A stretch of 64,000 nucleotides of DNA. Source: Actinomycetota bacterium (GTDB lineage Bacteria > Actinomycetota > Actinomycetes > Propionibacteriales > Propionibacteriaceae). Where the stretch lies: positions 1 through 64,000 of the forward strand of contig JAIUOS010000021.1 of the NCBI GenBank assembly GCA_020161755.1, given 5' to 3'. Made by a program: the position numbers and the translations under genes. Shown here piece by piece: positions 1 through 64,000 of the stretch. Under the pieces are notes generated by a model that searched no databases, was not told the origin of the DNA, and worked only from the letters and a program-made list of their open reading frames with translations. Position 1 is the first letter of the stretch; each line of letters begins with the position of its first letter.

Positions 1-126
1 AGGCAGCGTAAGAGCCAGACACCAGGTGCTCAGGAATCCAACCACCGCGTGAGCGGCAGCAACACCCTGACACTGACCTGCAGCGTAACCCTCGCGCGGA
101 GTCCGGTTTGGCGACACGATTGCCCC

Positions 127-1041
127 ATGGGATCCAAGACGCGCCCGAAGCTCGACACCGAGCTGTACGAGGCCGAGATGACGAAGCTGCAGGCCGAACT
201 CGTCGAGATGCAGGAGTGGATGCGCACCAGTGGCAACCGGCTGGTGGTGATCTTCGAGGGCCGCGACGCCGCCGGCAAGGGCGGGGCGATCAAGCGGATC
301 ATGGAGTACCTCAACCCGCGCGTCGCCCGGATCGTCGCGCTGCCCGCCCCCACCGAGCGGGAGCGGACGCAGTGGTACTTCCAGCGCTACATCGAGCACC
401 TCCCCGCGGCGGGCGAGATCCGGCTGTTCGACCGCTCCTGGTACAACCGGGCCGGCGTCGAGCGGGTGATGGGCTACTGCACGCCCGCCGAGTACCAGCG
501 CTTCCTGCGCCAGTGCCCGATCTTCGAGCAGATGCTGGCCGAGGACGGGATCATGCTGCGCAAGTACTGGTTCTCGGTGTCGGGCAAGGAGCAGGAGAAG
601 CGGTTCCGCTCCCGCCTCACCGACCCGATGCGACGCTGGAAGCTCTCCCCCACCGACCTGGAGTCGCTGACCCGCTGGGAGGACTACAGCCGTGCCAAGG
701 ACGAGATGTTCGTCCACACCGACCTGCCCGGGAACCACTGGCGGGTGGTCGAGGCCGAGGACAAGAAGCGGGCGCGGCTGAACATGATCGCCGACCTGCT
801 CGCGTCCGTCCCGTACGAGAAGGTGGAGCGGCCCGACCTCGAGCTGCCCAAGCGCCCACGCTCCACCGGGTACCGGCGCACCGAGCGTGACCTCCAGCAC
901 TACGTCCCCGACCACGCCGGCACGCTGGACGGGTCGACGCCGGCCGTCAAGTACGGCGACCCGGAGGACGCCGACTGGCCGACGCCGCCCCCGTCCGGTC
1001 CGGTGGCGGCCCCGCTTCAGGAGGAACGCGCGGACGACTGA
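127..1041 (+). CDS. ppk2: Polyphosphate kinase 2 (PPK2, class I)
   Basis: Probably transfers phosphate between polyphosphate and nucleoside diphosphates in the cytoplasm (PPK2 family). The 304-residue product has a Walker A loop GRDAAGKGG at residues 45-53, a Walker B/lid region starting at Asp102 (DRSWYNR), and the usual lid-helix region rich in Arg and Lys around residues 155-185. Length fits one-domain class I PPK2. I chose the ATG at 127 because conserved sequence starts there; an in-frame GTG at 49 would add 26 residues that do not look like the family. The 3' end overlaps the convergent gene below by 25 bp. Direction of the reaction (polyP synthesis or nucleotide phosphorylation) cannot be read from sequence. 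Confidence 0.93.
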   Translation: MGSKTRPKLDTELYEAEMTKLQAELVEMQEWMRTSGNRLVVIFEGRDAAGKGGAIKRIMEYLNPRVARIVALPAPTERERTQWYFQRYIEHLPAAGEIRLFDRSWYNRAGVERVMGYCTPAEYQRFLRQCPIFEQMLAEDGIMLRKYWFSVSGKEQEKRFRSRLTDPMRRWKLSPTDLESLTRWEDYSRAKDEMFVHTDLPGNHWRVVEAEDKKRARLNMIADLLASVPYEKVERPDLELPKRPRSTGYRRTERDLQHYVPDHAGTLDGSTPAVKYGDPEDADWPTPPPSGPVAAPLQEERADD

Positions 1042-1817
1042 GGCCCGGAGGTGCCGAGGGCGGGCGCGTACTCCCGGAACTCCGCCACCCACTGGGCTCC
1101 GGTCCACAGGTTCAGCCGGCCCGGGATCCCGGCCGGCGAGGGGTAGTAGCCGGGGGCGTCGAGGTTCGGGTCGGGCGCGGCCTTGACCTCGCCGTTGGCG
1201 GTGAGCTGCCACGTGCCGCGGTAGTCCCAGCGTGGGGCGGTCGACTCGCCGCGGGACGACTCGGCGATCGGCAGCGTGATGTAGCCGGCGTCCAGTTCCT
1301 GCCACTTGCGCCGTTCCAGCAACCGGGGGAATCCGAAGAACCAGGCGGCGAGCAACCCCGCCAGGACCATCACCGCGGGGGTCCCGCCGATGGTCGACAT
1401 CGGGACGATCAGGAGGAACAGGACGCCGACGCCGATGAAGAGCACCTTCGCGTGCAGCGTGGCGGCCAGCCCGGGAAGGGCCGTGGGAGGAGCGGACGGC
1501 GGGAGCCTCACCAGGCCGGCGTCGAGCGCGGCCCGGTAGCCGTCGCACATCCGCGGCGGACGCTCGCCCCAGTCGATGCCGAGGTCCCACAGCGCCCTGT
1601 CGGGCAGCACCTGGATCCAGCTGTCGTCGTCGCCGGTCGCCGCCGGCTCGATCAGGTGCCAGCGTCCGAGCTGTTCGGCGATGTTGTACGGCGTGACCCA
1701 CGCCGGAGACCGGACCAGCATCGCGCGGCCCGAGCCGCCCGCCTCGAGGAAGGCGCGCGCGGCCTCCTCGGGCGTCTCCCCGGACGCCCGCGCGCCCGAC
1801 CCGCTCACCACGTACAC
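1017..1817 (-). CDS. Membrane protein of unknown function, two TM segments
   Basis: I do not recognise this 266-residue protein. It has a soluble N-terminal part of about 115 residues with several Trp (TPEEAARAFLEAGG, WVTPYN, WHLIEP), two adjacent hydrophobic segments near residues 122-165 (LFIGVGVLFLLIVP and VMVLAGLLAAWFFGF), and a C-terminal part containing a short PGYYPSP...W.GAQWV stretch that resembles the DUF2510 motif found in many actinobacterial membrane proteins. Start is GTG. It is convergent with ppk2 and its stop lies inside the ppk2 coding sequence. Codon use (high GC third position) supports a real gene. Confidence 0.7.
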   Translation of the reverse strand: MYVVSGSGARASGETPEEAARAFLEAGGSGRAMLVRSPAWVTPYNIAEQLGRWHLIEPAATGDDDSWIQVLPDRALWDLGIDWGERPPRMCDGYRAALDAGLVRLPPSAPPTALPGLAATLHAKVLFIGVGVLFLLIVPMSTIGGTPAVMVLAGLLAAWFFGFPRLLERRKWQELDAGYITLPIAESSRGESTAPRWDYRGTWQLTANGEVKAAPDPNLDAPGYYPSPAGIPGRLNLWTGAQWVAEFREYAPALGTSGPQSSARSS

Positions 1818-1874
1818 GCGTACACCCTGCCGTGTCGGGACGCTCGGCGTGCGGCTTTCGTGGAGATGAGCGAG

Positions 1875-2486
1875 CTACTCGGTGCAGTCCTGGTCGAGGG
1901 ACTGGATGGTGAGCTCGATGACCTCGTCGTCGTGCACGTAGATGCGGTAGTAGGCCTTCGCGTTGCCCGGCGCCTTCACGTAGCCGACGCCGTAGTTGTC
2001 CTTGCGGTACCCCTTCCAGGAGGGGTAGGCGGCCCGCACCTCGGCGGTCGTCGAGCCGAGCGCGACGCCCTCCGGCGTGGCCACCCCGGGCATCGCGCCG
2101 ATGATCACCAGGCGTCCGGTGTTCACGGAGAAGAACAGCTTGCCCGCCAGGTCGTCGTTGTCGACCGGGTCGGCGCCGACGAGGCGTCCGTCCTTCGACT
2201 CGCCGCACGTGCCGGCCGAGCCGGTCACCCCGGCGACCAGGCCGGTCGCCACCGCCTGGCGCTTCGTCACGCCGAGCGCCAGGGTGCCGAACCCCTTCGG
2301 CCCGAGGGTCGGGGTCTCCGGCGTGGACGAGGTCGGCGACGCCGAGGGCGAGGCCGAGGACGCCGGGGCGGACGGCGAGGCAGACCCGCTGGGAGCCTGC
2401 ACGTTGACCGTGATGCACCCCGTGAGCAGGAGCGGCAGGACCAGGGCGCCGAGGCCCGTCATGCGTTGGTATCCCCCCAGTTGCAT
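1875..2486 (-). CDS. Secreted lipoprotein, function unknown
   Basis: The 203-residue product begins with a short basic region and a hydrophobic stretch ending in the lipobox LLTGC, so it is likely exported, lipid-modified and anchored outside the membrane. After the Cys comes a Ser/Ala/Pro-rich linker (about 35 residues), then a globular domain with repeated short strand-like motifs (GFGTLALGVTKRQAV and GVALGSTTAEVRAAYPSW) typical of periplasmic-type beta-rich lipoproteins. Two Cys near the middle and end (AGTCGE, DQDCTE) could form a disulfide. I chose the ATG at 2486 as it leaves a good signal peptide; starts at 2519 and 2462 are also possible. No known partner is evident. Confidence 0.75.
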   Translation of the reverse strand: MQLGGYQRMTGLGALVLPLLLTGCITVNVQAPSGSASPSAPASSASPSASPTSSTPETPTLGPKGFGTLALGVTKRQAVATGLVAGVTGSAGTCGESKDGRLVGADPVDNDDLAGKLFFSVNTGRLVIIGAMPGVATPEGVALGSTTAEVRAAYPSWKGYRKDNYGVGYVKAPGNAKAYYRIYVHDDEVIELTIQSLDQDCTE

Positions 2487-2554
2487 GGCGGTCAGTCTGC
2501 CGCTGCGGGAGGCGTCCACACAATGGCGCAGACCCGGAAACCCCGGCGCCGGGG

Positions 2555-3982
2555 TCAGAGCACCGAGCCGGGCGTGTACGCGGCCCCGTCCGGGTGCCGC
2601 GCGGCCAGCTGGGCGACGCGGACCGCGATGGTGTCGACCTGGTCGCGGGCCGAGCCGGTGAGCTCCAGCGGATCCACCACGACCGCGGCCAGCTGCTCAC
2701 GGGTCAGCCCGAGGCGCGGGTCGGCGGCGAGGCGGGAGTACAGGTCGTTCGTGGACGCGCCCGCGCGCATCGCCAGCGCGACCGCGACCGCGTGCTCCTT
2801 GATCGCCTCGTGCGCGGCCTCGCGTCCCACACCCGCCCGGACGGCGGCCATCAGCACCTTCGTGGTGGTGAGGAACGGCAGGAAGCGCTGCAGCTCGGCC
2901 TCGATGACCGCGGGGAACGCGCCGAACTCGTCCAGCACCGTGAGGAACGTCTCGAACAGGCCGTCGAGGGCGTAGCAGGCGTCCGGCAGCGCGACCCGGC
3001 GTACCACCGAGCAGGACACGTCGCCCTCGTTCCACTGCATCCCGGCGAGCTCGCCGGCCATGGACGCGTAGCCGCGCAGCACGACCATCAGGCCGTTCAC
3101 CCGCTCGCAGGAACGGGTGTTCATCTTGTGCGGCATCGCCGACGAGCCGACCTGGCCCTCGGCGAAGCCCTCGGTGACCAGTTCCTGCCCGGCCATCAGC
3201 CGGATCGTGGTGGCCAGGCTGGACGGCGCGGCCGCCACCTGCACCAGTGCCGACAGCACGTCGTAGTCGAGCGAGCGCGGGTACACCTGGCCGGTCGCGG
3301 TGAACACCCCGCCGAAGCCGAGGTGGCCGGCCACGCGCTGCTCGAGCCGGTCGAGCTTGGCCGCGTCCCCGCCGAGCAGGTCGAGCATGTCCTGGGCGGT
3401 GCCCATCGGACCCTTGATGCCGCGCGCCGGGTAGCGGCGGACGAGCTCGTCCACCCGGTCGAAGGCCACCAGCAGCTCGTCGGCGGCGCTGGCGAAGCGC
3501 TTGCCGAGCGTGGTGGTCTGGGCGGCCACGTTGTGCGAGCGTCCGGCCATCGGCAGGTCGCGGTACTGCACGGCCAGCCGGGCGAGGTTCACCAGCACGG
3601 TGACGATGCGCTCGCGGACCAGTTCGAGGGAGCTCAGCAGCTGGCGCTGCTCGATGTTCTCGGTGAGGTCGCGGCTGGTCATGCCCTTGTGTACGTGCTC
3701 GTGGCCGGCGAGGGCGTTGAACTCCTCGATCCGGGCCTTCACGTCGTGGCGGGTGATGCGCTCCCGGGCGTCGATCGCGGCCAGGTCGACGTGGGTCAGC
3801 ACGCGCTCGTAGTCGGCGATCACCGCGTCCGGGTCGTCCCCGCCGAAGTCGACGCCGAGTTCGGCCTGGGCGCGCAGGACGGCCACCCACAGCTTCCGCT
3901 CCGCGACGATCTTGGCCTCAGGCGACCAGATCTCGCGCATCGCCGGGGACGCATACCGCGTAGCCAGGACGTCCGGGATCAT
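2555..3982 (-). CDS. purB: Adenylosuccinate lyase
   Basis: Cleaves SAICAR and adenylosuccinate, releasing fumarate, in purine synthesis. The 475-residue protein belongs to the fumarase/aspartase superfamily: signature loop SSAMPHKMN near residues 280-288, the N-terminal TSRDLTENIEQ motif, and the AQTTTLGKRF region. Length fits PurB. Its ATG overlaps the stop of purD as ATGA (3979-3982), so the two genes are translationally coupled. The actinobacterial pairing with purD supports the call over other superfamily members such as argininosuccinate lyase. Confidence 0.96.
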   Translation of the reverse strand: MIPDVLATRYASPAMREIWSPEAKIVAERKLWVAVLRAQAELGVDFGGDDPDAVIADYERVLTHVDLAAIDARERITRHDVKARIEEFNALAGHEHVHKGMTSRDLTENIEQRQLLSSLELVRERIVTVLVNLARLAVQYRDLPMAGRSHNVAAQTTTLGKRFASAADELLVAFDRVDELVRRYPARGIKGPMGTAQDMLDLLGGDAAKLDRLEQRVAGHLGFGGVFTATGQVYPRSLDYDVLSALVQVAAAPSSLATTIRLMAGQELVTEGFAEGQVGSSAMPHKMNTRSCERVNGLMVVLRGYASMAGELAGMQWNEGDVSCSVVRRVALPDACYALDGLFETFLTVLDEFGAFPAVIEAELQRFLPFLTTTKVLMAAVRAGVGREAAHEAIKEHAVAVALAMRAGASTNDLYSRLAADPRLGLTREQLAAVVVDPLELTGSARDQVDTIAVRVAQLAARHPDGAAYTPGSVL

Positions 3983-5280
3983 CGCTCCCCCCTAGCCGAG
4001 TTGTCAGAAACTGGAGACGCCAGAGCGCCCTGAGATTCTGACAAGTCGGAGGGGGAGGCGGCCTTGAGGGCGATGTCGGTGCGGAAGAAGCCTCCCGGCA
4101 GGTCGATCAGCGCGACCTTGGCGTAGGCGGCGTCGCGCGCCTCGGCGAGCGTCGCGCCGGTGCCCACGACGGTCAGGACGCGGCCCCCCGCGCTGACCAG
4201 GCGTCCGTCGGCGTCCCGGGCGGTGCCAGCGTGGAAGACGCCGTCGGTGTCGGCGCCGGTGATCGGGTCACCGGTGCGCGGCGCCTCCGGGTAGCCGGAC
4301 GCGGCCACGACCACGCCCACCGCGGCGCCGCTCCCCCATTCCAAGGGCGCGTGGCCGCCGAGCGCGCCGGTGGCGGCCGCGTGCAGCACCCCGTACAGCG
4401 GCGTCTCCAGCCGGGTCAGCAGCGGCTGGGTCTCCGGGTCGCCGAAGCGGCAGTTGAACTCGACCACCCGCAGCCCGCGCGAGGTCAGCGCCAGGCCGGC
4501 GTACACCAGCCCGACGAACGGGGTGCCGCGGCGGCGCAGCTCGTCGACGGTGGGCTGGACCACCGTCCGCACCACCTCGTCGGTCAGCCCGGCCGGCGCC
4601 CACGGCAGCGGCGTGTAGGCGCCCATCCCGCCGGTGTTGGGCCCGGCGTCGTCGTCGCCGACGCGCTTGAAGTCCTGCGCGGGCTCGAACGGCAGCACGT
4701 GCTCACCGTCCGACAGCGCGAACAGGCTCACCTCGGGACCGTCGAGGAATTCCTCGATGATCACCCGGCGGCAACTCGCGGCGTGCCGGATCGCGGCGTC
4801 CCGGTCGGACGTGACGATCACGCCCTTGCCGGCGGCCAGCCCGTCGTCCTTCACCACGTAGGGCGGGCCGAACTCGTCGAGGGCCGCGACGACCTCGCCC
4901 ATGTCGAGGCAGAGCCGGGCATCGGCGGTAGGGACGCCCGCGGCCTCCATGATCTCCTTGGCGAACGCCTTGCTGCCCTCGAGCCGGGCGGCCTCCGCGC
5001 TGGGCCCGAACACCGGGATGCCGCGCTCGCGCACCGCGTCCGCCACCCCGGCGACCAGCGGCGCCTCGGGCCCGACGACCACCAGGTCGGCGCCCAGGGC
5101 GACGGCCAGGTCGGCGACGGCGTCGCCGTCGAAGGGGTCGACCGGGTGGTTCGTGCCCACGCTCGCGGTGCCCGGGTTGCCGGGCGCGACGTGGACGGCC
5201 ACCTCCGGGTCGCGCGCCAGGGCCCAGGCCAGAGCGTGTTCGCGTCCACCGGATCCGATCACCAACACGGTCTGCGTCAC
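3979..5280 (-). CDS. purD: Phosphoribosylamine-glycine ligase (GARS)
   Basis: ATP-grasp enzyme making GAR from phosphoribosylamine, glycine and ATP. The 433-residue product starts VTQTVLVIGSGGREHALAWA, has the glycine-rich ATP-grasp loop (DGLAAGKGVIV) and the metal-binding tail VVEFNCRFGDPETQ. GTG start at 5280 has an AGGA-type site about 8 nt upstream. The family normally ends near GGFFRTDIALKA; here about 25 extra residues follow, and most are encoded by inverted-repeat element A copy 1 (3996-4049). The enlarged end still couples to purB through ATGA. The extension is unlikely to matter for catalysis but shows insertion into a coding 3' end. Confidence 0.95.
   Translation of the reverse strand: MTQTVLVIGSGGREHALAWALARDPEVAVHVAPGNPGTASVGTNHPVDPFDGDAVADLAVALGADLVVVGPEAPLVAGVADAVRERGIPVFGPSAEAARLEGSKAFAKEIMEAAGVPTADARLCLDMGEVVAALDEFGPPYVVKDDGLAAGKGVIVTSDRDAAIRHAASCRRVIIEEFLDGPEVSLFALSDGEHVLPFEPAQDFKRVGDDDAGPNTGGMGAYTPLPWAPAGLTDEVVRTVVQPTVDELRRRGTPFVGLVYAGLALTSRGLRVVEFNCRFGDPETQPLLTRLETPLYGVLHAAATGALGGHAPLEWGSGAAVGVVVAASGYPEAPRTGDPITGADTDGVFHAGTARDADGRLVSAGGRVLTVVGTGATLAEARDAAYAKVALIDLPGGFFRTDIALKAASPSDLSESQGALASPVSDNSARGER
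3996..4049. repeat. Inverted-repeat element A, copy 1 (inside purD 3' end)
   Basis: About 54 bp, imperfect hairpin. Outer arms share TTGTCAGAA and TTCTGACAA, with the same loop region (GC-CAGA-GC) as copy 2. Copies 2 (23679-23734) and 3 (49327-49384) share the GACTTGTCAGAATCT arm. Here the whole element is translated as the C-terminal tail of PurD. Confidence 0.9.
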
Positions 5281-5366
5281 GGCCGGAATCCTACCGAGGC
5301 CCGTCGGGCACGGACTCCCGCGTCCGCCCGGGAGCGCCGGCGCCTCGATCGTGACCGGAACGTAAT

Positions 5367-5398
5367 CGGAAAGACTGTTTATGGTTAGAGTCTTTTCG
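5367..5398. promoter_or_regulatory. Operator-like palindrome before the sugar operon
   Basis: Ten-base arms CGGAAAGACT and AGTCTTTTCG (one mismatch) flank a 12-bp AT-rich spacer that contains TATGGT, a possible -10. It lies about 60 bp before the binding-protein gene. The operon encodes a ROK regulator, and gapped palindromes of this sort are usual for ROK proteins, so this is the likely autoregulatory site. That assignment is inference. Confidence 0.6.
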
Positions 5399-5455
5399 GT
5401 AAGCTTGTTGGCGGTCGCGACGAGGCGGCCCCCGTGAGCGAGGAGTCGCAAAATC

Positions 5456-7135
5456 GTGAAGAAGTTCTCCCTGGCTATCACCGCAGCCGCCATGTCGGTG
5501 TCGCTGGCCCTGACCGGTTGCACGTCCAGCACCCAACCGAGCGCCAGCACCTCCGGGAGCTCGGGCACCAGCCCGAAAGCCTCCGTCCTGAGGGTCTGGG
5601 CCGGCAGCACGACCCCGATCACCGTCGACTTCAACCCCTTCCACGTCGACACCGCCCTGTACGGCACCTACGGCCAGATCTACGAGCCGCTGTTCTTCTT
5701 CAACCAGCTCTCCTCCGACGCCCCGGTGCCGATGCTCGGCGAGAGCTACGAGTACAGCGCCGACGGCAAGACCGTCACGATCAAGATCAAGCCGGACGTG
5801 AAGTGGAGCGACGGCCAGCCGCTCACCGCCGACGACGTCGTCTTCACCATGGGCTACGGCCCGAACAAGACCGACAAGCTGGTCTCGGCCACCGCGTCCG
5901 ACGCCACCACCGTGATGCTGAAGTACAGCTCGCCGCAGTTCACCTCCGCCTCGCAGCTGCTGGGCTCGACGATGATCGTGCCCAAGCACGTCTGGTCGAA
6001 GGTCACCAACTACATGAAGGAGACCAACGACGAGCCGGTCGGCTCCGGCGCGTACGTGGTGAAGACCACCTCGGACGCCTCGTACACGCTGACGGCGAAC
6101 CCCGACTACCGCGACGGCGCCCCGCCGATCACCGACGTGCAGTACCTGGGACTCGACTCCAACCAGTCCGGCCAGGACATGCTGACCACCGGCCAGATCG
6201 ACTGGACCGGCATGTTCGTCGCCAACCCCGACACAGTCACCGCCGGCGGCGCCATCTCCACGATGAACCAGCAGCAGGACCCGACGACCATCATCACCTG
6301 CTCCGACGCCTCCAAGGGCTGCAAGGGCGCCCAGACCGACCCGGCCGTCCGGCAGGCGCTGAACGTCGCGATCGACCGTCCGGCGATGGCCGAGAAGGCG
6401 TGGGCCGGCCTGGTCGGCGAGGCCAACCCGGCCTTCCTCCTGCTGCCCCGCGACCAGCAGTGGCTGACCGACACGAACCTGGCCACCAGCCCGCAGGCGC
6501 CGGACGCCGCCAAGGCCGGCCAGATCCTCGAGGCCGCCGGCTACACCAAGGATGACAAGGGCTTTTACGGTCGCGATGGCAAGGAGATCTCGCTCGACCT
6601 GTTCTCCCCCGACGGCTGGACCGACTACAACGACGCGGCCAAACTGATCTCCGAGGCCGCCGGCAAGGCGGGCATCAAGGTCACCGCCCGCACCGTGTCC
6701 GAGGCCGAGTACTGGACGCCCGTCACCAACGGCGACTTCCAGCTCGCGATGTACGGCCTGACCCAGTCCGTCGTGGCTGACCCGTTCAGCAACTACGACC
6801 AGTACTTCTCCGGCAAGTCGACCGCCAAGGTGGGCGACGCCCCGACCCGTGGCCAGAACTACTCCCGCTACTCCAACGCGGCCGTGGACGCGGCCGTCGA
6901 GGCGGCGGGCGCCACGAACGACCCGGCGGTGAAGAAGGCCGAGTACGCCAAGATCCAGGCGCAGATCGCCACCGACCTGCCCTACATCCCGGTGGTGCTC
7001 AACGCGTCCCAGGCGTTCTTCAACACCAAGTCGTTCACCGGCTGGCCGTCTGAGGACAACCTGTACGCCGACCCGCTGCCGTACCTGTCGGTCGCCCCGG
7101 CGATCGTCCTGCTCAACCTCAAGCCCGTGGCCTGA
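5456..7135 (+). CDS. ABC transporter substrate-binding lipoprotein, family 5
   Basis: Extracytoplasmic binding protein of the peptide/nickel/oligosaccharide class (SBP family 5), 559 residues. The N-terminus is a lipoprotein signal peptide ending LALTGC, followed by a Ser/Thr linker. Family features include YEPLFFFN near the start, the signature KPDVKWSDGQPLTADDVVFT and VRQALNVAIDR. Start GTG at 5456 has AGGAG ten bases upstream. Neighbours (GH4 glycosidase, BadF-type kinase, ROK regulator) point to an oligosaccharide rather than a peptide ligand, as known for cellobiose or chitobiose binding proteins of this fold in Thermotoga and Vibrio. First gene of an eight-gene operon. Confidence 0.92.
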   Translation: MKKFSLAITAAAMSVSLALTGCTSSTQPSASTSGSSGTSPKASVLRVWAGSTTPITVDFNPFHVDTALYGTYGQIYEPLFFFNQLSSDAPVPMLGESYEYSADGKTVTIKIKPDVKWSDGQPLTADDVVFTMGYGPNKTDKLVSATASDATTVMLKYSSPQFTSASQLLGSTMIVPKHVWSKVTNYMKETNDEPVGSGAYVVKTTSDASYTLTANPDYRDGAPPITDVQYLGLDSNQSGQDMLTTGQIDWTGMFVANPDTVTAGGAISTMNQQQDPTTIITCSDASKGCKGAQTDPAVRQALNVAIDRPAMAEKAWAGLVGEANPAFLLLPRDQQWLTDTNLATSPQAPDAAKAGQILEAAGYTKDDKGFYGRDGKEISLDLFSPDGWTDYNDAAKLISEAAGKAGIKVTARTVSEAEYWTPVTNGDFQLAMYGLTQSVVADPFSNYDQYFSGKSTAKVGDAPTRGQNYSRYSNAAVDAAVEAAGATNDPAVKKAEYAKIQAQIATDLPYIPVVLNASQAFFNTKSFTGWPSEDNLYADPLPYLSVAPAIVLLNLKPVA

Positions 7136-7161
7136 GGCCCGTGCCGCCGGAGGAGCAACTC

Positions 7162-8166
7162 ATGGGGTTCTACCTGCGGCGGATCGCCTTCTACCTCGTC
7201 ACTCTCTGGGCAGCGATCTCGCTGAACTTCCTGCTGCCCAGGATGATGCCGGGCGATCCCGCCGCGATCATGATCGGCAAGCTGCGCCGCGCCAGCGGCG
7301 GCCGTGAACTGAGCGAGGAGACCATCAAGGACATCTACGCGCTGCTGGGCGCCGACAAGGGCACGTCGATGTGGGACCAGTACCTCGCGTACTGGGCCCG
7401 GCTCCTGCAGGGTGACCTCGGGTTGTCCTCCACCCGCTACCCGTACCCGGTCGCCACCCTCATCGGCAACGCCCTGCCCTGGACGTTGCTGATGGTGGGG
7501 GCGGCCACGGTGATCTCGTTCGCGCTCGGCATCGTGATCGGCGCCTGGGTGGGCTGGAAGCGCGGCACCTGGCTCGACCAGCTGGTGCCGGCCACGTCCC
7601 TGCTCCAGTCGATCCCGTACTTCTGGCTCGCGCTGGTGCTGGTCGCCGTGTTCTCCGTCCAACTGGGCTGGTTGCCGATCGTCGGCGCCTACGACCCGTT
7701 CAGCTTCCCGTCCGGGCCGGAGTGGACGCCGGAGTTCATGCTGAGCGCGCTGAAGCACGCCTTCCTGCCCGCGCTCACGATCGTGATCTCCTCGGTCGGC
7801 GGGTGGCTGCTGGGCATGCGCAACATGATGGTGTCGACGATGAGCGAGGACTACGTGCTGACCGCCGAGGCGAAGGGCCTCAAGCCTGGACGCATCCGCG
7901 ACCGGTACGCCGCCCGCAACGCCGCCATCCCCAGCCTGGCCGGGTTCAGCATCGCGCTCGGCTTCGTGGTGGCCGGCTCGATCGTCACCGAGCAGGTGTT
8001 CAGCTACCCCGGCATCGGCAAGCTGATGATCCAGTCGGTGCAGGGCCTGGACTACACGCTGATGCAGGGCGTGTTCCTGGTGATCACGCTGACCGTGCTG
8101 GCCGCGAACTTCCTGATGGACCTGTTCTACGGCCTCATCGACCCGCGGGTGCGCAGCCATGGCTGA
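7162..8166 (+). CDS. ABC transporter permease, DppB type
   Basis: First inner-membrane permease of the operon, 334 residues. It has the DppB-type N-terminus (YLRRIAFYLVTLWAAISLNF, PRMMPGDPA), about six membrane segments, and the EAA-loop region (YVLTAEAKGLKPGRI) that contacts the ATPases. I chose the ATG at 7162 because GGAGGAG lies just upstream; an in-frame GTG at 7141 would swallow that site. It follows the binding protein by 26 bp and overlaps the next permease by 8 bp. Confidence 0.93.
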   Translation: MGFYLRRIAFYLVTLWAAISLNFLLPRMMPGDPAAIMIGKLRRASGGRELSEETIKDIYALLGADKGTSMWDQYLAYWARLLQGDLGLSSTRYPYPVATLIGNALPWTLLMVGAATVISFALGIVIGAWVGWKRGTWLDQLVPATSLLQSIPYFWLALVLVAVFSVQLGWLPIVGAYDPFSFPSGPEWTPEFMLSALKHAFLPALTIVISSVGGWLLGMRNMMVSTMSEDYVLTAEAKGLKPGRIRDRYAARNAAIPSLAGFSIALGFVVAGSIVTEQVFSYPGIGKLMIQSVQGLDYTLMQGVFLVITLTVLAANFLMDLFYGLIDPRVRSHG

Positions 8167-9103
8167 CCGCTTCGCGAGCATCCGCTTCCTGATGCCCCGC
8201 TGGTCGGGCAAGCTCGTCGTCGGCCTGGTGATGGTCGGGCTGATCACCGCCTTCGGGCTGATCGCCCCGCTGTTCGCGCCCGACCCGCGCGACTCCGGGA
8301 ACAAGGGCCTGCGGCCGCCGTCCGCCGAGCACTGGCTGGGCACCACCAAGCTGGGCTACGACGTGTTCGCCCAACTCGCCACCGGCACCCAGGGCTCGCT
8401 CTACGTGGGCCTGGTCGGCGGCCTCACCGCGATGCTGCTGGCCATCGTGTTCGGCATCCTGGCCGGCTACTTCGGCGGCTGGCTGGACGAGGTGCTGATG
8501 CTGGCCACCAACATCATGCTGGTCATCCCCGGGCTGCCGCTGGTGATGGTGATCGCGGCCTACGTCCAGAACACCGAGGGCCTGGGCGACTTCGCCCGCA
8601 GCTCCACGCTGGTCGCGCTGATCCTCGGCATCACCGGCTGGGCCGGCTCGGCGGTGGTGCTGCGCGCACAGGCCCGCTCACTGCGGACGCGGGAGTACGT
8701 GGCCGCCGCCCGCGTGGCCGGTGAGGGCGGGCTGCGGATCATCTTCGTCGAGATCCTGCCGAACCTGGTGCCGCTGATCGCCGCCCAGCTGATCTTCGGC
8801 GTGATGGCGGCCGTGCTCGGCGAGGCCGGCCTGAGCTATCTGGGCCTCGGCCCGACCAACTCGATCACGCTCGGCACGATGCTGAACGACGCCCAGACCG
8901 GGCAGGCGGTCGGTTCGCGGGCGTGGTGGTGGTTCGTGCCGCCGGGAGCGATGATCGCCCTGCTCGGCACCGGCCTGTCTCTGATCAACTTCGCCATCGA
9001 CGAGATCGTCAACCCCAAACTGCGGCTCGCCCCGCAGGCCGCGCGCCGCCAACGCAGGGCCGCGAAGGAAGGCGGCCTCGCCGGAGGAGGTGCGTACGCA
9101 TGA
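8159..9103 (+). CDS. ABC transporter permease, DppC type
   Basis: Second permease, 314 residues, with the DppC-type signature after the first membrane segment (LFAPDPRDSG, then HWLGTTKLGYDVFAQL) and the EAA loop (YVAAARVAGEGGLRI). It would pair with the preceding permease to form the channel. It overlaps that gene by 8 bp and its stop overlaps the next start as ATGA (9100-9103). The C-terminal tail is basic (AARRQRRAAKEGG), normal for a cytoplasmic end. Confidence 0.93.
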   Translation: MADRFASIRFLMPRWSGKLVVGLVMVGLITAFGLIAPLFAPDPRDSGNKGLRPPSAEHWLGTTKLGYDVFAQLATGTQGSLYVGLVGGLTAMLLAIVFGILAGYFGGWLDEVLMLATNIMLVIPGLPLVMVIAAYVQNTEGLGDFARSSTLVALILGITGWAGSAVVLRAQARSLRTREYVAAARVAGEGGLRIIFVEILPNLVPLIAAQLIFGVMAAVLGEAGLSYLGLGPTNSITLGTMLNDAQTGQAVGSRAWWWFVPPGAMIALLGTGLSLINFAIDEIVNPKLRLAPQAARRQRRAAKEGGLAGGGAYA

Positions 9104-9999
9104 GCCAGCCGCTCCCCACCCGGCCGACGGGGATCCCGGGTCGAGCCCGGGAGGACCGGGTCACCACGCCGACGCCGGTCCTGACCGCGCGCAACGTGTC
9201 CATCACGTACGCGGTGAAGCCGCCGGTGGACGCCGTCCGCGACGTCTCGCTCACCCTCAACAAGGGCGAGATCCTCGGCCTGGCCGGCGAGTCGGGCTGC
9301 GGCAAGACCACGCTGGCCTACGGCATCAACCGGCTGCTGAAGGCGCCGGCGGTGATGACGTCCGGCGAGGTCGTCTTCCACGACCCGGCCGGCGACATCG
9401 ACGTCACCCGGCTCTCCGGGGACGCCCTGCGGCGCTACCGCTGGGACAAGGTGTCGATGGTCTTCCAGGGCTCAATGAATTCCCTCAACCCGGTGATGAG
9501 CGTGCGACGCCAGTTGCACGACGTGTTCACCACCCACCGTCCCGGCATGGGCCGCGCCGAACGCGAGCAGCGATGCGCGGAACTGCTGCGGTTGGTCGGG
9601 GTCGACCCGAGACGGATGTCGAGCTTCGCCCACGAGCTGTCCGGCGGCATGCGGCAGCGCGTGATGATCGCGATGGCACTCGCGCTCGACCCGAAAGTGA
9701 TGATCATGGACGAGCCCACCACGGCCCTCGACGTGGTCGTGCAGCGCGGCATCATCCGCGAGATCATGCGGCTGCGCGAACGGCTCGGCTTCGCCGTGGT
9801 GTTCATCACGCACGACCTGCCGCTGCTGATCGAGATCAGCGACCGGATCGCGATCATGCGGGACGGGCGGATCATCGAGGAGAACCTCGCCGAGGAGATC
9901 TACCGCCATCCGGTCGAGCCCTACACCAAACAGTTGCTGTCCAGCTTCCCCAGCCTCACCGGGGACCGCGGCGGCTTCGTCCGGGGAGGTGCGGCATGA
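9100..9999 (+). CDS. ABC transporter ATPase, DppD type
   Basis: ATP-binding subunit, 299 residues. Walker A is GESGCGKTT, the signature motif is ELSGGMRQR, Walker B is KVMIMDEPTTALD, and the switch His is in FITHDL. The C-terminus carries the oligopeptide-transporter extension (HPVEPYTKQLLSSFPSL). Start ATG at 9100 overlaps the permease stop and has GGAGGAGG upstream; a GTG at 9160 is an alternative. The stop overlaps the next gene start as ATGA. Confidence 0.93.
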   Translation: MSQPLPTRPTGIPGRAREDRVTTPTPVLTARNVSITYAVKPPVDAVRDVSLTLNKGEILGLAGESGCGKTTLAYGINRLLKAPAVMTSGEVVFHDPAGDIDVTRLSGDALRRYRWDKVSMVFQGSMNSLNPVMSVRRQLHDVFTTHRPGMGRAEREQRCAELLRLVGVDPRRMSSFAHELSGGMRQRVMIAMALALDPKVMIMDEPTTALDVVVQRGIIREIMRLRERLGFAVVFITHDLPLLIEISDRIAIMRDGRIIEENLAEEIYRHPVEPYTKQLLSSFPSLTGDRGGFVRGGAA

Positions 10000-10835
10000 G
10001 CGCAGGCAGCCTCGAGGTGCGCAACCTGAGCAAGGACTTCCGGCTGCGCAGCGGCCTGAAGGTCAGCGTCCTGCACGCGGTCTCGGACGTGTCGTTCACC
10101 GTCCAGCCCGGACGCACGGTCGCGCTGGTCGGCGAGAGCGGCTCGGGCAAGTCCACGATCGCCCGGATCATCGCCCGGCTGGAGACCGCGACCAGCGGCG
10201 ACGTCCTGCTGGACGGGACGCCGAGCCCCGACCGGGGGGCCGCCCTGGGCGCGTACCGCCGGCAGGTGCAGATGGTGTTCCAGGACCCGTTCGCCTCGCT
10301 CAACCCGTTCCACACCATCGCCCACCACATCGAGCGGCCGCTGCGGCTGCACCACCCCGGCCTGGGTGCGGCCGAGGCCCGCGTCCGCACGATCGACCTC
10401 CTCGAACGGGTGGCGCTCACCCCCGGTGAGACCTACCTGAACCGGCGCCCGCACGAACTGTCCGGCGGGCAGCGGCAGCGGGTCGCGATCGCACGGGCGC
10501 TCGCCCCGGGCGCGCGGTTCATCGTCGCCGACGAGCCGGTCTCGATGCTCGACGTGTCGATCCGGGTGGAGGTCCTCACCCTGCTGGCCGACCTCCAGCG
10601 CACCGAGAACCTGGGCGTGCTCTACATCACCCACGACCTGGCGACCGCGCGACACTTCTCCGACGAGATCCTGGTCATGTTGCGTGGGAAGATCGTCGAG
10701 CGGGGTCCCGCCGACGAGGTGATCCTGAACCCGCAGCACGAATACACCAGGGCTTTGCGCGAAGCCGCGGCCGACCCCGACCGGCTCGGCCAGCTGCGCG
10801 ATGAGGTCAGACGAGAGTCGGAGGGGGCGCGATGA
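9996..10835 (+). CDS. ABC transporter ATPase, DppF type
   Basis: Second ATPase, 279 residues, likely forming a heterodimer with the previous product. Walker A GESGSGKST, signature ELSGGQRQR, Walker B FIVADEPVSMLD, switch His in YITHDL, and the C-terminal PQHEYTRALREA extension. The start overlaps the preceding stop and the end overlaps the ROK gene start (ATGA 10832-10835), so the operon is tightly coupled. Confidence 0.93.
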   Translation: MSAGSLEVRNLSKDFRLRSGLKVSVLHAVSDVSFTVQPGRTVALVGESGSGKSTIARIIARLETATSGDVLLDGTPSPDRGAALGAYRRQVQMVFQDPFASLNPFHTIAHHIERPLRLHHPGLGAAEARVRTIDLLERVALTPGETYLNRRPHELSGGQRQRVAIARALAPGARFIVADEPVSMLDVSIRVEVLTLLADLQRTENLGVLYITHDLATARHFSDEILVMLRGKIVERGPADEVILNPQHEYTRALREAAADPDRLGQLRDEVRRESEGAR

Positions 10836-11950
10836 CCGATCCCGGGACGCCCACGTGGCTGCGCACCCACAACGACCGCACCGCCTTCCGGCTGATGCTC
10901 CAGCACGGGCCGCTGAGCCGCTCGCAGCTCGGCGAGTTGTCGGGCATGTCCAAGCCCACCGCCGGGCAGATGATCTCCCGGCTGGAGCGGCTGGGGCTGG
11001 TCGCGGCGGCCGGCGAGGTGACCGGCGCCCGCGGCCCGAACGCGGTCGCGTACGGCGTGCGCCAGGACTCGCTGCGGGGCGTGGCGATCAACATCGGCGA
11101 CGGCGAATTCGCCGCCGTGGTGGTCGACCCCACCGACGCCGTCCACCCGGTGGCGACGGTGCGCGGGGCGTCCGACCGCTCCCCCGTCCGCGACGTGACG
11201 GACGCCGTCGCGGCGGCCTGCGCGGCGGCCGGCGTCCGTGCCGACTCGGTGAGCGCCGTGGCGATCGGGGTGCAGGCGGCGTTCGACCGCGCGTCCGACC
11301 GGCTGTCGTTCACCAACACGCTGCCCGGCTGGCCCGAGCGCGGCGCCCGCGCGCTGCTGGTCGCCCGGACCGGGCTCGACGTGGCCATCGAGAACGACGT
11401 CAACCTGGCCACGCTGGCCGAGGGCGCGACCACCGGGCTCACCGGCTTCGCCTACCTGTGGCTCGGGTCCGGCCTCGGCGCCGGGTTCCTGACCGGCGGC
11501 GTGCTGCACCGCGGCGCGTCCGGGTCGGCCGGTGAGATCGGCTACCTCGAGGTGCCGCGCTCGGCCGCGGCGATCGACCCGGAGGCCGTGGACTTCACCG
11601 ACCTGGTCGGCGGCCCCGCCCTGGTCGACCTGCTCGGGGCCGGCTCGTTCGCCGAGGCCGTCGCCGCCCTGCCGGGCAACGAACCGGCCCTGGCCGCCCT
11701 GGCCGAGCGCATCGCGATGGTCGTCGAGACCCTGGCCGCGGTCACCGACCCGGCGCTGGTCGTGCTCGGCGGCCCCACCGGGCTGGCCGGCGGCGAACGC
11801 CTCGCCGCGCTCGTGCAGGAGCGCGTCGCCGCCCGCCGTCCGCTGCCGGTCCTGGCCGGTCGCGCCGGCGACCAGCCGGTGCTGCTGGGGGCGCGGCGGC
11901 AACTGCTCGGCACCATCCGCCAACGACTCGAGGCGACGATCTCGGTATGA
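10832..11950 (+). CDS. ROK-family transcriptional regulator
   Basis: 372-residue repressor-like protein: an N-terminal winged helix (SRSQLGELSGMSKPTAGQMISRL split over residues about 30-52) followed by a ROK sugar-kinase-like domain with the ENDVNLATLAEG and GSGLGAGFLTGG motifs. It likely senses the transported sugar or its phosphate and controls this operon through the palindrome at 5367-5398. The zinc-binding CxCGxxGC loop that usually follows GEIGY is absent; the sequence instead runs EVPRSAAAID. Loss of that loop is common in regulators that no longer act as kinases. Overlaps the ATPase gene by 4 bp. Confidence 0.9.
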   Translation: MTDPGTPTWLRTHNDRTAFRLMLQHGPLSRSQLGELSGMSKPTAGQMISRLERLGLVAAAGEVTGARGPNAVAYGVRQDSLRGVAINIGDGEFAAVVVDPTDAVHPVATVRGASDRSPVRDVTDAVAAACAAAGVRADSVSAVAIGVQAAFDRASDRLSFTNTLPGWPERGARALLVARTGLDVAIENDVNLATLAEGATTGLTGFAYLWLGSGLGAGFLTGGVLHRGASGSAGEIGYLEVPRSAAAIDPEAVDFTDLVGGPALVDLLGAGSFAEAVAALPGNEPALAALAERIAMVVETLAAVTDPALVVLGGPTGLAGGERLAALVQERVAARRPLPVLAGRAGDQPVLLGARRQLLGTIRQRLEATISV

Positions 11951-11963
11951 GGAAGGACACCTG

Positions 11964-13220
11964 ATGAAACTCGCCATCGTGGGGGGCGGCTCGACCTACA
12001 CCCCCGAACTCATCGACGGCTTCGCGCGGTTCCGCGACACACTGCCCCTCGACGAGGTGCACCTGGTCGACCCCGACCCGGAACGACTGCGGCTGGTCTC
12101 CGGGGTGGCCGGACGCATGCTCGCGCGCGCCGGTCACCCGGCGAAGGTGGTCGGCACGAACGACCTCGTCGCGGGCGTCGAGGGCGCGGACGCGGTGCTG
12201 GTGCAGCTGCGGATCGGCGGGCAGGAGGCCCGGCGGGCCGACGAGACCTGGCCGCACGAGGTGCACTGCATCGGGCAGGAGACGACCGGGCCGGGCGGCT
12301 TCGCCAAGGCGCTGAGGACGGTGCCGGTCATGCTCGACATCGCCGAGCAGGTACGCCGCCACGCCAAACCTGACGCCTGGATCATCGACTTCACCAACCC
12401 GGTCGGCATCGTCACCCGGGCCCTGCTGGAGGCCGGCCACCGGGCAGTCGGGCTGTGCAACGTGGCGATCGGCTTCCAGCGGCGGTTCGCCGCCGTCCTC
12501 GGCGTCGACCACGAGCTGGTCAGCCTCGACCACGCCGGCCTGAACCACCTCACCTGGGAGCGGGCGATCCGGGTGGACGGCCGCGACGTCCTGCCCGAAC
12601 TGCTGGCCGAGCGGCTGGGCGACATCGCCGAGGAGGTCGACCTGCCCCCGTCCCTGCTCGCGCAGCTGGGCATGGTGCCGTCCTACTACCTGCACTACTA
12701 CTACTCCCACGACGCTGAGCTGGCGCGCCAGCTCAGCGAGCCGACCCGCGCCGAGGCCGTGCAGGCGATCGAGCGAGAGTTGCTCGCCGTGTACGCCGAC
12801 CCGAGCGTCGACACCAAGCCGGAGGCGTTGGAGCGCCGCGGCGGAGCGTTCTACTCCGAGGCGGCGGTCGAGCTGATGCTGGCCATGCGCGGCCTGCCGG
12901 GCCCGGCCCGGGTGGTCAACCTGCGCAACGACGGGACGCTGCCGTTCCTGCCCGACGACCACGTGGTCGAGGTGCCGGCCCGGTTCACCGACGGACGTTT
13001 CGTGGCCGAGCCGGTCGCGCCGCTGGCCGACGACGTGGCCGGCCTGGTGGCAGCGGTCGCCGGCTACGAGCGACTCGCGCTGGACGCCGCCGTCCACGGC
13101 GGGCGCGACCGGGTGGTGCGGGCGATGCGGGCGCACCCGCTGGTGCTCCAGGACGACCGGGCCGAGCGGCTCACCGACCTGCTGCTCGCCGCCAACGCGA
13201 AGTTCCTGCCATGGGCCTGA
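11964..13220 (+). CDS. Glycoside hydrolase family 4 (6-phospho-beta-glucosidase type)
   Basis: 418-residue GH4 enzyme, cleaving glycosides by an NAD- and divalent-metal-dependent redox mechanism. Visible features: NAD loop VGGGSTYTPELI at the N-terminus, FTNPVGIVTRALLE, the metal-binding Cys in GLCNVAIG, and metal-binding His in GLNHLTW. The GLNH-type motif resembles the 6-phospho-beta-glucosidase (LicH/CelF) branch more than alpha-glucosidases. Such enzymes normally take PTS-made phospho-disaccharides, yet this operon has an ABC importer and a kinase, so the substrate may be phosphorylated after uptake. GGAAGGAC lies 7-14 bases before the ATG. Overlaps the kinase gene by 10 bp. Confidence 0.9.
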   Translation: MKLAIVGGGSTYTPELIDGFARFRDTLPLDEVHLVDPDPERLRLVSGVAGRMLARAGHPAKVVGTNDLVAGVEGADAVLVQLRIGGQEARRADETWPHEVHCIGQETTGPGGFAKALRTVPVMLDIAEQVRRHAKPDAWIIDFTNPVGIVTRALLEAGHRAVGLCNVAIGFQRRFAAVLGVDHELVSLDHAGLNHLTWERAIRVDGRDVLPELLAERLGDIAEEVDLPPSLLAQLGMVPSYYLHYYYSHDAELARQLSEPTRAEAVQAIERELLAVYADPSVDTKPEALERRGGAFYSEAAVELMLAMRGLPGPARVVNLRNDGTLPFLPDDHVVEVPARFTDGRFVAEPVAPLADDVAGLVAAVAGYERLALDAAVHGGRDRVVRAMRAHPLVLQDDRAERLTDLLLAANAKFLPWA

Positions 13221-14170
13221 ACCCGGTGGTCGTCGCCGTCGACGGCGGCGGCTCGAAGACGGACGCGGTCGCGCTCACCCTCGACGGGGAGGTCGCCGGA
13301 CGGAGCCGCGGGCCGGGCAGCAGCCCGCAGTACAGCGGGGTCGCCCCCTCGGTGGCCCTGGTCGACCGGCTGGTGCGCGAGGCGTCCGACGGCCGCGAGG
13401 TGCGCCACACCGGGCTGTACCTGTCCGGGCTCGACCTGCCGTCGGAGGTGAGCGCGTACCGTGACGCCGTATCCGGCCTGGGCTGGGCCGCGCAGGGCCT
13501 CGTGGTCGAGAACGACCTGTTCGCGCTGCTGCGGGCCGGCACCGAGTCTCCGGACGCGGTCGCGGTGATCTGCGGCACCGGCATGAACGCGGTCGGCGTC
13601 CGGGCGGACGGCGCGACCGCCCGCTTCCTGGCCGTCGGCGCGATCTCCGGGGACTGGGGTGGCGGCCACGGCCTCGGCGTCGAGGCGCTGTTCCACGCCG
13701 CCCGGGACGTGGACGGCCGCGGGCCGCACACGCTGCTTACCGGGGCGATCAGCACCGAGTTCGGGATGCCCGTCCCGGCGCTCACCGAGAAGCTGCACCT
13801 GGGCGAGCTGCCGGACGCGGAACTGGCCCGGCTGGCGCCGGCGGTCTTCAGCGCAGCGGCGGCCGGCGACGAGGTCGCCGGCGACCTGGTCGACCGGCAG
13901 GCCGACGAGGTGGTGGCGTACGTCCGCGCGTGCCTCACCCGGCTCGACATGCTCGACCGTCCGGTGCCGGTGGTGCTGGGCGGCGGTGTGCTGCGCGCGC
14001 GACATGCCCGGCTCGAGCAGCGCGCCGCGGCCGGGATCGCCGCGATCGCGCCGTCCGCACGGTTGCTGGTGCTCGACCATCCGCCGATCCTCGGGGCGGC
14101 GCTACTGGCCCTGGCCTCCGCGGGGGCCGGCCCGGAGGCGATCGCCCGGGCACGGACCGCGCTCAGCTGA
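13211..14170 (+). CDS. BadF/BadG-type sugar kinase (N-acetylglucosamine kinase-like)
   Basis: 319-residue ASKHA-fold kinase. Phosphate-1 motif DGGGSKTDAV at residues about 11-20, adenosine-side motif VICGTGMNAVGV, ISGDWGGGHGLG, and a C-terminal VLGGGVLRA. Closest named families are GlcNAc and glucosamine kinases of the BadF/BadG/BcrA/BcrD superfamily. It is the last gene of the operon and overlaps the GH4 gene. A comparable family-5 ABC importer plus BadF kinase set serves chitobiose in Vibrio; whether this enzyme acts on a monosaccharide product or on the imported disaccharide is open. Confidence 0.87.
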   Translation: MGLNPVVVAVDGGGSKTDAVALTLDGEVAGRSRGPGSSPQYSGVAPSVALVDRLVREASDGREVRHTGLYLSGLDLPSEVSAYRDAVSGLGWAAQGLVVENDLFALLRAGTESPDAVAVICGTGMNAVGVRADGATARFLAVGAISGDWGGGHGLGVEALFHAARDVDGRGPHTLLTGAISTEFGMPVPALTEKLHLGELPDAELARLAPAVFSAAAAGDEVAGDLVDRQADEVVAYVRACLTRLDMLDRPVPVVLGGGVLRARHARLEQRAAAGIAAIAPSARLLVLDHPPILGAALLALASAGAGPEAIARARTALS

Positions 14171-14182
14171 ACGGCGTCCGTC

Positions 14183-14490
14183 CTACGGGGCCCAGCGACC
14201 CATCGCCGGGAACAGCAGGACGCCCGCCAGTACCAGCACGGCGAGGGTCACCATTAGCCGCCAGGAGACCTTGCCGGTGCGGGAGTCGAACCGGCTCGCC
14301 ACGATGGCGACCACGGTCAGCGCGAGGTTGACCAGGATCATCAGCGCACCCAGCCAGTAGATGCGACCCTCCACCTGCACCCACGAGATGTAGGCGATGG
14401 TGAGCAGGCACGAGGTGACGCCCAGGAAGTACAGCACCAGCTCCGCCCACCACGGAGTGGGCGTCGGCCGCTTCGCCGGGCGTTTCGGCA

Positions 14491-14491
<1 letters not shown>
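14183..14491 (-). CDS. Small membrane protein, three TM segments
   Basis: 102-residue protein with hydrophobic segments near residues 16-36, 44-64 and 76-96 and a basic N-terminus (PKRPAKRPTP). I do not recognise the family. Its ATG shares one base with the purA stop codon (TGATG at 14489-14493), so it is translated with purA. Convergent with the kinase gene, 12 bp apart. Confidence 0.75.
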
Positions 14492-15831
<1,340 letters not shown>

Positions 15832-15885
15832 TCACCCTACCGGTTCGGCCGGGGGCGTCCGGGCGGGCACCGAGGCGCGGGAGGC

Positions 15886-16521
15886 TCAGCCGAGCAGCCC
15901 GGCGAGGTGCGGCCAGCCGAAGGTGAGGACGACGGACACCACCACGTTGACGAACGTGACGAGCCAGAACACCAGTTGGAAGCTGGACTTGCGGTTCTTG
16001 TGGCGCAGGAACTGTTGGGCGAGGACGCCGCCCGGCCACCCACCCAGCAGCGCCGCGGTCTGGAGCGCGGCCTCCCGCGTCCGCCAGCCACCGGCGACGG
16101 CCGCGCGCTTGTCGGCGGCATAGGCGACGAAGGTGGCCAGGCTCATCGCCGCGTACCAGACCGGCACCCAGCCGCTGACGCCGAGCATGTGGACGGCGAC
16201 GGCGACCCAGGCGGCGAAGGCGGCCACGATGCCCAGGGCGAGCCATTCGACCCGCCCGCGGTGGGCGCTCGGCGGGCTCGGTGGCCGGCCCGGGACGTGC
16301 AACGGGAACACCCGGGTGGCCGCCACCGCGCACGGGCGTCCGTTGTCGTCGGCGCCGAGTTCGAACTCGATGAAGTCGCCCTGCTGCGGGCGTCCGCGGG
16401 CGCCCTCGAACGCGGAGATGTGGACGAAGGTGCGCCGGCCCCCGGCCTCGAGGAAGCCGAAGCCGCGCTCATCGTTCCAGTCGGCCAGCACGCCCGTCCG
16501 GCGGCCGGCGCGACTGTTCAC
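15886..16521 (-). CDS. Cold-shock domain plus DUF1294 membrane protein
   Basis: 211-residue fusion. Residues about 8-65 form a cold-shock/OB fold (WNDERGFGFL, TFVHISAFEG), an RNA-binding module. The rest has about four hydrophobic segments ending in the DUF1294 signature (YAADKRAAVAGGWRTRE, LGGWPGG, RHKNRKSSF). This combination is common in bacteria, but its job is unknown. GTG at 16521 is chosen because it places the CSD close to the N-terminus; the Shine-Dalgarno site is weak. A longer start is possible. Confidence 0.85.
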   Translation of the reverse strand: MNSRAGRRTGVLADWNDERGFGFLEAGGRRTFVHISAFEGARGRPQQGDFIEFELGADDNGRPCAVAATRVFPLHVPGRPPSPPSAHRGRVEWLALGIVAAFAAWVAVAVHMLGVSGWVPVWYAAMSLATFVAYAADKRAAVAGGWRTREAALQTAALLGGWPGGVLAQQFLRHKNRKSSFQLVFWLVTFVNVVVSVVLTFGWPHLAGLLG

Positions 16522-16674
16522 GGCTTCGATCGTGCCATGCCGGGTACGCAGAACGCACTGGATCGTCGCCGTCGTGGACAACCCGGGCGCCCCCGGCCAT
16601 CCACAGGGCGAATCGCGTCGGGTGGGCCTGTGGACGGGTGACGCGCGCCGGGGTCGGCTGCCGAGGTTGAGGGC

Positions 16675-17342
16675 GTGCACCCGACGATTGAGGCGATCCT
16701 GGAGCAGCAGGGAGTCATCGCGGCAGCCGAACACCCCCCGGCTGCGGTCGTCGCTGCACAAACTCAGGCAGCGCGGACTGCTCGAGAACCCCCTGCCCGG
16801 CGTCCTCACCCGCGCCGGGGGCGACGTGGGGATCGGGTGGCTGCGCGCGGTGTGCGCCTGGTCGGCGCCGGACGGCGTCCTGCACGGCCGGTCGGCGGCG
16901 AGCCTGTGGCTCCCCGAACTCGACGGCCCGGTGGTCGTTCGCCGAACTCCGCCTCCACCGCATCCTGCGCGACGCCGGCATCACCGGCTGGGTGGCGAAC
17001 CGGCCCCTCGACGTACGGGGCACCCGGCTGTTCCCTGACGTCCGCTTCCGCGCCCGCCGCCTCATCCTCGAGTTCGACGGACGCGAGGCGCACCTCGCGG
17101 CGGCCCAGTTCCTGTCCGACCGGGAGCGGTGGAACCTGCTCGAGGCGGCCGGCTACCACGTGTTGCGCTTCGGCTGGGAGCACCTCGACCAGCCCGGCTA
17201 CGTCGCCCGGACCGTTCGCCGCGCGTACCGCCACGCCGCGTCGGCCTGGCGGTTACGCGATTCGCCCTGGATCAGTGCACGTGTGGCCCGATCGGGCCGG
17301 GGACGACCCGATCGGGTGCAGATCGGGTCGCCCGGAACGTAG
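16675..17342 (+). pseudogene. Broken DUF559 (Vsr-like nuclease fold) protein
   Basis: Three reading frames together resemble one actinobacterial DUF559 protein. Frame from 16675 (GTG) gives MHPTIEAILEQQGVIAA; the next frame carries RGLLENPLPGVLTR and VLHGRSAASLWLPELDGP; a third carries AELRLHRILRDAGITGW, RLILEFDGREAHL and AAGYHVLRFGWEHL up to 17342. The last part is the restriction-nuclease-like core, the first the winged-helix part seen in AbiEi-like antitoxin relatives. Full-length relatives are about 300 residues; here about 220 remain, so a deletion in the middle plus frameshifts is likely. Confidence 0.75.
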
Positions 17343-17371
17343 AACGGCCCGGGCGCGAGCCCGGGCCGTTC
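17342..17371. terminator. Strong hairpin after fba
   Basis: Perfect 13-base arms (GAACGGCCCGGGC and GCCCGGGCCGTTC) with a GCGA loop, starting 13 bp beyond the fba stop. There is no T-run, as is usual in high-GC actinobacteria. It also lies at the end of the broken DUF559 gene and may act both ways. Confidence 0.85.
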
Positions 17372-17384
17372 GTCAGTCGTTCGC

Positions 17385-18407
<1,023 letters not shown>

Positions 18408-18548
18408 CTCTTAAGGGCCTCTCTGACGAATGACAGCGCCCGCGACCGTGCGGCCGCCGAGCGGACGACTCCAGTCTCTCAAAGTTCGACGCGCGTTGGC
18501 GCACGCGTTCGAGATTGGACGGCCGAGCGGGGACCGGCGCCGGATGTG
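18408..18548. other. Intergenic gap before fba
   Basis: 141 bp that should contain the fba promoter. I see GAGAGG about 12 bases before the fba ATG as the likely ribosome site, and two TTCGA-containing half sites near 18486 and 18510 that do not form a clean palindrome. No gene is apparent. Confidence 0.4.
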
Positions 18549-19064
18549 TCAGTCGAGCCGGGACAGGTCGAGCCACGCGCGGCCCGACGACAGCACCCGG
18601 ACGGCGGTGTCGAGGGTGGCCGGCATCGTGTCGGTGTAGTCCAGCGGCACCCTGGCCGCGCGCTTGTCGCGGGCGGTGGTCACCAGCGACATGGACGCAC
18701 CCAGCGTCCCGGGCCGCACCACCACCGAGCCGACCTCCGGCCACGGCAGCCACTGCTGGCCGACCAGCATCCCGTCGCGGTTGAGCCCGATCGCCAGCCC
18801 CGCCCGGGCCACCCCGGCGTCGGCGCGGACGCGGACGAGCCGGATCACACCGAAGAGGATCGAGACCAGGCCGGACGCGAGCGAGACCCCGAGGATCCAC
18901 GGCGCCCACGAGCCGAACTGCTGCGGCCACAGGTACCAGGCGCCCGCGGTGATGCCGAGGCTCACGACCATCGAGCCGATCCGCCACCACACGGTGTTGC
19001 GGGCGCGGGCGAACTCACGGGCCGCCACGTCCGCCCGGTAGTAGACCCCGTACTCGTCGCTCAT
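18549..19064 (-). CDS. Membrane protein with PH-like domain
   Basis: 171 residues. Two hydrophobic segments (MVVSLGITAGAWYLW and WILGVSLASGLVSILFGVI) are followed by a soluble domain with alternating strands (GLAIGLNRDGMLVGQQWLPW, VGSVVVRPG), resembling small bacterial PH-domain (DUF304-like) membrane proteins. Function unknown. The ATG at 19064 begins a long soluble N-terminal helix rich in Arg. Stands alone on its strand between fba and the RNA methyltransferase. Confidence 0.7.
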   Translation of the reverse strand: MSDEYGVYYRADVAAREFARARNTVWWRIGSMVVSLGITAGAWYLWPQQFGSWAPWILGVSLASGLVSILFGVIRLVRVRADAGVARAGLAIGLNRDGMLVGQQWLPWPEVGSVVVRPGTLGASMSLVTTARDKRAARVPLDYTDTMPATLDTAVRVLSSGRAWLDLSRLD

Positions 19065-19129
19065 CGCCGCCCATCCTAGGCGGACGGGTCACCCCGACGG
19101 CTGGGTGGGAAGGAACCGTCCGCCCGGTT

Positions 19130-19160
19130 GGACCAAAAGGGGACAGTCCCCTTTTGGTCC
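19130..19160. terminator. Perfect 31-bp palindrome after the TrmH-like gene
   Basis: Fifteen-base arms (GGACCAAAAGGGGAC and its complement) around one central A, just 3 bp past the methyltransferase stop at 19163. The core GGGGACAGTCCCC is a palindrome I associate with dispersed repeats in several bacterial groups. It could end transcription in both directions. No second copy was noticed in this window. Confidence 0.75.
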
Positions 19161-19162
19161 GC

Positions 19163-19801
19163 TCACCCTGCCGGCGGCCACTGGAGCGCCCAGTGGTACA
19201 TCGCTATCGCGGCGGCGGCGCCGGCGTTCAGCGAGCGGGTCGACCCGTACTGCGTGATCGCCACCACCTGCGCACACCCGGCGACCATCTCCGGCGTCAG
19301 GCCCGGGCCTTCCGAGCCGAACACCAGGCAGCAGTGCTCGGGCAGGCGCGCCTGCTCCAGCGGCACCGAGCCGGGCAGGTTGTCGACCGCGACCGGCGTC
19401 ACCCCGTGCTCGTCGAGCCAGCCGAACAGGGCGGCCTCGTCGGCGTGGTGGTGCACGTGCAGGTAGCGGTCGGTGACCATCGCGCCGCGCCGGTTCCAGC
19501 GGCGGCGTCCGACGATGTGCACCGCCGACACGTTGAACGCGTTGGCCGTGCGCACGATCGAGCCGATGTTGAAGTCGTGCTCCCAGTTCTGGATCGCGAC
19601 GTGCAGGGGCGAGCGGCGGGTGTCGAGATCGGCGACGATCGCCTCGACGCTGAGGTAGCGGTAGGCGTCCACCACGTTGCGCCGGTCCCCCTCGGCGAGG
19701 AGCTGCGGGTCGAGGCGCGGGTCGTCCGGCCAGGGCTGCGGGTGCGGGCCGACGCCCGGACTGCTCACAGCTGCCACCTCGTCCTCGCTCAGGTGGGCCA
19801 T
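19163..19801 (-). CDS. TrmH/SpoU-family RNA 2'-O-methyltransferase
   Basis: 212 residues. Contains the SPOUT knot motifs: NIGSIVRTANAFNVSAVHIVG (motif 1), CLVFGSEGPGLTPEMV (motif 2) and YGSTRSLNAGAAAAIAMYHW (motif 3, 20 residues). It should methylate a ribose 2'-OH in tRNA or rRNA; the exact target cannot be told. The ATG at 19801 is preferred over longer starts because upstream sequence enters the divergent dedA-like gene. Divergent from that gene by only 19 bp. Confidence 0.9.
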   Translation of the reverse strand: MAHLSEDEVAAVSSPGVGPHPQPWPDDPRLDPQLLAEGDRRNVVDAYRYLSVEAIVADLDTRRSPLHVAIQNWEHDFNIGSIVRTANAFNVSAVHIVGRRRWNRRGAMVTDRYLHVHHHADEAALFGWLDEHGVTPVAVDNLPGSVPLEQARLPEHCCLVFGSEGPGLTPEMVAGCAQVVAITQYGSTRSLNAGAAAAIAMYHWALQWPPAG

Positions 19802-19820
19802 GGCGGTCACGGTACCCTGA

Positions 19821-20528
19821 GTGATCGTGAACGTCCTCCTCCAGCTCGCCCTCGTGCCGCTCCTGCTCCCGGACTGGCTCGACCCCGAGTACCTGCTGAC
19901 CGCTCTGGGCAACTGGGCCCTGTGGGGCGCCGCCTTCATCATCTTCATCGAGTGCGCGATCTTCCCGGTGCTGCCGGGCGACTCACTGCTGTTCGCGGTC
20001 GGACTGTTCATCGCCAACGACGCACCGATCATCCACTTCGGCACGCTGGGCAAGCCGGCGGTGCTGACGATCTCGATCCTGGTGCTCGTGACGGCCGCGG
20101 TGCTCGGCAACGTGGTCGGCTACTGGGTGGGCAAGAAGATCTCGCCGTGGCTGTTCAAGCCACGTCCGGGGTTCATCGGGAAGGTGTTCTCGCAGCGCCA
20201 CCTCGACCAGACGCACGACTTCTTCGAGCGCTACGGCTCGAAGGCCCTGGTGATGGGACGGTTCGTGCCGTTCGTCCGCACGTTCGTCACCATGGTCGCC
20301 GGGGCGGCCGGGATGAGCTTCCGCACCTTCATCACCTGGACGGGGATCGGCGCGGTCGTCTGGGCCGCCGGCGTCACGCTGCTCGGCTACTTCCTCGGCA
20401 CCATCGACTTCATCCGCAACAACATCGACGCCGTGCTGGTCGCGATCGTGCTGGTGTCGGTGATCCCGATGCTCATCGAGGCCTGGCTCCACCGGCGCCG
20501 CAAGGCCGCCGAGGTCGTCGAACCCTGA
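19821..20528 (+). CDS. DedA-family membrane protein
   Basis: 235 residues, 233 if the GTG at 19827 is used. DedA/SNARE-associated family: reentrant motif ECAIFPVLPGDSLLF, then GKKISPWLF, the central FFERYGSKALVMGRFVPFVRT split by the active Arg, and GAAGMSFRTF. Members act as lipid (undecaprenyl phosphate or phospholipid) translocases. TACCCT at 19813-19818 is a fair -10, which would give a nearly leaderless transcript starting at one of the two GTG codons. Confidence 0.92.
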   Translation: MIVNVLLQLALVPLLLPDWLDPEYLLTALGNWALWGAAFIIFIECAIFPVLPGDSLLFAVGLFIANDAPIIHFGTLGKPAVLTISILVLVTAAVLGNVVGYWVGKKISPWLFKPRPGFIGKVFSQRHLDQTHDFFERYGSKALVMGRFVPFVRTFVTMVAGAAGMSFRTFITWTGIGAVVWAAGVTLLGYFLGTIDFIRNNIDAVLVAIVLVSVIPMLIEAWLHRRRKAAEVVEP

Positions 20529-20554
20529 GCGTCAAGCGGGCCGGCATCGGCTGG

Positions 20555-21424
20555 ATGCCCGGGCAGGCGGACACCCGGCCCCCGGCCGGGCAGACCGAGC
20601 TGGACGCCGCGGTCGAGGCGCTCGCCGGACGCCGCGTGGTCGCCCTCACCGGCGCCGGCTTCTCCACCGACTCCGGCCTCCCCGACTACCGGGGCCCGGA
20701 CGCGCGTCCGCGCAACCCGATGACCTACGACCAGTTCGTCGGCAGCGCCGACTACCGGCGCCACTACTGGGCGCGCAACCACCTGGGCTGGCACCACATG
20801 CATGCCACGGAGCCCAATGAGGGTCACTACGCGCTGGCACGGCTCGAACGGGCCGACGCGGTGGCCGGCGTGATCACCCAGAACGTCGACCGGCTGCACC
20901 AGCGGGCGGGGTCGCGCCGGGTGGTGGACCTGCACGGCCACTACCAGGTGGTGCGCTGCCTGTCCTGCGGGTGGACGTGCACCCGGGCGGAACTCGACGA
21001 CCGGCTGACCGCGCTCAACCCGGGGTTCCTCGACCGGGTCAGCGAGCTGGGCGACATCGAGGTGGCCCCGGACGCCGACATGGTGCTGGCCAGCACGGCC
21101 GGGTTCGTGGTGGCCGACTGCCCGGTCTGCGGCGGCATCCTCAAGCCGGACATCGTGTTCTTCGGCGAGTCGGTACCGGCGGACCGGGTACGCGCGGCGT
21201 CCGACCTGGTGGACGCGGCCGGCGCCCTGCTGGTGGCGGGCACGTCGCTGGCGGTGATGTCGGGGCTGCGGCACGTGCGGCAGGCGTCCCGGCGCGGGCT
21301 GCCGATCGTGCTGGTGAACCGCGGGCTGACCCGCGGCGACGAGCTGGCGGACGTCCGGCTCAACGCCGGCACCAGCGAGACGCTGACGTACCTCGAACGC
21401 CGGCTGGCGCCGAACGCGTCCTGA
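20555..21424 (+). CDS. Sir2-family NAD-dependent deacylase
   Basis: 289 residues. Sirtuin features in order: NAD loop [31 protein letters not shown], catalytic His in DLHGHY, zinc Cys pairs CLSCGWTC and [18 protein letters not shown], and [10 protein letters not shown]. It removes acyl groups from protein lysines with NAD. Only the second Cys pair is separated from the first by a long insert (about 50 residues), as seen in the actinobacterial class. The ATG at 20555 is the first start after dedA, 26 bp downstream. Confidence 0.93.
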
Positions 21425-21466
21425 CGTCCTCGTGACGGCCCGGCGCTCGTCGGGGAGACTGGGGCG

Positions 21467-22087
21467 ATGACCACGATCATCTCCACCCTGTTCACCTCGC
21501 TCGACGGCGTGGCCGAGGTCGACCCGGCCTGGCACTTCCCCTACTTCGACGAGAACATGGGCGCCGCCGTCACCGAGGACTACGAGGGCACGGACGTGCT
21601 GCTGCTCGGCCGCGTGACCTACGACAGCTTCGCCGGGGCCTGGCCGGATCGGGAGTCGGCCGGCGAGGTCGACGCCCTGTTCGCCAAGCAGCTCGGCGAC
21701 ATGCCCAAGGTGGTGGCGACCCGAGGGAGCCAGGAGCTGGGTTGGCGCAATGCCCGACGCACCGACGACCTACTGGCGACGGTGGCCGAGTTGCGCGAGC
21801 AGCCGGGCGTGGCCAAGGTGCTGGTGCCCGGCTCGCTCTCGATCGTGCGGCAGCTGCTCGCCGCCGGCCAGCTCGACGAACTGCGCCTGCTCGTGCACCC
21901 GGTCGCGGCGCGGCACGGCGAGCGGCTGTTCACCGAGGACGCCGCGGCCCAGCCGCTCACGTTGCTGAGTTCGGCGGTGTTCCCGACCGGCGTCGTCCGG
22001 CTGGTGTACGCCCCCGGCGAGTTCCCGAACGCAGCGACCTACGACGACGTCACCGAGCACGTGCCCGGGGCGGACGCGGCGGAGTAG
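21467..22087 (+). CDS. Dihydrofolate reductase / RibD C-terminal family protein
   Basis: 206 residues of the RibD_C/DHFR-like fold: start TTIISTLFTSLDGVAE, GRVTYDSFAGAWP (NADPH site), LVPGSLSIVRQLLAAG and VHPVAARHGERLF. Such stand-alone proteins are common in actinobacteria and probably are NADPH-dependent reductases of unknown substrate. They are not the folate enzyme. Convergent with the LemA gene, 12 bp apart. Confidence 0.88.
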   Translation: MTTIISTLFTSLDGVAEVDPAWHFPYFDENMGAAVTEDYEGTDVLLLGRVTYDSFAGAWPDRESAGEVDALFAKQLGDMPKVVATRGSQELGWRNARRTDDLLATVAELREQPGVAKVLVPGSLSIVRQLLAAGQLDELRLLVHPVAARHGERLFTEDAAAQPLTLLSSAVFPTGVVRLVYAPGEFPNAATYDDVTEHVPGADAAE

Positions 22088-22099
22088 CCCCACGCGCCG

Positions 22100-22942
22100 T
22101 TACTGCTGCGGCGGCTGCTGGTAGGTCGGCGGCTGGTAGGTCGGCGGCTGCGGCGCGGCGCCCTGCTGCGGCGGCTGTTGGGCCTGGGGGGCCTGGGCAG
22201 GCGGGGCGTAGGTCGGCGGCTGGGGCGTGGTGAACTCCCCGGGGGCCGGCGCGGCCGGGTTCGACTGCGGGTAGGCCTGCGGGTTCGGCAAGGCGGACGG
22301 CGTGGCGCCGGCGGCGAGCTGGTCGTTGGTCGGCTCGGGCGCACCCTGCGGACGGTCGCTGATCTCGCCGAAGCTCACGTGCGGCGCCTGGCGGACGGCC
22401 GCGTCGTTGACCTCGAAGTAGGTGGCCTTCTCGAACTTGAACATGCCGGCCAGGATGTTGGACGGGAACGACTCGACCTGGGTGTTGTAGTTGCGCACGT
22501 TCGCGTTGTAGAAGCGGCGTCCGGCGGCGATCCGGTCCTCGGTGGCGGTCAACTCACGCTGGAGTTCGAGGAAGTTCACGTTGCTCTTCAGCTCGGGGTA
22601 CGCCTCGACGCTCACCAGCAGGTTGCGGACCGCTCCGCTCAGCTGCTCCTCGACCTGCGCCCGCTCCTGGGTGACGGCGCCACCGCCGGCCTGGGCGAGG
22701 GCGGCAGCCTGGTTGCGCAGCCGGGTGACGCCTTCGAGGGTGTTGCGCTCGTGGGCGGCGTAGGCGCGCACGGTCTCGACCAGGTTCGGGATGAGGTCGT
22801 AGCGCCGGTTCAGCTCGACGTCGATCTGGCGCCAGGACTCCTGGATCAGGTTCCGGGAGCGGACGAACCCGTTGTAGAGCCCCACCGCGTAGAACCCGAC
22901 GACGACGACGATGAGCAGCAGGATCAGCAAGAACCATTCCAT
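22100..22942 (-). CDS. LemA-family protein with Pro/Gln-rich tail
   Basis: 280 residues. One N-terminal membrane segment (FLLILLLIVVVVGFYAVGLY), then the LemA coiled-coil core (LIQESWRQIDVELNRRYDLI, PNLVETVRAYAAHE, NFLELQRELTATEDRI, RFYNANVRNYN). Normal LemA is about 185 residues; an extra tail of about 85 residues is rich in Pro, Gln, Ala and Tyr with repeated QPPTY units. The tail may bind other surface proteins or be a low-complexity spacer. Role of LemA is unknown. Confidence 0.92.
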   Translation of the reverse strand: MEWFLLILLLIVVVVGFYAVGLYNGFVRSRNLIQESWRQIDVELNRRYDLIPNLVETVRAYAAHERNTLEGVTRLRNQAAALAQAGGGAVTQERAQVEEQLSGAVRNLLVSVEAYPELKSNVNFLELQRELTATEDRIAAGRRFYNANVRNYNTQVESFPSNILAGMFKFEKATYFEVNDAAVRQAPHVSFGEISDRPQGAPEPTNDQLAAGATPSALPNPQAYPQSNPAAPAPGEFTTPQPPTYAPPAQAPQAQQPPQQGAAPQPPTYQPPTYQQPPQQ

Positions 22943-23076
22943 CTTCAGGATTCCCCATTCGGATTGAGAGACCGGCCGAGCCCAGCCTAACCACCGTCCC
23001 CGACGCTGGCGAGGTTCGCCGCATCTTCAGGTCCCGGTGGCGCTGCTCCGGCCCTTCGTTGACGCTCGCTGGCGCT

Positions 23077-23092
23077 CGATCCCCAGGGATCG
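23077..23092. terminator. Short hairpin after pyrE
   Basis: CGATCCC and GGGATCG around a CA loop, 20 bp past the pyrE stop. Stem of seven pairs, no T-run; weak terminator candidate. Confidence 0.45.
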
Positions 23093-23111
23093 TGGGCGAG
23101 GGCCCCGACCG

Positions 23112-23651
23112 CTACAGGCCGAGGTCGGCGAGGCCGACGGCGTAGCGGTACGGCACGCCGGCAGCCTCGATCAGTTCCTTCGCGCCGGTGCTGCGGTCGA
23201 CGATGACGGCGACGCCGACCACCTCCGCCCCGGCCTCGCGGACGGCGTCCACGGCGGTCATCACCGAGCCGCCGGTGGTGGAGGTGTCCTCGACCACGAG
23301 CACCCGGCGTCCGGCCACCTCGGAGCCCTCGATCCGGCGCTGCAGGCCGTGCGCCTTGGACTCCTTGCGCACGACGAACGCGTCCAGGCGTCCGCCGTTG
23401 CGGGCGGCGTGGTGCAGCATCGCCACGGCCACCGGGTCGGCACCGAGGGTGAGGCCCCCGACGGCGTCGAAGTCCCAGTCGGCGACCAGGTCGGTCATCA
23501 CCTCACCCACCAGCGGTGCGGCGACGCCGTCCAGCGTCACCCGGCGCAGGTCGACGTAGTAGTCGGCCTCCTTGCCGGAGGCGAGGGTGACCCGTCCCCG
23601 CACCACCGCGAGGGTCTGGATCTGGTCGATGAGCTCGTCACGCGCTGCCAT
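23112..23651 (-). CDS. pyrE: Orotate phosphoribosyltransferase
   Basis: Makes OMP from orotate and PRPP in pyrimidine synthesis. 179 residues with the PRPP-binding signature VLVVEDTSTTGGSVMTAV, the YVDLRRVTLDGVAAPL region, and GLTLGADPVAVAML. Length is normal for actinobacterial PyrE. It stands apart from other pyr genes here; element A copy 2 lies 27 bp before its ATG and may separate it from the upstream gene's transcript. Confidence 0.95.
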   Translation of the reverse strand: MAARDELIDQIQTLAVVRGRVTLASGKEADYYVDLRRVTLDGVAAPLVGEVMTDLVADWDFDAVGGLTLGADPVAVAMLHHAARNGGRLDAFVVRKESKAHGLQRRIEGSEVAGRRVLVVEDTSTTGGSVMTAVDAVREAGAEVVGVAVIVDRSTGAKELIEAAGVPYRYAVGLADLGL

Positions 23652-23678
23652 GGCAGAACCGTACCGGCCGCCCCCTTC

Positions 23679-23734
23679 GCCGACTTGTCAGAATCTCAGG
23701 TCGCTCTGGCGACCTGAGATTCTGACAAGTCGGC
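23679..23734. repeat. Inverted-repeat element A, copy 2
   Basis: Perfect 26-base inverted repeat with a TCTG loop. Arms begin GCCGACTTGTCAGAATCTCA. It sits between the spermidine-synthase-like gene (stop 23743) and pyrE, and so could terminate the upstream transcript. Same family as 3996-4049 and 49327-49384. Confidence 0.95.
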
Positions 23735-23742
23735 GGGTGGGG

Positions 23743-24552
23743 TCACGAGAACCAGCCACGGCTCCAGGCCGGGGACGGGGAACCCTCGGCATCGGCGTCG
23801 GTGAAGGGTTCGGCGCAACCGATCCAGCGGGTGAGTTCGCGGCCGGAGAGCAGGCGGTAGGGGAAGGCGGCCCGCGCGATCCGGCGCACCAGGGCGTCGA
23901 CCGGGACCTCGGCGCCGGCCGCGGCGACCAGATTGCCGAAGCGGCGACCCTTCCAGACCGGCACCTCGGCGCTCACCGCGACGTGGTCGAAACAGGCGTC
24001 GAACGCGGCCAGGCAGCGCCGCGCCCAGGCGAACGGGGCCGAATCGGTCAGGTTCATCACCACCAGGCCGCCGCCGCGCAGCACCCGTCCGAGCTCGGTG
24101 AAGAACTCGACCGTGGCCAGTTCGGCCGGCACGCTCGCGCCCGCGAAGGCGTCCACGATCACGGTGTCCGCGCACCCGGACGGCAGCTGCGCGGCGCCCG
24201 AGCGCCCGTCCACCGGACGCACCTTGATGCCGGAGTTGCGCGGCAGCGGGAGCTTCGCCCGCACCTGCTCGGTCAGCGCCTCGTCCGGCTCGAGCACCAC
24301 CTGCGCGGTGCGCGGACGCCGGGCCTCCACGTAGCGGGGCAGGGTGAGCCCGCCGCCGCCGATGTGGATCACCCGCACCCGCTCGCTCGGCGGGCGGGCC
24401 AGAACGGTCTCCTCCAGCACCTCGGCGATGCGTTGCACGTATTCGAACTCGAGCCGGAGCGGGTCGGACGGGTCCACCCAGGACTGCTCGGTGTGCCCGT
24501 TGACCACCAGGAACGCGCGCCGGTCGTCCGGCGCCGGGACCAGGTGGCTCAT
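23743..24552 (-). CDS. Spermidine synthase-like methyltransferase-fold protein
   Basis: 269 residues. It has the Rossmann motif HIGGGGLTLPRYV, acidic residue at the end of strand 2 (VVLEPDEAL), the DTVIVDAFAGASVP segment where polyamine synthases carry the catalytic Asp, and FFTELGRVLRGGGLVVMNL. It lacks an obvious N-terminal beta domain of full SpeE. Such proteins are often annotated spermidine synthase but the substrate is unproven. ATG at 24552 chosen as the conserved beginning. Confidence 0.8.
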   Translation of the reverse strand: MSHLVPAPDDRRAFLVVNGHTEQSWVDPSDPLRLEFEYVQRIAEVLEETVLARPPSERVRVIHIGGGGLTLPRYVEARRPRTAQVVLEPDEALTEQVRAKLPLPRNSGIKVRPVDGRSGAAQLPSGCADTVIVDAFAGASVPAELATVEFFTELGRVLRGGGLVVMNLTDSAPFAWARRCLAAFDACFDHVAVSAEVPVWKGRRFGNLVAAAGAEVPVDALVRRIARAAFPYRLLSGRELTRWIGCAEPFTDADAEGSPSPAWSRGWFS

Positions 24553-24657
24553 GGCAGGAGCATAGGTCGTGTGTTCGGGCTGGTTGCCGCCCGACGCCGC
24601 CACTAGGGTTGCGCGCAAGGCTGGTCAAGACAGATCACGTTTCTCGCAGGTGGAGCA

Positions 24658-26208
24658 ATGTCGAACAACACCCAACCCCCGTCCGGACCCGGACCGGAGC
24701 AGCCCGACGAGTTGTCGGCACCACCGACCGGAGCGGGCGATTTCCCGAGCGAGCCGACCCAGCAGCTCCCGCAGCCCGGCACGGCGGAGCCCACCCAGCC
24801 GTTGCCGATGCAACCGCCGCAGCCCGTCCCCGGGCAGCCGGGCGGCCCGCAGCCTGGCAACCCGGCCATGGGCTCCTACTCCAGCGGCGGGGTGCAGCCC
24901 GGCTACCCGGGCGCCGGACCCGGCGACCCGCAGTACCCGGGCCAGCCCTACCCCGGGCAGCCGTACCCGGGCCAGCCGTACCCGGGGCAGCCGGTTCCCG
25001 GCCAGCAGGTCCCGCCGCCGTACCAGGGCCAGGCAGCCGGCGCCTACACCGGCGCGCCGTCCGAGCCCTACCCCGGGCAGCAGTACCCGAGCCAGCCCTA
25101 TCCCGGCCAGCCGTACCCGGGGCAGCAGTACCCGGGGCAGGCGTACCCGGGCCAGCCGGGCCAGCCGCAGCCGCCGTACGGAACCCCGCCGCGCAAGTCC
25201 AGCAAAGTGCCGATCATCATCGGCGCCGTTGTCGGTGTGCTGCTCCTGGGCCTGATCGCCGCGTTCGCGCTGGGCGGCCTCGGCAAGAGCCCGACCGCGC
25301 GTCCCAGCACGGGCGTCACCACCGGGCCGACCGGCGCCAGCGTCCCGCCCCCACAGCCGGCGGACGCGGCCGGAGCCGTGGAGGGCTTCCTGCAGGCGCT
25401 GTCGCAGGGGGACGCGGACACCGCGCTCGCCTACGCCGCCACCCCGCCCGTCGACTCCTCGATGCTCACCCGGGAGGTGCTGGCGGCGTCCCTGCTGCGG
25501 GCGCCGATCAGCGACATCCGGGTCCAGGCCGGGTCGGGCGCAGGCAACTCCGACATCATCTCGGCCAGCTACAAGGTCGGTGACCGCGTCGTGGACGCGT
25601 CCTTCCCGGTCGTGAAGGACGGCTCGGACTGGCGGCTCGAGGAGGTCGCGGCCAGCGTCGACCTGTCGGGAGTACCGACCGACCTGCTCACGCTCGCCCT
25701 CAACGGCGTCCCGCTGACCAGCACCAGCGCCACCCTGTTCCCGGGCAGTTACGTGGTCACGACGAGTGACGAGCGCTTCAAGGTCAGCCACGGCAGCTTC
25801 CTGGTCGAGTCGACCTCGGACGCTCCCGACACCTACTCGATGCAGGTCGCGCTCAGCTCGACCGGCATCGCGAAGGTGCGGTCCGCCGCCCAGAAGAAGC
25901 TCAACTCCTGCCTGAAGGCCCGCTCGCTCTCCCCGAAGGGCTGCGGGTTCGGCACGTACCTGCCCGGCAACAACAAGCCGCGAAACTCCAGCATCCGCTG
26001 GCAGGTCACCAAGAACGCGACCGCGATGAAGAAGCTGAAGCCGAAGACGGACGCCAGCAACCCCACCGTGGTGCGGGCCAACGTCAACGTCCAGGTCAAG
26101 GTGAACCTGAGTTCGACCAACGGCCGCCGCTGGTACGGCTACAGCGCGATCTACCAGGTGCAGGGCGACCTCTCCGGATCCGGGGTGAAGGTCACGTTCT
26201 ACGGCTGA
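24658..26208 (+). CDS. Membrane protein with PYPGQ-repeat N-terminus
   Basis: 516 residues. Residues about 1-180 are Pro/Gly/Gln-rich, with many tandem YPGQP units (roughly 88-170), probably a cytoplasmic low-complexity stretch. One membrane segment follows ([20 protein letters not shown], near 184-204), then an extracytoplasmic region starting with a DUF4878-like fold ([21 protein letters not shown]). Similar architecture is common in actinobacterial cell-surface proteins, but the function is unknown. Separate promoter likely in the 105-bp gap upstream. Confidence 0.8.
24937..25163 (+). repeat. Tandem PYPGQ-coding repeat
   Basis: Irregular 12-15 base units coding Tyr-Pro-Gly-Gln with Pro, repeated about 12 times inside the gene. 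Codon variation between units shows it is not a fresh expansion, but slippage or recombination is likely to change copy number. Confidence 0.85.
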
Positions 26209-26280
26209 GAGAAGTTGGGGACGGTTCGATCCGTTCCGACTCTGTGGACGGCGCGGGCCGCCCTGCGTACTGTGAACGTC

Positions 26281-27021
26281 ATGACGGGCACCCAGCCGGG
26301 GTGGTACCCCGACCCGACACGACGACACGAGTTGCGCTACTGGGACGGTGGGGCCTGGACACCCCACGTCGCCACCACCGGCCAGACCTCCACCGATCCG
26401 CTGGACGGCGGGCCGGTGGCGCAGGGCAACACCGACCCCCAGCCGGCCGGCGGCCAGGAGCGGCGGGTGCTCCTGGACACGCAGGTCCGGACCGGCTTCA
26501 CGCACCGACGCCTGTTCGTCGACGAGCAGGCGATCTGGGACGGCAGCGACGCCCACCCGTTCGACGGCGTCACCGCGATCAGCTTCTCTTCGACCCGGGT
26601 CAGTGCCGCCGGGGCGAGCAACATGCTCTACAAGGTGCACCTGTGGCGCGGCAAGAAGCGGGAGACGATCACCTTCGAGGGCGGCGGCACCGAGGAGCGC
26701 GCGGCCTACGAGGCCCTCACGAAAGCTGTCCTCGACCGGGTCGGGAAGCCGATCCTCGCCGACCTCGTCGCGGCGGTGGACCGCGGTGAAGAGGTCGAGC
26801 TCGCCGGGTGGACCCTGTCGCTCGCCGGCGCCCGACAGGGGAAGAAGTCCTTCCCGTGGAGCGCCGACGTGCGGTTCCAGCCCGACCAGCAGGGGTTCTT
26901 CACCGTCTTCGCGACCGTCCCGGGACAGAAGGAGGAGCGCATCGGCCTGCACGGTGCCGACAGCCCCAACGGCGCCCTTGTGCCGATCGTCTTCAACGTC
27001 CTCGCCTCGCGGGGTTCCTGA
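26281..27021 (+). CDS. DUF2510-domain protein
   Basis: 246 residues. It begins with a DUF2510 motif (PGWYPDPTRRHELRYWDGGAW), a short tryptophan-rich module typical of actinobacterial proteins, followed by a globular domain of alternating strands (RRVLLDTQVRTGFTHRRLF, YKVHLWRGKKRETITFEGG) with no membrane segment. Function unknown. ATG at 26281 puts DUF2510 at the very start, as usual. It is 72 bp after the PYPGQ gene and may be read with it. Confidence 0.75.
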   Translation: MTGTQPGWYPDPTRRHELRYWDGGAWTPHVATTGQTSTDPLDGGPVAQGNTDPQPAGGQERRVLLDTQVRTGFTHRRLFVDEQAIWDGSDAHPFDGVTAISFSSTRVSAAGASNMLYKVHLWRGKKRETITFEGGGTEERAAYEALTKAVLDRVGKPILADLVAAVDRGEEVELAGWTLSLAGARQGKKSFPWSADVRFQPDQQGFFTVFATVPGQKEERIGLHGADSPNGALVPIVFNVLASRGS

Positions 27022-27073
27022 GGCTACCTCCGTCCGCCGCGGCACACCGTTGCCCGTGGACGCGGCAGCGCAC

Positions 27074-29883
27074 TCAGCCGCGTCGGCCGCCGACGGCCAG
27101 CCAGGCCAGGTCGTCGAAGCCGGCCGAGCCAGCGTGCTCGTGCGTGCATGCGAAGCGGTTGTTCCGGATGTCCTGGGCGACCGCGTCGATCTTCGCCCGA
27201 ATGCCATCGACCGCCGCAACCTTCACCCGCTCACGCTCGCTCCTCCCCTTCTGGTCGAGGTTGCGGATCTCGATGGCGTCCGCCGATTCGCCCGTCAGCT
27301 CCCGGTAGCCGAGCGCGTAGGTGTACAGCTGGTCCCAGGTCACGTCGGTGGCCTGTGAGTGCTCGGTCGACTTGAAGTCGACGATGGACGTCTCGCCGGT
27401 GTCCAGCTTGGTGATGAGGTCGATGCGGCCGTTCACAGTGACGCCGGGCGACACCTGCACCTGGATCTGTTTCTCGGAGTGGATCGTGCGGGTCAGGTCG
27501 TCGCCATGGAGCCGGAAATATCGCTCGATCGCTGTGACCGCCGACTTCTGCAGTTGCTCGCGCAGGGCCGGGTAGGCGTACGGAGTGTGCAGGTGTCGGT
27601 CCACCAACTCCGCCGCTTCCGACGGCCCCGGGACGTCTCCGTCGATCGCCCGCTTGTGCATCTCGGCCAGCGCGTCGTGCAGGCCCTTGCCGTAGCCGAG
27701 CGCCTCGTGGATCGGCGGGTTGAACCCGTACATGAACCGCAGCTTGAACTGGTAGGGACAGTCGAACAGGTATTTCAGCTCCGAGAAGGAGATCTCGACC
27801 TTGGCGGTCTCGATCCGCGGCGTCGGAGCCAGGCGCTGGAGGTCCGGAAGGCCCTCGTCCCGCGTGGAGACCCAGGCCGACTGGGTGACGTGCCGGAAGA
27901 AGTCGGACCGGTTCCGCTGCTGCTGGTTGTCGGCGATCGGCGCGTAGGTCGCGTACAGGTACTTCTTCGCGCGCGTCACCGCCACGTAGAACAGGCGGGT
28001 CTCCTCGGACCTCGTGCCCCGGTAACGGTCTCCGTTCGGCACGGCTTCGATGGGCAGGACGTGGAACACGTTGCGCCCGCCCTGGCGCCGGCTGGGGAAC
28101 CGGTTGGCGCGGAGACACGGGACGAACACGGCCGGCCACTGCATGCCCTTGGCCCGATGGACGGTCGAGATCGTCACAGCGTCGGGTGTGGCGTACCCGG
28201 AGTCCTCGTCGGCCTCCTCGTAGTAGTCGGGCGCCTGGAAGCGCAAGAAGCCTGCGAATCCCTCGTACTTCGATCGCGGGGACGACGAGAAGTGGATCGC
28301 CTCGAAGTCGGAGATGACCTGGGAGAACTTGCCCAGCTGGTACATCACGAGTTCGGCCCGCTCCGGGCTGCCCGGGATCGTGTCCTCACGGATCCCGAGC
28401 GTCTCCAGGAGGTCCAGATAGAGCCGCTGGATGTTGTAGGTGCCCCAGCGCTCACCACTGTCGAACCGCTTCGCCTTGTCGAGCATCGCCAGCGCCCTCG
28501 GGAACAGGGCGGGGTCGGGAAGAAGGTTGGCGGCCTGCCACAACCCGAGCAGCGCGCCGGCGTCGATCTCGTCCGTCACGTACTGGAAGAGCGCGACCAC
28601 GGCCACGATCTCGTCGGCGTCGAACAGCCGCGCCAGGCCCTTGACGAGGTAGGGAATGCCCCGCCCCTTGAACTCGTGACGAGCGCGTCCGCGTCCTTCA
28701 CCGTCCGGAACAGGACGGCACAGTCCGACCAGGACAGCCCGCGCGGCGCGCTTCCCGGGTCGTCGGCGAACGGAACGCCTCGAAGTTCGAGAATCCGGTC
28801 GGCGATCCACGCGGCCTCGCCCTGCGGATCATCGAACGACAACGCCAGCAGGTCGCCACGTTGCCACTGCTGATGCGAGGCGTACTCCATCCCCTTCTCG
28901 AGCCGCTCGGCATCGGGTATCAGTTCGGCGATGCTGCGACCGAGAGCGACGACCCCTTTGCTCGAACGGAAGTTCTCCGACAGTTCGATCTGCCGCACGT
29001 CCGAGTGGTTGCCGGCGAAGGCGAGGATGTTCCGGACCTCGCTGCCACGCCACTGGTAGATCGTCTGGTCGTCGTCGCCGACCACGCAGAGATTGGCCCC
29101 GAACCGGACGAGCGCGGCCACCAGCCGCTCCTGCAGCGGGTTCACGTCCTGGTACTCGTCGACCACCACATACTTCACGTGGTCGCGGACGTGTCGCAGC
29201 ACCGCTTGGGTGGGGCGGTCAGGGTCGTCCTCGTCGGACTCCAGGTAGGCCACCGCGGTCGCGACCATCGTGGTGTAGTCGAAGTAGTTCCGTTTGGCGA
29301 TCATCTGCAGGTACGAGTCGAGGCTGTCGTTCACCCCGTCCGGGACAGCCTCCTGGTCGACGGCGTCCTCCTGCAGGATCGACAGCGCCCGCGCGTACAG
29401 CCGGGAGTCCTTCCACCGGCTGAGCGTCCCCCCAGCGAGCAGCGGGCAGGACGTCAGCCCCGACTCCTTGCTGTTGCGATCGATCAGCAGCCGCTGCGTG
29501 ATGTCGGTCAGCACACCGAACTTGAAAGCCGCCGGGACGAAGGTCTGCAACAGGTCGAGGCAGAAGCCATGCATCGTGCCGATGTACATCTCGGCCATGC
29601 CGAGGACCTCGCCGTGCTCCGCACCGACGATCGTGTGGATGCGTTCGGCAAGCTCGGCGGCGGCCTTCTCGGTGAAGGTGAAGGCGACGACGTTCCCGGG
29701 CGCGACCCCGGGCTCGGCCAGGATCCGCGAGATCCGCTGCGAGATCACCTGGGTCTTGCCGGAACCCGCGCACGCGATCAATTGCAGGGGACGGGAGAGT
29801 TCCGAGATCGCGTCCTGCTGGGCGGGCGTGTAGGTGACCACGGCAGCATCCTGCCCGATCACACTGACACCACTTGCCTTCAT
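27074..29883 (-). pseudogene. UvrD/AddA-like helicase-nuclease, one frameshift
   Basis: Two frames make one protein of about 936 residues. The N-terminal frame has TPAQQDAI, Walker A CAGSGKT, FTEKAAAELAER, VVDEYQDVNPLQ, GDDDQTIYQWRG. After DADALV the frame changes near 28676-28682 and continues HEFKGRGIPYLVKGL, TVHRAKGMQWPAVF, EETRLFYVAVTRAK, then a PD-(D/E)XK nuclease (GRIDLITKLDTGETSIVDFKS). One missing base (GTC-CAC versus GTCAC) explains the break. It looks like a DNA-end or defence helicase-nuclease. Either a real mutation or a sequencing error. ATG at 29883; a GTG at 29841 with an AGGA upstream is an alternative. Confidence 0.88.
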
Positions 29884-29894
29884 CCACTCCGTAC

Positions 29895-29909
29895 GTACAA
29901 TGGGTGTAC
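29895..29909. promoter_or_regulatory. Operator-like palindrome of toxin-antitoxin pair 1
   Basis: GTACA-ATGGG-TGTAC, perfect five-base arms. It overlaps a -10 hexamer TACAAT (29896-29901) for the antitoxin gene and lies 12 bp from the helicase ATG on the other strand, so binding could affect both. DUF1778 antitoxins autoregulate in known TacA systems; this site is inference. Confidence 0.55.
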
Positions 29910-29926
29910 GCATAGGGAGGCTCGCC

Positions 29927-30226
29927 ATGGCAGAACCGCTGGCCGAATCCAGGCAAGCAAGGACCAGCCGAATCAATCTGCGGGCAACGCGGCGTCAGGA
30001 GGAACTCCTGCGCCGTGCCGCCGAGGCGACCGACCACACGGTCACCGACTTCGTACTCGACAGCGCCGTCGACCGTGCCGAGCGGGTGCTCGCCGACCTG
30101 CGCTGGTTCACCGTGACCGAGGAGCAGTACACCGAGTTCCTGCGGCTGCTCGACGCACCTCTGCCGTCGACGGAGAAGTTCGACCGCCTGTTCTCCCGGC
30201 CGTCGCCGTTCACTGCGCCGGAATGA
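29927..30226 (+). CDS. DUF1778 antitoxin (TacA-like), pair 1
   Basis: 99 residues. N-terminal ribbon-helix-helix: RINLRATRRQEELLRRAAEA then DHTVTDFVLDSAVDRAERVL, the DUF1778 signature. The C-terminal tail (DAPLPSTEKFDRLFSRP) is the part that usually binds the acetyltransferase toxin. ATG at 29927 follows AGGGAGG by six bases. Stop overlaps the toxin start as ATGA. It should bind the palindrome at 29895 and neutralise the next gene product. Confidence 0.9.
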   Translation: MAEPLAESRQARTSRINLRATRRQEELLRRAAEATDHTVTDFVLDSAVDRAERVLADLRWFTVTEEQYTEFLRLLDAPLPSTEKFDRLFSRPSPFTAPE

Positions 30227-30720
30227 ACCTGCCCCCGCCGCGCAGGCTCCAGCGTTCGGACGACCGGACGGGCTTCCACAGCGGCGTTACTGAACTTGAC
30301 GAGTGGCTCGTAACGTACGCGTGGCAGAATCAACAGGCGGGAAACGCGGTCACTTACGTGGTCAGCGACCGTGATCGGGTGGCCGGTTACTACGCGATCG
30401 CCATGGCAGCTGTCGCCCGGTCAGCCGCCCCCGAGCCGCTACAGAAGGGTCGCCCATCGCAGATCCCTTGCATCCTCCTGGCCCGGCTGGCCGTGGACGT
30501 CACCTACACCCGCCGGGGCTTCGGCTGGGGACTGCTCAGGGATGCGCTGGCTCGGTCGGTCCAGCTGAGCGGAAGCATCGGCGCGGCCGCTGTTCTCGTC
30601 CACTGCCAGGACGATGAGGCGCGGAGGTTCTACCTGCACCACGGCGACTTCCTGCCGTCACCCGCCAACGACCTTCACCTCATGATTCCGATCCGGGCGC
30701 TTGATCGCTACCTGGGATAG
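30223..30720 (+). CDS. GNAT toxin (TacT-like), pair 1
   Basis: 165-residue acetyltransferase. Starts with FHSGVTELDEWL (the F.SG...LD.WL motif of TacT/AtaT relatives), then VAGYYAIAMAAVAR, LARLAVDVTYTRRGFGWGLL (acetyl-CoA loop RxxGxG-like), VHCQDDEARRFYLHHGD and a final LHLMIPI. Known members acetylate aminoacyl-tRNA and stop translation. The tRNA target cannot be read here. Translationally coupled to the antitoxin. Confidence 0.9.
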   Translation: MNLPPPRRLQRSDDRTGFHSGVTELDEWLVTYAWQNQQAGNAVTYVVSDRDRVAGYYAIAMAAVARSAAPEPLQKGRPSQIPCILLARLAVDVTYTRRGFGWGLLRDALARSVQLSGSIGAAAVLVHCQDDEARRFYLHHGDFLPSPANDLHLMIPIRALDRYLG

Positions 30721-30758
30721 GAGGGCAGAGACTTCGATCGGCTGTCCTACAAGTGCCG

Positions 30759-30764
30759 TACAAT
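30759..30764 (+). promoter_or_regulatory. -10 element TACAAT, leaderless start of pair 2
   Basis: TACAAT ends six bases before the ATG at 30771. Transcription starting about six or seven bases downstream would begin at the ATG itself, giving a leaderless mRNA, which actinobacteria use widely. No Shine-Dalgarno site is visible. The same TACAAT core precedes pair 1. Confidence 0.5.
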
Positions 30765-30770
30765 CGAAGC

Positions 30771-31046
30771 ATGGCAGCGAACACCAAGTCCCGCCGGCTC
30801 GAGGCGAGGCTCGAACCGGCGATCGACGACCTGATCACCGAGGCCGCGCGCACGCTCGGCCAGTCCCGTTCGGAGTTCATCGTGCGAGCTGCGCGGGAGT
30901 CGGCCGAGCGAGTGTTGGCCCGCGCCGACGTCACGATCATGTCCGCGCGCCAGTTCGACGTGCTGGTCGCGAGCCTCGACGAACCGGAGCCGCTGGAGAA
31001 GCTCGCCCGGGCCGCAGCGGCCCCGCGCCCCTATCGCCGCGGATGA
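30771..31046 (+). CDS. DUF1778 antitoxin (TacA-like), pair 2
   Basis: 91 residues with the same layout as the first antitoxin: RRLEARLEPAIDDLITEAAR, SRSEFIVRAARESAERVLAR and a C-terminal tail ending APRPYRRG. It is diverged from pair 1, so the pairs are unlikely to be a recent duplication. ATG at 30771 is preferred over GTG 30753 because of the -10 spacing. ATGA overlap with the toxin. Confidence 0.88.
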   Translation: MAANTKSRRLEARLEPAIDDLITEAARTLGQSRSEFIVRAARESAERVLARADVTIMSARQFDVLVASLDEPEPLEKLARAAAAPRPYRRG

Positions 31047-31597
31047 CCGACTGGGTCTCGTCCAGAATCAGCCCCGCCCACGAGCTCGACCGTTTCGACT
31101 GCGGACGGGAACCCCTCAACCACTGGCTGCGGGAGTTCGCCCTGCGGGCGGACAGCCAGGCAACCGCACGCACCATCGTCTGGACTCGTCCGGACGATCC
31201 GGCGGTGATCGCGTACTACTCCGTTGCACCTACCGAACTGCGCCGGGAAAGGCTGGCCCGCAGTGCCCACGGCGGCCACTCGGTCATTCCCGGCTACCTC
31301 CTGGCACGGCTGGCGCTCGACCGCGGCGTGCAGGGACGCGGGCTGGGGACGTACCTGCTGCTCGACGCGGTCGAACTGGTTGTTGCTGCCAGCACGACCG
31401 GCGGCGGCCGGCTCCTCGTCGTGGACGCCATCGATGACGCAGCCGCCGCCTTCTACCGCGCGCACGGCTTCACTCCGATTACCGGAACCCCCCCGCCTCT
31501 ACGCACGCATCAGCTCACTGCGGGCAATGCTCCACTCCTGACGGATCTGGATCAGCAGTCGCTGGTCTGGAGATTGGTCAGGTGTTTGCCGATGTAG
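31043..31597 (+). CDS. GNAT toxin (TacT-like), pair 2, frameshifted tail
   Basis: 184 residues as read. Motifs: ISPAHELDRFDCGREPLNHWL, VIAYYSVAPTELRR, LARLALDRGVQGRGLGTYLL, RLLVVDAIDDAAAAFYRAHGF. After FTPITGTP the frame departs from the family. A C7 tract at 31488-31494 is followed, in the next frame, by RLYARISSLRAMLHS and a stop at 31541, the family-like C-terminus. With six C the protein would end there. As read, the tail runs 46 bp into the convergent gene. Either an assembly error, a slip hotspot, or inactivation. Confidence 0.85.
   Translation: MTDWVSSRISPAHELDRFDCGREPLNHWLREFALRADSQATARTIVWTRPDDPAVIAYYSVAPTELRRERLARSAHGGHSVIPGYLLARLALDRGVQGRGLGTYLLLDAVELVVAASTTGGGRLLVVDAIDDAAAAFYRAHGFTPITGTPPPLRTHQLTAGNAPLLTDLDQQSLVWRLVRCLPM
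31488..31494 (+). repeat. C7 homopolymer in the toxin gene
   Basis: Seven C in a row at the point where the toxin frame departs from the family. Slippage to six C restores a family-like end. Confidence 0.9.
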
Positions 31598-33399
31598 CCG
31601 ATGTAGATCTTGCCGGTTCCGGCTGTGTCGTCGTAATAGTGCATGCGCGGTGCGAACGTGTCCTGATGGGTGGGTCGGAAGTGCGCCTCCATCAGGACCC
31701 GACCGTCGGGACTCACGGGGGTCGGAACGGGAAGCACTCGCTCATTCCGCCAAGCGTCTCTGGACAGCACCGACTCACTCTCCTTCGGCGCATGCCGGGT
31801 TGGAGAGCACTTCTTGCCGGTGACCCGATCGTCGGTCAGGTACATGTGAACGCTGCCGCGGAAGCCGGCCTGCCATTGCCCGACGTAGTCGTAGAGCACC
31901 TGGACATACTCCCAAAAGGCATTCGTGTAGCGGCCAACCTGATCCCGCTTCTGGACCTCCTCGACAGCACCGAGGTCGCCGGTGAACTCGACTCGGGCGA
32001 ATGCCTGGTGCTGCTCGCCGGAGCCAGCGGTCAGCATCTCGACCAACTCGCTGATGCTCGACGGCGCTGTCCAGGCGACATCCCGATCCGGCGTGGTGTA
32101 TGCGTCGTCGTACTGGCCAGCGGCCACCAACCGCGACTGAAGAAACTCCACCTTGCGTCGGAGGTCTGTGGCGTCGTCCTGAGCCTCTGCGAGTTCCAGT
32201 TCAAGGCCATCGCGATCACCCTGAAGTTCGCTCCGAGCATCTCGCTCCTGCGACAGTGCATCCTCAAGCGAGGCGGCTTCTTCAAGCATGGTTTCGGCTG
32301 TGGCGACTTGCTTCGCGATGTAGGAGTCGAGCTCGTCGAGGTCGGTCTCCTTGAGCTCTGCATCGCGTCTGAGCCATCTGGCGACGACCTGCCGGACCCG
32401 GTCGAGCAGGGACGATCGCCTGGGGGCAGGCGCAACCTCTGCGACAAGGGCGGCAGTGGCACGCTGTTCGATCAGTTCGTCGCGTCCGAGTCTCGCCAGC
32501 GCCTCCGTGACCATCGCTACGCTGCGGCGGACGTCCGCGGGCAGCGGACGCTGGAGCAGTGCCCCTCGGGTCTGGATCGCATAGGCCGCCTGAAGCGCGC
32601 CGGAGACCCCGCGCCCATGGATCGCACGGGCGAAGGACGCCGGGCTGAGTACCCGATGGCGACGCCCGTCCCACGGATCGTCGAGATCGACCGCGGGAAG
32701 GAAGGTGCGCACACGGCCCGGCTCGATCTGGTGGGAGGAGGGCAGTTGGTCATTGAGTGCCTGAGCGGCCTCTTGGGTGAGGAAGAATACTGCCGCCACG
32801 CCGACGACCTTGGCGGTCAGCTGCCTGATGCGGTCCCGCAGGCTGGCGTCGTACTCGCGCCCCAGTGATGTCGCAACGATGACCGACACTGAGCGCCCCT
32901 CATCAACGATGGCGTCGAATACCTCGTCGACGTCGTCGGCGTTCACCAGTAAGGGTTCGGAGGTGACCCGAGCTTGACCGTCGAATACCGCCTCACGTTC
33001 GAGCAACTGACGCACGATTCGCGGCGGGTCAACCTCGCCCGGTGCATCCGGATCATCGGCGCGTCGAGCCTCGATGACCAGTGTGTCGGAGCGGTGACCA
33101 CCTGATGGGAAGTCGATGGCGGTGAGCTGCACTTCCCAGGTGCCGGTCGACGTGAGTTCCGTCCATCGCAGGAGGAGTCGCCTGCTGTTGTCCTCCGATC
33201 GATCAACCCGGGCGGCTGCAAGCGTCTGGTGCTCGCCGAAGTGGTGGATGCCCGGCCCAAAGAACCGGCCGGATTCCAGGTCGTTGCGATACTTCCGCCC
33301 AATCTTGGGCGCGAGCCACGTCTCCACCTCCTGCTCGGCAAGACGGATCGAGTCGGTACCTGCGGGCAGTCGCAGGATGGTGCGGTACGGGAGTGGCAC
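31552..33399 (-). CDS. Unknown coiled-coil protein in the restriction-modification operon
   Basis: 615 residues; I do not recognise it. Residues about 1-330 are globular (PYRTILRLPAGTDSIRLAE; AKVVGVAAVFFLTQEAAQAL; VRTFLPAVDLDDPWDGRRH). Then RWLRRDAELKETDLDELDS starts a coiled coil to about residue 430. The C-terminal 180 residues form another domain, ending FAPRMHYYDDTAGTGKIYIG and YIGKHLTNLQTSDC, a tail I associate with other uncharacterised defence-island proteins. It starts 2 bp after the methyltransferase stop. The GC content looks slightly lower than in the core genes. Could be an accessory effector or a specificity or sensor subunit. Confidence 0.75.
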   Translation of the reverse strand: MPLPYRTILRLPAGTDSIRLAEQEVETWLAPKIGRKYRNDLESGRFFGPGIHHFGEHQTLAAARVDRSEDNSRRLLLRWTELTSTGTWEVQLTAIDFPSGGHRSDTLVIEARRADDPDAPGEVDPPRIVRQLLEREAVFDGQARVTSEPLLVNADDVDEVFDAIVDEGRSVSVIVATSLGREYDASLRDRIRQLTAKVVGVAAVFFLTQEAAQALNDQLPSSHQIEPGRVRTFLPAVDLDDPWDGRRHRVLSPASFARAIHGRGVSGALQAAYAIQTRGALLQRPLPADVRRSVAMVTEALARLGRDELIEQRATAALVAEVAPAPRRSSLLDRVRQVVARWLRRDAELKETDLDELDSYIAKQVATAETMLEEAASLEDALSQERDARSELQGDRDGLELELAEAQDDATDLRRKVEFLQSRLVAAGQYDDAYTTPDRDVAWTAPSSISELVEMLTAGSGEQHQAFARVEFTGDLGAVEEVQKRDQVGRYTNAFWEYVQVLYDYVGQWQAGFRGSVHMYLTDDRVTGKKCSPTRHAPKESESVLSRDAWRNERVLPVPTPVSPDGRVLMEAHFRPTHQDTFAPRMHYYDDTAGTGKIYIGYIGKHLTNLQTSDC

Positions 33400-33401
33400 T
33401 G

Positions 33402-36068
33402 TCAGCTCACCTCGAGAACCTTCATGACTTCGTCGCCGTAGTCGTTGATCACCTTCACCGCGATCTTTCCGGACGCGGGTCGGTCGAAGTGCTGGGACGT
33501 GTCGCTGTAGAGCGTGGCCCAGGCGTCGGGGTCGATCTCGGCCTTCAGGGCCGTCTTCAGCTTCTTGTACGGGTCACCGCCGCCGGTGAAGTAGCAGTGG
33601 CGGACGAAGAACGACTCCTCGTTGTAGTCGGTGTCGATCATCCACAGCGCGATCTGCTCGATGCCGGCGCTGCGGGTGGCGCCCGTGGTCGGGTCGTACA
33701 CGTCGACGCCGTGCAGCGTCACTGTGTGGGTGCCGTCGGGGAAGGTGCGGACGTGGAGGTCGGGCTCGCCGAACACCGTGAACAGGTTGCCCGCCTTCGT
33801 GTTCTTCAATTCCCCCATCAGCAGGTCGGCGTTCATCCGCACCAGCAGCACCTGGGTGCGGCCGAGGTGACGCTCGCCGGCCACCCTCGCGAAGCCCTCG
33901 TCGGCCACTTCGACGGTCCTCCCGTCGTTCTCGAGGACGCCGGTCGCCTTCGGGTCGAACGCGAATCCCAGCACCGCCACCAACTCGATGCCCGCCGCGA
34001 TCGCCTCCTTCGCCGCGCTCTTGATGTACGCCGGGCTCACCGTGCCGTACTGCGGACCCAGCGCGATCGCCACCTTCGCCGGTGCACCGTCCTCGCCGTC
34101 GCGACGCTCCCCGATCGCCTGCAGGTACTGCCCGGGATACGGCTCCACCGTCGCGAACTCCAGCCGCTCGGCCTTCCGGCCGTTCTGGATGCCCGCCGTC
34201 TGCAGACGCTCCAGCACTGAGGCCTCGAAGCTCGCGTCATCGACGTCTGTCGGCTCCGGCTCGGCCTCCACCTCCTCGAAGCTGAGCGAGCGGTGCGGGG
34301 ACAGGCTCTCCACCGTGAACGGCCCGGACACCCGGATCTTGTTCTTGTCCTCGAACGGCTTGTCGTAGAGCAGTTCGTAGTCGGCGTACCGCTTGATCGC
34401 CGCGTCGATCTCTGCCCGGCTCATGCCTTCGCGGATGTCCGGGTTGTTCGCGATCGACTTCAAGGTGATGTGCTGGACGCGCTCGTAGACGAACCCGTGC
34501 CGAATGTCACCGTTCGTGGACGCCCGCGGCAGCGGTTTGCCGACCAGTTCCTGCTCCTTCTGCACGCCGGCCGGGGAGTCGGCGAGCAGGTAGTACGGGT
34601 ACTTCGCGCCCATCAGCCGTTGCCGGGCCAAGGCCAGCGCAACCCGGGACGTATCGATCGTGATCCAGCGTCTGCCCCACTGCTCGGCCACGAACGCGGT
34701 CGTGCCCGAGCCGCAGGTGGGGTCGACGACGAGATCGCCGGGGTCGGTGCACATCAGCATGCACCGCTGAACGACCTTGGACACGGTCTGCACAACATAG
34801 GTCTTCTCATCCACGAACCCAGCCTGGGTCGTGTCTACCCAGATGTTCGAGATCGGCTGAACGGCGAAGTCGTCAAAGAACCGCGCATAGCGAACTTGAT
34901 TCGTGCTTGCGATCACCCTGCCGGCAGTCGCGAGGCGGCGCATGCCCTCGGGGTGGGTCTTCCAATGGCCGTTCGCGCCAGGAGAGTAGGTTCGCCCACC
35001 GAATTCGAATGCACTTGGGGCTCCCGTTGGCCCCTGCGATACCAGGTTGTCAAGCATGTACAGGCGACCCGCAGGCAATGGTGATTCGCCGGACCGCTCC
35101 TGCTTCGTCAAGGGACGTCGCTGGCCGTCGTGGTCAACGAAATTGAAACCCCAACCGCCAGTGGCCTTCGGCTCCTTCGGCAAGAAGATCTGCCGGTACT
35201 TCAGCGCGTCATACGCCTTGGCGTACCAGATGACCGTGTCGGCTACCGACCCGACGTATTGCGCTGTCTGAGAGCTGGTCGTGAGGAACGAAATCTCGCT
35301 CACGAAGTTCCCCGCGCCAAGAACCTCGTCGAGCAGCGCCCGTACGAGGTGCACGTTCTCGTCCCCGATCTGCACGAAGACGCTGCCCGACTCAGTGAGC
35401 AGGTCGCGGGCCACGACGAGCCGGTCACGCAGGTAGGCCAGGTAGGAGTGGATGCCGAGCTCCCAGGTGTCCCGGAAGGCCTTGATCTGCTCGGCTTCCC
35501 GAACCGCATCAGCGAGGTTGCCGTCCTTCACGTCCCGCTTTCGCGCGGACACCTGCCAGTTGGAGCCGAACTTGATGCCGTAGGGCGGGTCGATGTAGAT
35601 CATCTGCACCTTGCCGCGCAGGCCTTCGCGCTCGGCGAGGGAGCCCATCACCTGCAGGGAGTCGCCGAGGATCATCCGGTTCTTCCAGCTCTCCTGGTGC
35701 TGGTAGAACTCCACCTGCGACACCTCGTCCAGCTCGTCGTAGCTGTCGAACAGGGTTAGTTCGGGCTCGGGTTGTCCCTCGGCTGCGGTCTTCCGCAGGT
35801 TCTCGATCAGCACGCGAGGGTCGATCTTCTCCTGGATGTAGATCGGCGGGGCGTCCACGACCAGGTCCTCGCGGTCCTGGGCGTCCTTGCCCTTCCAGAC
35901 CAGCTGCGGGTCGAGGCTGGGGTCGCGCGGGTACAGCAGCGGCTCCCGCGCGTCGTCGGCGATCCCGTAGGCGGCCACTGCGTCCGCGGTCGGATTGTTC
36001 ACCCGTTTGTCGGGGTGGACGTAGGAGCCGACGTGGGCGGGTCCGTTCGACTTCTTCGCTCGGGGCAT
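33402..36068 (-). CDS. Type III-like DNA methyltransferase (Mod), adenine-specific
   Basis: 888 residues. Catalytic motif IV is DPPYGIKFGS near residue 160; the AdoMet motif DPTCGSGTT is near residue 450. This order (IV before I) is the beta class, which includes type III Mod. The stretch between contains the likely target-recognition domain. A long C-terminal part of unknown role follows. It should methylate adenine at the site cut by the Res protein. It starts 4 bp after the res stop and ends 2 bp before the unknown gene. Confidence 0.92.
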   Translation of the reverse strand: MPRAKKSNGPAHVGSYVHPDKRVNNPTADAVAAYGIADDAREPLLYPRDPSLDPQLVWKGKDAQDREDLVVDAPPIYIQEKIDPRVLIENLRKTAAEGQPEPELTLFDSYDELDEVSQVEFYQHQESWKNRMILGDSLQVMGSLAEREGLRGKVQMIYIDPPYGIKFGSNWQVSARKRDVKDGNLADAVREAEQIKAFRDTWELGIHSYLAYLRDRLVVARDLLTESGSVFVQIGDENVHLVRALLDEVLGAGNFVSEISFLTTSSQTAQYVGSVADTVIWYAKAYDALKYRQIFLPKEPKATGGWGFNFVDHDGQRRPLTKQERSGESPLPAGRLYMLDNLVSQGPTGAPSAFEFGGRTYSPGANGHWKTHPEGMRRLATAGRVIASTNQVRYARFFDDFAVQPISNIWVDTTQAGFVDEKTYVVQTVSKVVQRCMLMCTDPGDLVVDPTCGSGTTAFVAEQWGRRWITIDTSRVALALARQRLMGAKYPYYLLADSPAGVQKEQELVGKPLPRASTNGDIRHGFVYERVQHITLKSIANNPDIREGMSRAEIDAAIKRYADYELLYDKPFEDKNKIRVSGPFTVESLSPHRSLSFEEVEAEPEPTDVDDASFEASVLERLQTAGIQNGRKAERLEFATVEPYPGQYLQAIGERRDGEDGAPAKVAIALGPQYGTVSPAYIKSAAKEAIAAGIELVAVLGFAFDPKATGVLENDGRTVEVADEGFARVAGERHLGRTQVLLVRMNADLLMGELKNTKAGNLFTVFGEPDLHVRTFPDGTHTVTLHGVDVYDPTTGATRSAGIEQIALWMIDTDYNEESFFVRHCYFTGGGDPYKKLKTALKAEIDPDAWATLYSDTSQHFDRPASGKIAVKVINDYGDEVMKVLEVS

Positions 36069-36072
36069 GGCT

Positions 36073-39000
36073 TCAGTTCTCCGTTGTCGAGGCCGGGCCG
36101 ACGTGCGCGAGCAGCCCGGAGTTCAGCAGGTCGTAGTCGCCGATGATCGGCTCGTCGCGCACCAGCGAGCGGATGGCCGCGCGCAGCACCGCGTCCGCGT
36201 CGTCCACCCCGGCCTTGCCCAGCTCGAGGTAGCCCCACCGGCCGAACCCGCCGTGGTTGTTCACCGCGACGCACCAGCTGTCGCGGGCCGTCCGAGCCTT
36301 CTCCCTGGTTGGCCCGGGGCTCTTCTGCGTCCCGGACACCTCCACGATCAGGCACCGCTCGATGGCCGGGTCGACGGCCTCGGCGCACGCCTTCGGCGAC
36401 AGCCTGAGCAGGAAGTCCGGCCAGTACACGTGCGGGATGCCCTTGTGCACATAGGGGATCTCGAAGCCCAGGTGGTCGTTCTTCACGTAGCTGGTGAGCA
36501 GCCCGGCCGCAGCGAGCTTCTCGCAGGCCCGGGCCAGCGTCCGCTCCCACTCGTTGCCGTCCTTGCCGTCGAGGGTGACGTTGTTGACGTGCGAGTACTC
36601 GGTCGGTTCGACCTTCTTGCGGGTGCGGAAGCCGACCACCTTCGTGGACGACGAGGGGACGCCGGCACGCAGGATCGGGCGCAGCCGGGGACGGCGGGCG
36701 TCCTCACCCTCCAACCGGGTGATCGCGTTGTGGATGGCCTCCGCGGCCAGCTGCTGCGGCTCGGTGAGGCACAGGTAGCCCAGGTCGTAGCCCGGCCCGA
36801 GGTGCACCCTGGACGCGAGGTATGCCTTGGTGAACTCAACCAGCCGCGGGAACAGCCACGGCCGCGCGTCGCCCTGGCTGGTGAAGAAGGTGCTCAGCAC
36901 CCGGCTGGCGATCTCGAAGGCGATCTGCTGCGGCCGGGCTGTCTTGATGCCCTCGATCCGCTCGGGCTGGCCGACGATGCCCTCAGACTGCACCCAGCTC
37001 GGCACCACGGCGTTGTCGATGGTGATCGCCTCGGCGTCCGCGGGGTCGAAGACCAGCTCGACGTCGGGGATCTCGACCCGGTAGCCGCTGAGCACGGGGA
37101 AGGTGATCTTCAGGTGCTCGCGGTCGGTCAGTGCCATCACGTCGACGCTGGGCTCCGGCGGCTTCCCCGGCGGCAGTGGCTTGTCGGACGGGATGAACGC
37201 GAACGGGATGCCGTAGACGTTCGAGTACTCGGCGGCGAAGAACTGGGTGTCCGGCTCGGGCACGTAGAAGCGACGGCGCAAGCCGCGTCCGACCACCTGC
37301 TCGCACAGCAGCTGCGAGCCGAACGCCCGGATGCCGAGGATGTGGCTGACCGTGTTCGCGTCCCAGCCCTCGGTGAGCATGGCCACGCTCACCACGCACC
37401 GCACCTGCTCGCCCAGCTTGCCGCGCTTGCCGACGGTGTTCATCACCTCGCGCAGGATGTCGGCGTCGGTGAGCTTGTCCGCGTCCGCGCCCGGGTTGGC
37501 CTCCCGGTAGGCGCGCTCAAAGGCCTCGATCTCCTCCTCCGCGGCCTTCCGGAACTCGAGCTTGAGCGCTTCTCCGGACTCGAGTTGACGGGAGTCGACG
37601 AGGATCGTCCGCGGTCGGGCCAGCGGCTGGTCGTTCATCACGTTGCTGAACAGCTCCAGGCGTCCGGCGGCGTGCCTGGTCTGCTCGCCGGCGGTGATGT
37701 CGTAGCCGGCGATCCAGTCGTGGATCAGCTTCGAGACGTGGGTGTTGGGCGAGACCACGATCATCACCGGCGGCGGCTCGCCGGCGTCCTTGAGTCGTTC
37801 CTCCCAGTCGTGGAACGACTTCTCGTAGCTGGAGTAGAGGCTGCGCAGGGCGCCCTCCAGGGCGGTCGGCATCACCCAGGTGCCGGGATCCGGCGGGGCG
37901 GCCTTGGCCGACTTCGGCCAGTTCGGGTCGTCCTTGACTTGGTCGTAGAGGTGCAGGTAGCTGACCTGGGCCTGCTTGGCGTCGTCGTCGACGGGAAGCC
38001 GCGGGATCTTCACGATGCCGGACTCGATGGCGTCCATCAGGGAGAAGTCGCAGACCGTCCACGGGAAGATCAGGCCCTCGCTCCAGCCGGAGCCCTTCAG
38101 GTAGAACGGGGTCGCTGACAGGTCGTAGACGGTCTTCACGCCGGCGTAGCGCTTGAGGTACTGCAGGCCCTTGAACCAGACGGTGGCGTCGCGGTTCTCG
38201 TCCTTCATGTCGGCGTCGGGAGCGCTCAGGTCAGCGTCCTCGCGCTCCGTGGTGTTCTGCTGGTAGCAGTGGTGCGCCTCGTCGTTGAGGACGATGATCT
38301 CGCCCTTGCCACCGCCCAGTCCGCGCAGTACCCGGGTGACGATGGCCTGCGGGGTTTCGACGAACGGGTCCTGGGCGATCGCCTTGCCACCGAGCAGCAG
38401 CTTGCGAGTGTTGGCCGAGACGCCCTTGACCTCGCGGGACAGCTTCGGCAGGAACTGGTGGTAGTTGACGATCTCGATCTGCGCCTGGCCGAGTTGCTGG
38501 CGCAGGTCCGGGGGCACGAGGCCGCGGAGGTCGTAGTAGTTGTCCGGGTCCTCGGGCTGCAGCACCCGCAGCCGGTCGCGGATGGTGATGCCTGGGGTGA
38601 CGACGAGGAAGCGCTTGGTGAACCGGGCGTCGTTCGGGCTGGCGATCTTGTTCAGCACCTGCCACGCGATCAGCATCGCCATCACCACGGTCTTGCCGGT
38701 GCCGGTGGCGAGCTTGAGCGCCACCCGCGGCAGGCCGGCGTTGTGGGTGTCGTTGGCGTCGGTGAGGATCTCGCGCCAGTCGACGCCGGAGAGGCTGGGC
38801 GTGTAGTCGCGGCGTCCGACGACCTCAGCGAGGAAGATCGCGGTCTCCGCCGCCTCGCGCTGGGCGAAGAGGATGCGGTTCTCCCGCTCGGGGTCGGCCC
38901 AGTGGTTGAGCAGCTTGCGGGAGATCGGGCTCACCCGCTGGTAGCCGCGCTGACGCCAGATGCCGACCTCCTGGCGCAGCTGGTCGATGGCGTCGTTGCG

Positions 39001-39219
39001 GGTGATTCGCTCGTTGGTGACCTCAAGTCCGTCGAACAGGGCGTCCTGGCCCTTGGTCGCCTTGCCCTTCTTCGGCTTGGGCACGGGAATGAAGAACTCG
39101 CTCGGGCGGCGTCCGGGCTTCAGCTCTCCGGTCGGGCCGTTCGGGCCGATCTCGAAGTACTGGGACGGCTCCTCGTAGGGCGAGTTGATCACGGGGTTGG
39201 CCAGAGCGTCCGTGCTCAT
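36073..39219 (-). CDS. Type III-like restriction enzyme (Res) subunit
   Basis: 1048 residues. DEAD-like helicase: Walker A LATGTGKTVVMAML near residue 170, VLNDEAHHCYQ near 314, TILVDSRQLESGE and VSVAMLTEGWDANTV, VGRGLRRRFY. The C-terminal part has a PD-(D/E)XK nuclease feel (WPDFLLRLS, RCLIVEVSGTQKS). Members of this BPTD_3080-type family cut DNA after ATP-driven movement. First gene of res-mod-unknown. Its promoter should be in the 160 bp shared with the divergent SOS-controlled HNH gene. Confidence 0.92.
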   Translation of the reverse strand: MSTDALANPVINSPYEEPSQYFEIGPNGPTGELKPGRRPSEFFIPVPKPKKGKATKGQDALFDGLEVTNERITRNDAIDQLRQEVGIWRQRGYQRVSPISRKLLNHWADPERENRILFAQREAAETAIFLAEVVGRRDYTPSLSGVDWREILTDANDTHNAGLPRVALKLATGTGKTVVMAMLIAWQVLNKIASPNDARFTKRFLVVTPGITIRDRLRVLQPEDPDNYYDLRGLVPPDLRQQLGQAQIEIVNYHQFLPKLSREVKGVSANTRKLLLGGKAIAQDPFVETPQAIVTRVLRGLGGGKGEIIVLNDEAHHCYQQNTTEREDADLSAPDADMKDENRDATVWFKGLQYLKRYAGVKTVYDLSATPFYLKGSGWSEGLIFPWTVCDFSLMDAIESGIVKIPRLPVDDDAKQAQVSYLHLYDQVKDDPNWPKSAKAAPPDPGTWVMPTALEGALRSLYSSYEKSFHDWEERLKDAGEPPPVMIVVSPNTHVSKLIHDWIAGYDITAGEQTRHAAGRLELFSNVMNDQPLARPRTILVDSRQLESGEALKLEFRKAAEEEIEAFERAYREANPGADADKLTDADILREVMNTVGKRGKLGEQVRCVVSVAMLTEGWDANTVSHILGIRAFGSQLLCEQVVGRGLRRRFYVPEPDTQFFAAEYSNVYGIPFAFIPSDKPLPPGKPPEPSVDVMALTDREHLKITFPVLSGYRVEIPDVELVFDPADAEAITIDNAVVPSWVQSEGIVGQPERIEGIKTARPQQIAFEIASRVLSTFFTSQGDARPWLFPRLVEFTKAYLASRVHLGPGYDLGYLCLTEPQQLAAEAIHNAITRLEGEDARRPRLRPILRAGVPSSSTKVVGFRTRKKVEPTEYSHVNNVTLDGKDGNEWERTLARACEKLAAAGLLTSYVKNDHLGFEIPYVHKGIPHVYWPDFLLRLSPKACAEAVDPAIERCLIVEVSGTQKSPGPTREKARTARDSWCVAVNNHGGFGRWGYLELGKAGVDDADAVLRAAIRSLVRDEPIIGDYDLLNSGLLAHVGPASTTEN

Positions 39220-39350
39220 ACCTTCGAACTCCTAGCCAGTTTGGGGGGTCAACTGATGCCCAACCTATTGTGCTTTTCTTGGGAGCGCAGCCGGACGCCC
39301 CGTTTCCGGACTCGCACCAGGTCGAGAATGGTTGCGTCTCGGACTTGTAT

Positions 39351-39366
39351 TCGAACAGGTGTTCGT
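39351..39366. promoter_or_regulatory. LexA (SOS) box
   Basis: TCGAAC-AGGT-GTTCGT, matching the mycobacterial/actinobacterial SOS box TCGAAC(N4)GTTCGA with one mismatch. It overlaps TATAAA at 39366-39371, a likely -10, and lies 14 bp before the HNH gene ATG, so the mRNA may be leaderless. LexA binding here should block transcription until DNA damage. Confidence 0.85.
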
Positions 39367-39379
39367 ATAAACTGGGGCG

Positions 39380-40659
39380 ATGAAGCACGGAGTCCTCACC
39401 ACCGCCGATCTGGCGAGCTGGGTCGACGCCCTGCCCACGCTCGCAGCCGACGTGCCCGATGCCGAGCGCATCGACCGAATCCGGCTGCTCGAGAACGTCA
39501 AGGGCGCGATCGCGGCTGCCCAGGCGCGGGAAGCCGTCGCACTGAAGCGGTCGGTGGTCGCGGCCGAGGCCGAGCGGGGCGTGCCCTCCCGAAAGCGCGG
39601 ACGCGGAGTCGCCGCGCAGGTCGCCTCGCCCGGCGCGAGTCACCGCACCGCGGCGATCGGCTGATGGGTCTGGCCGAAGCGCTCCTCCGCGAGTTGCCTG
39701 GCACGATGACCGCGCTCACCAAGGGCGAGATCAGCGAATGGCGGGCGACCCTGGTGTGCCGGGAGACCGCCTGCCTGACCGTCCGCGACCGACGCGAGGT
39801 CGACCGAAGGCTCGCCGCCAGCCTGCCGACACTGTCCGACAAGCAGGTGGCGGCGTCCGCCCGCAGGCTCGGTTACGCGCTGGATCCCCACTCGATCGTC
39901 GAACGTGCGTCCCGGGCGGTCGAGGATCGCCGCGTCACCATCCGTCCCGCGCCGGACACGATGGCCGTCATCTCGGCCGTTCTCCCGGTCGTGCAGGGCG
40001 TTGCGGTGTACGCGGCGCTCACCCGCGCGGCCGACGCCGCCCGCGCAAGCGGCGACCCGCGCAGTCAGGCACAGGTGATGGCCGACACTCTGGTCGCCCG
40101 CGCCACCGGACAGGCCGAGGCCGACCAGGTTCCCGTCGAGGTCCAGGTCGTCATGACCGACGCGACCCTGTTCGCGGGCGCGAACACACCGGCCGAGATC
40201 GTCGGGTACGGACCCCTCCCGGCCGGGATCGCCCGCTACCTGCTGGCGAGACTCCACCCAGAGACGGCGTTGTGGCTGCGGCGGCTGTACACCGAACCGC
40301 GCACCGGTCGGCTGGTGGCGATGGAGTCGAAGCGCCGGCGATTCCCGAAGGCGATGCGTCGATTCTTCCTGGCCCGCGACCAGCTGTGCCGGACGCCGTG
40401 GTGCGGCGCCCCGATCCGGCACGCCGATCACGTCCGTCCGGTTCACTGGGGAGGGCCGACCAGCCTCGCGAACGGCCAGGGACTCTGCGAGCGCTGCAAC
40501 CAGCTCAAGGAAGCCGATCAGTGGGTCGCCTCGGCGGGCCCGGACGGGTGCGTCGTCACGAGCACCCCGACGGGCCACCACTACCAGAGCCTGCCGCCAC
40601 CACGGCTCGGCGAGCTGCTGCGCTTCGAGATCCCGCGGGAACCGGTCCAGGCTGCCTGA
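39380..40659 (+). pseudogene. DUF222/HNH endonuclease, one frameshift
   Basis: Two frames join into about 426 residues. The first gives MKHGVLTTADLASWVDAL to RGRGVAAQVA; a one-base loss near 39622-39627 then moves the frame to LARRESPHRGDRLMGLAEAL, GEISEWRATLVCRETAC, and the HNH nuclease (CRTPWCGAPIRHADHVRPVH, GLCERCNQLKE). Family of the 13E12-repeat proteins of Mycobacterium, several of which are LexA-controlled. The LexA box supports SOS regulation here. Real mutation or sequencing error. Confidence 0.88.
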
Positions 40660-40677
40660 GCGCTGCGTCAGGCAGCC
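40650..40677. terminator. Hairpin at the HNH gene end
   Basis: Perfect ten-base arms GGCTGCCTGA and TCAGGCAGCC with an eight-base loop. The HNH stop codon lies in the left arm. Confidence 0.7.
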
Positions 40678-40698
40678 ATCCGCGCCTGCGCCGGCATT

Positions 40699-40714
40699 GC
40701 CCAATGCATTGGGC
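40699..40714. promoter_or_regulatory. Perfect 16-bp palindrome, likely XRE operator
   Basis: GCCCAATGCATTGGGC, ending about 35 bp before the XRE gene start. Perfect uninterrupted dyad typical of lambda-repressor-like binding sites; autoregulation is inference. Confidence 0.6.
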
Positions 40715-40749
40715 TGACTCTCGCCGAGCCGGCCGACATCGTGAGGGCC

Positions 40750-41037
40750 ATGCCCGTGGACGCCGCCAAGCTCGAATGGGCGGCCAGGCAGCTGGGCGAC
40801 AAAGTGGTCGAACTGCGACGACGGACCGGGCTCACCCAGGAGAAGCTCGCCGAGGCGTCCGGCGTGTCACGCAACCAGATCCAGAACATCGAGCACTCGC
40901 GGAACAACACCAAGGATGCGGGCACGGGCCGCTACGGTCGCGGCAACCCGAGGCTCGACACCGTCTTCCAACTCGCCGAAGCACTCGGCGTTCCGGTGGC
41001 TGTGCTCATCGACCCGGACACACCACTCCCCGAGTGA
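40750..41037 (+). CDS. XRE-family transcriptional regulator
   Basis: 95 residues. A single Cro/C1-type helix-turn-helix (VVELRRRTGLTQEKLAEASG, VSRNQIQNIEHSRNN) followed by an unusual Gly/Arg loop (TGRYGRGNPRLDTVFQLAEA) and a short end. No other domain. A GTG at 40741 would add three residues. Located between the island and clpB, behind a perfect palindrome. It may control itself or the island. Confidence 0.85.
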   Translation: MPVDAAKLEWAARQLGDKVVELRRRTGLTQEKLAEASGVSRNQIQNIEHSRNNTKDAGTGRYGRGNPRLDTVFQLAEALGVPVAVLIDPDTPLPE

Positions 41038-41056
41038 CCAGTCCGCCGTCCACCGG

Positions 41057-43651
<2,595 letters not shown>

Positions 43652-43680
43652 GAAGGGTTCGTCTTCTTTCGACAGGCAAA

Positions 43681-43701
43681 GTTGAGTTCACCAGACTCAA
43701 C
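43681..43701. promoter_or_regulatory. HAIR (HspR operator) before clpB
   Basis: GTTGAGT-N7-ACTCAAC, perfect arms; consensus HAIR is CTTGAGT-N7-ACTCAAG. Spacer is TCACCAG, the same as in the upstream dnaK HAIR. HspR is encoded at 54573-55010. Confidence 0.93.
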
Positions 43702-43792
43702 TACGACAGCCCTCAACCTATTCCGTGTAGAGCCCCGTGAGAACCCCCATTCTCGGGCGAATCCGGGACCGCGTCGAGCGTCCGGCCAGGGG

Positions 43793-44998
43793 TCAGGCCA
43801 CGGCCTCCCGGGCCGGAGCGACGGCGCCGCGCCTGGCGCGTCCCCACGGCCCGAGGGCGGTGGCTGCGGCCCCGGCCAGCAGCAGGACGCCGGCCACGAT
43901 GCCGATGTTGTCGACGACCTGCTGCCACGGCGCGTAGGTCAGCTCGACCAGGTCGCCGCTGGGCAGCCACATGAACGGGGCCACCGCCACCCAGACCGCG
44001 TAGCCCAGGCCGAACCAGCGCAGGTAGCCCGGCAGTTCGCGCGCCTGCCACAGCACGACGGCGAGCGGCACCACCCACACGTAGTGGTGGGACCACGAGA
44101 TCGGCGACCCGAGCAGGCTGGTCAGGCCGGCCAGGCAGATCGCCAGCGGCACCTCCCCCACCTTGTGCATCACCACCGCGGCGAAGATCCCCAGCAGCAC
44201 CACCAGGACGCTGAGCACCAGCCCGCCGCGGCTCGGTTCGCCGGTCAGTCGGTTCCACAGGCCCATCACCGACTGGTTGGACGCGAACGGGATGCCCGAG
44301 TTGAGCCCCGAGTCGCCGGACGCCAGCTTGAGCCAGTACTCCAGCGACGCGGTCGGGAGCAGCAGGAAGCCGATCGCCGTCGCGGTCAGGAAGGACGCGA
44401 ACGCGACCAGGCCGGCCTTGCGGCGTCCGGCGAAGAAGTTGTACGCCGCGACCACGGCCGGCGTGAGCTTGATGGCGGCGGCCAAACCGACCAGCCAGCC
44501 CTCCGGCAGCAGCCGGCGCCGGAACAGGCGCGGGCCGGGCATCGAGTCGAGCACCGCCGCGGCAACCAGGAAGATCGCGAGCTGGCCGAAGCCGAGGGTG
44601 TCGCGCACCGGCTGCACCAGCAGGATCGCCGCGGTCGTCGCCAGGCTGAGCCGCCACCCGCTGAAGCCGAGCCGGTACAGCACGGCGGCGAGCGCGGCCG
44701 TACACAGCACCAGCCAGAGCACGCAGGCGACCAGGAACGGGATGCCGGCGAACGGCACGGTGAGCAGGGCCGCGAACCCCGGGTAGATCCAGGGCAGCTG
44801 GCCCTGCGCGTCGAAGATGTCGCCGCCGGTCAGCACCAGGCGACCCACCCGCTGGTAGACCCCGAGGTCCATCATGTTGGGCGCCCACGGCCACAGCGTG
44901 CTGCCGGGGATCTGGACGCCGGCGACGTAGAGGGCGGCGAGGACCGGAACCAGGGCCAGTGCGATCCGCACCGCCCACGTTCGAAGCTGCCTGCCCAT
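43793..44998 (-). CDS. GT87 (DUF2029) membrane glycosyltransferase, copy 1
   Basis: 401 residues, about ten membrane segments. Family features: MMDLGVYQRVGRLVLTGGD with the likely catalytic Asp in the first loop, WIYPGFAALL, AAAIKLTPAVVAAYNF and SPISWSHHYVW. GT87 includes PimE, a polyprenyl-phosphomannose-dependent mannosyltransferase, so it probably adds a sugar outside the membrane. Less like the other two copies. ATG at 44998; longer starts add non-conserved residues. Confidence 0.85.
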   Translation of the reverse strand: MGRQLRTWAVRIALALVPVLAALYVAGVQIPGSTLWPWAPNMMDLGVYQRVGRLVLTGGDIFDAQGQLPWIYPGFAALLTVPFAGIPFLVACVLWLVLCTAALAAVLYRLGFSGWRLSLATTAAILLVQPVRDTLGFGQLAIFLVAAAVLDSMPGPRLFRRRLLPEGWLVGLAAAIKLTPAVVAAYNFFAGRRKAGLVAFASFLTATAIGFLLLPTASLEYWLKLASGDSGLNSGIPFASNQSVMGLWNRLTGEPSRGGLVLSVLVVLLGIFAAVVMHKVGEVPLAICLAGLTSLLGSPISWSHHYVWVVPLAVVLWQARELPGYLRWFGLGYAVWVAVAPFMWLPSGDLVELTYAPWQQVVDNIGIVAGVLLLAGAAATALGPWGRARRGAVAPAREAVA

Positions 44999-45000
44999 CC

Positions 45001-45067
45001 TCACCTCTCGTCCGGCCGCCCGGTCGCCGACGCCTCCGGCCGCCCGGTCACCTCTCGTCCGACCGCC
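45001..45067. repeat. Short imperfect direct repeats
   Basis: TCACCTCTCGTCCGGCCGCC at 45001-45020 recurs at 45048-45067 with one change, and CCGGCCGCCCGGTC occurs twice between. Upstream of the GT87 copy 1 start; may hold its promoter but no box is clear. Confidence 0.7.
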
Positions 45068-45085
45068 GCACAGCCTACCGACCCG

Positions 45086-45131
45086 CACGCTGTGGGTTGG
45101 GCCGCGTGCTCGCCGCCGAACTCACAGCGTG
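45086..45131. repeat. Inverted-repeat element B, copy 1
   Basis: 46 bp: 21-base imperfect arms beginning CACGCTGTGGGTTGGGC, with a TGCT loop. The reverse complement of 49446-49491 matches it closely in both arms. It overlaps the DUF4185 stop codon (45122-45124). Confidence 0.88.
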
Positions 45132-46828
45132 CGAGGGTCGAGGCGGTGCTGCATCAGGACGACCTGGTACGGGTTCCAGGTCGAGAGCGTGTAGCGCAGC
45201 ACCACCTCGTCGCCGTCGGCCTCGGCGTCGAAGAGGTACGGCGCGTAGGCGGCGCCCGTGCCGCGGGCCTGGGCGCGGAAGACGCGGTCGCCCACCTCGT
45301 CGTCGGCGGCGGACTTGATGAAGCGGGTGTGCGGGTCGAGAGCCATGCCGGTCGTGACCCAGTCGAGCAGCCGCGTCCGGGTCGACCAGGGCCCCTGCGG
45401 CAGGGCGGCGGTGCGCAGCGCGACGGCGAGCCCGATCGGGTCCTCCGGCGCCGAATCGGTCAGCATCACGTAGCGGCCCAGCGCCGGCACCCACCGCACC
45501 GACAGCTCGCCGATCGCGGCCGGGGCGAACAGCGGACGGGCGTCGCGCTCGGCGTCCGACCAGTCGTCGCCCGCCCAGTACCGCACCCCCGCCTCACGGA
45601 CGCCGGCCCCGGCGCCCAGCGCCGCCAGCGCCGCCTGGTCGAGCAGCGCCAGCCGGGGTTCGGACGCCCGGTAGGGCCCCGTCCCCCACACCAGCAGCAC
45701 CTCGCCGTCGGTGCCGCAGCCGGGCACGGCGGCCGCCGGCCGAAGCTGCACGGAGACGTTGACGAAGTGCCGCTCGCTGAACGCGCCGACCACCTCGAAC
45801 GCCACCGGACGCCGCCGCGCGGCCGGGTCGACCCGCAGCGTGGGGTCGACCGCCCGGGCGAGCACCGAACGTCCCATCACCCGGTGGCGGCGGAAGTGGT
45901 TGGAGCTGAAGAACACGAACAGTTCGCCGCCGGCCGAGAACCCGTCCAGCGGGACGTCGTACTCGCGCATGGTGACCCGCCCGGCCCGGCGTCCGACCAG
46001 CTTCAGCGGCGACCCGTGGAACCGGACGCCCGGCAGCCCGGACGGGAGCAGCCCGGGAGCGACCGGCCCGTCGGGCACGACCTCGGCGATCGCGTCCCGG
46101 GTGGCCAGCCACGGCCGTCGGCTCCAGTGGGTGTCGCCGAACAGCAGGAACGTCCGGCCGGCGTGGTCGACCCGTACCCCCAGATCGGTGCCGCGCACGC
46201 CCGCGGTCGCCTGCGACGACGACAGCGTCGGCGCGCGCCGGCCCCAGGGCGTCGGGGTCGCGTCCACGTCGCCGGTGACCTGCGCGAGCTTCACCGACTC
46301 GGTCGGGGCCACCGCGAACGTCTCGTCCGAACAGAGCCGCAGGCACGAGTCGCGCTCCCAGGCATCGTCGGGGCCGGCCACCCAGCCGAAGACCGAGCCG
46401 TCCTCGTCGGCGAGCGCATAGCCCCGCCCCGCCGCCACGGTCGTCGCCACCGCGCGCACGTGTCGCGATTCCGCCGCCAGATGCGCACCGAACCCCTCAG
46501 CCGTCACGTCTGGGGCATCGAGCGGCGAAATCGCGACACCGGTCTGCTCCCAGCCGCCCGCACGCCACTCGTAGACCGCCGGGCCGCCCGCCTCCGGCAC
46601 CGTCGCGAGGAGCCGCCGTCCCCGCCGCGCGAGCCTCCCGGGGCCGGTCGCCGCAGCACTGACCGTCCCCAGCCGCACCCACGGCCGGTCCGGACGGACC
46701 AGTTCGCGGCGGTAGTGATCGAGCCGCTCGCCGGTGAGCACCACCGCGTCCAGGTGCGACCACGGCCAGGGCCCGCCGACGAGGCTCGCCGGCCCGATCA
46801 CGGGAGACCCGAGCACGGGAGGCATCAC
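45122..46828 (-). CDS. DUF4185 beta-propeller protein
   Basis: 568 residues. Central DUF4185 motif: TAGVRGTDLGVRVDHAGRTF then LLFGDTHW, a GH43-like five-bladed propeller fold. Other blades: GELFVFFSSNH, GEVLLVWGTGPYR, LGRYVMLTDSA. No signal peptide or membrane segment is visible, which is odd for a family usually thought to handle polysaccharides outside the cell. It sits between GT87 genes and overlaps copy 2 by ATGA (46825-46828). Its last codons and stop lie inside element B. May be a non-catalytic sugar-binding or hydrolytic partner. Confidence 0.8.
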   Translation of the reverse strand: MMPPVLGSPVIGPASLVGGPWPWSHLDAVVLTGERLDHYRRELVRPDRPWVRLGTVSAAATGPGRLARRGRRLLATVPEAGGPAVYEWRAGGWEQTGVAISPLDAPDVTAEGFGAHLAAESRHVRAVATTVAAGRGYALADEDGSVFGWVAGPDDAWERDSCLRLCSDETFAVAPTESVKLAQVTGDVDATPTPWGRRAPTLSSSQATAGVRGTDLGVRVDHAGRTFLLFGDTHWSRRPWLATRDAIAEVVPDGPVAPGLLPSGLPGVRFHGSPLKLVGRRAGRVTMREYDVPLDGFSAGGELFVFFSSNHFRRHRVMGRSVLARAVDPTLRVDPAARRRPVAFEVVGAFSERHFVNVSVQLRPAAAVPGCGTDGEVLLVWGTGPYRASEPRLALLDQAALAALGAGAGVREAGVRYWAGDDWSDAERDARPLFAPAAIGELSVRWVPALGRYVMLTDSAPEDPIGLAVALRTAALPQGPWSTRTRLLDWVTTGMALDPHTRFIKSAADDEVGDRVFRAQARGTGAAYAPYLFDAEADGDEVVLRYTLSTWNPYQVVLMQHRLDPRTL

Positions 46829-48021
46829 GCCGCCTCCGGCCGGGCCCGTTCCGGCTCGCGGACGGGCGGTGCGTCACCAGCAGCCGAACCCGGCAGCCCC
46901 AGCACCGCCAGCGCCACCAGGCTGAGCGAAATCAACGCCTCGGGCCAGCGCAGCCAGTCCGGCGCTGTGTCGTCGAAACCCATCAGCGGCGTGTTCACGA
47001 GGTAGGCGAGCCACAGGACCACGCCGGCCACGCGCGCCCACCGCGGCCCGCCGCGCACCAGGTAGAGGGCGGCCAGCGGCGCCCACACCAGGTGGTGCGG
47101 CCAGCTGATCGGGCTGATCACCGCGGACAGCACGCCGACCACCAGGATCGCGGCGAGTTCCTCACCGCGCCGATGGTGCCGCACGGCCCGCCGGAACGCG
47201 AGGACGCACACCACGGCACCGAGCCCCAGCCAGACCAGGGTCAGCGCGGTCCCGGTGAGCCCGGCGTGGCTGAGCAGCCCGAGCAGGGACGCGTTGCGGC
47301 GCGCCGAGGCCTCGCCGACCCGTCCGGTGCGCAGGACGAGGTCGGTCCAGTACTGCAGCGAGTCCGCCGGGAGCAGCAACCACGCCACACCCGTTGCGGC
47401 GGCGAACCCGAGGCCCAGGTTGCGCGCGGCCCGCCACTGCCGCGTGAGCAGGTAGTACGGCAGGAACACCAGCGGGATCAACTTCACCGCGGCCGCCACC
47501 CCGGTCAGCACCCCCCGCCACCGCGCGGGCACGACGACGTCGGCCACCACCAGCAGCACCATCACCAGGCTGACCTGCCCGATCGAGATGCCGTGGCTCA
47601 CCGGCTCGCTCACCACCAGAGCGGACGCGGCCACGCCGATCGTCGGCCACGACGAGCCTCCGGCCCCGGGGACCAGCCGCACCACGATCGCCGCCAGCGC
47701 GACGCAGGAGGCGAGCTGCACCAGCGACCAGACCAGCAGCGCGGCCGACAGCGGCAGCACGCCGATCCAGGCCAGGAACACCCCGGCGAACGGCGGATAG
47801 GTGAAGCCCAGGTCCTGCGCGGTGTGCCCGGTGAGCAGGAAGTCGTACAGGCTGCCGCCCTCCAGCATCGACTGCACCGAGCCGCGGTAGACCATGAAGT
47901 CGGTGTTCTCCCCGGACGCCACCGCGGCCGCGGCGAGGAAGCCAGCCCACAGGACGCCGAGGGTGACGGCGAGCGCGGCGGCGAACAGCCACCACCGCTG
48001 CCGGCCGACCGTCTCAGCCAT
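46825..48021 (-). CDS. GT87 (DUF2029) membrane glycosyltransferase, copy 2
   Basis: 398 residues, about ten membrane segments. TDFMVYRGSVQSMLEGGSLY, LGFTYPPFAGVF, AAVKLIPLVFLPYYLLTRQW and VISPISWPHHLVW are closely shared with copy 3, indicating tandem duplication. Likely polyprenyl-sugar-dependent transfer at the outer membrane face. Starts inside the copy 3 3' end (8-bp overlap) and overlaps the DUF4185 gene by 4 bp. Confidence 0.87.
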   Translation of the reverse strand: MAETVGRQRWWLFAAALAVTLGVLWAGFLAAAAVASGENTDFMVYRGSVQSMLEGGSLYDFLLTGHTAQDLGFTYPPFAGVFLAWIGVLPLSAALLVWSLVQLASCVALAAIVVRLVPGAGGSSWPTIGVAASALVVSEPVSHGISIGQVSLVMVLLVVADVVVPARWRGVLTGVAAAVKLIPLVFLPYYLLTRQWRAARNLGLGFAAATGVAWLLLPADSLQYWTDLVLRTGRVGEASARRNASLLGLLSHAGLTGTALTLVWLGLGAVVCVLAFRRAVRHHRRGEELAAILVVGVLSAVISPISWPHHLVWAPLAALYLVRGGPRWARVAGVVLWLAYLVNTPLMGFDDTAPDWLRWPEALISLSLVALAVLGLPGSAAGDAPPVREPERARPEAA

Positions 48022-49243
48022 GGACGGACGCGGTCCCGTTGAGGGCGTCCCGCGCCCGGCGACCCGGCAGCAGGCCGAACCCGAGCACCAGCAGCACGGC
48101 CAGCGACGGCAGTTCGACCCCCACGCCCAGCAGGGTGCCGACGGTGCCCGCCGGGTAGTCGTCGAACCACGGGTAGCCGAGGAAGATCACGAAGAGCACG
48201 ATGCCGAGGGCCAGTGGCAGGCGCCCGCGCAGCAGCAGGTACCAGGCGGCGGCCAGCACCAGCCACAGCTGGTGGTGCGGCCACGAGATCGGCGACACCG
48301 CCACCGACAGCGCGCCGACGGCGAGGGTGGCGGCGAGCAGGTTCCCCGCGCGCAGGTGCTGCGCGGCCCGCCAGTACGCCAGCGCCGCGACGGCAGCGGC
48401 GACCGCCAGCCAGACCAGGGTGACCGGGGCGCCGTCCGGCAGTTGCCGGGCGAGCGTGCCGAGCAGCGACTTGTTGACGGTGGAGTCGGTGCGTCCGACC
48501 CGTCCGGTCTGCCACAGCTTGTCGGTCCAGTACGCGATGGACGCGGCCGGCAGCACGGCGAAGGCGAGGCCGGTGGCCGCGGCGAAAGCGCCGAGGCAGA
48601 CCGCGGCCTGCCGCCACTGCCGGGTGATCAGGTAGTAGGGCAGGAACACCAGCGGCGTCAGCTTGATCGCGCCGGCCAGGCCGACCAGCGCGCCCTGCCA
48701 GCGCCGCGGCAGCAGGTGGTCGCACAGCGCCAGGGCCACCACGAACAGGCTCACCTGGCCGACGACCAGGTTGTGCAGGAACGGGTAGCTGGCCATCACC
48801 GGGATCGACAACCCGGCCACCCACGCGACCCGGGACGCGCGCCGCGGCGACGGCCCGAGCCGGGAATCGCCGTCCTTTACCGCCTGGCGGACCAGCACGT
48901 ACAGGCACCAGATCAGGACGGCGAAGGTGAGGATCGTCCAGACCACCTTGGCCGGCACCGAGTCGAGCAGCGCGAACGGCGTCAGCAGGATGGCCGAGAA
49001 CGGCGGGTAGGTGAACCCCAGCCCGTGCACGGTGGGGTGGGTGTAGGTGTAGTCGTACAGGTCGCCGCCGGCGAACGCGTAGTTGATCGCGCCCCGGTAG
49101 ATGTCGAGGTCACCCAGGATGCCCGCGGTGCCGGCGGAACTGATCAGCCCGACCACGAGCAGGACGGCCACCACCGCGGCCACGCTCATCAGCGCTGCGG
49201 CGAGGATGCGCGTCCGCTGCTCGGCGGTCACGGCAGTGGACAC
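48014..49243 (-). CDS. GT87 (DUF2029) membrane glycosyltransferase, copy 3
   Basis: 409 residues, about ten membrane segments, with LGDLDIYRGAINYAFAGGDL, LGFTYPPFSAIL, AGAIKLTPLVFLPYYLITRQ and VSPISWPHHQLW. First gene of a copy 3 - copy 2 - DUF4185 transcript. GTG at 49243 is my start choice; the reading frame is open further upstream but that sequence is not family-like. Differences from copy 2 suggest different acceptors or linkages. Confidence 0.87.
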   Translation of the reverse strand: MSTAVTAEQRTRILAAALMSVAAVVAVLLVVGLISSAGTAGILGDLDIYRGAINYAFAGGDLYDYTYTHPTVHGLGFTYPPFSAILLTPFALLDSVPAKVVWTILTFAVLIWCLYVLVRQAVKDGDSRLGPSPRRASRVAWVAGLSIPVMASYPFLHNLVVGQVSLFVVALALCDHLLPRRWQGALVGLAGAIKLTPLVFLPYYLITRQWRQAAVCLGAFAAATGLAFAVLPAASIAYWTDKLWQTGRVGRTDSTVNKSLLGTLARQLPDGAPVTLVWLAVAAAVAALAYWRAAQHLRAGNLLAATLAVGALSVAVSPISWPHHQLWLVLAAAWYLLLRGRLPLALGIVLFVIFLGYPWFDDYPAGTVGTLLGVGVELPSLAVLLVLGFGLLPGRRARDALNGTASVHG

Positions 49244-49326
49244 GGCGCTCTGCCTCTCACGTGGGGGTCGGTCAAGGCTAACCGAACCCTCGGACGTCCG
49301 TCTGTTCCCCGTGCGGGGACACCTCA

Positions 49327-49384
49327 CCCCGACTTGTCAGAATCTGGAACCGCTGGAGCGGTCGGAGATTCTGACAAGTCGGGG
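49327..49384. repeat. Inverted-repeat element A, copy 3
   Basis: 58 bp; outer arms of 19 bases (CCCCGACTTGTCAGAATCT and complement) pair perfectly; the centre has an inner CCGCT/AGCGG stem. It ends 84 bp after the GT87 copy 3 start on the upstream side. Confidence 0.93.
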
Positions 49385-49445
49385 GCGGGTGGGTGGGTCG
49401 GTGTACTACGCGGCGGTCGGATCGGTAGAGACCGCGGCACCCCCG

Positions 49446-49491
49446 CAAGCCGTGAGTTGGGCGGCGATGTCGCGGCCCAACCCACAGCTTG
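49446..49491. repeat. Inverted-repeat element B, copy 2
   Basis: 46 bp, opposite orientation to 45086-45131; loop ATGT (ACAT on the other strand). Arms CAAGCCGTGAGTTGGGC and GGCCCAACCCACAGCTTG. Confidence 0.88.
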
Positions 49492-49677
49492 TGGAAGAAG
49501 CAGCCCGGGCGGTGGCTCTCCGCCAAGAGCGCACCGCCCGAGTGGAACCCTGGGAGCACCGTGTTTCCCCTCACGCAGCACGTTCCGGCCTCGGCCGGGG
49601 GCCCCCCTCAATTCGGACCGGATGCCTGCCCTGTGCCGTCTCGAAAGTGCCGCGAACAGTGTTCTCGGATTCCGCTA

Positions 49678-49696
49678 CAAGTGGTAGCACCATTTG
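49678..49696. promoter_or_regulatory. Candidate TetR operator
   Basis: CAAGTGG-TAGCA-CCATTTG, seven-base arms with one mismatch, 39 bp before the TetR start. Autoregulation is usual for the family; the site itself is a guess from symmetry. Confidence 0.45.
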
Positions 49697-49735
49697 TGAG
49701 ACGATGCAAGCAGGTCCTTCTCTAAGGAGGTGCCC

Positions 49736-50431
49736 GTGAGTACGCGGGCAGAGCGGCGAGACACCACGGAAGCCGCCATTCTCACCGTTGCACGCAGGCT
49801 GCTCGCCGAGGGCGGGCTTGAGGCGCTGACCGTCCGCGGGGTCGCTCGCGAGCTGTCGGTGGCTCCGTCAGGCCTGTACCGGTACGTGCGGAGCAGGCAG
49901 GAATTGGTGGGCCTGCTGATCTCCCACGCCTACGCCGACCTCGCCGACGAGGTGGAGGCGGCGCACGACGACGTCGCGCCCGAGGACCTTCGCGGACGCT
50001 GGCGCGCCTTCGCCTACGCCCTGCGCGCGTGGATGCTCGCGCACCCGCACGACTGGATGCTGATCCAGGGCATCCCGATCCCGGGCTACCAGGCGCCGGC
50101 CGATCCGGCCGTGCTCCCGACGATGCGGCTGCACCTGCTGCTCATCCGGCTCGGTGCGGACGCCGAGGCGGCCGGGGTGTGCCCCCACGTGTCGGCGTCC
50201 GGTTCCGCGCCCGCGATCCCGGGTCTGCCGTCGCTGCTCGCCCTCAGCGGCCTCCAGATCTCGGAGCAGACCGCGCTCGCCGGGATGGCCGGCTGGCACC
50301 TGCTGGGCGGGGTGTTGTACTCCGAGGTCTTCCAGCTCGCCGGCAACGAGCTGACCGACCACGACCGGTACTACGACGCCATGGTCGCCGCGAGCGAGCG
50401 GCTGATCTTCGGCGACGCCCCCGACGACTGA
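49736..50431 (+). CDS. TetR-family transcriptional regulator
   Basis: 231 residues. N-terminal helix-turn-helix (LTVRGVARELSVAPSGLYRY then VRSRQELVGLL) and a C-terminal TetR_C_13-like domain (RAWMLAHPHDWMLIQGIPIP, GWHLLGGVLYSEVFQLAGNE). GTG at 49736 is chosen because AAGGAGG lies five bases upstream and overlaps the other GTG at 49730. Ligand and targets unknown. Followed by a strong hairpin. Confidence 0.9.
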   Translation: MSTRAERRDTTEAAILTVARRLLAEGGLEALTVRGVARELSVAPSGLYRYVRSRQELVGLLISHAYADLADEVEAAHDDVAPEDLRGRWRAFAYALRAWMLAHPHDWMLIQGIPIPGYQAPADPAVLPTMRLHLLLIRLGADAEAAGVCPHVSASGSAPAIPGLPSLLALSGLQISEQTALAGMAGWHLLGGVLYSEVFQLAGNELTDHDRYYDAMVAASERLIFGDAPDD

Positions 50432-50435
50432 ACCC

Positions 50436-50464
50436 GACCGGGCCGGACGCGAGCCGGCCCGGTC
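50436..50464. terminator. Hairpin after the TetR gene
   Basis: Perfect 11-base arms GACCGGGCCGG and CCGGCCCGGTC with a seven-base loop, five bases past the stop. Confidence 0.8.
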
Positions 50465-50560
50465 ACCCCGATGAGAGGACTCTCACCGGGCACTCCTTCG
50501 CGCTTCACCCGGGATTGGTGGACTCGGTGTCACCGCAGAATCGCGAAGAAGGGAAATGTC

Positions 50561-50908
50561 ATGAGGATCAACCGTTCCACCGTAGTCTGGGCCGTCACCG
50601 GCGCCCTCGGGATCTCCGTCCTGGGAGGTGCGGCGACCGCGATGGCCGAGACCACCCCCACCCCGACCCCGTCCAGCAGCGTGACCACGAGCGCCCCGAC
50701 GGACACCACCGCCACGCCGGACAGCACCACCACGCCGGACAGCACCACCACGAGCCCGACGACGACCACGCCCACGGTGACCGTGGACACCGCCCCCACG
50801 GCGAACACGCCGAACACCCCCAACACGGCCAACACCCCGAACACCCCCAACACCCCCAACTCGCCGAACACTGCCGCCTCCGCACCGAGCGCCGGTTCGG
50901 CAGACTGA
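50561..50908 (+). CDS. Small secreted Thr/Pro/Asn-rich protein
   Basis: 115 residues. Signal peptide VVWAVTGALGISVLGGAATA with likely cleavage after AMA, then a low-complexity Thr/Pro/Ser stretch and repeated NTPNTPN units near the end. No recognisable fold. Its N-terminus resembles the small protein at 52144. GAAGAAGGGA precedes the ATG. It may be an O-mannosylated surface peptide, but that is inference. Confidence 0.7.
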   Translation: MRINRSTVVWAVTGALGISVLGGAATAMAETTPTPTPSSSVTTSAPTDTTATPDSTTTPDSTTTSPTTTTPTVTVDTAPTANTPNTPNTANTPNTPNTPNSPNTAASAPSAGSAD

Positions 50909-50912
50909 ACGG

Positions 50913-52070
50913 GTGTCCGCACCCGAGCAGGTGGCGGCCCTCCTCCGCTCCACAGCGGCGGAGGGCCTGCTGCACGCCGCGCTGACCGCGGGGAACGTCG
51001 AGCTCCCCGGGTTCCGCGCGCGGCTGGTGAACTGGCAGTTCCGTCCCCGGGCGGAGGTCTGCGCGGGCTACGAGGTGACCTACGAGACGCCGGCCGGAGT
51101 GGTGCAGGAACACCTGTTCGCCACCAGCGCCGAGGTCGGCCCACCGGCCGCGACGCTCGTCCGCGACGGGCTGAGGGTGGACGTGTGGCGCCACCCCGAC
51201 GACCCCCGGCTCCCCGGCCTGGCCGCCGCCTGCGACCCCGCGACCGTGATGAGCTGGCTCGGCCGGACGCCGGAGGTGTTCGACCTGACCCTGCTCGGCT
51301 ACCGCCCGCTGCGCCGCGCGGTGCTGCGGGCGACCGCGGACGGGGCCCCCTCCTTCCTGAAGGTGGCACGACCTGACCGGGCCGACGCCCTCGTCGAGCG
51401 CCAGACCCTGCTCGCCCGGGCGGACCTGACCGCGCCCGTGCTGGCCCGCCCGGCCCCGGGCGTCGTGCTGACGGCGGCCGTCCCCGGCCGCCCGCTGTCA
51501 CACCACCTCGCCGGGGACGCGACCACGGCTCCGTCCGCGGCCGACCTCGTCGCCCTCCTCGACCGGCTGCCCGCGTCGGTGGCCGACCTCCCCCGCCGTC
51601 CGGCCTGGTCGGAGCGCCTCGGCTTCCACAGCGCCGCGGCGGCCGAGCGGCTGCCGGGGTCGAGCAGTCGGCTGGCCACCCTCGCCGAGCGCCTCCCGTC
51701 GATCCTGGACGCCGCGCCCGTCGGTCCCCTCGTGCCCACGCACGGTGACTTCTACGAGGCGAACATCCTGGTCGATGGGCCGCGGCTGTGGGTGATCGAC
51801 CTCGACGCCGTCGGCCCCGGCCGCCGCGAGGACGACCTGGCCTGCCTGCTCGCCCACCTCGCGGTCCTCCCCGGGCTGGCGCCGGACACCTACGCGTGCG
51901 TCCCGGCCGTCGTCGAGGCCTGGGCCGAGGACTTCGCTCGCCGGGTGGACGCCTCCGCGCTGGCCGCCCGGGTGGCGGCGGTGCTGGTGAGCCTGGTCGC
52001 CGGTGGCGTCGACGACCAGGCCGAACACCGGCTCGACCTCGCCGAGGAGTGGGCGGCCCGCGCCGGATGA
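50913..52070 (+). CDS. APH-fold phosphotransferase
   Basis: 385 residues of the aminoglycoside-phosphotransferase/choline-kinase fold. Brenner motif THGDFYEANILVDGPRLWVI (His-Gly-Asp, catalytic Asp; Asn) and metal-binding DLDAVGPGRREDDLACLL. The N-terminal part includes GAPSFLKVARPDRADALVER, probably the ATP lysine. Resistance or sugar kinase cannot be told apart; a kinase for a cell-envelope or antibiotic substrate is possible. GTG start 4 bp after the small secreted protein. Confidence 0.82.
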   Translation: MSAPEQVAALLRSTAAEGLLHAALTAGNVELPGFRARLVNWQFRPRAEVCAGYEVTYETPAGVVQEHLFATSAEVGPPAATLVRDGLRVDVWRHPDDPRLPGLAAACDPATVMSWLGRTPEVFDLTLLGYRPLRRAVLRATADGAPSFLKVARPDRADALVERQTLLARADLTAPVLARPAPGVVLTAAVPGRPLSHHLAGDATTAPSAADLVALLDRLPASVADLPRRPAWSERLGFHSAAAAERLPGSSSRLATLAERLPSILDAAPVGPLVPTHGDFYEANILVDGPRLWVIDLDAVGPGRREDDLACLLAHLAVLPGLAPDTYACVPAVVEAWAEDFARRVDASALAARVAAVLVSLVAGGVDDQAEHRLDLAEEWAARAG

Positions 52071-52143
52071 GAGAACCCTCATCCGCGAAGCCTTCCGCCC
52101 CGGCCGGGCCCGTGGTTACCGTGGAGAGGACGAAGGAGGACCG

Positions 52144-52413
52144 ATGGGGATGTCGGCAGGGACCACCGCCTGGGTGGTGTCCGGTGCCATCGGCGTGGTC
52201 GCGTTCACCGGCGGCATGATCGCCAGCCAGGGCACCGCCGTCCCGGCCGCGCCGAAGCCCGCGGTGACCGTGTCGCCCGGCCCGTCCGCCGGCCCAACGG
52301 TCACTCCGTCGAACTCCACCCGGCCCACGACGAGCGCCACCGCCCGCCCGACGACCGACGACGACAGCCCGTCCCCGGTGTCGCCCCCGAGCGCGGAGAC
52401 CCCCGACGACTGA
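52144..52413 (+). CDS. Small membrane-anchored or secreted protein
   Basis: 89 residues. Hydrophobic N-terminus TAWVVSGAIGVVAFTGGMIA, then Ala/Pro/Thr/Ser-rich linker ending with Asp. Similar N-terminal pattern to the product at 50561. Preceded by AAGGAGGA, a strong ribosome site. Convergent with the response regulator gene, 18 bp apart. Function unknown. Confidence 0.65.
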   Translation: MGMSAGTTAWVVSGAIGVVAFTGGMIASQGTAVPAAPKPAVTVSPGPSAGPTVTPSNSTRPTTSATARPTTDDDSPSPVSPPSAETPDD

Positions 52414-52431
52414 GACCCCGGAGCCGGCGTC

Positions 52432-53091
52432 CTAGCTGAGCCGGTACCCCATGCCCCGCACGGTCTCGAAGTAGTCCGCGCCGAGCTTGCGACGCAGGTA
52501 GCGGACGTACACGTCCACCACGTTCGAGCCGGGATCGAAGTCGTAGCCCCACGCCCCGGAGAGCAGTTGCTCGCGGCTGAGCACCATCCCCGGGTTGCGC
52601 AGGAACATCTCGGCGAGCGTGAACTCCCGCGCGGTCAGGTCCACCGAGCGACCCGCCACCGACGCCCGCCGGGTGCGCAGGTCGAGGGACAGGTCGCCGT
52701 GGGCCAGCACCATCGGCTGATCGCTCCCGCTGTCGGGACGCAGCCGCACCTGGATGCGCGCCAGCAACTCCTCGAACGCGAACGGCTTGGGCATGTAGTC
52801 GTCGGCCCCCGACTGCAGCCCGGTGACGCGGTCGGCGACCGAGGAGCGGGCGGTGAGCATGATCACCGGGACGGCCGACCCCTGCCCGCGCAGCCGGGCG
52901 AGCACCTCGAAACCGTCGATGTCGGGCAGGCCCACGTCGAGCACCACCAGGTCGACCGGCTCCGTCAGCGCGAGCGACACCGCCGCCTCGCCCGACGGCT
53001 CGACCAGCGTGGTGAACCCGGCCGACCGCAGCCCCTTGGCGATGAACGCCGCGATGCGTGGTTCGTCCTCGACGATCAGGATCTGGCTCAC
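52432..53091 (-). CDS. OmpR-family response regulator
   Basis: 219 residues. Receiver with acidic pair at Glu8-Asp9, phosphoacceptor Asp52 (VVLDVGLPDIDG), and Lys in MPKPFAFEEL. C-terminal winged helix (VVDVYVRYLRRKLG). GTG at 53091 overlaps the kinase stop as GTGA (53088-53091). Activates or represses unknown targets, perhaps the small surface genes next door. Confidence 0.93.
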   Translation of the reverse strand: MSQILIVEDEPRIAAFIAKGLRSAGFTTLVEPSGEAAVSLALTEPVDLVVLDVGLPDIDGFEVLARLRGQGSAVPVIMLTARSSVADRVTGLQSGADDYMPKPFAFEELLARIQVRLRPDSGSDQPMVLAHGDLSLDLRTRRASVAGRSVDLTAREFTLAEMFLRNPGMVLSREQLLSGAWGYDFDPGSNVVDVYVRYLRRKLGADYFETVRGMGYRLS

Positions 53092-54515
53092 CGCTCCCCC
53101 GTTTCCCGCACCGGCAGCACCATGCTGATCCGGCTCCCCATCCCCGGGACCGACTCGATCGCGACGCGCCCCGAGTGGGCGGCAGCGATGGCGGCGACGA
53201 TCGCCAGCCCCAGCCCGGAGCCGCCGCCGGTTCCCCTCTCGAAGCGCTGCAGGACCCGCTCGCGGTCGGCCTCCTCGATGCCGACGCCCTGGTCGCGCAC
53301 CCACAGGTGCAGCCCGTCCTGATCGACGCGGCTGCCCACCCCGATCTCGCTGCCTTCGGCGGAGAAGCGGACGGCGTTGGCCGCGAGCTGCAGCCACGCC
53401 TGCGCGACCCGCTGCGGGTCCAGCACGACCTCGGCCTCGGCGAGGTTGTCCAGAACCCAGCGCCGCGGCCCGAGGGCGGCGGCCTTGGCCAGCGTCTCGT
53501 CGGTCAGGCGCGCGACGTCGGTGGCCGCGGGCTGCATGAACTCGGCCCGCTCGGCCTTCGCCAGCGCCAGCAGGTCGTCCACCAGCCGGCGCATGCGGTC
53601 GACCTCGTCGACCAGCAGGGTGCGGGTGGCGTCCACGTCCTCGGGGTCGGCGGGGTCCATCAGTTCGAGGTGGCCGCGCATGATCGTCAGCGGCGTCCGC
53701 AGTTCGTGCCCGACGTCGTCCAGCAGTGCGCGCTGTGCGCCCACCGCGCCCTCGAGGCGGTCCAGCATGCCGTTGAAGGTGGTACCGAGCGCCGACAGGT
53801 CGTCCGAACCACGCACCGGGATGCGCGTGGCCAGGTCGGTCTCGGAGATCTCCGCCGCGGTCCGCCGCATCCAGGTGATCGGTTCCAGCAGCCGTCCGAC
53901 CAGCAGCCAGATCAGCAGGCCGACCAGCAGCAACGACCCGGCGGCGACCAGCAGGAAGCTGCGGGACACCTCTCCCAGGAGACGCTCCTCGGCGCCGAAG
54001 TCGACGGCCCTGACCAGCGCGCCGCCGACTTCGCCCTCGCCGAAGCTGACCGGGACCACGAGGTAGCGGTAGTCGCGCAACGGGGTGGACAGGCTGCCCT
54101 GGACGATGGTGGGGGAACCGGCGAGTCCGAGCATCGCCTGGCTGAAGTCGTGGTCGTCCTCGAGCCGCAGTTCGACGGCGTCCTGCGCGGCCCAGCGCAC
54201 TCGGCCGTCCACGATGCCGAGCACGCCTTCGGACGAGGCGAGGACGGCGCGCTGCACGGCCACCCGGAGCAGCGGCTCAGCACCGGCGAAGGCCGCGCCG
54301 GTCTGCGGATCGAGGCCCTCGGTGGCGAGGGTGCGGAACTCGTCGGCGACCCGGCCGAGGTCGGCGGCGACCCGCTCCTCGGTGAGCGCGTGGCCGCGGT
54401 TGTACACCAGGACGCCCGACATCAGCAGAGCGATGCCGGTGAGGATGACGACCGCGGAGATCACCCGGGCGCGCACGCTCCAGACCGGACGGAGCAGCGG
54501 ACGCGGATGCGACAT
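53088..54515 (-). CDS. Sensor histidine kinase
   Basis: 475 residues. One membrane segment near the start (VISAVVILTGIALLMSGVLV), an extracytoplasmic sensor domain, a second (FLLVAAGSLLLVGLLIWLLV), a HAMP linker (RTAAEISETDLATRIP), HisKA with DVGHELRTPLTIMRG (His near residue 270), and a C-terminal ATPase (GSGLGLAIVAAIAAAHSGRV). Signal unknown. First gene of the two-component pair. Confidence 0.93.
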   Translation of the reverse strand: MSHPRPLLRPVWSVRARVISAVVILTGIALLMSGVLVYNRGHALTEERVAADLGRVADEFRTLATEGLDPQTGAAFAGAEPLLRVAVQRAVLASSEGVLGIVDGRVRWAAQDAVELRLEDDHDFSQAMLGLAGSPTIVQGSLSTPLRDYRYLVVPVSFGEGEVGGALVRAVDFGAEERLLGEVSRSFLLVAAGSLLLVGLLIWLLVGRLLEPITWMRRTAAEISETDLATRIPVRGSDDLSALGTTFNGMLDRLEGAVGAQRALLDDVGHELRTPLTIMRGHLELMDPADPEDVDATRTLLVDEVDRMRRLVDDLLALAKAERAEFMQPAATDVARLTDETLAKAAALGPRRWVLDNLAEAEVVLDPQRVAQAWLQLAANAVRFSAEGSEIGVGSRVDQDGLHLWVRDQGVGIEEADRERVLQRFERGTGGGSGLGLAIVAAIAAAHSGRVAIESVPGMGSRISMVLPVRETGER

Positions 54516-54539
54516 CCCCCCAGTCTGCCCGAGCGTGGA

Positions 54540-54565
54540 CGGCCGGCCCAGCCTGTGGCCGGCCG
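54540..54565. terminator. Hairpin after hspR
   Basis: CGGCCGGCC and GGCCGGCCG with an eight-base loop, eight bases past the hspR stop; ends the dnaK operon. Confidence 0.75.
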
Positions 54566-54572
54566 CCTTCGG

Positions 54573-55010
54573 TCAGTTGCCTTCGGCCCCGGGCGCGGCG
54601 GGCAGGGCCAGCGGGCGTCCGGCGCGGGCGCGTCCGATGTGCACCGGGCCGCCGGCCTCCGCCGTGAACAGGCGGGCGTTGTCCGGCACCAGCTGGAGTT
54701 CGTGGACCACCGCGGCGAGCCGGGCGACCTGCTGGTGCAGGACGTCGAGCTCGGCCTCGAGCGCCAGGATGCGGCGGACGCCCTCGAGGTTGATGCCCTC
54801 ACCCTGGGACAGGTACTGGATGTGCCGCAGCTTGGCGATGTCACGCAGCGAGTAGCGGCGGCCGCGCCCGCGGGCACGGCCGGGCACCACCAGACCCAGT
54901 CGGTCGTAGCCGCGCAGGGTCTGGGGGTGCATCTCGGCCAGCTGGGCGGCGACGGAGATCACGAAGATCGGGGCGTCGGCGTCCAGCCGGTCGGGCAGCT
55001 GGGAACTCAT
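54573..55010 (-). CDS. hspR: Heat-shock repressor HspR (MerR family)
   Basis: 145 residues. N-terminal MerR winged helix (FVISVAAQLAEMHPQTLRGY then [20 protein letters not shown]), a coiled region around residues 75-105 and a short Arg/Gly tail. HspR binds HAIR sites with DnaK as co-repressor in Streptomyces. Its ATG overlaps the dnaJ stop as ATGA. It should control the HAIR sites before dnaK and clpB. Confidence 0.95.
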   Translation of the reverse strand: MSSQLPDRLDADAPIFVISVAAQLAEMHPQTLRGYDRLGLVVPGRARGRGRRYSLRDIAKLRHIQYLSQGEGINLEGVRRILALEAELDVLHQQVARLAAVVHELQLVPDNARLFTAEAGGPVHIGRARAGRPLALPAAPGAEGN

Positions 55011-56149
55011 CGCTGGTTCCCGAGCAGGTGGGCCCGCGGATCACCGCTGCCGGACAGGTTCTGGAACTCGCTCAGCGCCGCCTTCGCCTCGTCCGTGAGC
55101 TGCTTGGGCACCTCGATCTCGACGGTGACCAGCAGGTCGCCGTCGGCGGCGCCACCCTTCACGCCACGGCCGCGGACGCGGAACGTCCGTCCGTTGGGCG
55201 TGCCGGCGGGCACCTTCAGCCGCACCGAGCCGCCGTCGATGGTCGGCACCTGGATCTGCGCGCCCAGGGCGGCCTCGGCGAACGTCACCGGCACCGTGAG
55301 GGTGAGGTGTTCGCCCTTGCGGCCGAACAGCTTGTGCGGACGCACGTGCACCAGCACGTACAGGTCACCGGACGCGCCGGAGTTCTCCCCGGCGCCGCCC
55401 TTGCCCTTGATCCGGATCCGCTGGCCGTCGCTGACGCCCGGCGGGATCCGCACCTGCATGGTGCGGGTCGACTGGCTGCGTCCGCTGCCGTGGCAGGTCG
55501 GGCAGGGGTCCTCGACCACCATCCCGCGACCGCGGCACTCGCGGCACGGCTCGGTGACGGCGAACACCCCGCCGGAGTTGGACGTCTGCATGCCGCTGCC
55601 CTGGCAGGCCCAGCACACGGTGGGCTGGGTGCCGGGGCGTGCCCCGGTGCCGTGGCACGTGCTGCACGCCGCGTCCGAACTGGTCTGCATGGTGACCGTC
55701 GCGCCGGCGAGGGCGTCGGCGAAGTCGATCGTCACCTCGCCCTCGATGTCGGCGCCGCGACGCGGGCCCCGCGCGGTGCGCCGGGTGGTCGTGGTGCCGC
55801 CACCGAAGAGGTTGCCGAAGATGTCGCCGAACCCGGCGTCCCCGGCCCCCCGGAACAGGTCCTCGGCGGAGGCGCCGCCTTGACCGGAACCGGGGAAGCG
55901 GAAGCCCCCGCCGCCGAACAGGCTGCGGGCCTCGTCGTACTCCTTGCGCTTGTCCGGGTCGGAGAGCACCGAGTTCGCCTCGGAGACCTCCTTGAACCGC
56001 GCCTCGGCGCCGGCGTTGTCCTTGTTCTGGTCGGGGTGCAGCTCCCGGGCCAGCTTCCGGAACGCCTTCTTGATCTCCTCCGGCTTGGCGTCCTTGGAGA
56101 CGCCGAGCACCTTGTAGTAATCCTTCTCGAGCCAATCCTTGGTACTCAT
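55007..56149 (-). CDS. dnaJ: Chaperone DnaJ
   Basis: 380 residues. J-domain with HPD (LHPDQNKDN), Gly/Phe-rich linker (GGGGFRFPGSG), four zinc motifs (CSTCHGTG, CWACQGSG, CRECRGRG, CPTCHGSG) and the C-terminal peptide-binding domain. ATG at 56149 fits AGGAGG four bases upstream; GTG at 56152 is one codon earlier. Delivers clients to DnaK. Confidence 0.97.
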   Translation of the reverse strand: MSTKDWLEKDYYKVLGVSKDAKPEEIKKAFRKLARELHPDQNKDNAGAEARFKEVSEANSVLSDPDKRKEYDEARSLFGGGGFRFPGSGQGGASAEDLFRGAGDAGFGDIFGNLFGGGTTTTRRTARGPRRGADIEGEVTIDFADALAGATVTMQTSSDAACSTCHGTGARPGTQPTVCWACQGSGMQTSNSGGVFAVTEPCRECRGRGMVVEDPCPTCHGSGRSQSTRTMQVRIPPGVSDGQRIRIKGKGGAGENSGASGDLYVLVHVRPHKLFGRKGEHLTLTVPVTFAEAALGAQIQVPTIDGGSVRLKVPAGTPNGRTFRVRGRGVKGGAADGDLLVTVEIEVPKQLTDEAKAALSEFQNLSGSGDPRAHLLGNQR

Positions 56150-56165
56150 CACGCCTCCTCTCGGG

Positions 56166-56743
56166 CTACTCGGGGTTGGCCACGCCCACGCGGGCGGGAC
56201 GCAGGATGCGGTCGTTCAGCCGCACGCCGCGCTGCATCACCGCCGAGATGGTGGCCACGGTGACCTCCCCCTCGTACGGCATCTCCATCAGCGCCTCGTG
56301 CACCTGGGGGTCGAACTCCTCGCCGACCTCGCCGAAGGTCTCCAGCCCGTACTTGGCGGTGATCTTCTCGAGTTCGTCGGCGACGAGCTTGAACCCGCCG
56401 ACCAGTTCGGAGTGCTCGCGCGCGGCCTCGACGCTGTCCAGGACGGGCAGCAGGTCGAGCACGACGGACTCGATCCCGCCCTGCCGGGACAGCGCCCGGT
56501 CGCGGTCGACGCGCTTCTTGTAGTTGGAGTATTCGGCGTGGAGCCGCTGCAGGTCGCCCGTCCGCTCGTCCACGAGCTCCTGCAGCTCGGCGACCTTGGC
56601 GTCCAGGATCGGCGACCCTGCGGACGCGGCCTTGGCCTCCAGCGGCTCCTCGGCACCGTCCCCTCCGGCCTCTCCCTCGGGCACGAAGCCCGAGGGGTCG
56701 GCCGGCGACAAGGGCTCCTCAGGGAGCGTGTTGTCGGAGTCGG

Positions 56744-56747
<4 letters not shown>
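56166..56747 (-). CDS. grpE: Nucleotide exchange factor GrpE
   Basis: 193 residues. Disordered acidic N-terminus, long helix ([20 protein letters not shown]), then ANYKKR-like [13 protein letters not shown] and the C-terminal [20 protein letters not shown] domain. Its GTG overlaps the dnaK stop as GTGA (56744-56747). Releases ADP from DnaK. Confidence 0.95.
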
Positions 56748-58591
<1,844 letters not shown>

Positions 58592-58622
58592 TGTTTACTA
58601 CCTCCGGTTGTGTCTTGGACGG

Positions 58623-58643
58623 GTTGAGCCTAGCACGCTCAAT
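58623..58643. promoter_or_regulatory. HAIR-like site before dnaK, proximal
   Basis: GTTGAGC-N7-GCTCAAT, one arm mismatch, between the start codon and the second site. Spacing centre to centre with the other is 27 bp. Confidence 0.8.
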
Positions 58644-58649
58644 TCCGTG

Positions 58650-58670
58650 GTTGAGTTCACCAGGCTCAAC
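58650..58670. promoter_or_regulatory. HAIR site before dnaK, distal
   Basis: GTTGAGT-N7-GCTCAAC with the same TCACCAG spacer as the clpB site. Differs from the perfect clpB HAIR by one base. Confidence 0.93.
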
Positions 58671-58738
58671 TATGGGGCAGCTGTACGTATTCCCGGTTCC
58701 GCCGATGAATCTCCCCGTCCCCTCCTCGCCACCGAAAC

Positions 58739-58774
58739 GTCCCCTCGCCACCGGAATTCCGGGCGCGAGGGGAC
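58739..58774. terminator. Near-perfect 36-bp palindrome
   Basis: 18-base halves with two mismatches, centred on CCGGAATTCCGG; outer arms GTCCCCTCGC/GCGAGGGGAC. A second small stem (ACTTCG-GGCG-CGAAGT) follows at 58775-58790. Lies 40 bp past the hydrolase stop, so it may end that transcript before the dnaK promoter. Confidence 0.7.
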
Positions 58775-58814
58775 ACTTCGGGCGCGAAGTGGACGGCTGG
58801 GACGGGTGGGACGC

Positions 58815-59744
58815 TCAGACGGTGGCGGCGAGCATGGCCTGGGTGAGCTGCACGATGACCGGGAACGAGTGCCACAGCTGGTGGCCGAGGCCCTCGACGG
58901 TGATCGTGGGGCCGGGCACACCCTTGTCGGACAGGACGCCGTCCAGCCGGTCGTAGTCGGCTTGGCGGCACAGCGAGCTGCGCGAGCCGCGCACCAGCGC
59001 GCAGCGGGCGAGCTCGACGTCGTCCAGCCCGGTGAGCAGGGCCTGGGTGGCCAGCACCTGGCCGATCGCGATCAGGTCGACCGGCGAGTACCGCACCGAC
59101 GGCTCGCGCCGCTGCAGCGCGCGGGCGTTCATCACCCACTCGTGGCTGCGGTTCGTGGCCAGCGCGGTGGGCATCCGTCCGAGGTCGGCGAGGTTGTGCG
59201 CCTGGAGGGACGCGAGGTTGCGCGAGGTGATCGCCACCGGCTCCACCAGGTTGAGGCCCTCGATCGGCCCCCACTCCCCCAGCACCGGCAGCGCGGCCAC
59301 CGCCAGCGAACACCCGGTGGAGTAGCCGAGCACCTCGAGGTTCTCGGTGCCGGTCACGCCGCCGACCTCGAGCGCCTCCTCGAGGTAGGCCAGGTTCAGC
59401 TCGGCCCACGGCTCGATCCGTCCACGCATCATCTCGGCGCGCACCGCGCGCGGGATCGGGTCGCCGAAGCGGCTCATGCCGGGGATCTCGGTGACCACCA
59501 CGGTCAGCGAGGTGGCGTCGGCGAGGTGCGCGCACTTGGCGATCTCCCACGGCCCCAGCGAGGTGTTGAAGCCCGGGAAGTACAGCAGCGTGCCGGTCGG
59601 CTCCGGCGGCGTGGCGACCAGCGCGTCGAGCGGCGAGCGCCGATCGGGACGCAGCGTGTGCTGGCGCACCTGGACGGCCGGACGGGCGAGGACGGCCCGG
59701 GGGTCGACGGCGATCCGGACCTGGGGCCTGTACGCGTCGTCCAC
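58815..59744 (-). CDS. Alpha/beta hydrolase
   Basis: 309 residues. Nucleophile elbow GYSTGCSLAV, an early oxyanion-type strand (GTLLYFPGFNTSLGPWE), and a late His in VEGLGHQLWHS. Substrate cannot be told. GTG at 59744 is chosen because conserved sequence starts with VDDAYRPQVRI. Divergent from the HAD gene. Confidence 0.8.
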   Translation of the reverse strand: MDDAYRPQVRIAVDPRAVLARPAVQVRQHTLRPDRRSPLDALVATPPEPTGTLLYFPGFNTSLGPWEIAKCAHLADATSLTVVVTEIPGMSRFGDPIPRAVRAEMMRGRIEPWAELNLAYLEEALEVGGVTGTENLEVLGYSTGCSLAVAALPVLGEWGPIEGLNLVEPVAITSRNLASLQAHNLADLGRMPTALATNRSHEWVMNARALQRREPSVRYSPVDLIAIGQVLATQALLTGLDDVELARCALVRGSRSSLCRQADYDRLDGVLSDKGVPGPTITVEGLGHQLWHSFPVIVQLTQAMLAATV

Positions 59745-59816
59745 GCCACGATCGTAGCCAGCACGGACCCCGTGCGGGATTCGCCCGAGCGGACGGCCGG
59801 GGGCGAGAATGTCGGC

Positions 59817-60491
59817 ATGCACGCCGTGGTCTTCGACATGGACGGGACGCTCACCGACACCGAGCACGTCTGGGACGTGGTCCGCCGCGGGCTCGCCGAG
59901 GCGGACGGACGCCCGTGGCCGGCCGACGCCACGCGGGCGATGATGGGCATGTCCACCCCGGAGTGGTCGGCGTACCTCAGCGACGTGGTCGGCCTGCACG
60001 GTGACGCCGCGGACGCCGGCCGGCGCACCCTGGCCGCGATGGCCGACCACTACGAGAGCGGCATCGACCTGATGCCCGGGGCCGCCGAAGCCGTCCGCCG
60101 GATGGCTGCGCGCTGGCCGGTCGGCCTGGCGAGTTCCTCGCCGCGGCTGCTGATCGACGCCGCCGTCCACGCGATGGGCCTGGACGGGGTCTTCGGCGCC
60201 GTCCTGAGCACCGAGGCGCTGGACGCCGGCAAGCCCGCCCCCGACGTCTACCTGGGGGTGTGCCGACAGTTGGGCGTCGAACCCACGGACGCCGTGGCGG
60301 TCGAGGACGCCCACAACGGCATCCTGTCCGCGGCCGCCGCCGGGCTGGCCGTGGTCGCGATCCCGCCGCACTTCCACCCACCGCCCGCCAGCACGCTGGC
60401 GCTGGCCGACGCCGTCCTGGACTCCCTCGCCGACCTGACGCCCGAACTGGTCGAGCGCATCCTGGCCGACCGGGCGGCGGGCGGCCGATGA
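59817..60491 (+). CDS. HAD-family phosphatase, beta-phosphoglucomutase-like
   Basis: 224 residues. HAD motifs: DMDGTLTDTEHVW (nucleophile Asp and general acid), LASSSPRLL, AGKPAPDVYLG, and VEDAHNGI. Cap domain is helical (subclass I). Could dephosphorylate a sugar phosphate. Its stop overlaps the proline dehydrogenase start as ATGA. Confidence 0.88.
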   Translation: MHAVVFDMDGTLTDTEHVWDVVRRGLAEADGRPWPADATRAMMGMSTPEWSAYLSDVVGLHGDAADAGRRTLAAMADHYESGIDLMPGAAEAVRRMAARWPVGLASSSPRLLIDAAVHAMGLDGVFGAVLSTEALDAGKPAPDVYLGVCRQLGVEPTDAVAVEDAHNGILSAAAAGLAVVAIPPHFHPPPASTLALADAVLDSLADLTPELVERILADRAAGGR

Positions 60492-61429
60492 ACACCGTGG
60501 ACGCCGTGTTGCGCCGCTCCCTGCTGGCGCTGTCCGGGAGCGCCCGGATCAAGGCGCTGGCCCTGCGCCTGCCGCTGACCGCTGCCGTGGTGTCCCGGTT
60601 CGTCCCCGGCGAGACCGTCGAGGAGTGCCTGGCCGCGGTGCGCGCCCTGGCCGCCGACGGCCTGCGGGCCAGCATCGACTTCCTCGGCGAGGACACCACC
60701 TCCCCCGAGCAGGCCGCCGCCGTCCGCGACGCCTACCTGGGGGTGCTCGCACGGCTCGCCGACGAGGGCCTGGCCGACACCGCCGAGGTGTCGATCAAGC
60801 TGACCGCCCTGGGCCTGGGCCTGCCCGGCGGGCGCGACCTGGCCCTTGCGCACGCGCGGGAGATCTGCGCGGCCGCCGCGGCCGCGGGCACCACCGTCAC
60901 CGTCGACGCCGAGGACCACACCACCACCGACACCACGCTGGGCATCCTGGCCGAGCTGCGCCGCGACCACCCGGACGCCGGCGGGGTCGTCCAGGCCTAC
61001 CTGCACCGGACGCTGGACGACTGCTCGCTGCTGGCCGGCCCGGGCTCCCGGGTGCGGCTGTGCAAGGGCGCGTACAACGAGCCGGTCGAGGTCGCCCACC
61101 AGTCGCGGGAGGAGGTGTCGGCGAGCTACGTCGCCTGCGCGCGCATCCTGCTGGCCGGCGACGGCTACCCGATGCTCGCCACCCATGACCCGGAGATGAT
61201 CGCCGCGGTCGGCGAGCTCGCCGCCCAGCACGGACGCGACCCCGGCAGCTACGAGTACCAGATGCTCTACGGCATCCGCGCCGACGAGCAACGCCGGCTG
61301 GCCGCCGGCGGCCAGACCGTCCGCATCTACGTGCCGTTCGGCACCGACTGGTGGGGCTACTTCATCCGCCGCCTGGCCGAGCGTCCGGCCAACGTGGCGT
61401 TCTTCCTGCGGGCCCTGATCGGCCGCTGA
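60488..61429 (+). CDS. Proline dehydrogenase
   Basis: 313 residues of the FAD TIM-barrel PRODH fold: VSIKLTALGLGL, VTVDAEDHTTTDTT, VQAYLHRTLDDC, RVRLCKGAYNEPVEV, YEYQMLYGIRADEQRRL and the tail WWGYFIRRLAERPANVAFFL. Oxidises proline to pyrroline-5-carboxylate. The dehydrogenase that completes the pathway is not in this window. Coupled to the HAD gene. Confidence 0.94.
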   Translation: MNTVDAVLRRSLLALSGSARIKALALRLPLTAAVVSRFVPGETVEECLAAVRALAADGLRASIDFLGEDTTSPEQAAAVRDAYLGVLARLADEGLADTAEVSIKLTALGLGLPGGRDLALAHAREICAAAAAAGTTVTVDAEDHTTTDTTLGILAELRRDHPDAGGVVQAYLHRTLDDCSLLAGPGSRVRLCKGAYNEPVEVAHQSREEVSASYVACARILLAGDGYPMLATHDPEMIAAVGELAAQHGRDPGSYEYQMLYGIRADEQRRLAAGGQTVRIYVPFGTDWWGYFIRRLAERPANVAFFLRALIGR

Positions 61430-61445
61430 ACAGGCGGCCAAGCGC

Positions 61446-61868
61446 CTACAGCGTGCCCTTGCGCAGCAGGTAGCAGGCGAACGGCAGGGTCTCCCCGGTG
61501 CGGACGGTGACGAACGCGTCGCTGGCCGCGGCGTAGAACCCGTCGTGGCGGCACAGGCCGGACTCGCTGACCTCCATGCCCTCGGCCCGGCGCCACAGCA
61601 CCCGGGCGTCCGCGGTGGCCGGCGACTCCTCCGCCTCGTCGGTCAGCATGTGGCGGACGGCCGGGCCGTCGTAGCGGTCCAGCGGCAGCACGCTCAGGAC
61701 GGCCGCCAGCGCGTCCTGCACCCGCGTGGTGGGCAGCTCGACCACCCGGCCACCGTGCGAGTGCGCGGGGAAGTTGCGGTCGACGATCGCGACCGTGTCG
61801 CCGTGGCCCATCGCGGCCAGCGCGACCAGCAGGTCGGGCACCAGCAGCGGGTCGAGCCCCTTCAGCAT
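61446..61868 (-). CDS. RbsD/FucU-family sugar mutarotase
   Basis: 140 residues. N-terminus MLKGLDPLLVPDLLVALAAM, GHGDTVAIVDRNFPA (catalytic His region) and DGFYAAASDAFVTVRTGETL, matching FucU/RbsD. Interconverts sugar anomers. Its ATG shares one base with the kinase stop (TGATG), so it is coupled to the kinase. Confidence 0.9.
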   Translation of the reverse strand: MLKGLDPLLVPDLLVALAAMGHGDTVAIVDRNFPAHSHGGRVVELPTTRVQDALAAVLSVLPLDRYDGPAVRHMLTDEAEESPATADARVLWRRAEGMEVSESGLCRHDGFYAAASDAFVTVRTGETLPFACYLLRKGTL

Positions 61869-63094
61869 CAGGACGTCCTGGCCCCGACCAGCGCCGCCTC
61901 CGCCAGTTCGACGAGCCGGGCGGGGGCGGAGTCGGCGTGCCGCTCGAGGACCAGCGTCCGCGCCACCCGCAGCACGCCGCGGGCCGCCCCCTCGCGCAGG
62001 TTCGGCGGCAGCGACTCGATGTCGCGGGTCTTGGCCGCGCCGATGATCCGCCGCGACATCTTGGCCGCGGCGAACAGCCACGCCTCCGACCGCCAGGTCG
62101 CCAGCAGCCCGGCCAGGAAGTCGTCGTCCCACACCCGCGGGTCGCGCCGGGACGGCCAGCGCCGGCGGAACTCCGCCTCGAACGCGTCCCAGGTCTGCGG
62201 CACCAGGGCCAGGCACCACCGGGCCCGGTCGTCCTCACCGAGCGCGTAGGCGCGGGCGGCCGCGATCACGTAGTTGGCGAACAGTGCGCCGAGGTCGAAC
62301 GCGACCGGCCCGTAGAACGCGAACTCGGAGTCGAACGCCTTCACGCTGTCGCAGACGGTCGTGCCGTCCGGCCGGCGGACCATCACCGACCCGGTGTGCA
62401 GGTCGCCGTGCAGCAGCGCCTCGGCCTTCGTCATGAACGCCCACTTGGCCTCGCCCATCGCCTGCTTCATCGCGGCGTCGGCCTGGAACGCGGCCACGTC
62501 CGGGCCGTTGGCCTCCAGCCAGGCGTTGCGGTCCGACCCGGCGACCGGCTCGGTGAACACCAGGTCCTCGGTGATCGTGCACAGCTGCGGGTTCAGAGCG
62601 GCCCCGACGGCCGCCGCCAGCTCCTCGCGCTCCATGGCGAACGCCGAGGTGCCGAACGCGACGCTGCCGACGTAGCGGCCCATCGCCGCGGCCGCGCCGT
62701 CGCTGCGTCCGCCGTTGATCAGGTCCGCGCGCCACACGACGTGGTCGGACAGGTCCTCCATCGCGATGATGAACCGGTCGGGGTCGTAGGCGAACACCTC
62801 GGGCAGCAGTTCCGGGGTGAGCGCGTGGTGGGCGCGCAGCGAGTCCACCTCGTGCCGGGCGCGATCGGGGGTCATCGGCCACCCCTCCCCGACCATGCGG
62901 ACGTAGGGCAGCGCCTGCTTCAGGCACATGCCGCGCCCGGAGGCGTCCGTGGTGAGGAAGACGAGGTTCAGGTTGCCGTCGCCGACCTCGCGGATGCCGA
63001 CCAGCTGGTCGGGGTCGATCCGGGCGGCCAGGTCGGGGTGCGACCGGATGTAGTCGGCCACCGTCTGCTCGGTGAGGAACTCGTAGTCAGCCAT
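61868..63094 (-). CDS. S-methyl-5-thioribose kinase-like (MtnK)
   Basis: 408 residues. APH-type fold with the MtnK signature region EVGDGNLNLVFLTTD, LKQALPYVRMVGEGWPMT and LLHGDLHTGSVMV, then FDSEFAFYGPVAFDLGALF. Phosphorylates the 1-position of methylthioribose in known members. Here it sits with a ribose-type permease and a mutarotase, not with the methionine salvage genes, so the substrate may be another 5-deoxy or 5-modified ribose. Confidence 0.88.
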   Translation of the reverse strand: MADYEFLTEQTVADYIRSHPDLAARIDPDQLVGIREVGDGNLNLVFLTTDASGRGMCLKQALPYVRMVGEGWPMTPDRARHEVDSLRAHHALTPELLPEVFAYDPDRFIIAMEDLSDHVVWRADLINGGRSDGAAAAMGRYVGSVAFGTSAFAMEREELAAAVGAALNPQLCTITEDLVFTEPVAGSDRNAWLEANGPDVAAFQADAAMKQAMGEAKWAFMTKAEALLHGDLHTGSVMVRRPDGTTVCDSVKAFDSEFAFYGPVAFDLGALFANYVIAAARAYALGEDDRARWCLALVPQTWDAFEAEFRRRWPSRRDPRVWDDDFLAGLLATWRSEAWLFAAAKMSRRIIGAAKTRDIESLPPNLREGAARGVLRVARTLVLERHADSAPARLVELAEAALVGARTS

Positions 63095-63131
63095 GTCACT
63101 TCTTCTTCGTCGGGTGGACCGGTCCGCCGCC

Positions 63132-64000
63132 TCAGGTGGCGGGGGTGAACCGGACCTTCTTGCGGGACATCGTGTAGGAGAACAGCAGCGCGACCAGCAG
63201 GACGAGGCCCTTCGCGGTGTCCTGGTAGTAGTACTGGAAGCCCTTCATGGTCAGGCCGGTGAGCACGATGCTGACCAGCAGGGCGCCGAGGATCGTGCCC
63301 CACGCGTTCGGCTTGCCCGCGCCGAGGACGGACGTGCCGACGAGCGCCACCGCCACCGCCTCCAGGAGGCTGGACGCTCCCGCGTTCACGTCGCCCTGGC
63401 CGATGCGCGACACCAGGATCAGGCCGCCGACCGCCGCGAAACTGCTGGTCAGCACGTAGGCGAGGCCGCGGTAGAAGCCGACCCGGACGCCGGAGAGCCG
63501 CGCGGCCTCGGGGTTCGCGCCGACCGCGTACATCAGCCGGCCCCACTTGGTGCGGGAGAGGAAGAACCAGCTCACGACGGCGAGCACCAGCATGATGACC
63601 ACCGGCAGCGGCACCGGGCCGAGCGTGCCGCGGTCGAGCAGCAGGAACGACTCGGTGAACTTGCCCGGGGCGACCGAGCCGTCGCGCAGCACCATGCCGG
63701 CCGACACCGACTGGCCGTCCACCGGGATCAGCTTCACGCCCTGGATGACGAACATCATCGCGAGCGTGGCCAGCAGGTCGGGGATCTTGCAGTAGACGAT
63801 CAGGAACGCGTTGATCAGGCCGACCAGCAGGCCGACGAGGACCACGACGGCCGCGGCGGTGGTGCCGGTCATGTTGTAGAAGACCATCGTCATCGCGGCC
63901 ATCTGCACGGCCAGCCCGGCCTGCGACCCGATCGACATGTCCATGCCGCCGACGACCATCGAGAACGTCATGCCCAGGCCCAGGATCGCGGTGACCGAGG
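63132..64000 (-). CDS. RbsC-type sugar ABC permease (partial)
   Basis: Partial; the 5' end is beyond the window. The visible part has GMTFSMVVGGMDMSIGSQAG, the cytoplasmic loop NPEAARLSGVRVGFYRGLAY and several membrane segments. Ribose/AI-2-type importer subunit. Its partners should lie just outside. It precedes the MtnK-like and FucU-like genes on the same strand. Confidence 0.9.
   Translation of the reverse strand, partial: SVTAILGLGMTFSMVVGGMDMSIGSQAGLAVQMAAMTMVFYNMTGTTAAAVVVLVGLLVGLINAFLIVYCKIPDLLATLAMMFVIQGVKLIPVDGQSVSAGMVLRDGSVAPGKFTESFLLLDRGTLGPVPLPVVIMLVLAVVSWFFLSRTKWGRLMYAVGANPEAARLSGVRVGFYRGLAYVLTSSFAAVGGLILVSRIGQGDVNAGASSLLEAVAVALVGTSVLGAGKPNAWGTILGALLVSIVLTGLTMKGFQYYYQDTAKGLVLLVALLFSYTMSRKKVRFTPAT

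What the first reader, a model, noticed from the sequence alone, without database searches (positions are those of the whole stretch)
31552..33399. Unknown 615-residue third gene of a type III-like restriction operon
Globular N-domain, central coiled coil, and a C-terminal domain with YYDDTAGTGKIYIG-like tail, 2 bp behind mod. No name fits. Fixed linkage with res and mod would mean a three-component system not described by classic type III.
Basis: inference. Interest (0 to 1): 0.85.

Follow-up and report, generated by a model that had tools for sequence, protein, structure and literature searches.

The report
Recruited add-on gene behind restriction operon
The unknown third gene is real and sits in the operon, but it does not look like a fixed part of this restriction system: it belongs to a widespread actinobacterial protein family that usually stands elsewhere in the genome and has repeatedly ended up beside very different phage-defence systems.

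Summary
In detail: on the minus strand a GTG-started 615-aa gene begins 2 bp after mod, which begins 4 bp after a BPTD_3080-family res. The inferred fixed three-component system does not hold. The closest res-mod pair found (73%/68% identical, L091) lacks the gene. None of 16 other genomes with an over-cut-off res has a full-length relative; none of 50 family-bearing genomes searched has an over-cut-off res. 'No name fits' is partly wrong: residues 120-260 match PADLOC HEC-07 and the C-terminus matches Menshen NsnC, both partially. Family members adjoin Hma, BREX-like, DISARM and other modification-type genes: 14 of 67 loci against 1 of 57 random loci; 51 of 67 show no reference defence gene. 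AlphaFold2 gives a good model (pLDDT 88): two N-terminal alpha/beta domains, a coiled coil and a C-domain whose R554, H573, R585, G601 and H606 are invariant in 49 of 49 aligned rows. Best reading: a coiled-coil sensor-effector add-on recruited behind a two-gene type III-like system; the mechanism is inferred.

The parts
31552..33399 (-). The gene in question: 615 aa, GTG start, four-part protein (N-domain about 1-120, HEC-07-like domain about 120-260, helical and coiled-coil middle about 265-426, C-terminal domain about 449-615)
31555..32055 (-). C-terminal domain (residues 449-615): partial match to PADLOC NsnC; R554, H573, R585, G601, H606 invariant in 49 of 49 aligned rows
32620..33042 (-). 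Central domain (residues 120-260): match to PADLOC HEC-07 (6.5e-14); thioredoxin-like in Foldseek (weak, assigned by size and position)
33402..36068 (-). mod: N6/N4-type DNA methyltransferase, 888 aa, YIDPPY and DPTCGSG motifs
36073..39219 (-). res: BPTD_3080-family restriction helicase/endonuclease, 1048 aa, over the curated cut-off

Best explanation
The core system is a two-gene (res, mod) type III-like restriction-modification system of the BPTD_3080 family. The 615-aa gene is an accessory protein of a separate actinobacterial family, distantly related to PADLOC's HEC-07, whose C-terminal domain is shared with Menshen NsnC. It was recruited behind mod and is probably translated in step with it. 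SHOWN: operon geometry; family membership; absence from the other res-mod loci and res genomes examined; association of the family with several unrelated modification-type defence systems; a good predicted fold with an invariant R/H/R/H set. INFERRED: the coiled coil makes it a dimer; the two N-terminal alpha/beta domains bind a partner or sense an infection cue; the C-terminal domain is the active part (nuclease, other nucleic-acid enzyme, or ligand-triggered switch). It would act as a second-line effector or trigger when restriction fails or is blocked, as proposed for the backup effectors beside BREX and BREX-related systems (PMC12839542, section 35 part 1 seen).
For: HEC-07 matches 26 of 28 and NsnC 22 of 28 members scanned. 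Neighbours named by PADLOC: DrmA/DrmB/DrmMI (L022), DrmA (L026), PglX/IIG-like and BrxL (L023), HmaA and HmaB (L045); HmaC with a Swt1-type HEPN (L148). By BLAST: a HmaA-like C-terminal half just before the gene in L024, and the last ~72 residues of a HmaC-like gene 330 bp upstream in L033, one of the two rows that group with the window gene at 100/99. Defence genes (hits to reference proteins from another locus) at 14 of 67 family loci against 1 of 57 random stretches, Fisher p = 0.0015; 12 of 65, p = 0.0027, without two near copies. Tree of 48 rows: a 7-row group around the window gene (91/93, not starred) holds 5 defence-labelled rows with different partners; the label needs at least 6 changes and 1 of 500 shuffles is as low. 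C-domain invariants. Separable parts: coil plus C-domain alone in L026, N-part alone in f94.
Against: 51 of 67 family loci show none of the reference defence genes, and several clades keep the gene in conserved synteny without them, so its basic role may lie outside defence. The reference proteins were picked by me from family loci, which favours the family even with self-hits removed; three of the 14 positives (L040, L041, L138) are distant partial hits. Near is not always in one operon: in L045 and L026 the defence genes are 2 kb or more away on the other strand. HEC-07 and NsnC matches are partial, and L026, the C-part-only form, matches no PADLOC profile. No enzyme motif, Pfam domain or significant fold match was found. 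The effector role rests on conservation alone.
Confidence: 0.62

Rival explanations
1. A fixed third subunit of a three-component type III-like system: it binds Res-Mod and helps target search or cleavage.
For: 2-bp spacing behind mod, same strand. Type III systems with an extra helicase-like ATPase gene 5' of mod are reported in more than 500 genomes (PMC8259958, passages).
Against: Absent at the closest res-mod pair, 73% and 68% identical, and from its genome. No full-length relative in 16 of 16 other res genomes: nine had no match, six only matches in the coiled-coil part of the profile, and one (G121) a match over the coil and C-domain about 1.2 Mb from its res. 0 of 50 family genomes searched has an over-cut-off res; 3 had weak matches. 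Other genes follow mod elsewhere: GajA/GajB-like in L086, UvrD-like in L082.
Confidence: 0.08
2. A housekeeping or regulatory protein of actinobacteria, not dedicated to defence, that landed behind mod by chance.
For: 51 of 67 loci have none of the reference defence genes. Conserved neighbours in f92 (mainly g281), in four Acidimicrobiales/Acidimicrobiaceae MAGs and in f94. Present in 60 of 394 genomes of the class, weak partial matches included.
Against: Defence neighbours are enriched over random stretches. In the window, L023, L147, L148 and L151 a defence-type gene lies within about 50 bp. The two best profile matches are both from a defence library, which is however the only library in which it matched well.
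Confidence: 0.2
3. A toxin-type RNase effector: the C-terminal domain is a remote RelE/YoeB-like fold.
For: Order helix-helix-strand-strand-strand with an invariant Arg at the start of the second strand and His after the last; the likeness to YoeB is recalled and came from no search.
Against: Profile comparison with 10 YoeB and 24 ParE sequences gave probabilities of 0.1% and 0.3%, no better than the other two domains, while YoeB against ParE, the positive control, gave 97.4% (one search was a first run with some rows on the wrong strand). No RelE-like entry among the 50 Foldseek rows shown of 1064.
Confidence: 0.06

Closest known systems
HEC-07 (PADLOC candidate; 'HEC (Hma embedded candidates)' in a table of PMC10855318, one passage seen)
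   Same: Central domain matches in 26 of 28 members (best 2.9e-26); in L148 a relative starts within about 50 bp after a HmaC gene
   Different: Only 142 of 553 profile positions match in the window protein; no hit to the Hma references in window 20001-45000; the C-terminal domain is not part of the match
NsnC of Menshen (PADLOC profiles)
   Same: Residues 464-607 match 193-310 of 316 (1.7e-9); 22 of 28 members match
   Different: No hit to the DUF262-type references near the window gene; the N-terminal 460 residues are outside the match. The Menshen domain paper is not held, so NsnC's own structure was not compared
m4C-type type III R-M systems with an extra gene (PMC8259958)
   Same: Res and Mod with a DPPY motif plus an extra gene; a Bordetella pertussis system is in its Table 4. 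That BPTD_3080 is that system is my guess from the name
   Different: Their extra gene is a helicase-like ATPase 5' of mod; this one is 3' of mod with no ATPase match. Which base this Mod methylates is not known
Auxiliary and backup effectors of BREX and BREX-related systems (PMC12839542)
   Same: Accessory genes beside modification-type defence cores, DUF499/Hma loci included
   Different: The classes named in the part of section 35 that I saw (HNH, HKD, PD-(D/E)XK, TOPRIM/OLD, HEPN, PIN, Schlafen) were not matched here

Membership tests
BPTD_3080-family type III-like R-M (res, mod) | Res over the NF046055 cut-off | tested here: met
   1056.6 bits, cut-off 800
BPTD_3080-family type III-like R-M (res, mod) | Adjacent Mod with amino-methyltransferase motifs | tested here: met
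   PF01555 1.3e-26, PADLOC MTase_III 3.8e-276; YIDPPY
BPTD_3080-family type III-like R-M (res, mod) | PD-(D/E)XK nuclease motif in Res | tested here: inconclusive
   PDF...EVSG, the lysine position altered as in several relatives; others have EIKG
Three-component type III system with this gene as subunit | Gene linked to res-mod across genomes | tested here: not met
   0 of 16 other res genomes with a full-length relative; 0 of 50 family genomes with an over-cut-off res
HEC-07 | Profile match along the protein | tested here: inconclusive
   6.5e-14 over residues 120-260 only
HEC-07 | Location within a Hma locus | tested here: not met
   No HmaA/HmaB/HmaC-like hit at 1e-8 in window 20001-45000; met for relative L148
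Menshen (NsnC) | NsnC profile match | tested here: inconclusive
   C-terminal part only, 1.7e-9
Menshen (NsnC) | DUF262 partner gene (Menshen has a DUF262 gene and a predicted OLD nuclease, PMC10952713 passages) | tested here: not met
   No hit to three DUF262-type references in window 20001-45000; an OLD gene was not searched for
RelE/YoeB/ParE toxin | Profile similarity of the C-domain | tested here: not met
   0.1% and 0.3%, positive control 97.4%
Backup effector of a defence operon | Toxic or nuclease activity triggered by infection | not testable with these tools
   needs expression and phage challenge

The most novel reading that the evidence does not exclude
The C-terminal domain is a new effector domain with an invariant R/H/R/H site. 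It is plugged, with different N-terminal or partner modules, into Menshen, DISARM, Hma/BREX-related, BREX-like and type III-like R-M loci, so that one family serves as an exchangeable backup weapon across mechanistically unrelated phage defences. (No significant Foldseek match for the whole model; the C-domain was not searched alone.)
Probability: 0.25. Interest if true: 0.7.

Novelty: new variant of a known kind. Interest (0 to 1): 0.45.

Why it matters
It turns a supposed third restriction subunit into a portable module found beside many defence systems. It names a concrete, testable site (E540, R554, H573, R585, H606) in a domain without a significant fold match here, and points to a slot behind BPTD_3080-type mod genes where different accessory genes sit. 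If the domain is catalytic, it would link Menshen, Hma, DISARM and type III-like loci by one shared weapon.

Tried and rejected
Fixed three-gene system: rejected. RelE/YoeB-like C-domain: no profile support (the first run had rows read on the wrong strand and is superseded). Phage origin: no match in 50,697 phage records by tblastn; PHROG hits only at E 0.046 or worse. Solved relatives by sequence: the full profile gives mostly coiled-coil hits; the C- and N-part profiles give best E-values of 0.018 and 0.1, unrelated proteins. The first AlphaFold2 run with 5 sequences was poor (pLDDT 59.8) and was not used. Foldseek on the good model: nothing at E <= 0.001 in PDB or BFVD. Best PDB rows: EagT6 (E 0.011, prob 0.80) and other small alpha/beta folds, and thioredoxin 2 (E 0.086, prob 0.97, TM by target 0.42); I assign them to the N-domain and central domain by size, since aligned ranges are not shown. 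Best BFVD rows: phage portal proteins (E 0.0035, prob 0.10), taken as chance. Literature: BPTD_3080 in 0 papers; searches for HEC-07 or Hma embedded candidate and others listed no paper on this gene that I recognised; subscription papers are mostly not held. Papers: passages of PMC8565338, PMC10855318, PMC10952713; passages and section 17 of PMC8259958; outline, passages, sections 29 and 33 and part 1 of 2 of section 35 of PMC12839542.

Counts and dropped rows. 67 family loci: 62 found by my ORF picker plus L024, L139, L142, L146 and L162, missed by it and added by a six-frame search; L027 and L028 (no clear family gene) were left out. The tree used 48 of the first 62 (at least 450 profile positions), so L024 and L026 are not in it, and L033, L040 and L041 stand there as 'none' although searches show a HmaC relic or distant hits. 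One search was the first form of the enrichment test (13 of 62 against 1 of 56); one search is the final one. Random stretches: 60 drawn, 57 fetched; three left out because they overlapped a family locus (one) or another draw (two). Locus lengths: family 9-26 kb, random 19.5 kb. One search was given 50 of the 59 non-own genomes matched; nine weak ones were left out; genomes of the named loci and plasmids were not searched for res as a whole. One search also lists 42 genomes with sub-cut-off res matches, whose loci I did not examine (L028 is a sub-cut-off locus of G351). Of the 16 res loci fetched many contigs end near res or mod; complete mod with sequence beyond: L082, L084, L086, L091, L092, L094, and of six plasmid loci L095, L096 (mod split), L097, L099 (two ORFs), L100. 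Names 'DUF262-type' and 'HsdM-like' are recalled from the look of the sequences; PADLOC calls the L023 gene Orf5/HEC-06/SspE-like and Pfam finds N6_Mtase in the L147 one. The ORF picker is a simple script and calls some false ORFs. Other phyla were not surveyed.

Full report
WHAT IS THERE. The gene lies on the minus strand, 33399..31552, 615 aa with a GTG start. It begins 2 bases after the mod stop codon, with GAGGTGAG shortly before it; mod begins 4 bases after the res stop. Res is a BPTD_3080-family enzyme at 1056.6 bits (cut-off 800) and Mod carries PF01555 and a PADLOC MTase_III match. The own genome has one such res, the one in the window.

WHAT FAMILY IT BELONGS TO. Pfam and NCBIfam give only weak, mostly coiled-coil matches, for it and for the 49 rows scanned. 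PADLOC gives two partial matches: residues 120-260 to HEC-07 (6.5e-14) and 464-607 to NsnC of Menshen (1.7e-9). Of 28 members scanned, 26 match HEC-07 and 22 match NsnC. Relatives were found in 8 of 296 genomes of the phylum with the single protein (own genome and weak matches included), in 60 of 394 genomes of the class with a profile (likewise), in 5 plasmid records and at 18 named loci, among them Streptomyces, Corynebacterium, Sphaerisporangium, Nocardia, Pauljensenia and Acidimicrobiia. No phage record matched.

LINKAGE WITH RES-MOD. In 396 genomes of the phylum 17 have an over-cut-off res. I fetched the loci of the 16 others and six plasmid loci. None held a family member in a six-frame profile search at E <= 1e-4; a second profile on called ORFs gave one hit, at E 0.13. 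The closest pair, L091, is 73% (Res) and 68% (Mod) identical to the window's, has no such gene, and its genome has no match at all. Whole-genome searches of all 17 gave matches in 8 at E <= 0.001: the window's own gene; six genomes with matches only in the coiled-coil part of the profile; and one (G121) with a match over the coil and C-domain about 1.2 Mb from its res. Conversely 0 of 50 family-bearing genomes searched has an over-cut-off res; 3 of 50 have weak matches. What follows mod elsewhere varies: GajA-like and GajB-like genes in L086, a UvrD-like gene in L082. The system reads as a two-gene core with a variable slot. A three-gene type III variant with a different extra gene, a helicase-like ATPase 5' of mod, was published in 2021 (PMC8259958; passages and section 17 seen).

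WHERE THE FAMILY LIVES. Of 67 loci examined, 16 have a hit to one of my reference defence proteins, the window among them, and 51 have none. Named by PADLOC or Pfam: DISARM genes (L022; DrmA in L026), PglX/IIG-like and BrxL with an Orf5/HEC-06-like gene on the other side (L023), HmaA and HmaB (L045), HmaC with a HEPN domain just before the family gene (L148), an N6-methylase ORF 44 bp away (L147). By BLAST only: L034 and L036 match the L022 DISARM genes, L151 has a gene similar to the L023 DUF262-type one directly before the family gene, L024 has the C-terminal half of a HmaA-like gene directly before it. L033 keeps the last ~72 residues of a HmaC-like gene 330 bp upstream. In L045 and L026 the defence genes are 2 kb or more away and on the other strand. 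Counting only hits to reference proteins taken from another locus, 14 of 67 family loci and 1 of 57 random 19.5-kb stretches from 20 contigs of family-bearing genomes are positive (Fisher p = 0.0015; 12 of 65, p = 0.0027, without two near copies). The reference set came from family loci and three positives are distant partial hits (L040, L041, L138), so this is a biased test. Other clades share neighbours without such genes (f92, mainly g281; four Acidimicrobiales/Acidimicrobiaceae MAGs; f94).

TREE. In a 48-row tree the window gene groups with L021 and L033 (100/99) and, less surely (91/93), with L148 (Hma), L023 (BREX-like), L147 and L138 (methyltransferase). The defence label, set before the relics in L033 and L024 were known, needs at least 6 changes; 1 of 500 shuffles is as low. 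This fits recruitment more than once, with one sub-group rich in defence loci of different kinds; losses would count as changes too.

STRUCTURE AND SITE. AlphaFold2 on 49 rows: mean pLDDT 88.3, pTM 0.66. Elements: an N-domain (strands and helices 5-113), a second alpha/beta unit (about 127-261), helices 265-345, a long helix 352-426, and a C-domain of helices followed by strands at 572-574, 585-591 and 597-604. Foldseek found nothing at E <= 0.001 in PDB or BFVD; the best hints are EagT6 (E 0.011) and thioredoxin 2 (prob 0.97, TM by target 0.42, E 0.086). In 49 aligned C-domains R554, H573, R585, G601 and H606 are invariant and W496, E540, V558, M570 and P584 nearly so (positions there are counted from residue 449). 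This looks like an active or binding site, but no known fold or motif was matched. RelE-likeness was tested by profile comparison with a working positive control and not supported. The parts are separable: coil plus C-domain alone in L026, N-part alone in f94.

MECHANISM. Most likely the two-gene R-M core restricts incoming DNA, and the third protein, probably made from the same message, is a coiled-coil dimer whose N-part binds a partner or an infection cue and whose C-part acts as a second-line effector. Geometry, family, distribution, enrichment and invariance are shown; co-transcription, dimerisation, sensing and effector activity are inferred. The frame comes from the description of auxiliary and backup effectors beside BREX and BREX-related systems (PMC12839542; sections 29 and 33, section 35 part 1, and passages seen). 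That paper treats Hma loci as BREX-related (passage). In the parts seen I found no description of this family; supplementary data were not seen.

VERDICT. What remains is a new combination of a known candidate accessory family with a type III-like core, and an uncharacterised C-terminal domain shared with other defence systems.

Noticed in passing
window 27074-29976 (-): A UvrD-like helicase with a PD-(D/E)XK domain is split over two reading frames (28576-29976 and 27074-28810); frameshift or assembly error, not resolved. A related UvrD-like gene lies convergent beside mod in L092.
   Followed up: partly
window 29834-31597 (+): A TacA-like antitoxin gene (29834-30226) and a GNAT acetyltransferase ORF (30701-31597) named by Pfam, with another GNAT-like ORF between them by eye, lie convergent to the finding's gene, between it and the UvrD gene.
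   Followed up: partly
L086 7166-10335 and L082 14307-16370: Other BPTD_3080 res-mod pairs carry GajA/GajB-like or UvrD-like genes directly behind mod: a variable accessory slot.
   Followed up: partly
L033 9453-9671 and L024 7377-8957: Relics or partial genes of Hma components (HmaC-like C-terminus; HmaA-like C-terminal half) upstream of family genes.
   Followed up: partly
L022, L034, L036: A 434-446 aa gene of unknown function stands about 100-120 bp before the family gene in three Streptomyces DISARM loci; the L022 copy has no PADLOC match and only a sub-threshold Ferritin match.
   Followed up: no
L215 (G121): A 466-aa reading frame ends in a divergent version of the same C-terminal domain; another frame just after it reads like an S4-type RNA-binding protein (by eye).
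   Followed up: no
L096 14126-18426: The mod gene of a Rhodococcus ruber plasmid system is interrupted by an IS3-family transposase gene.
   Followed up: no
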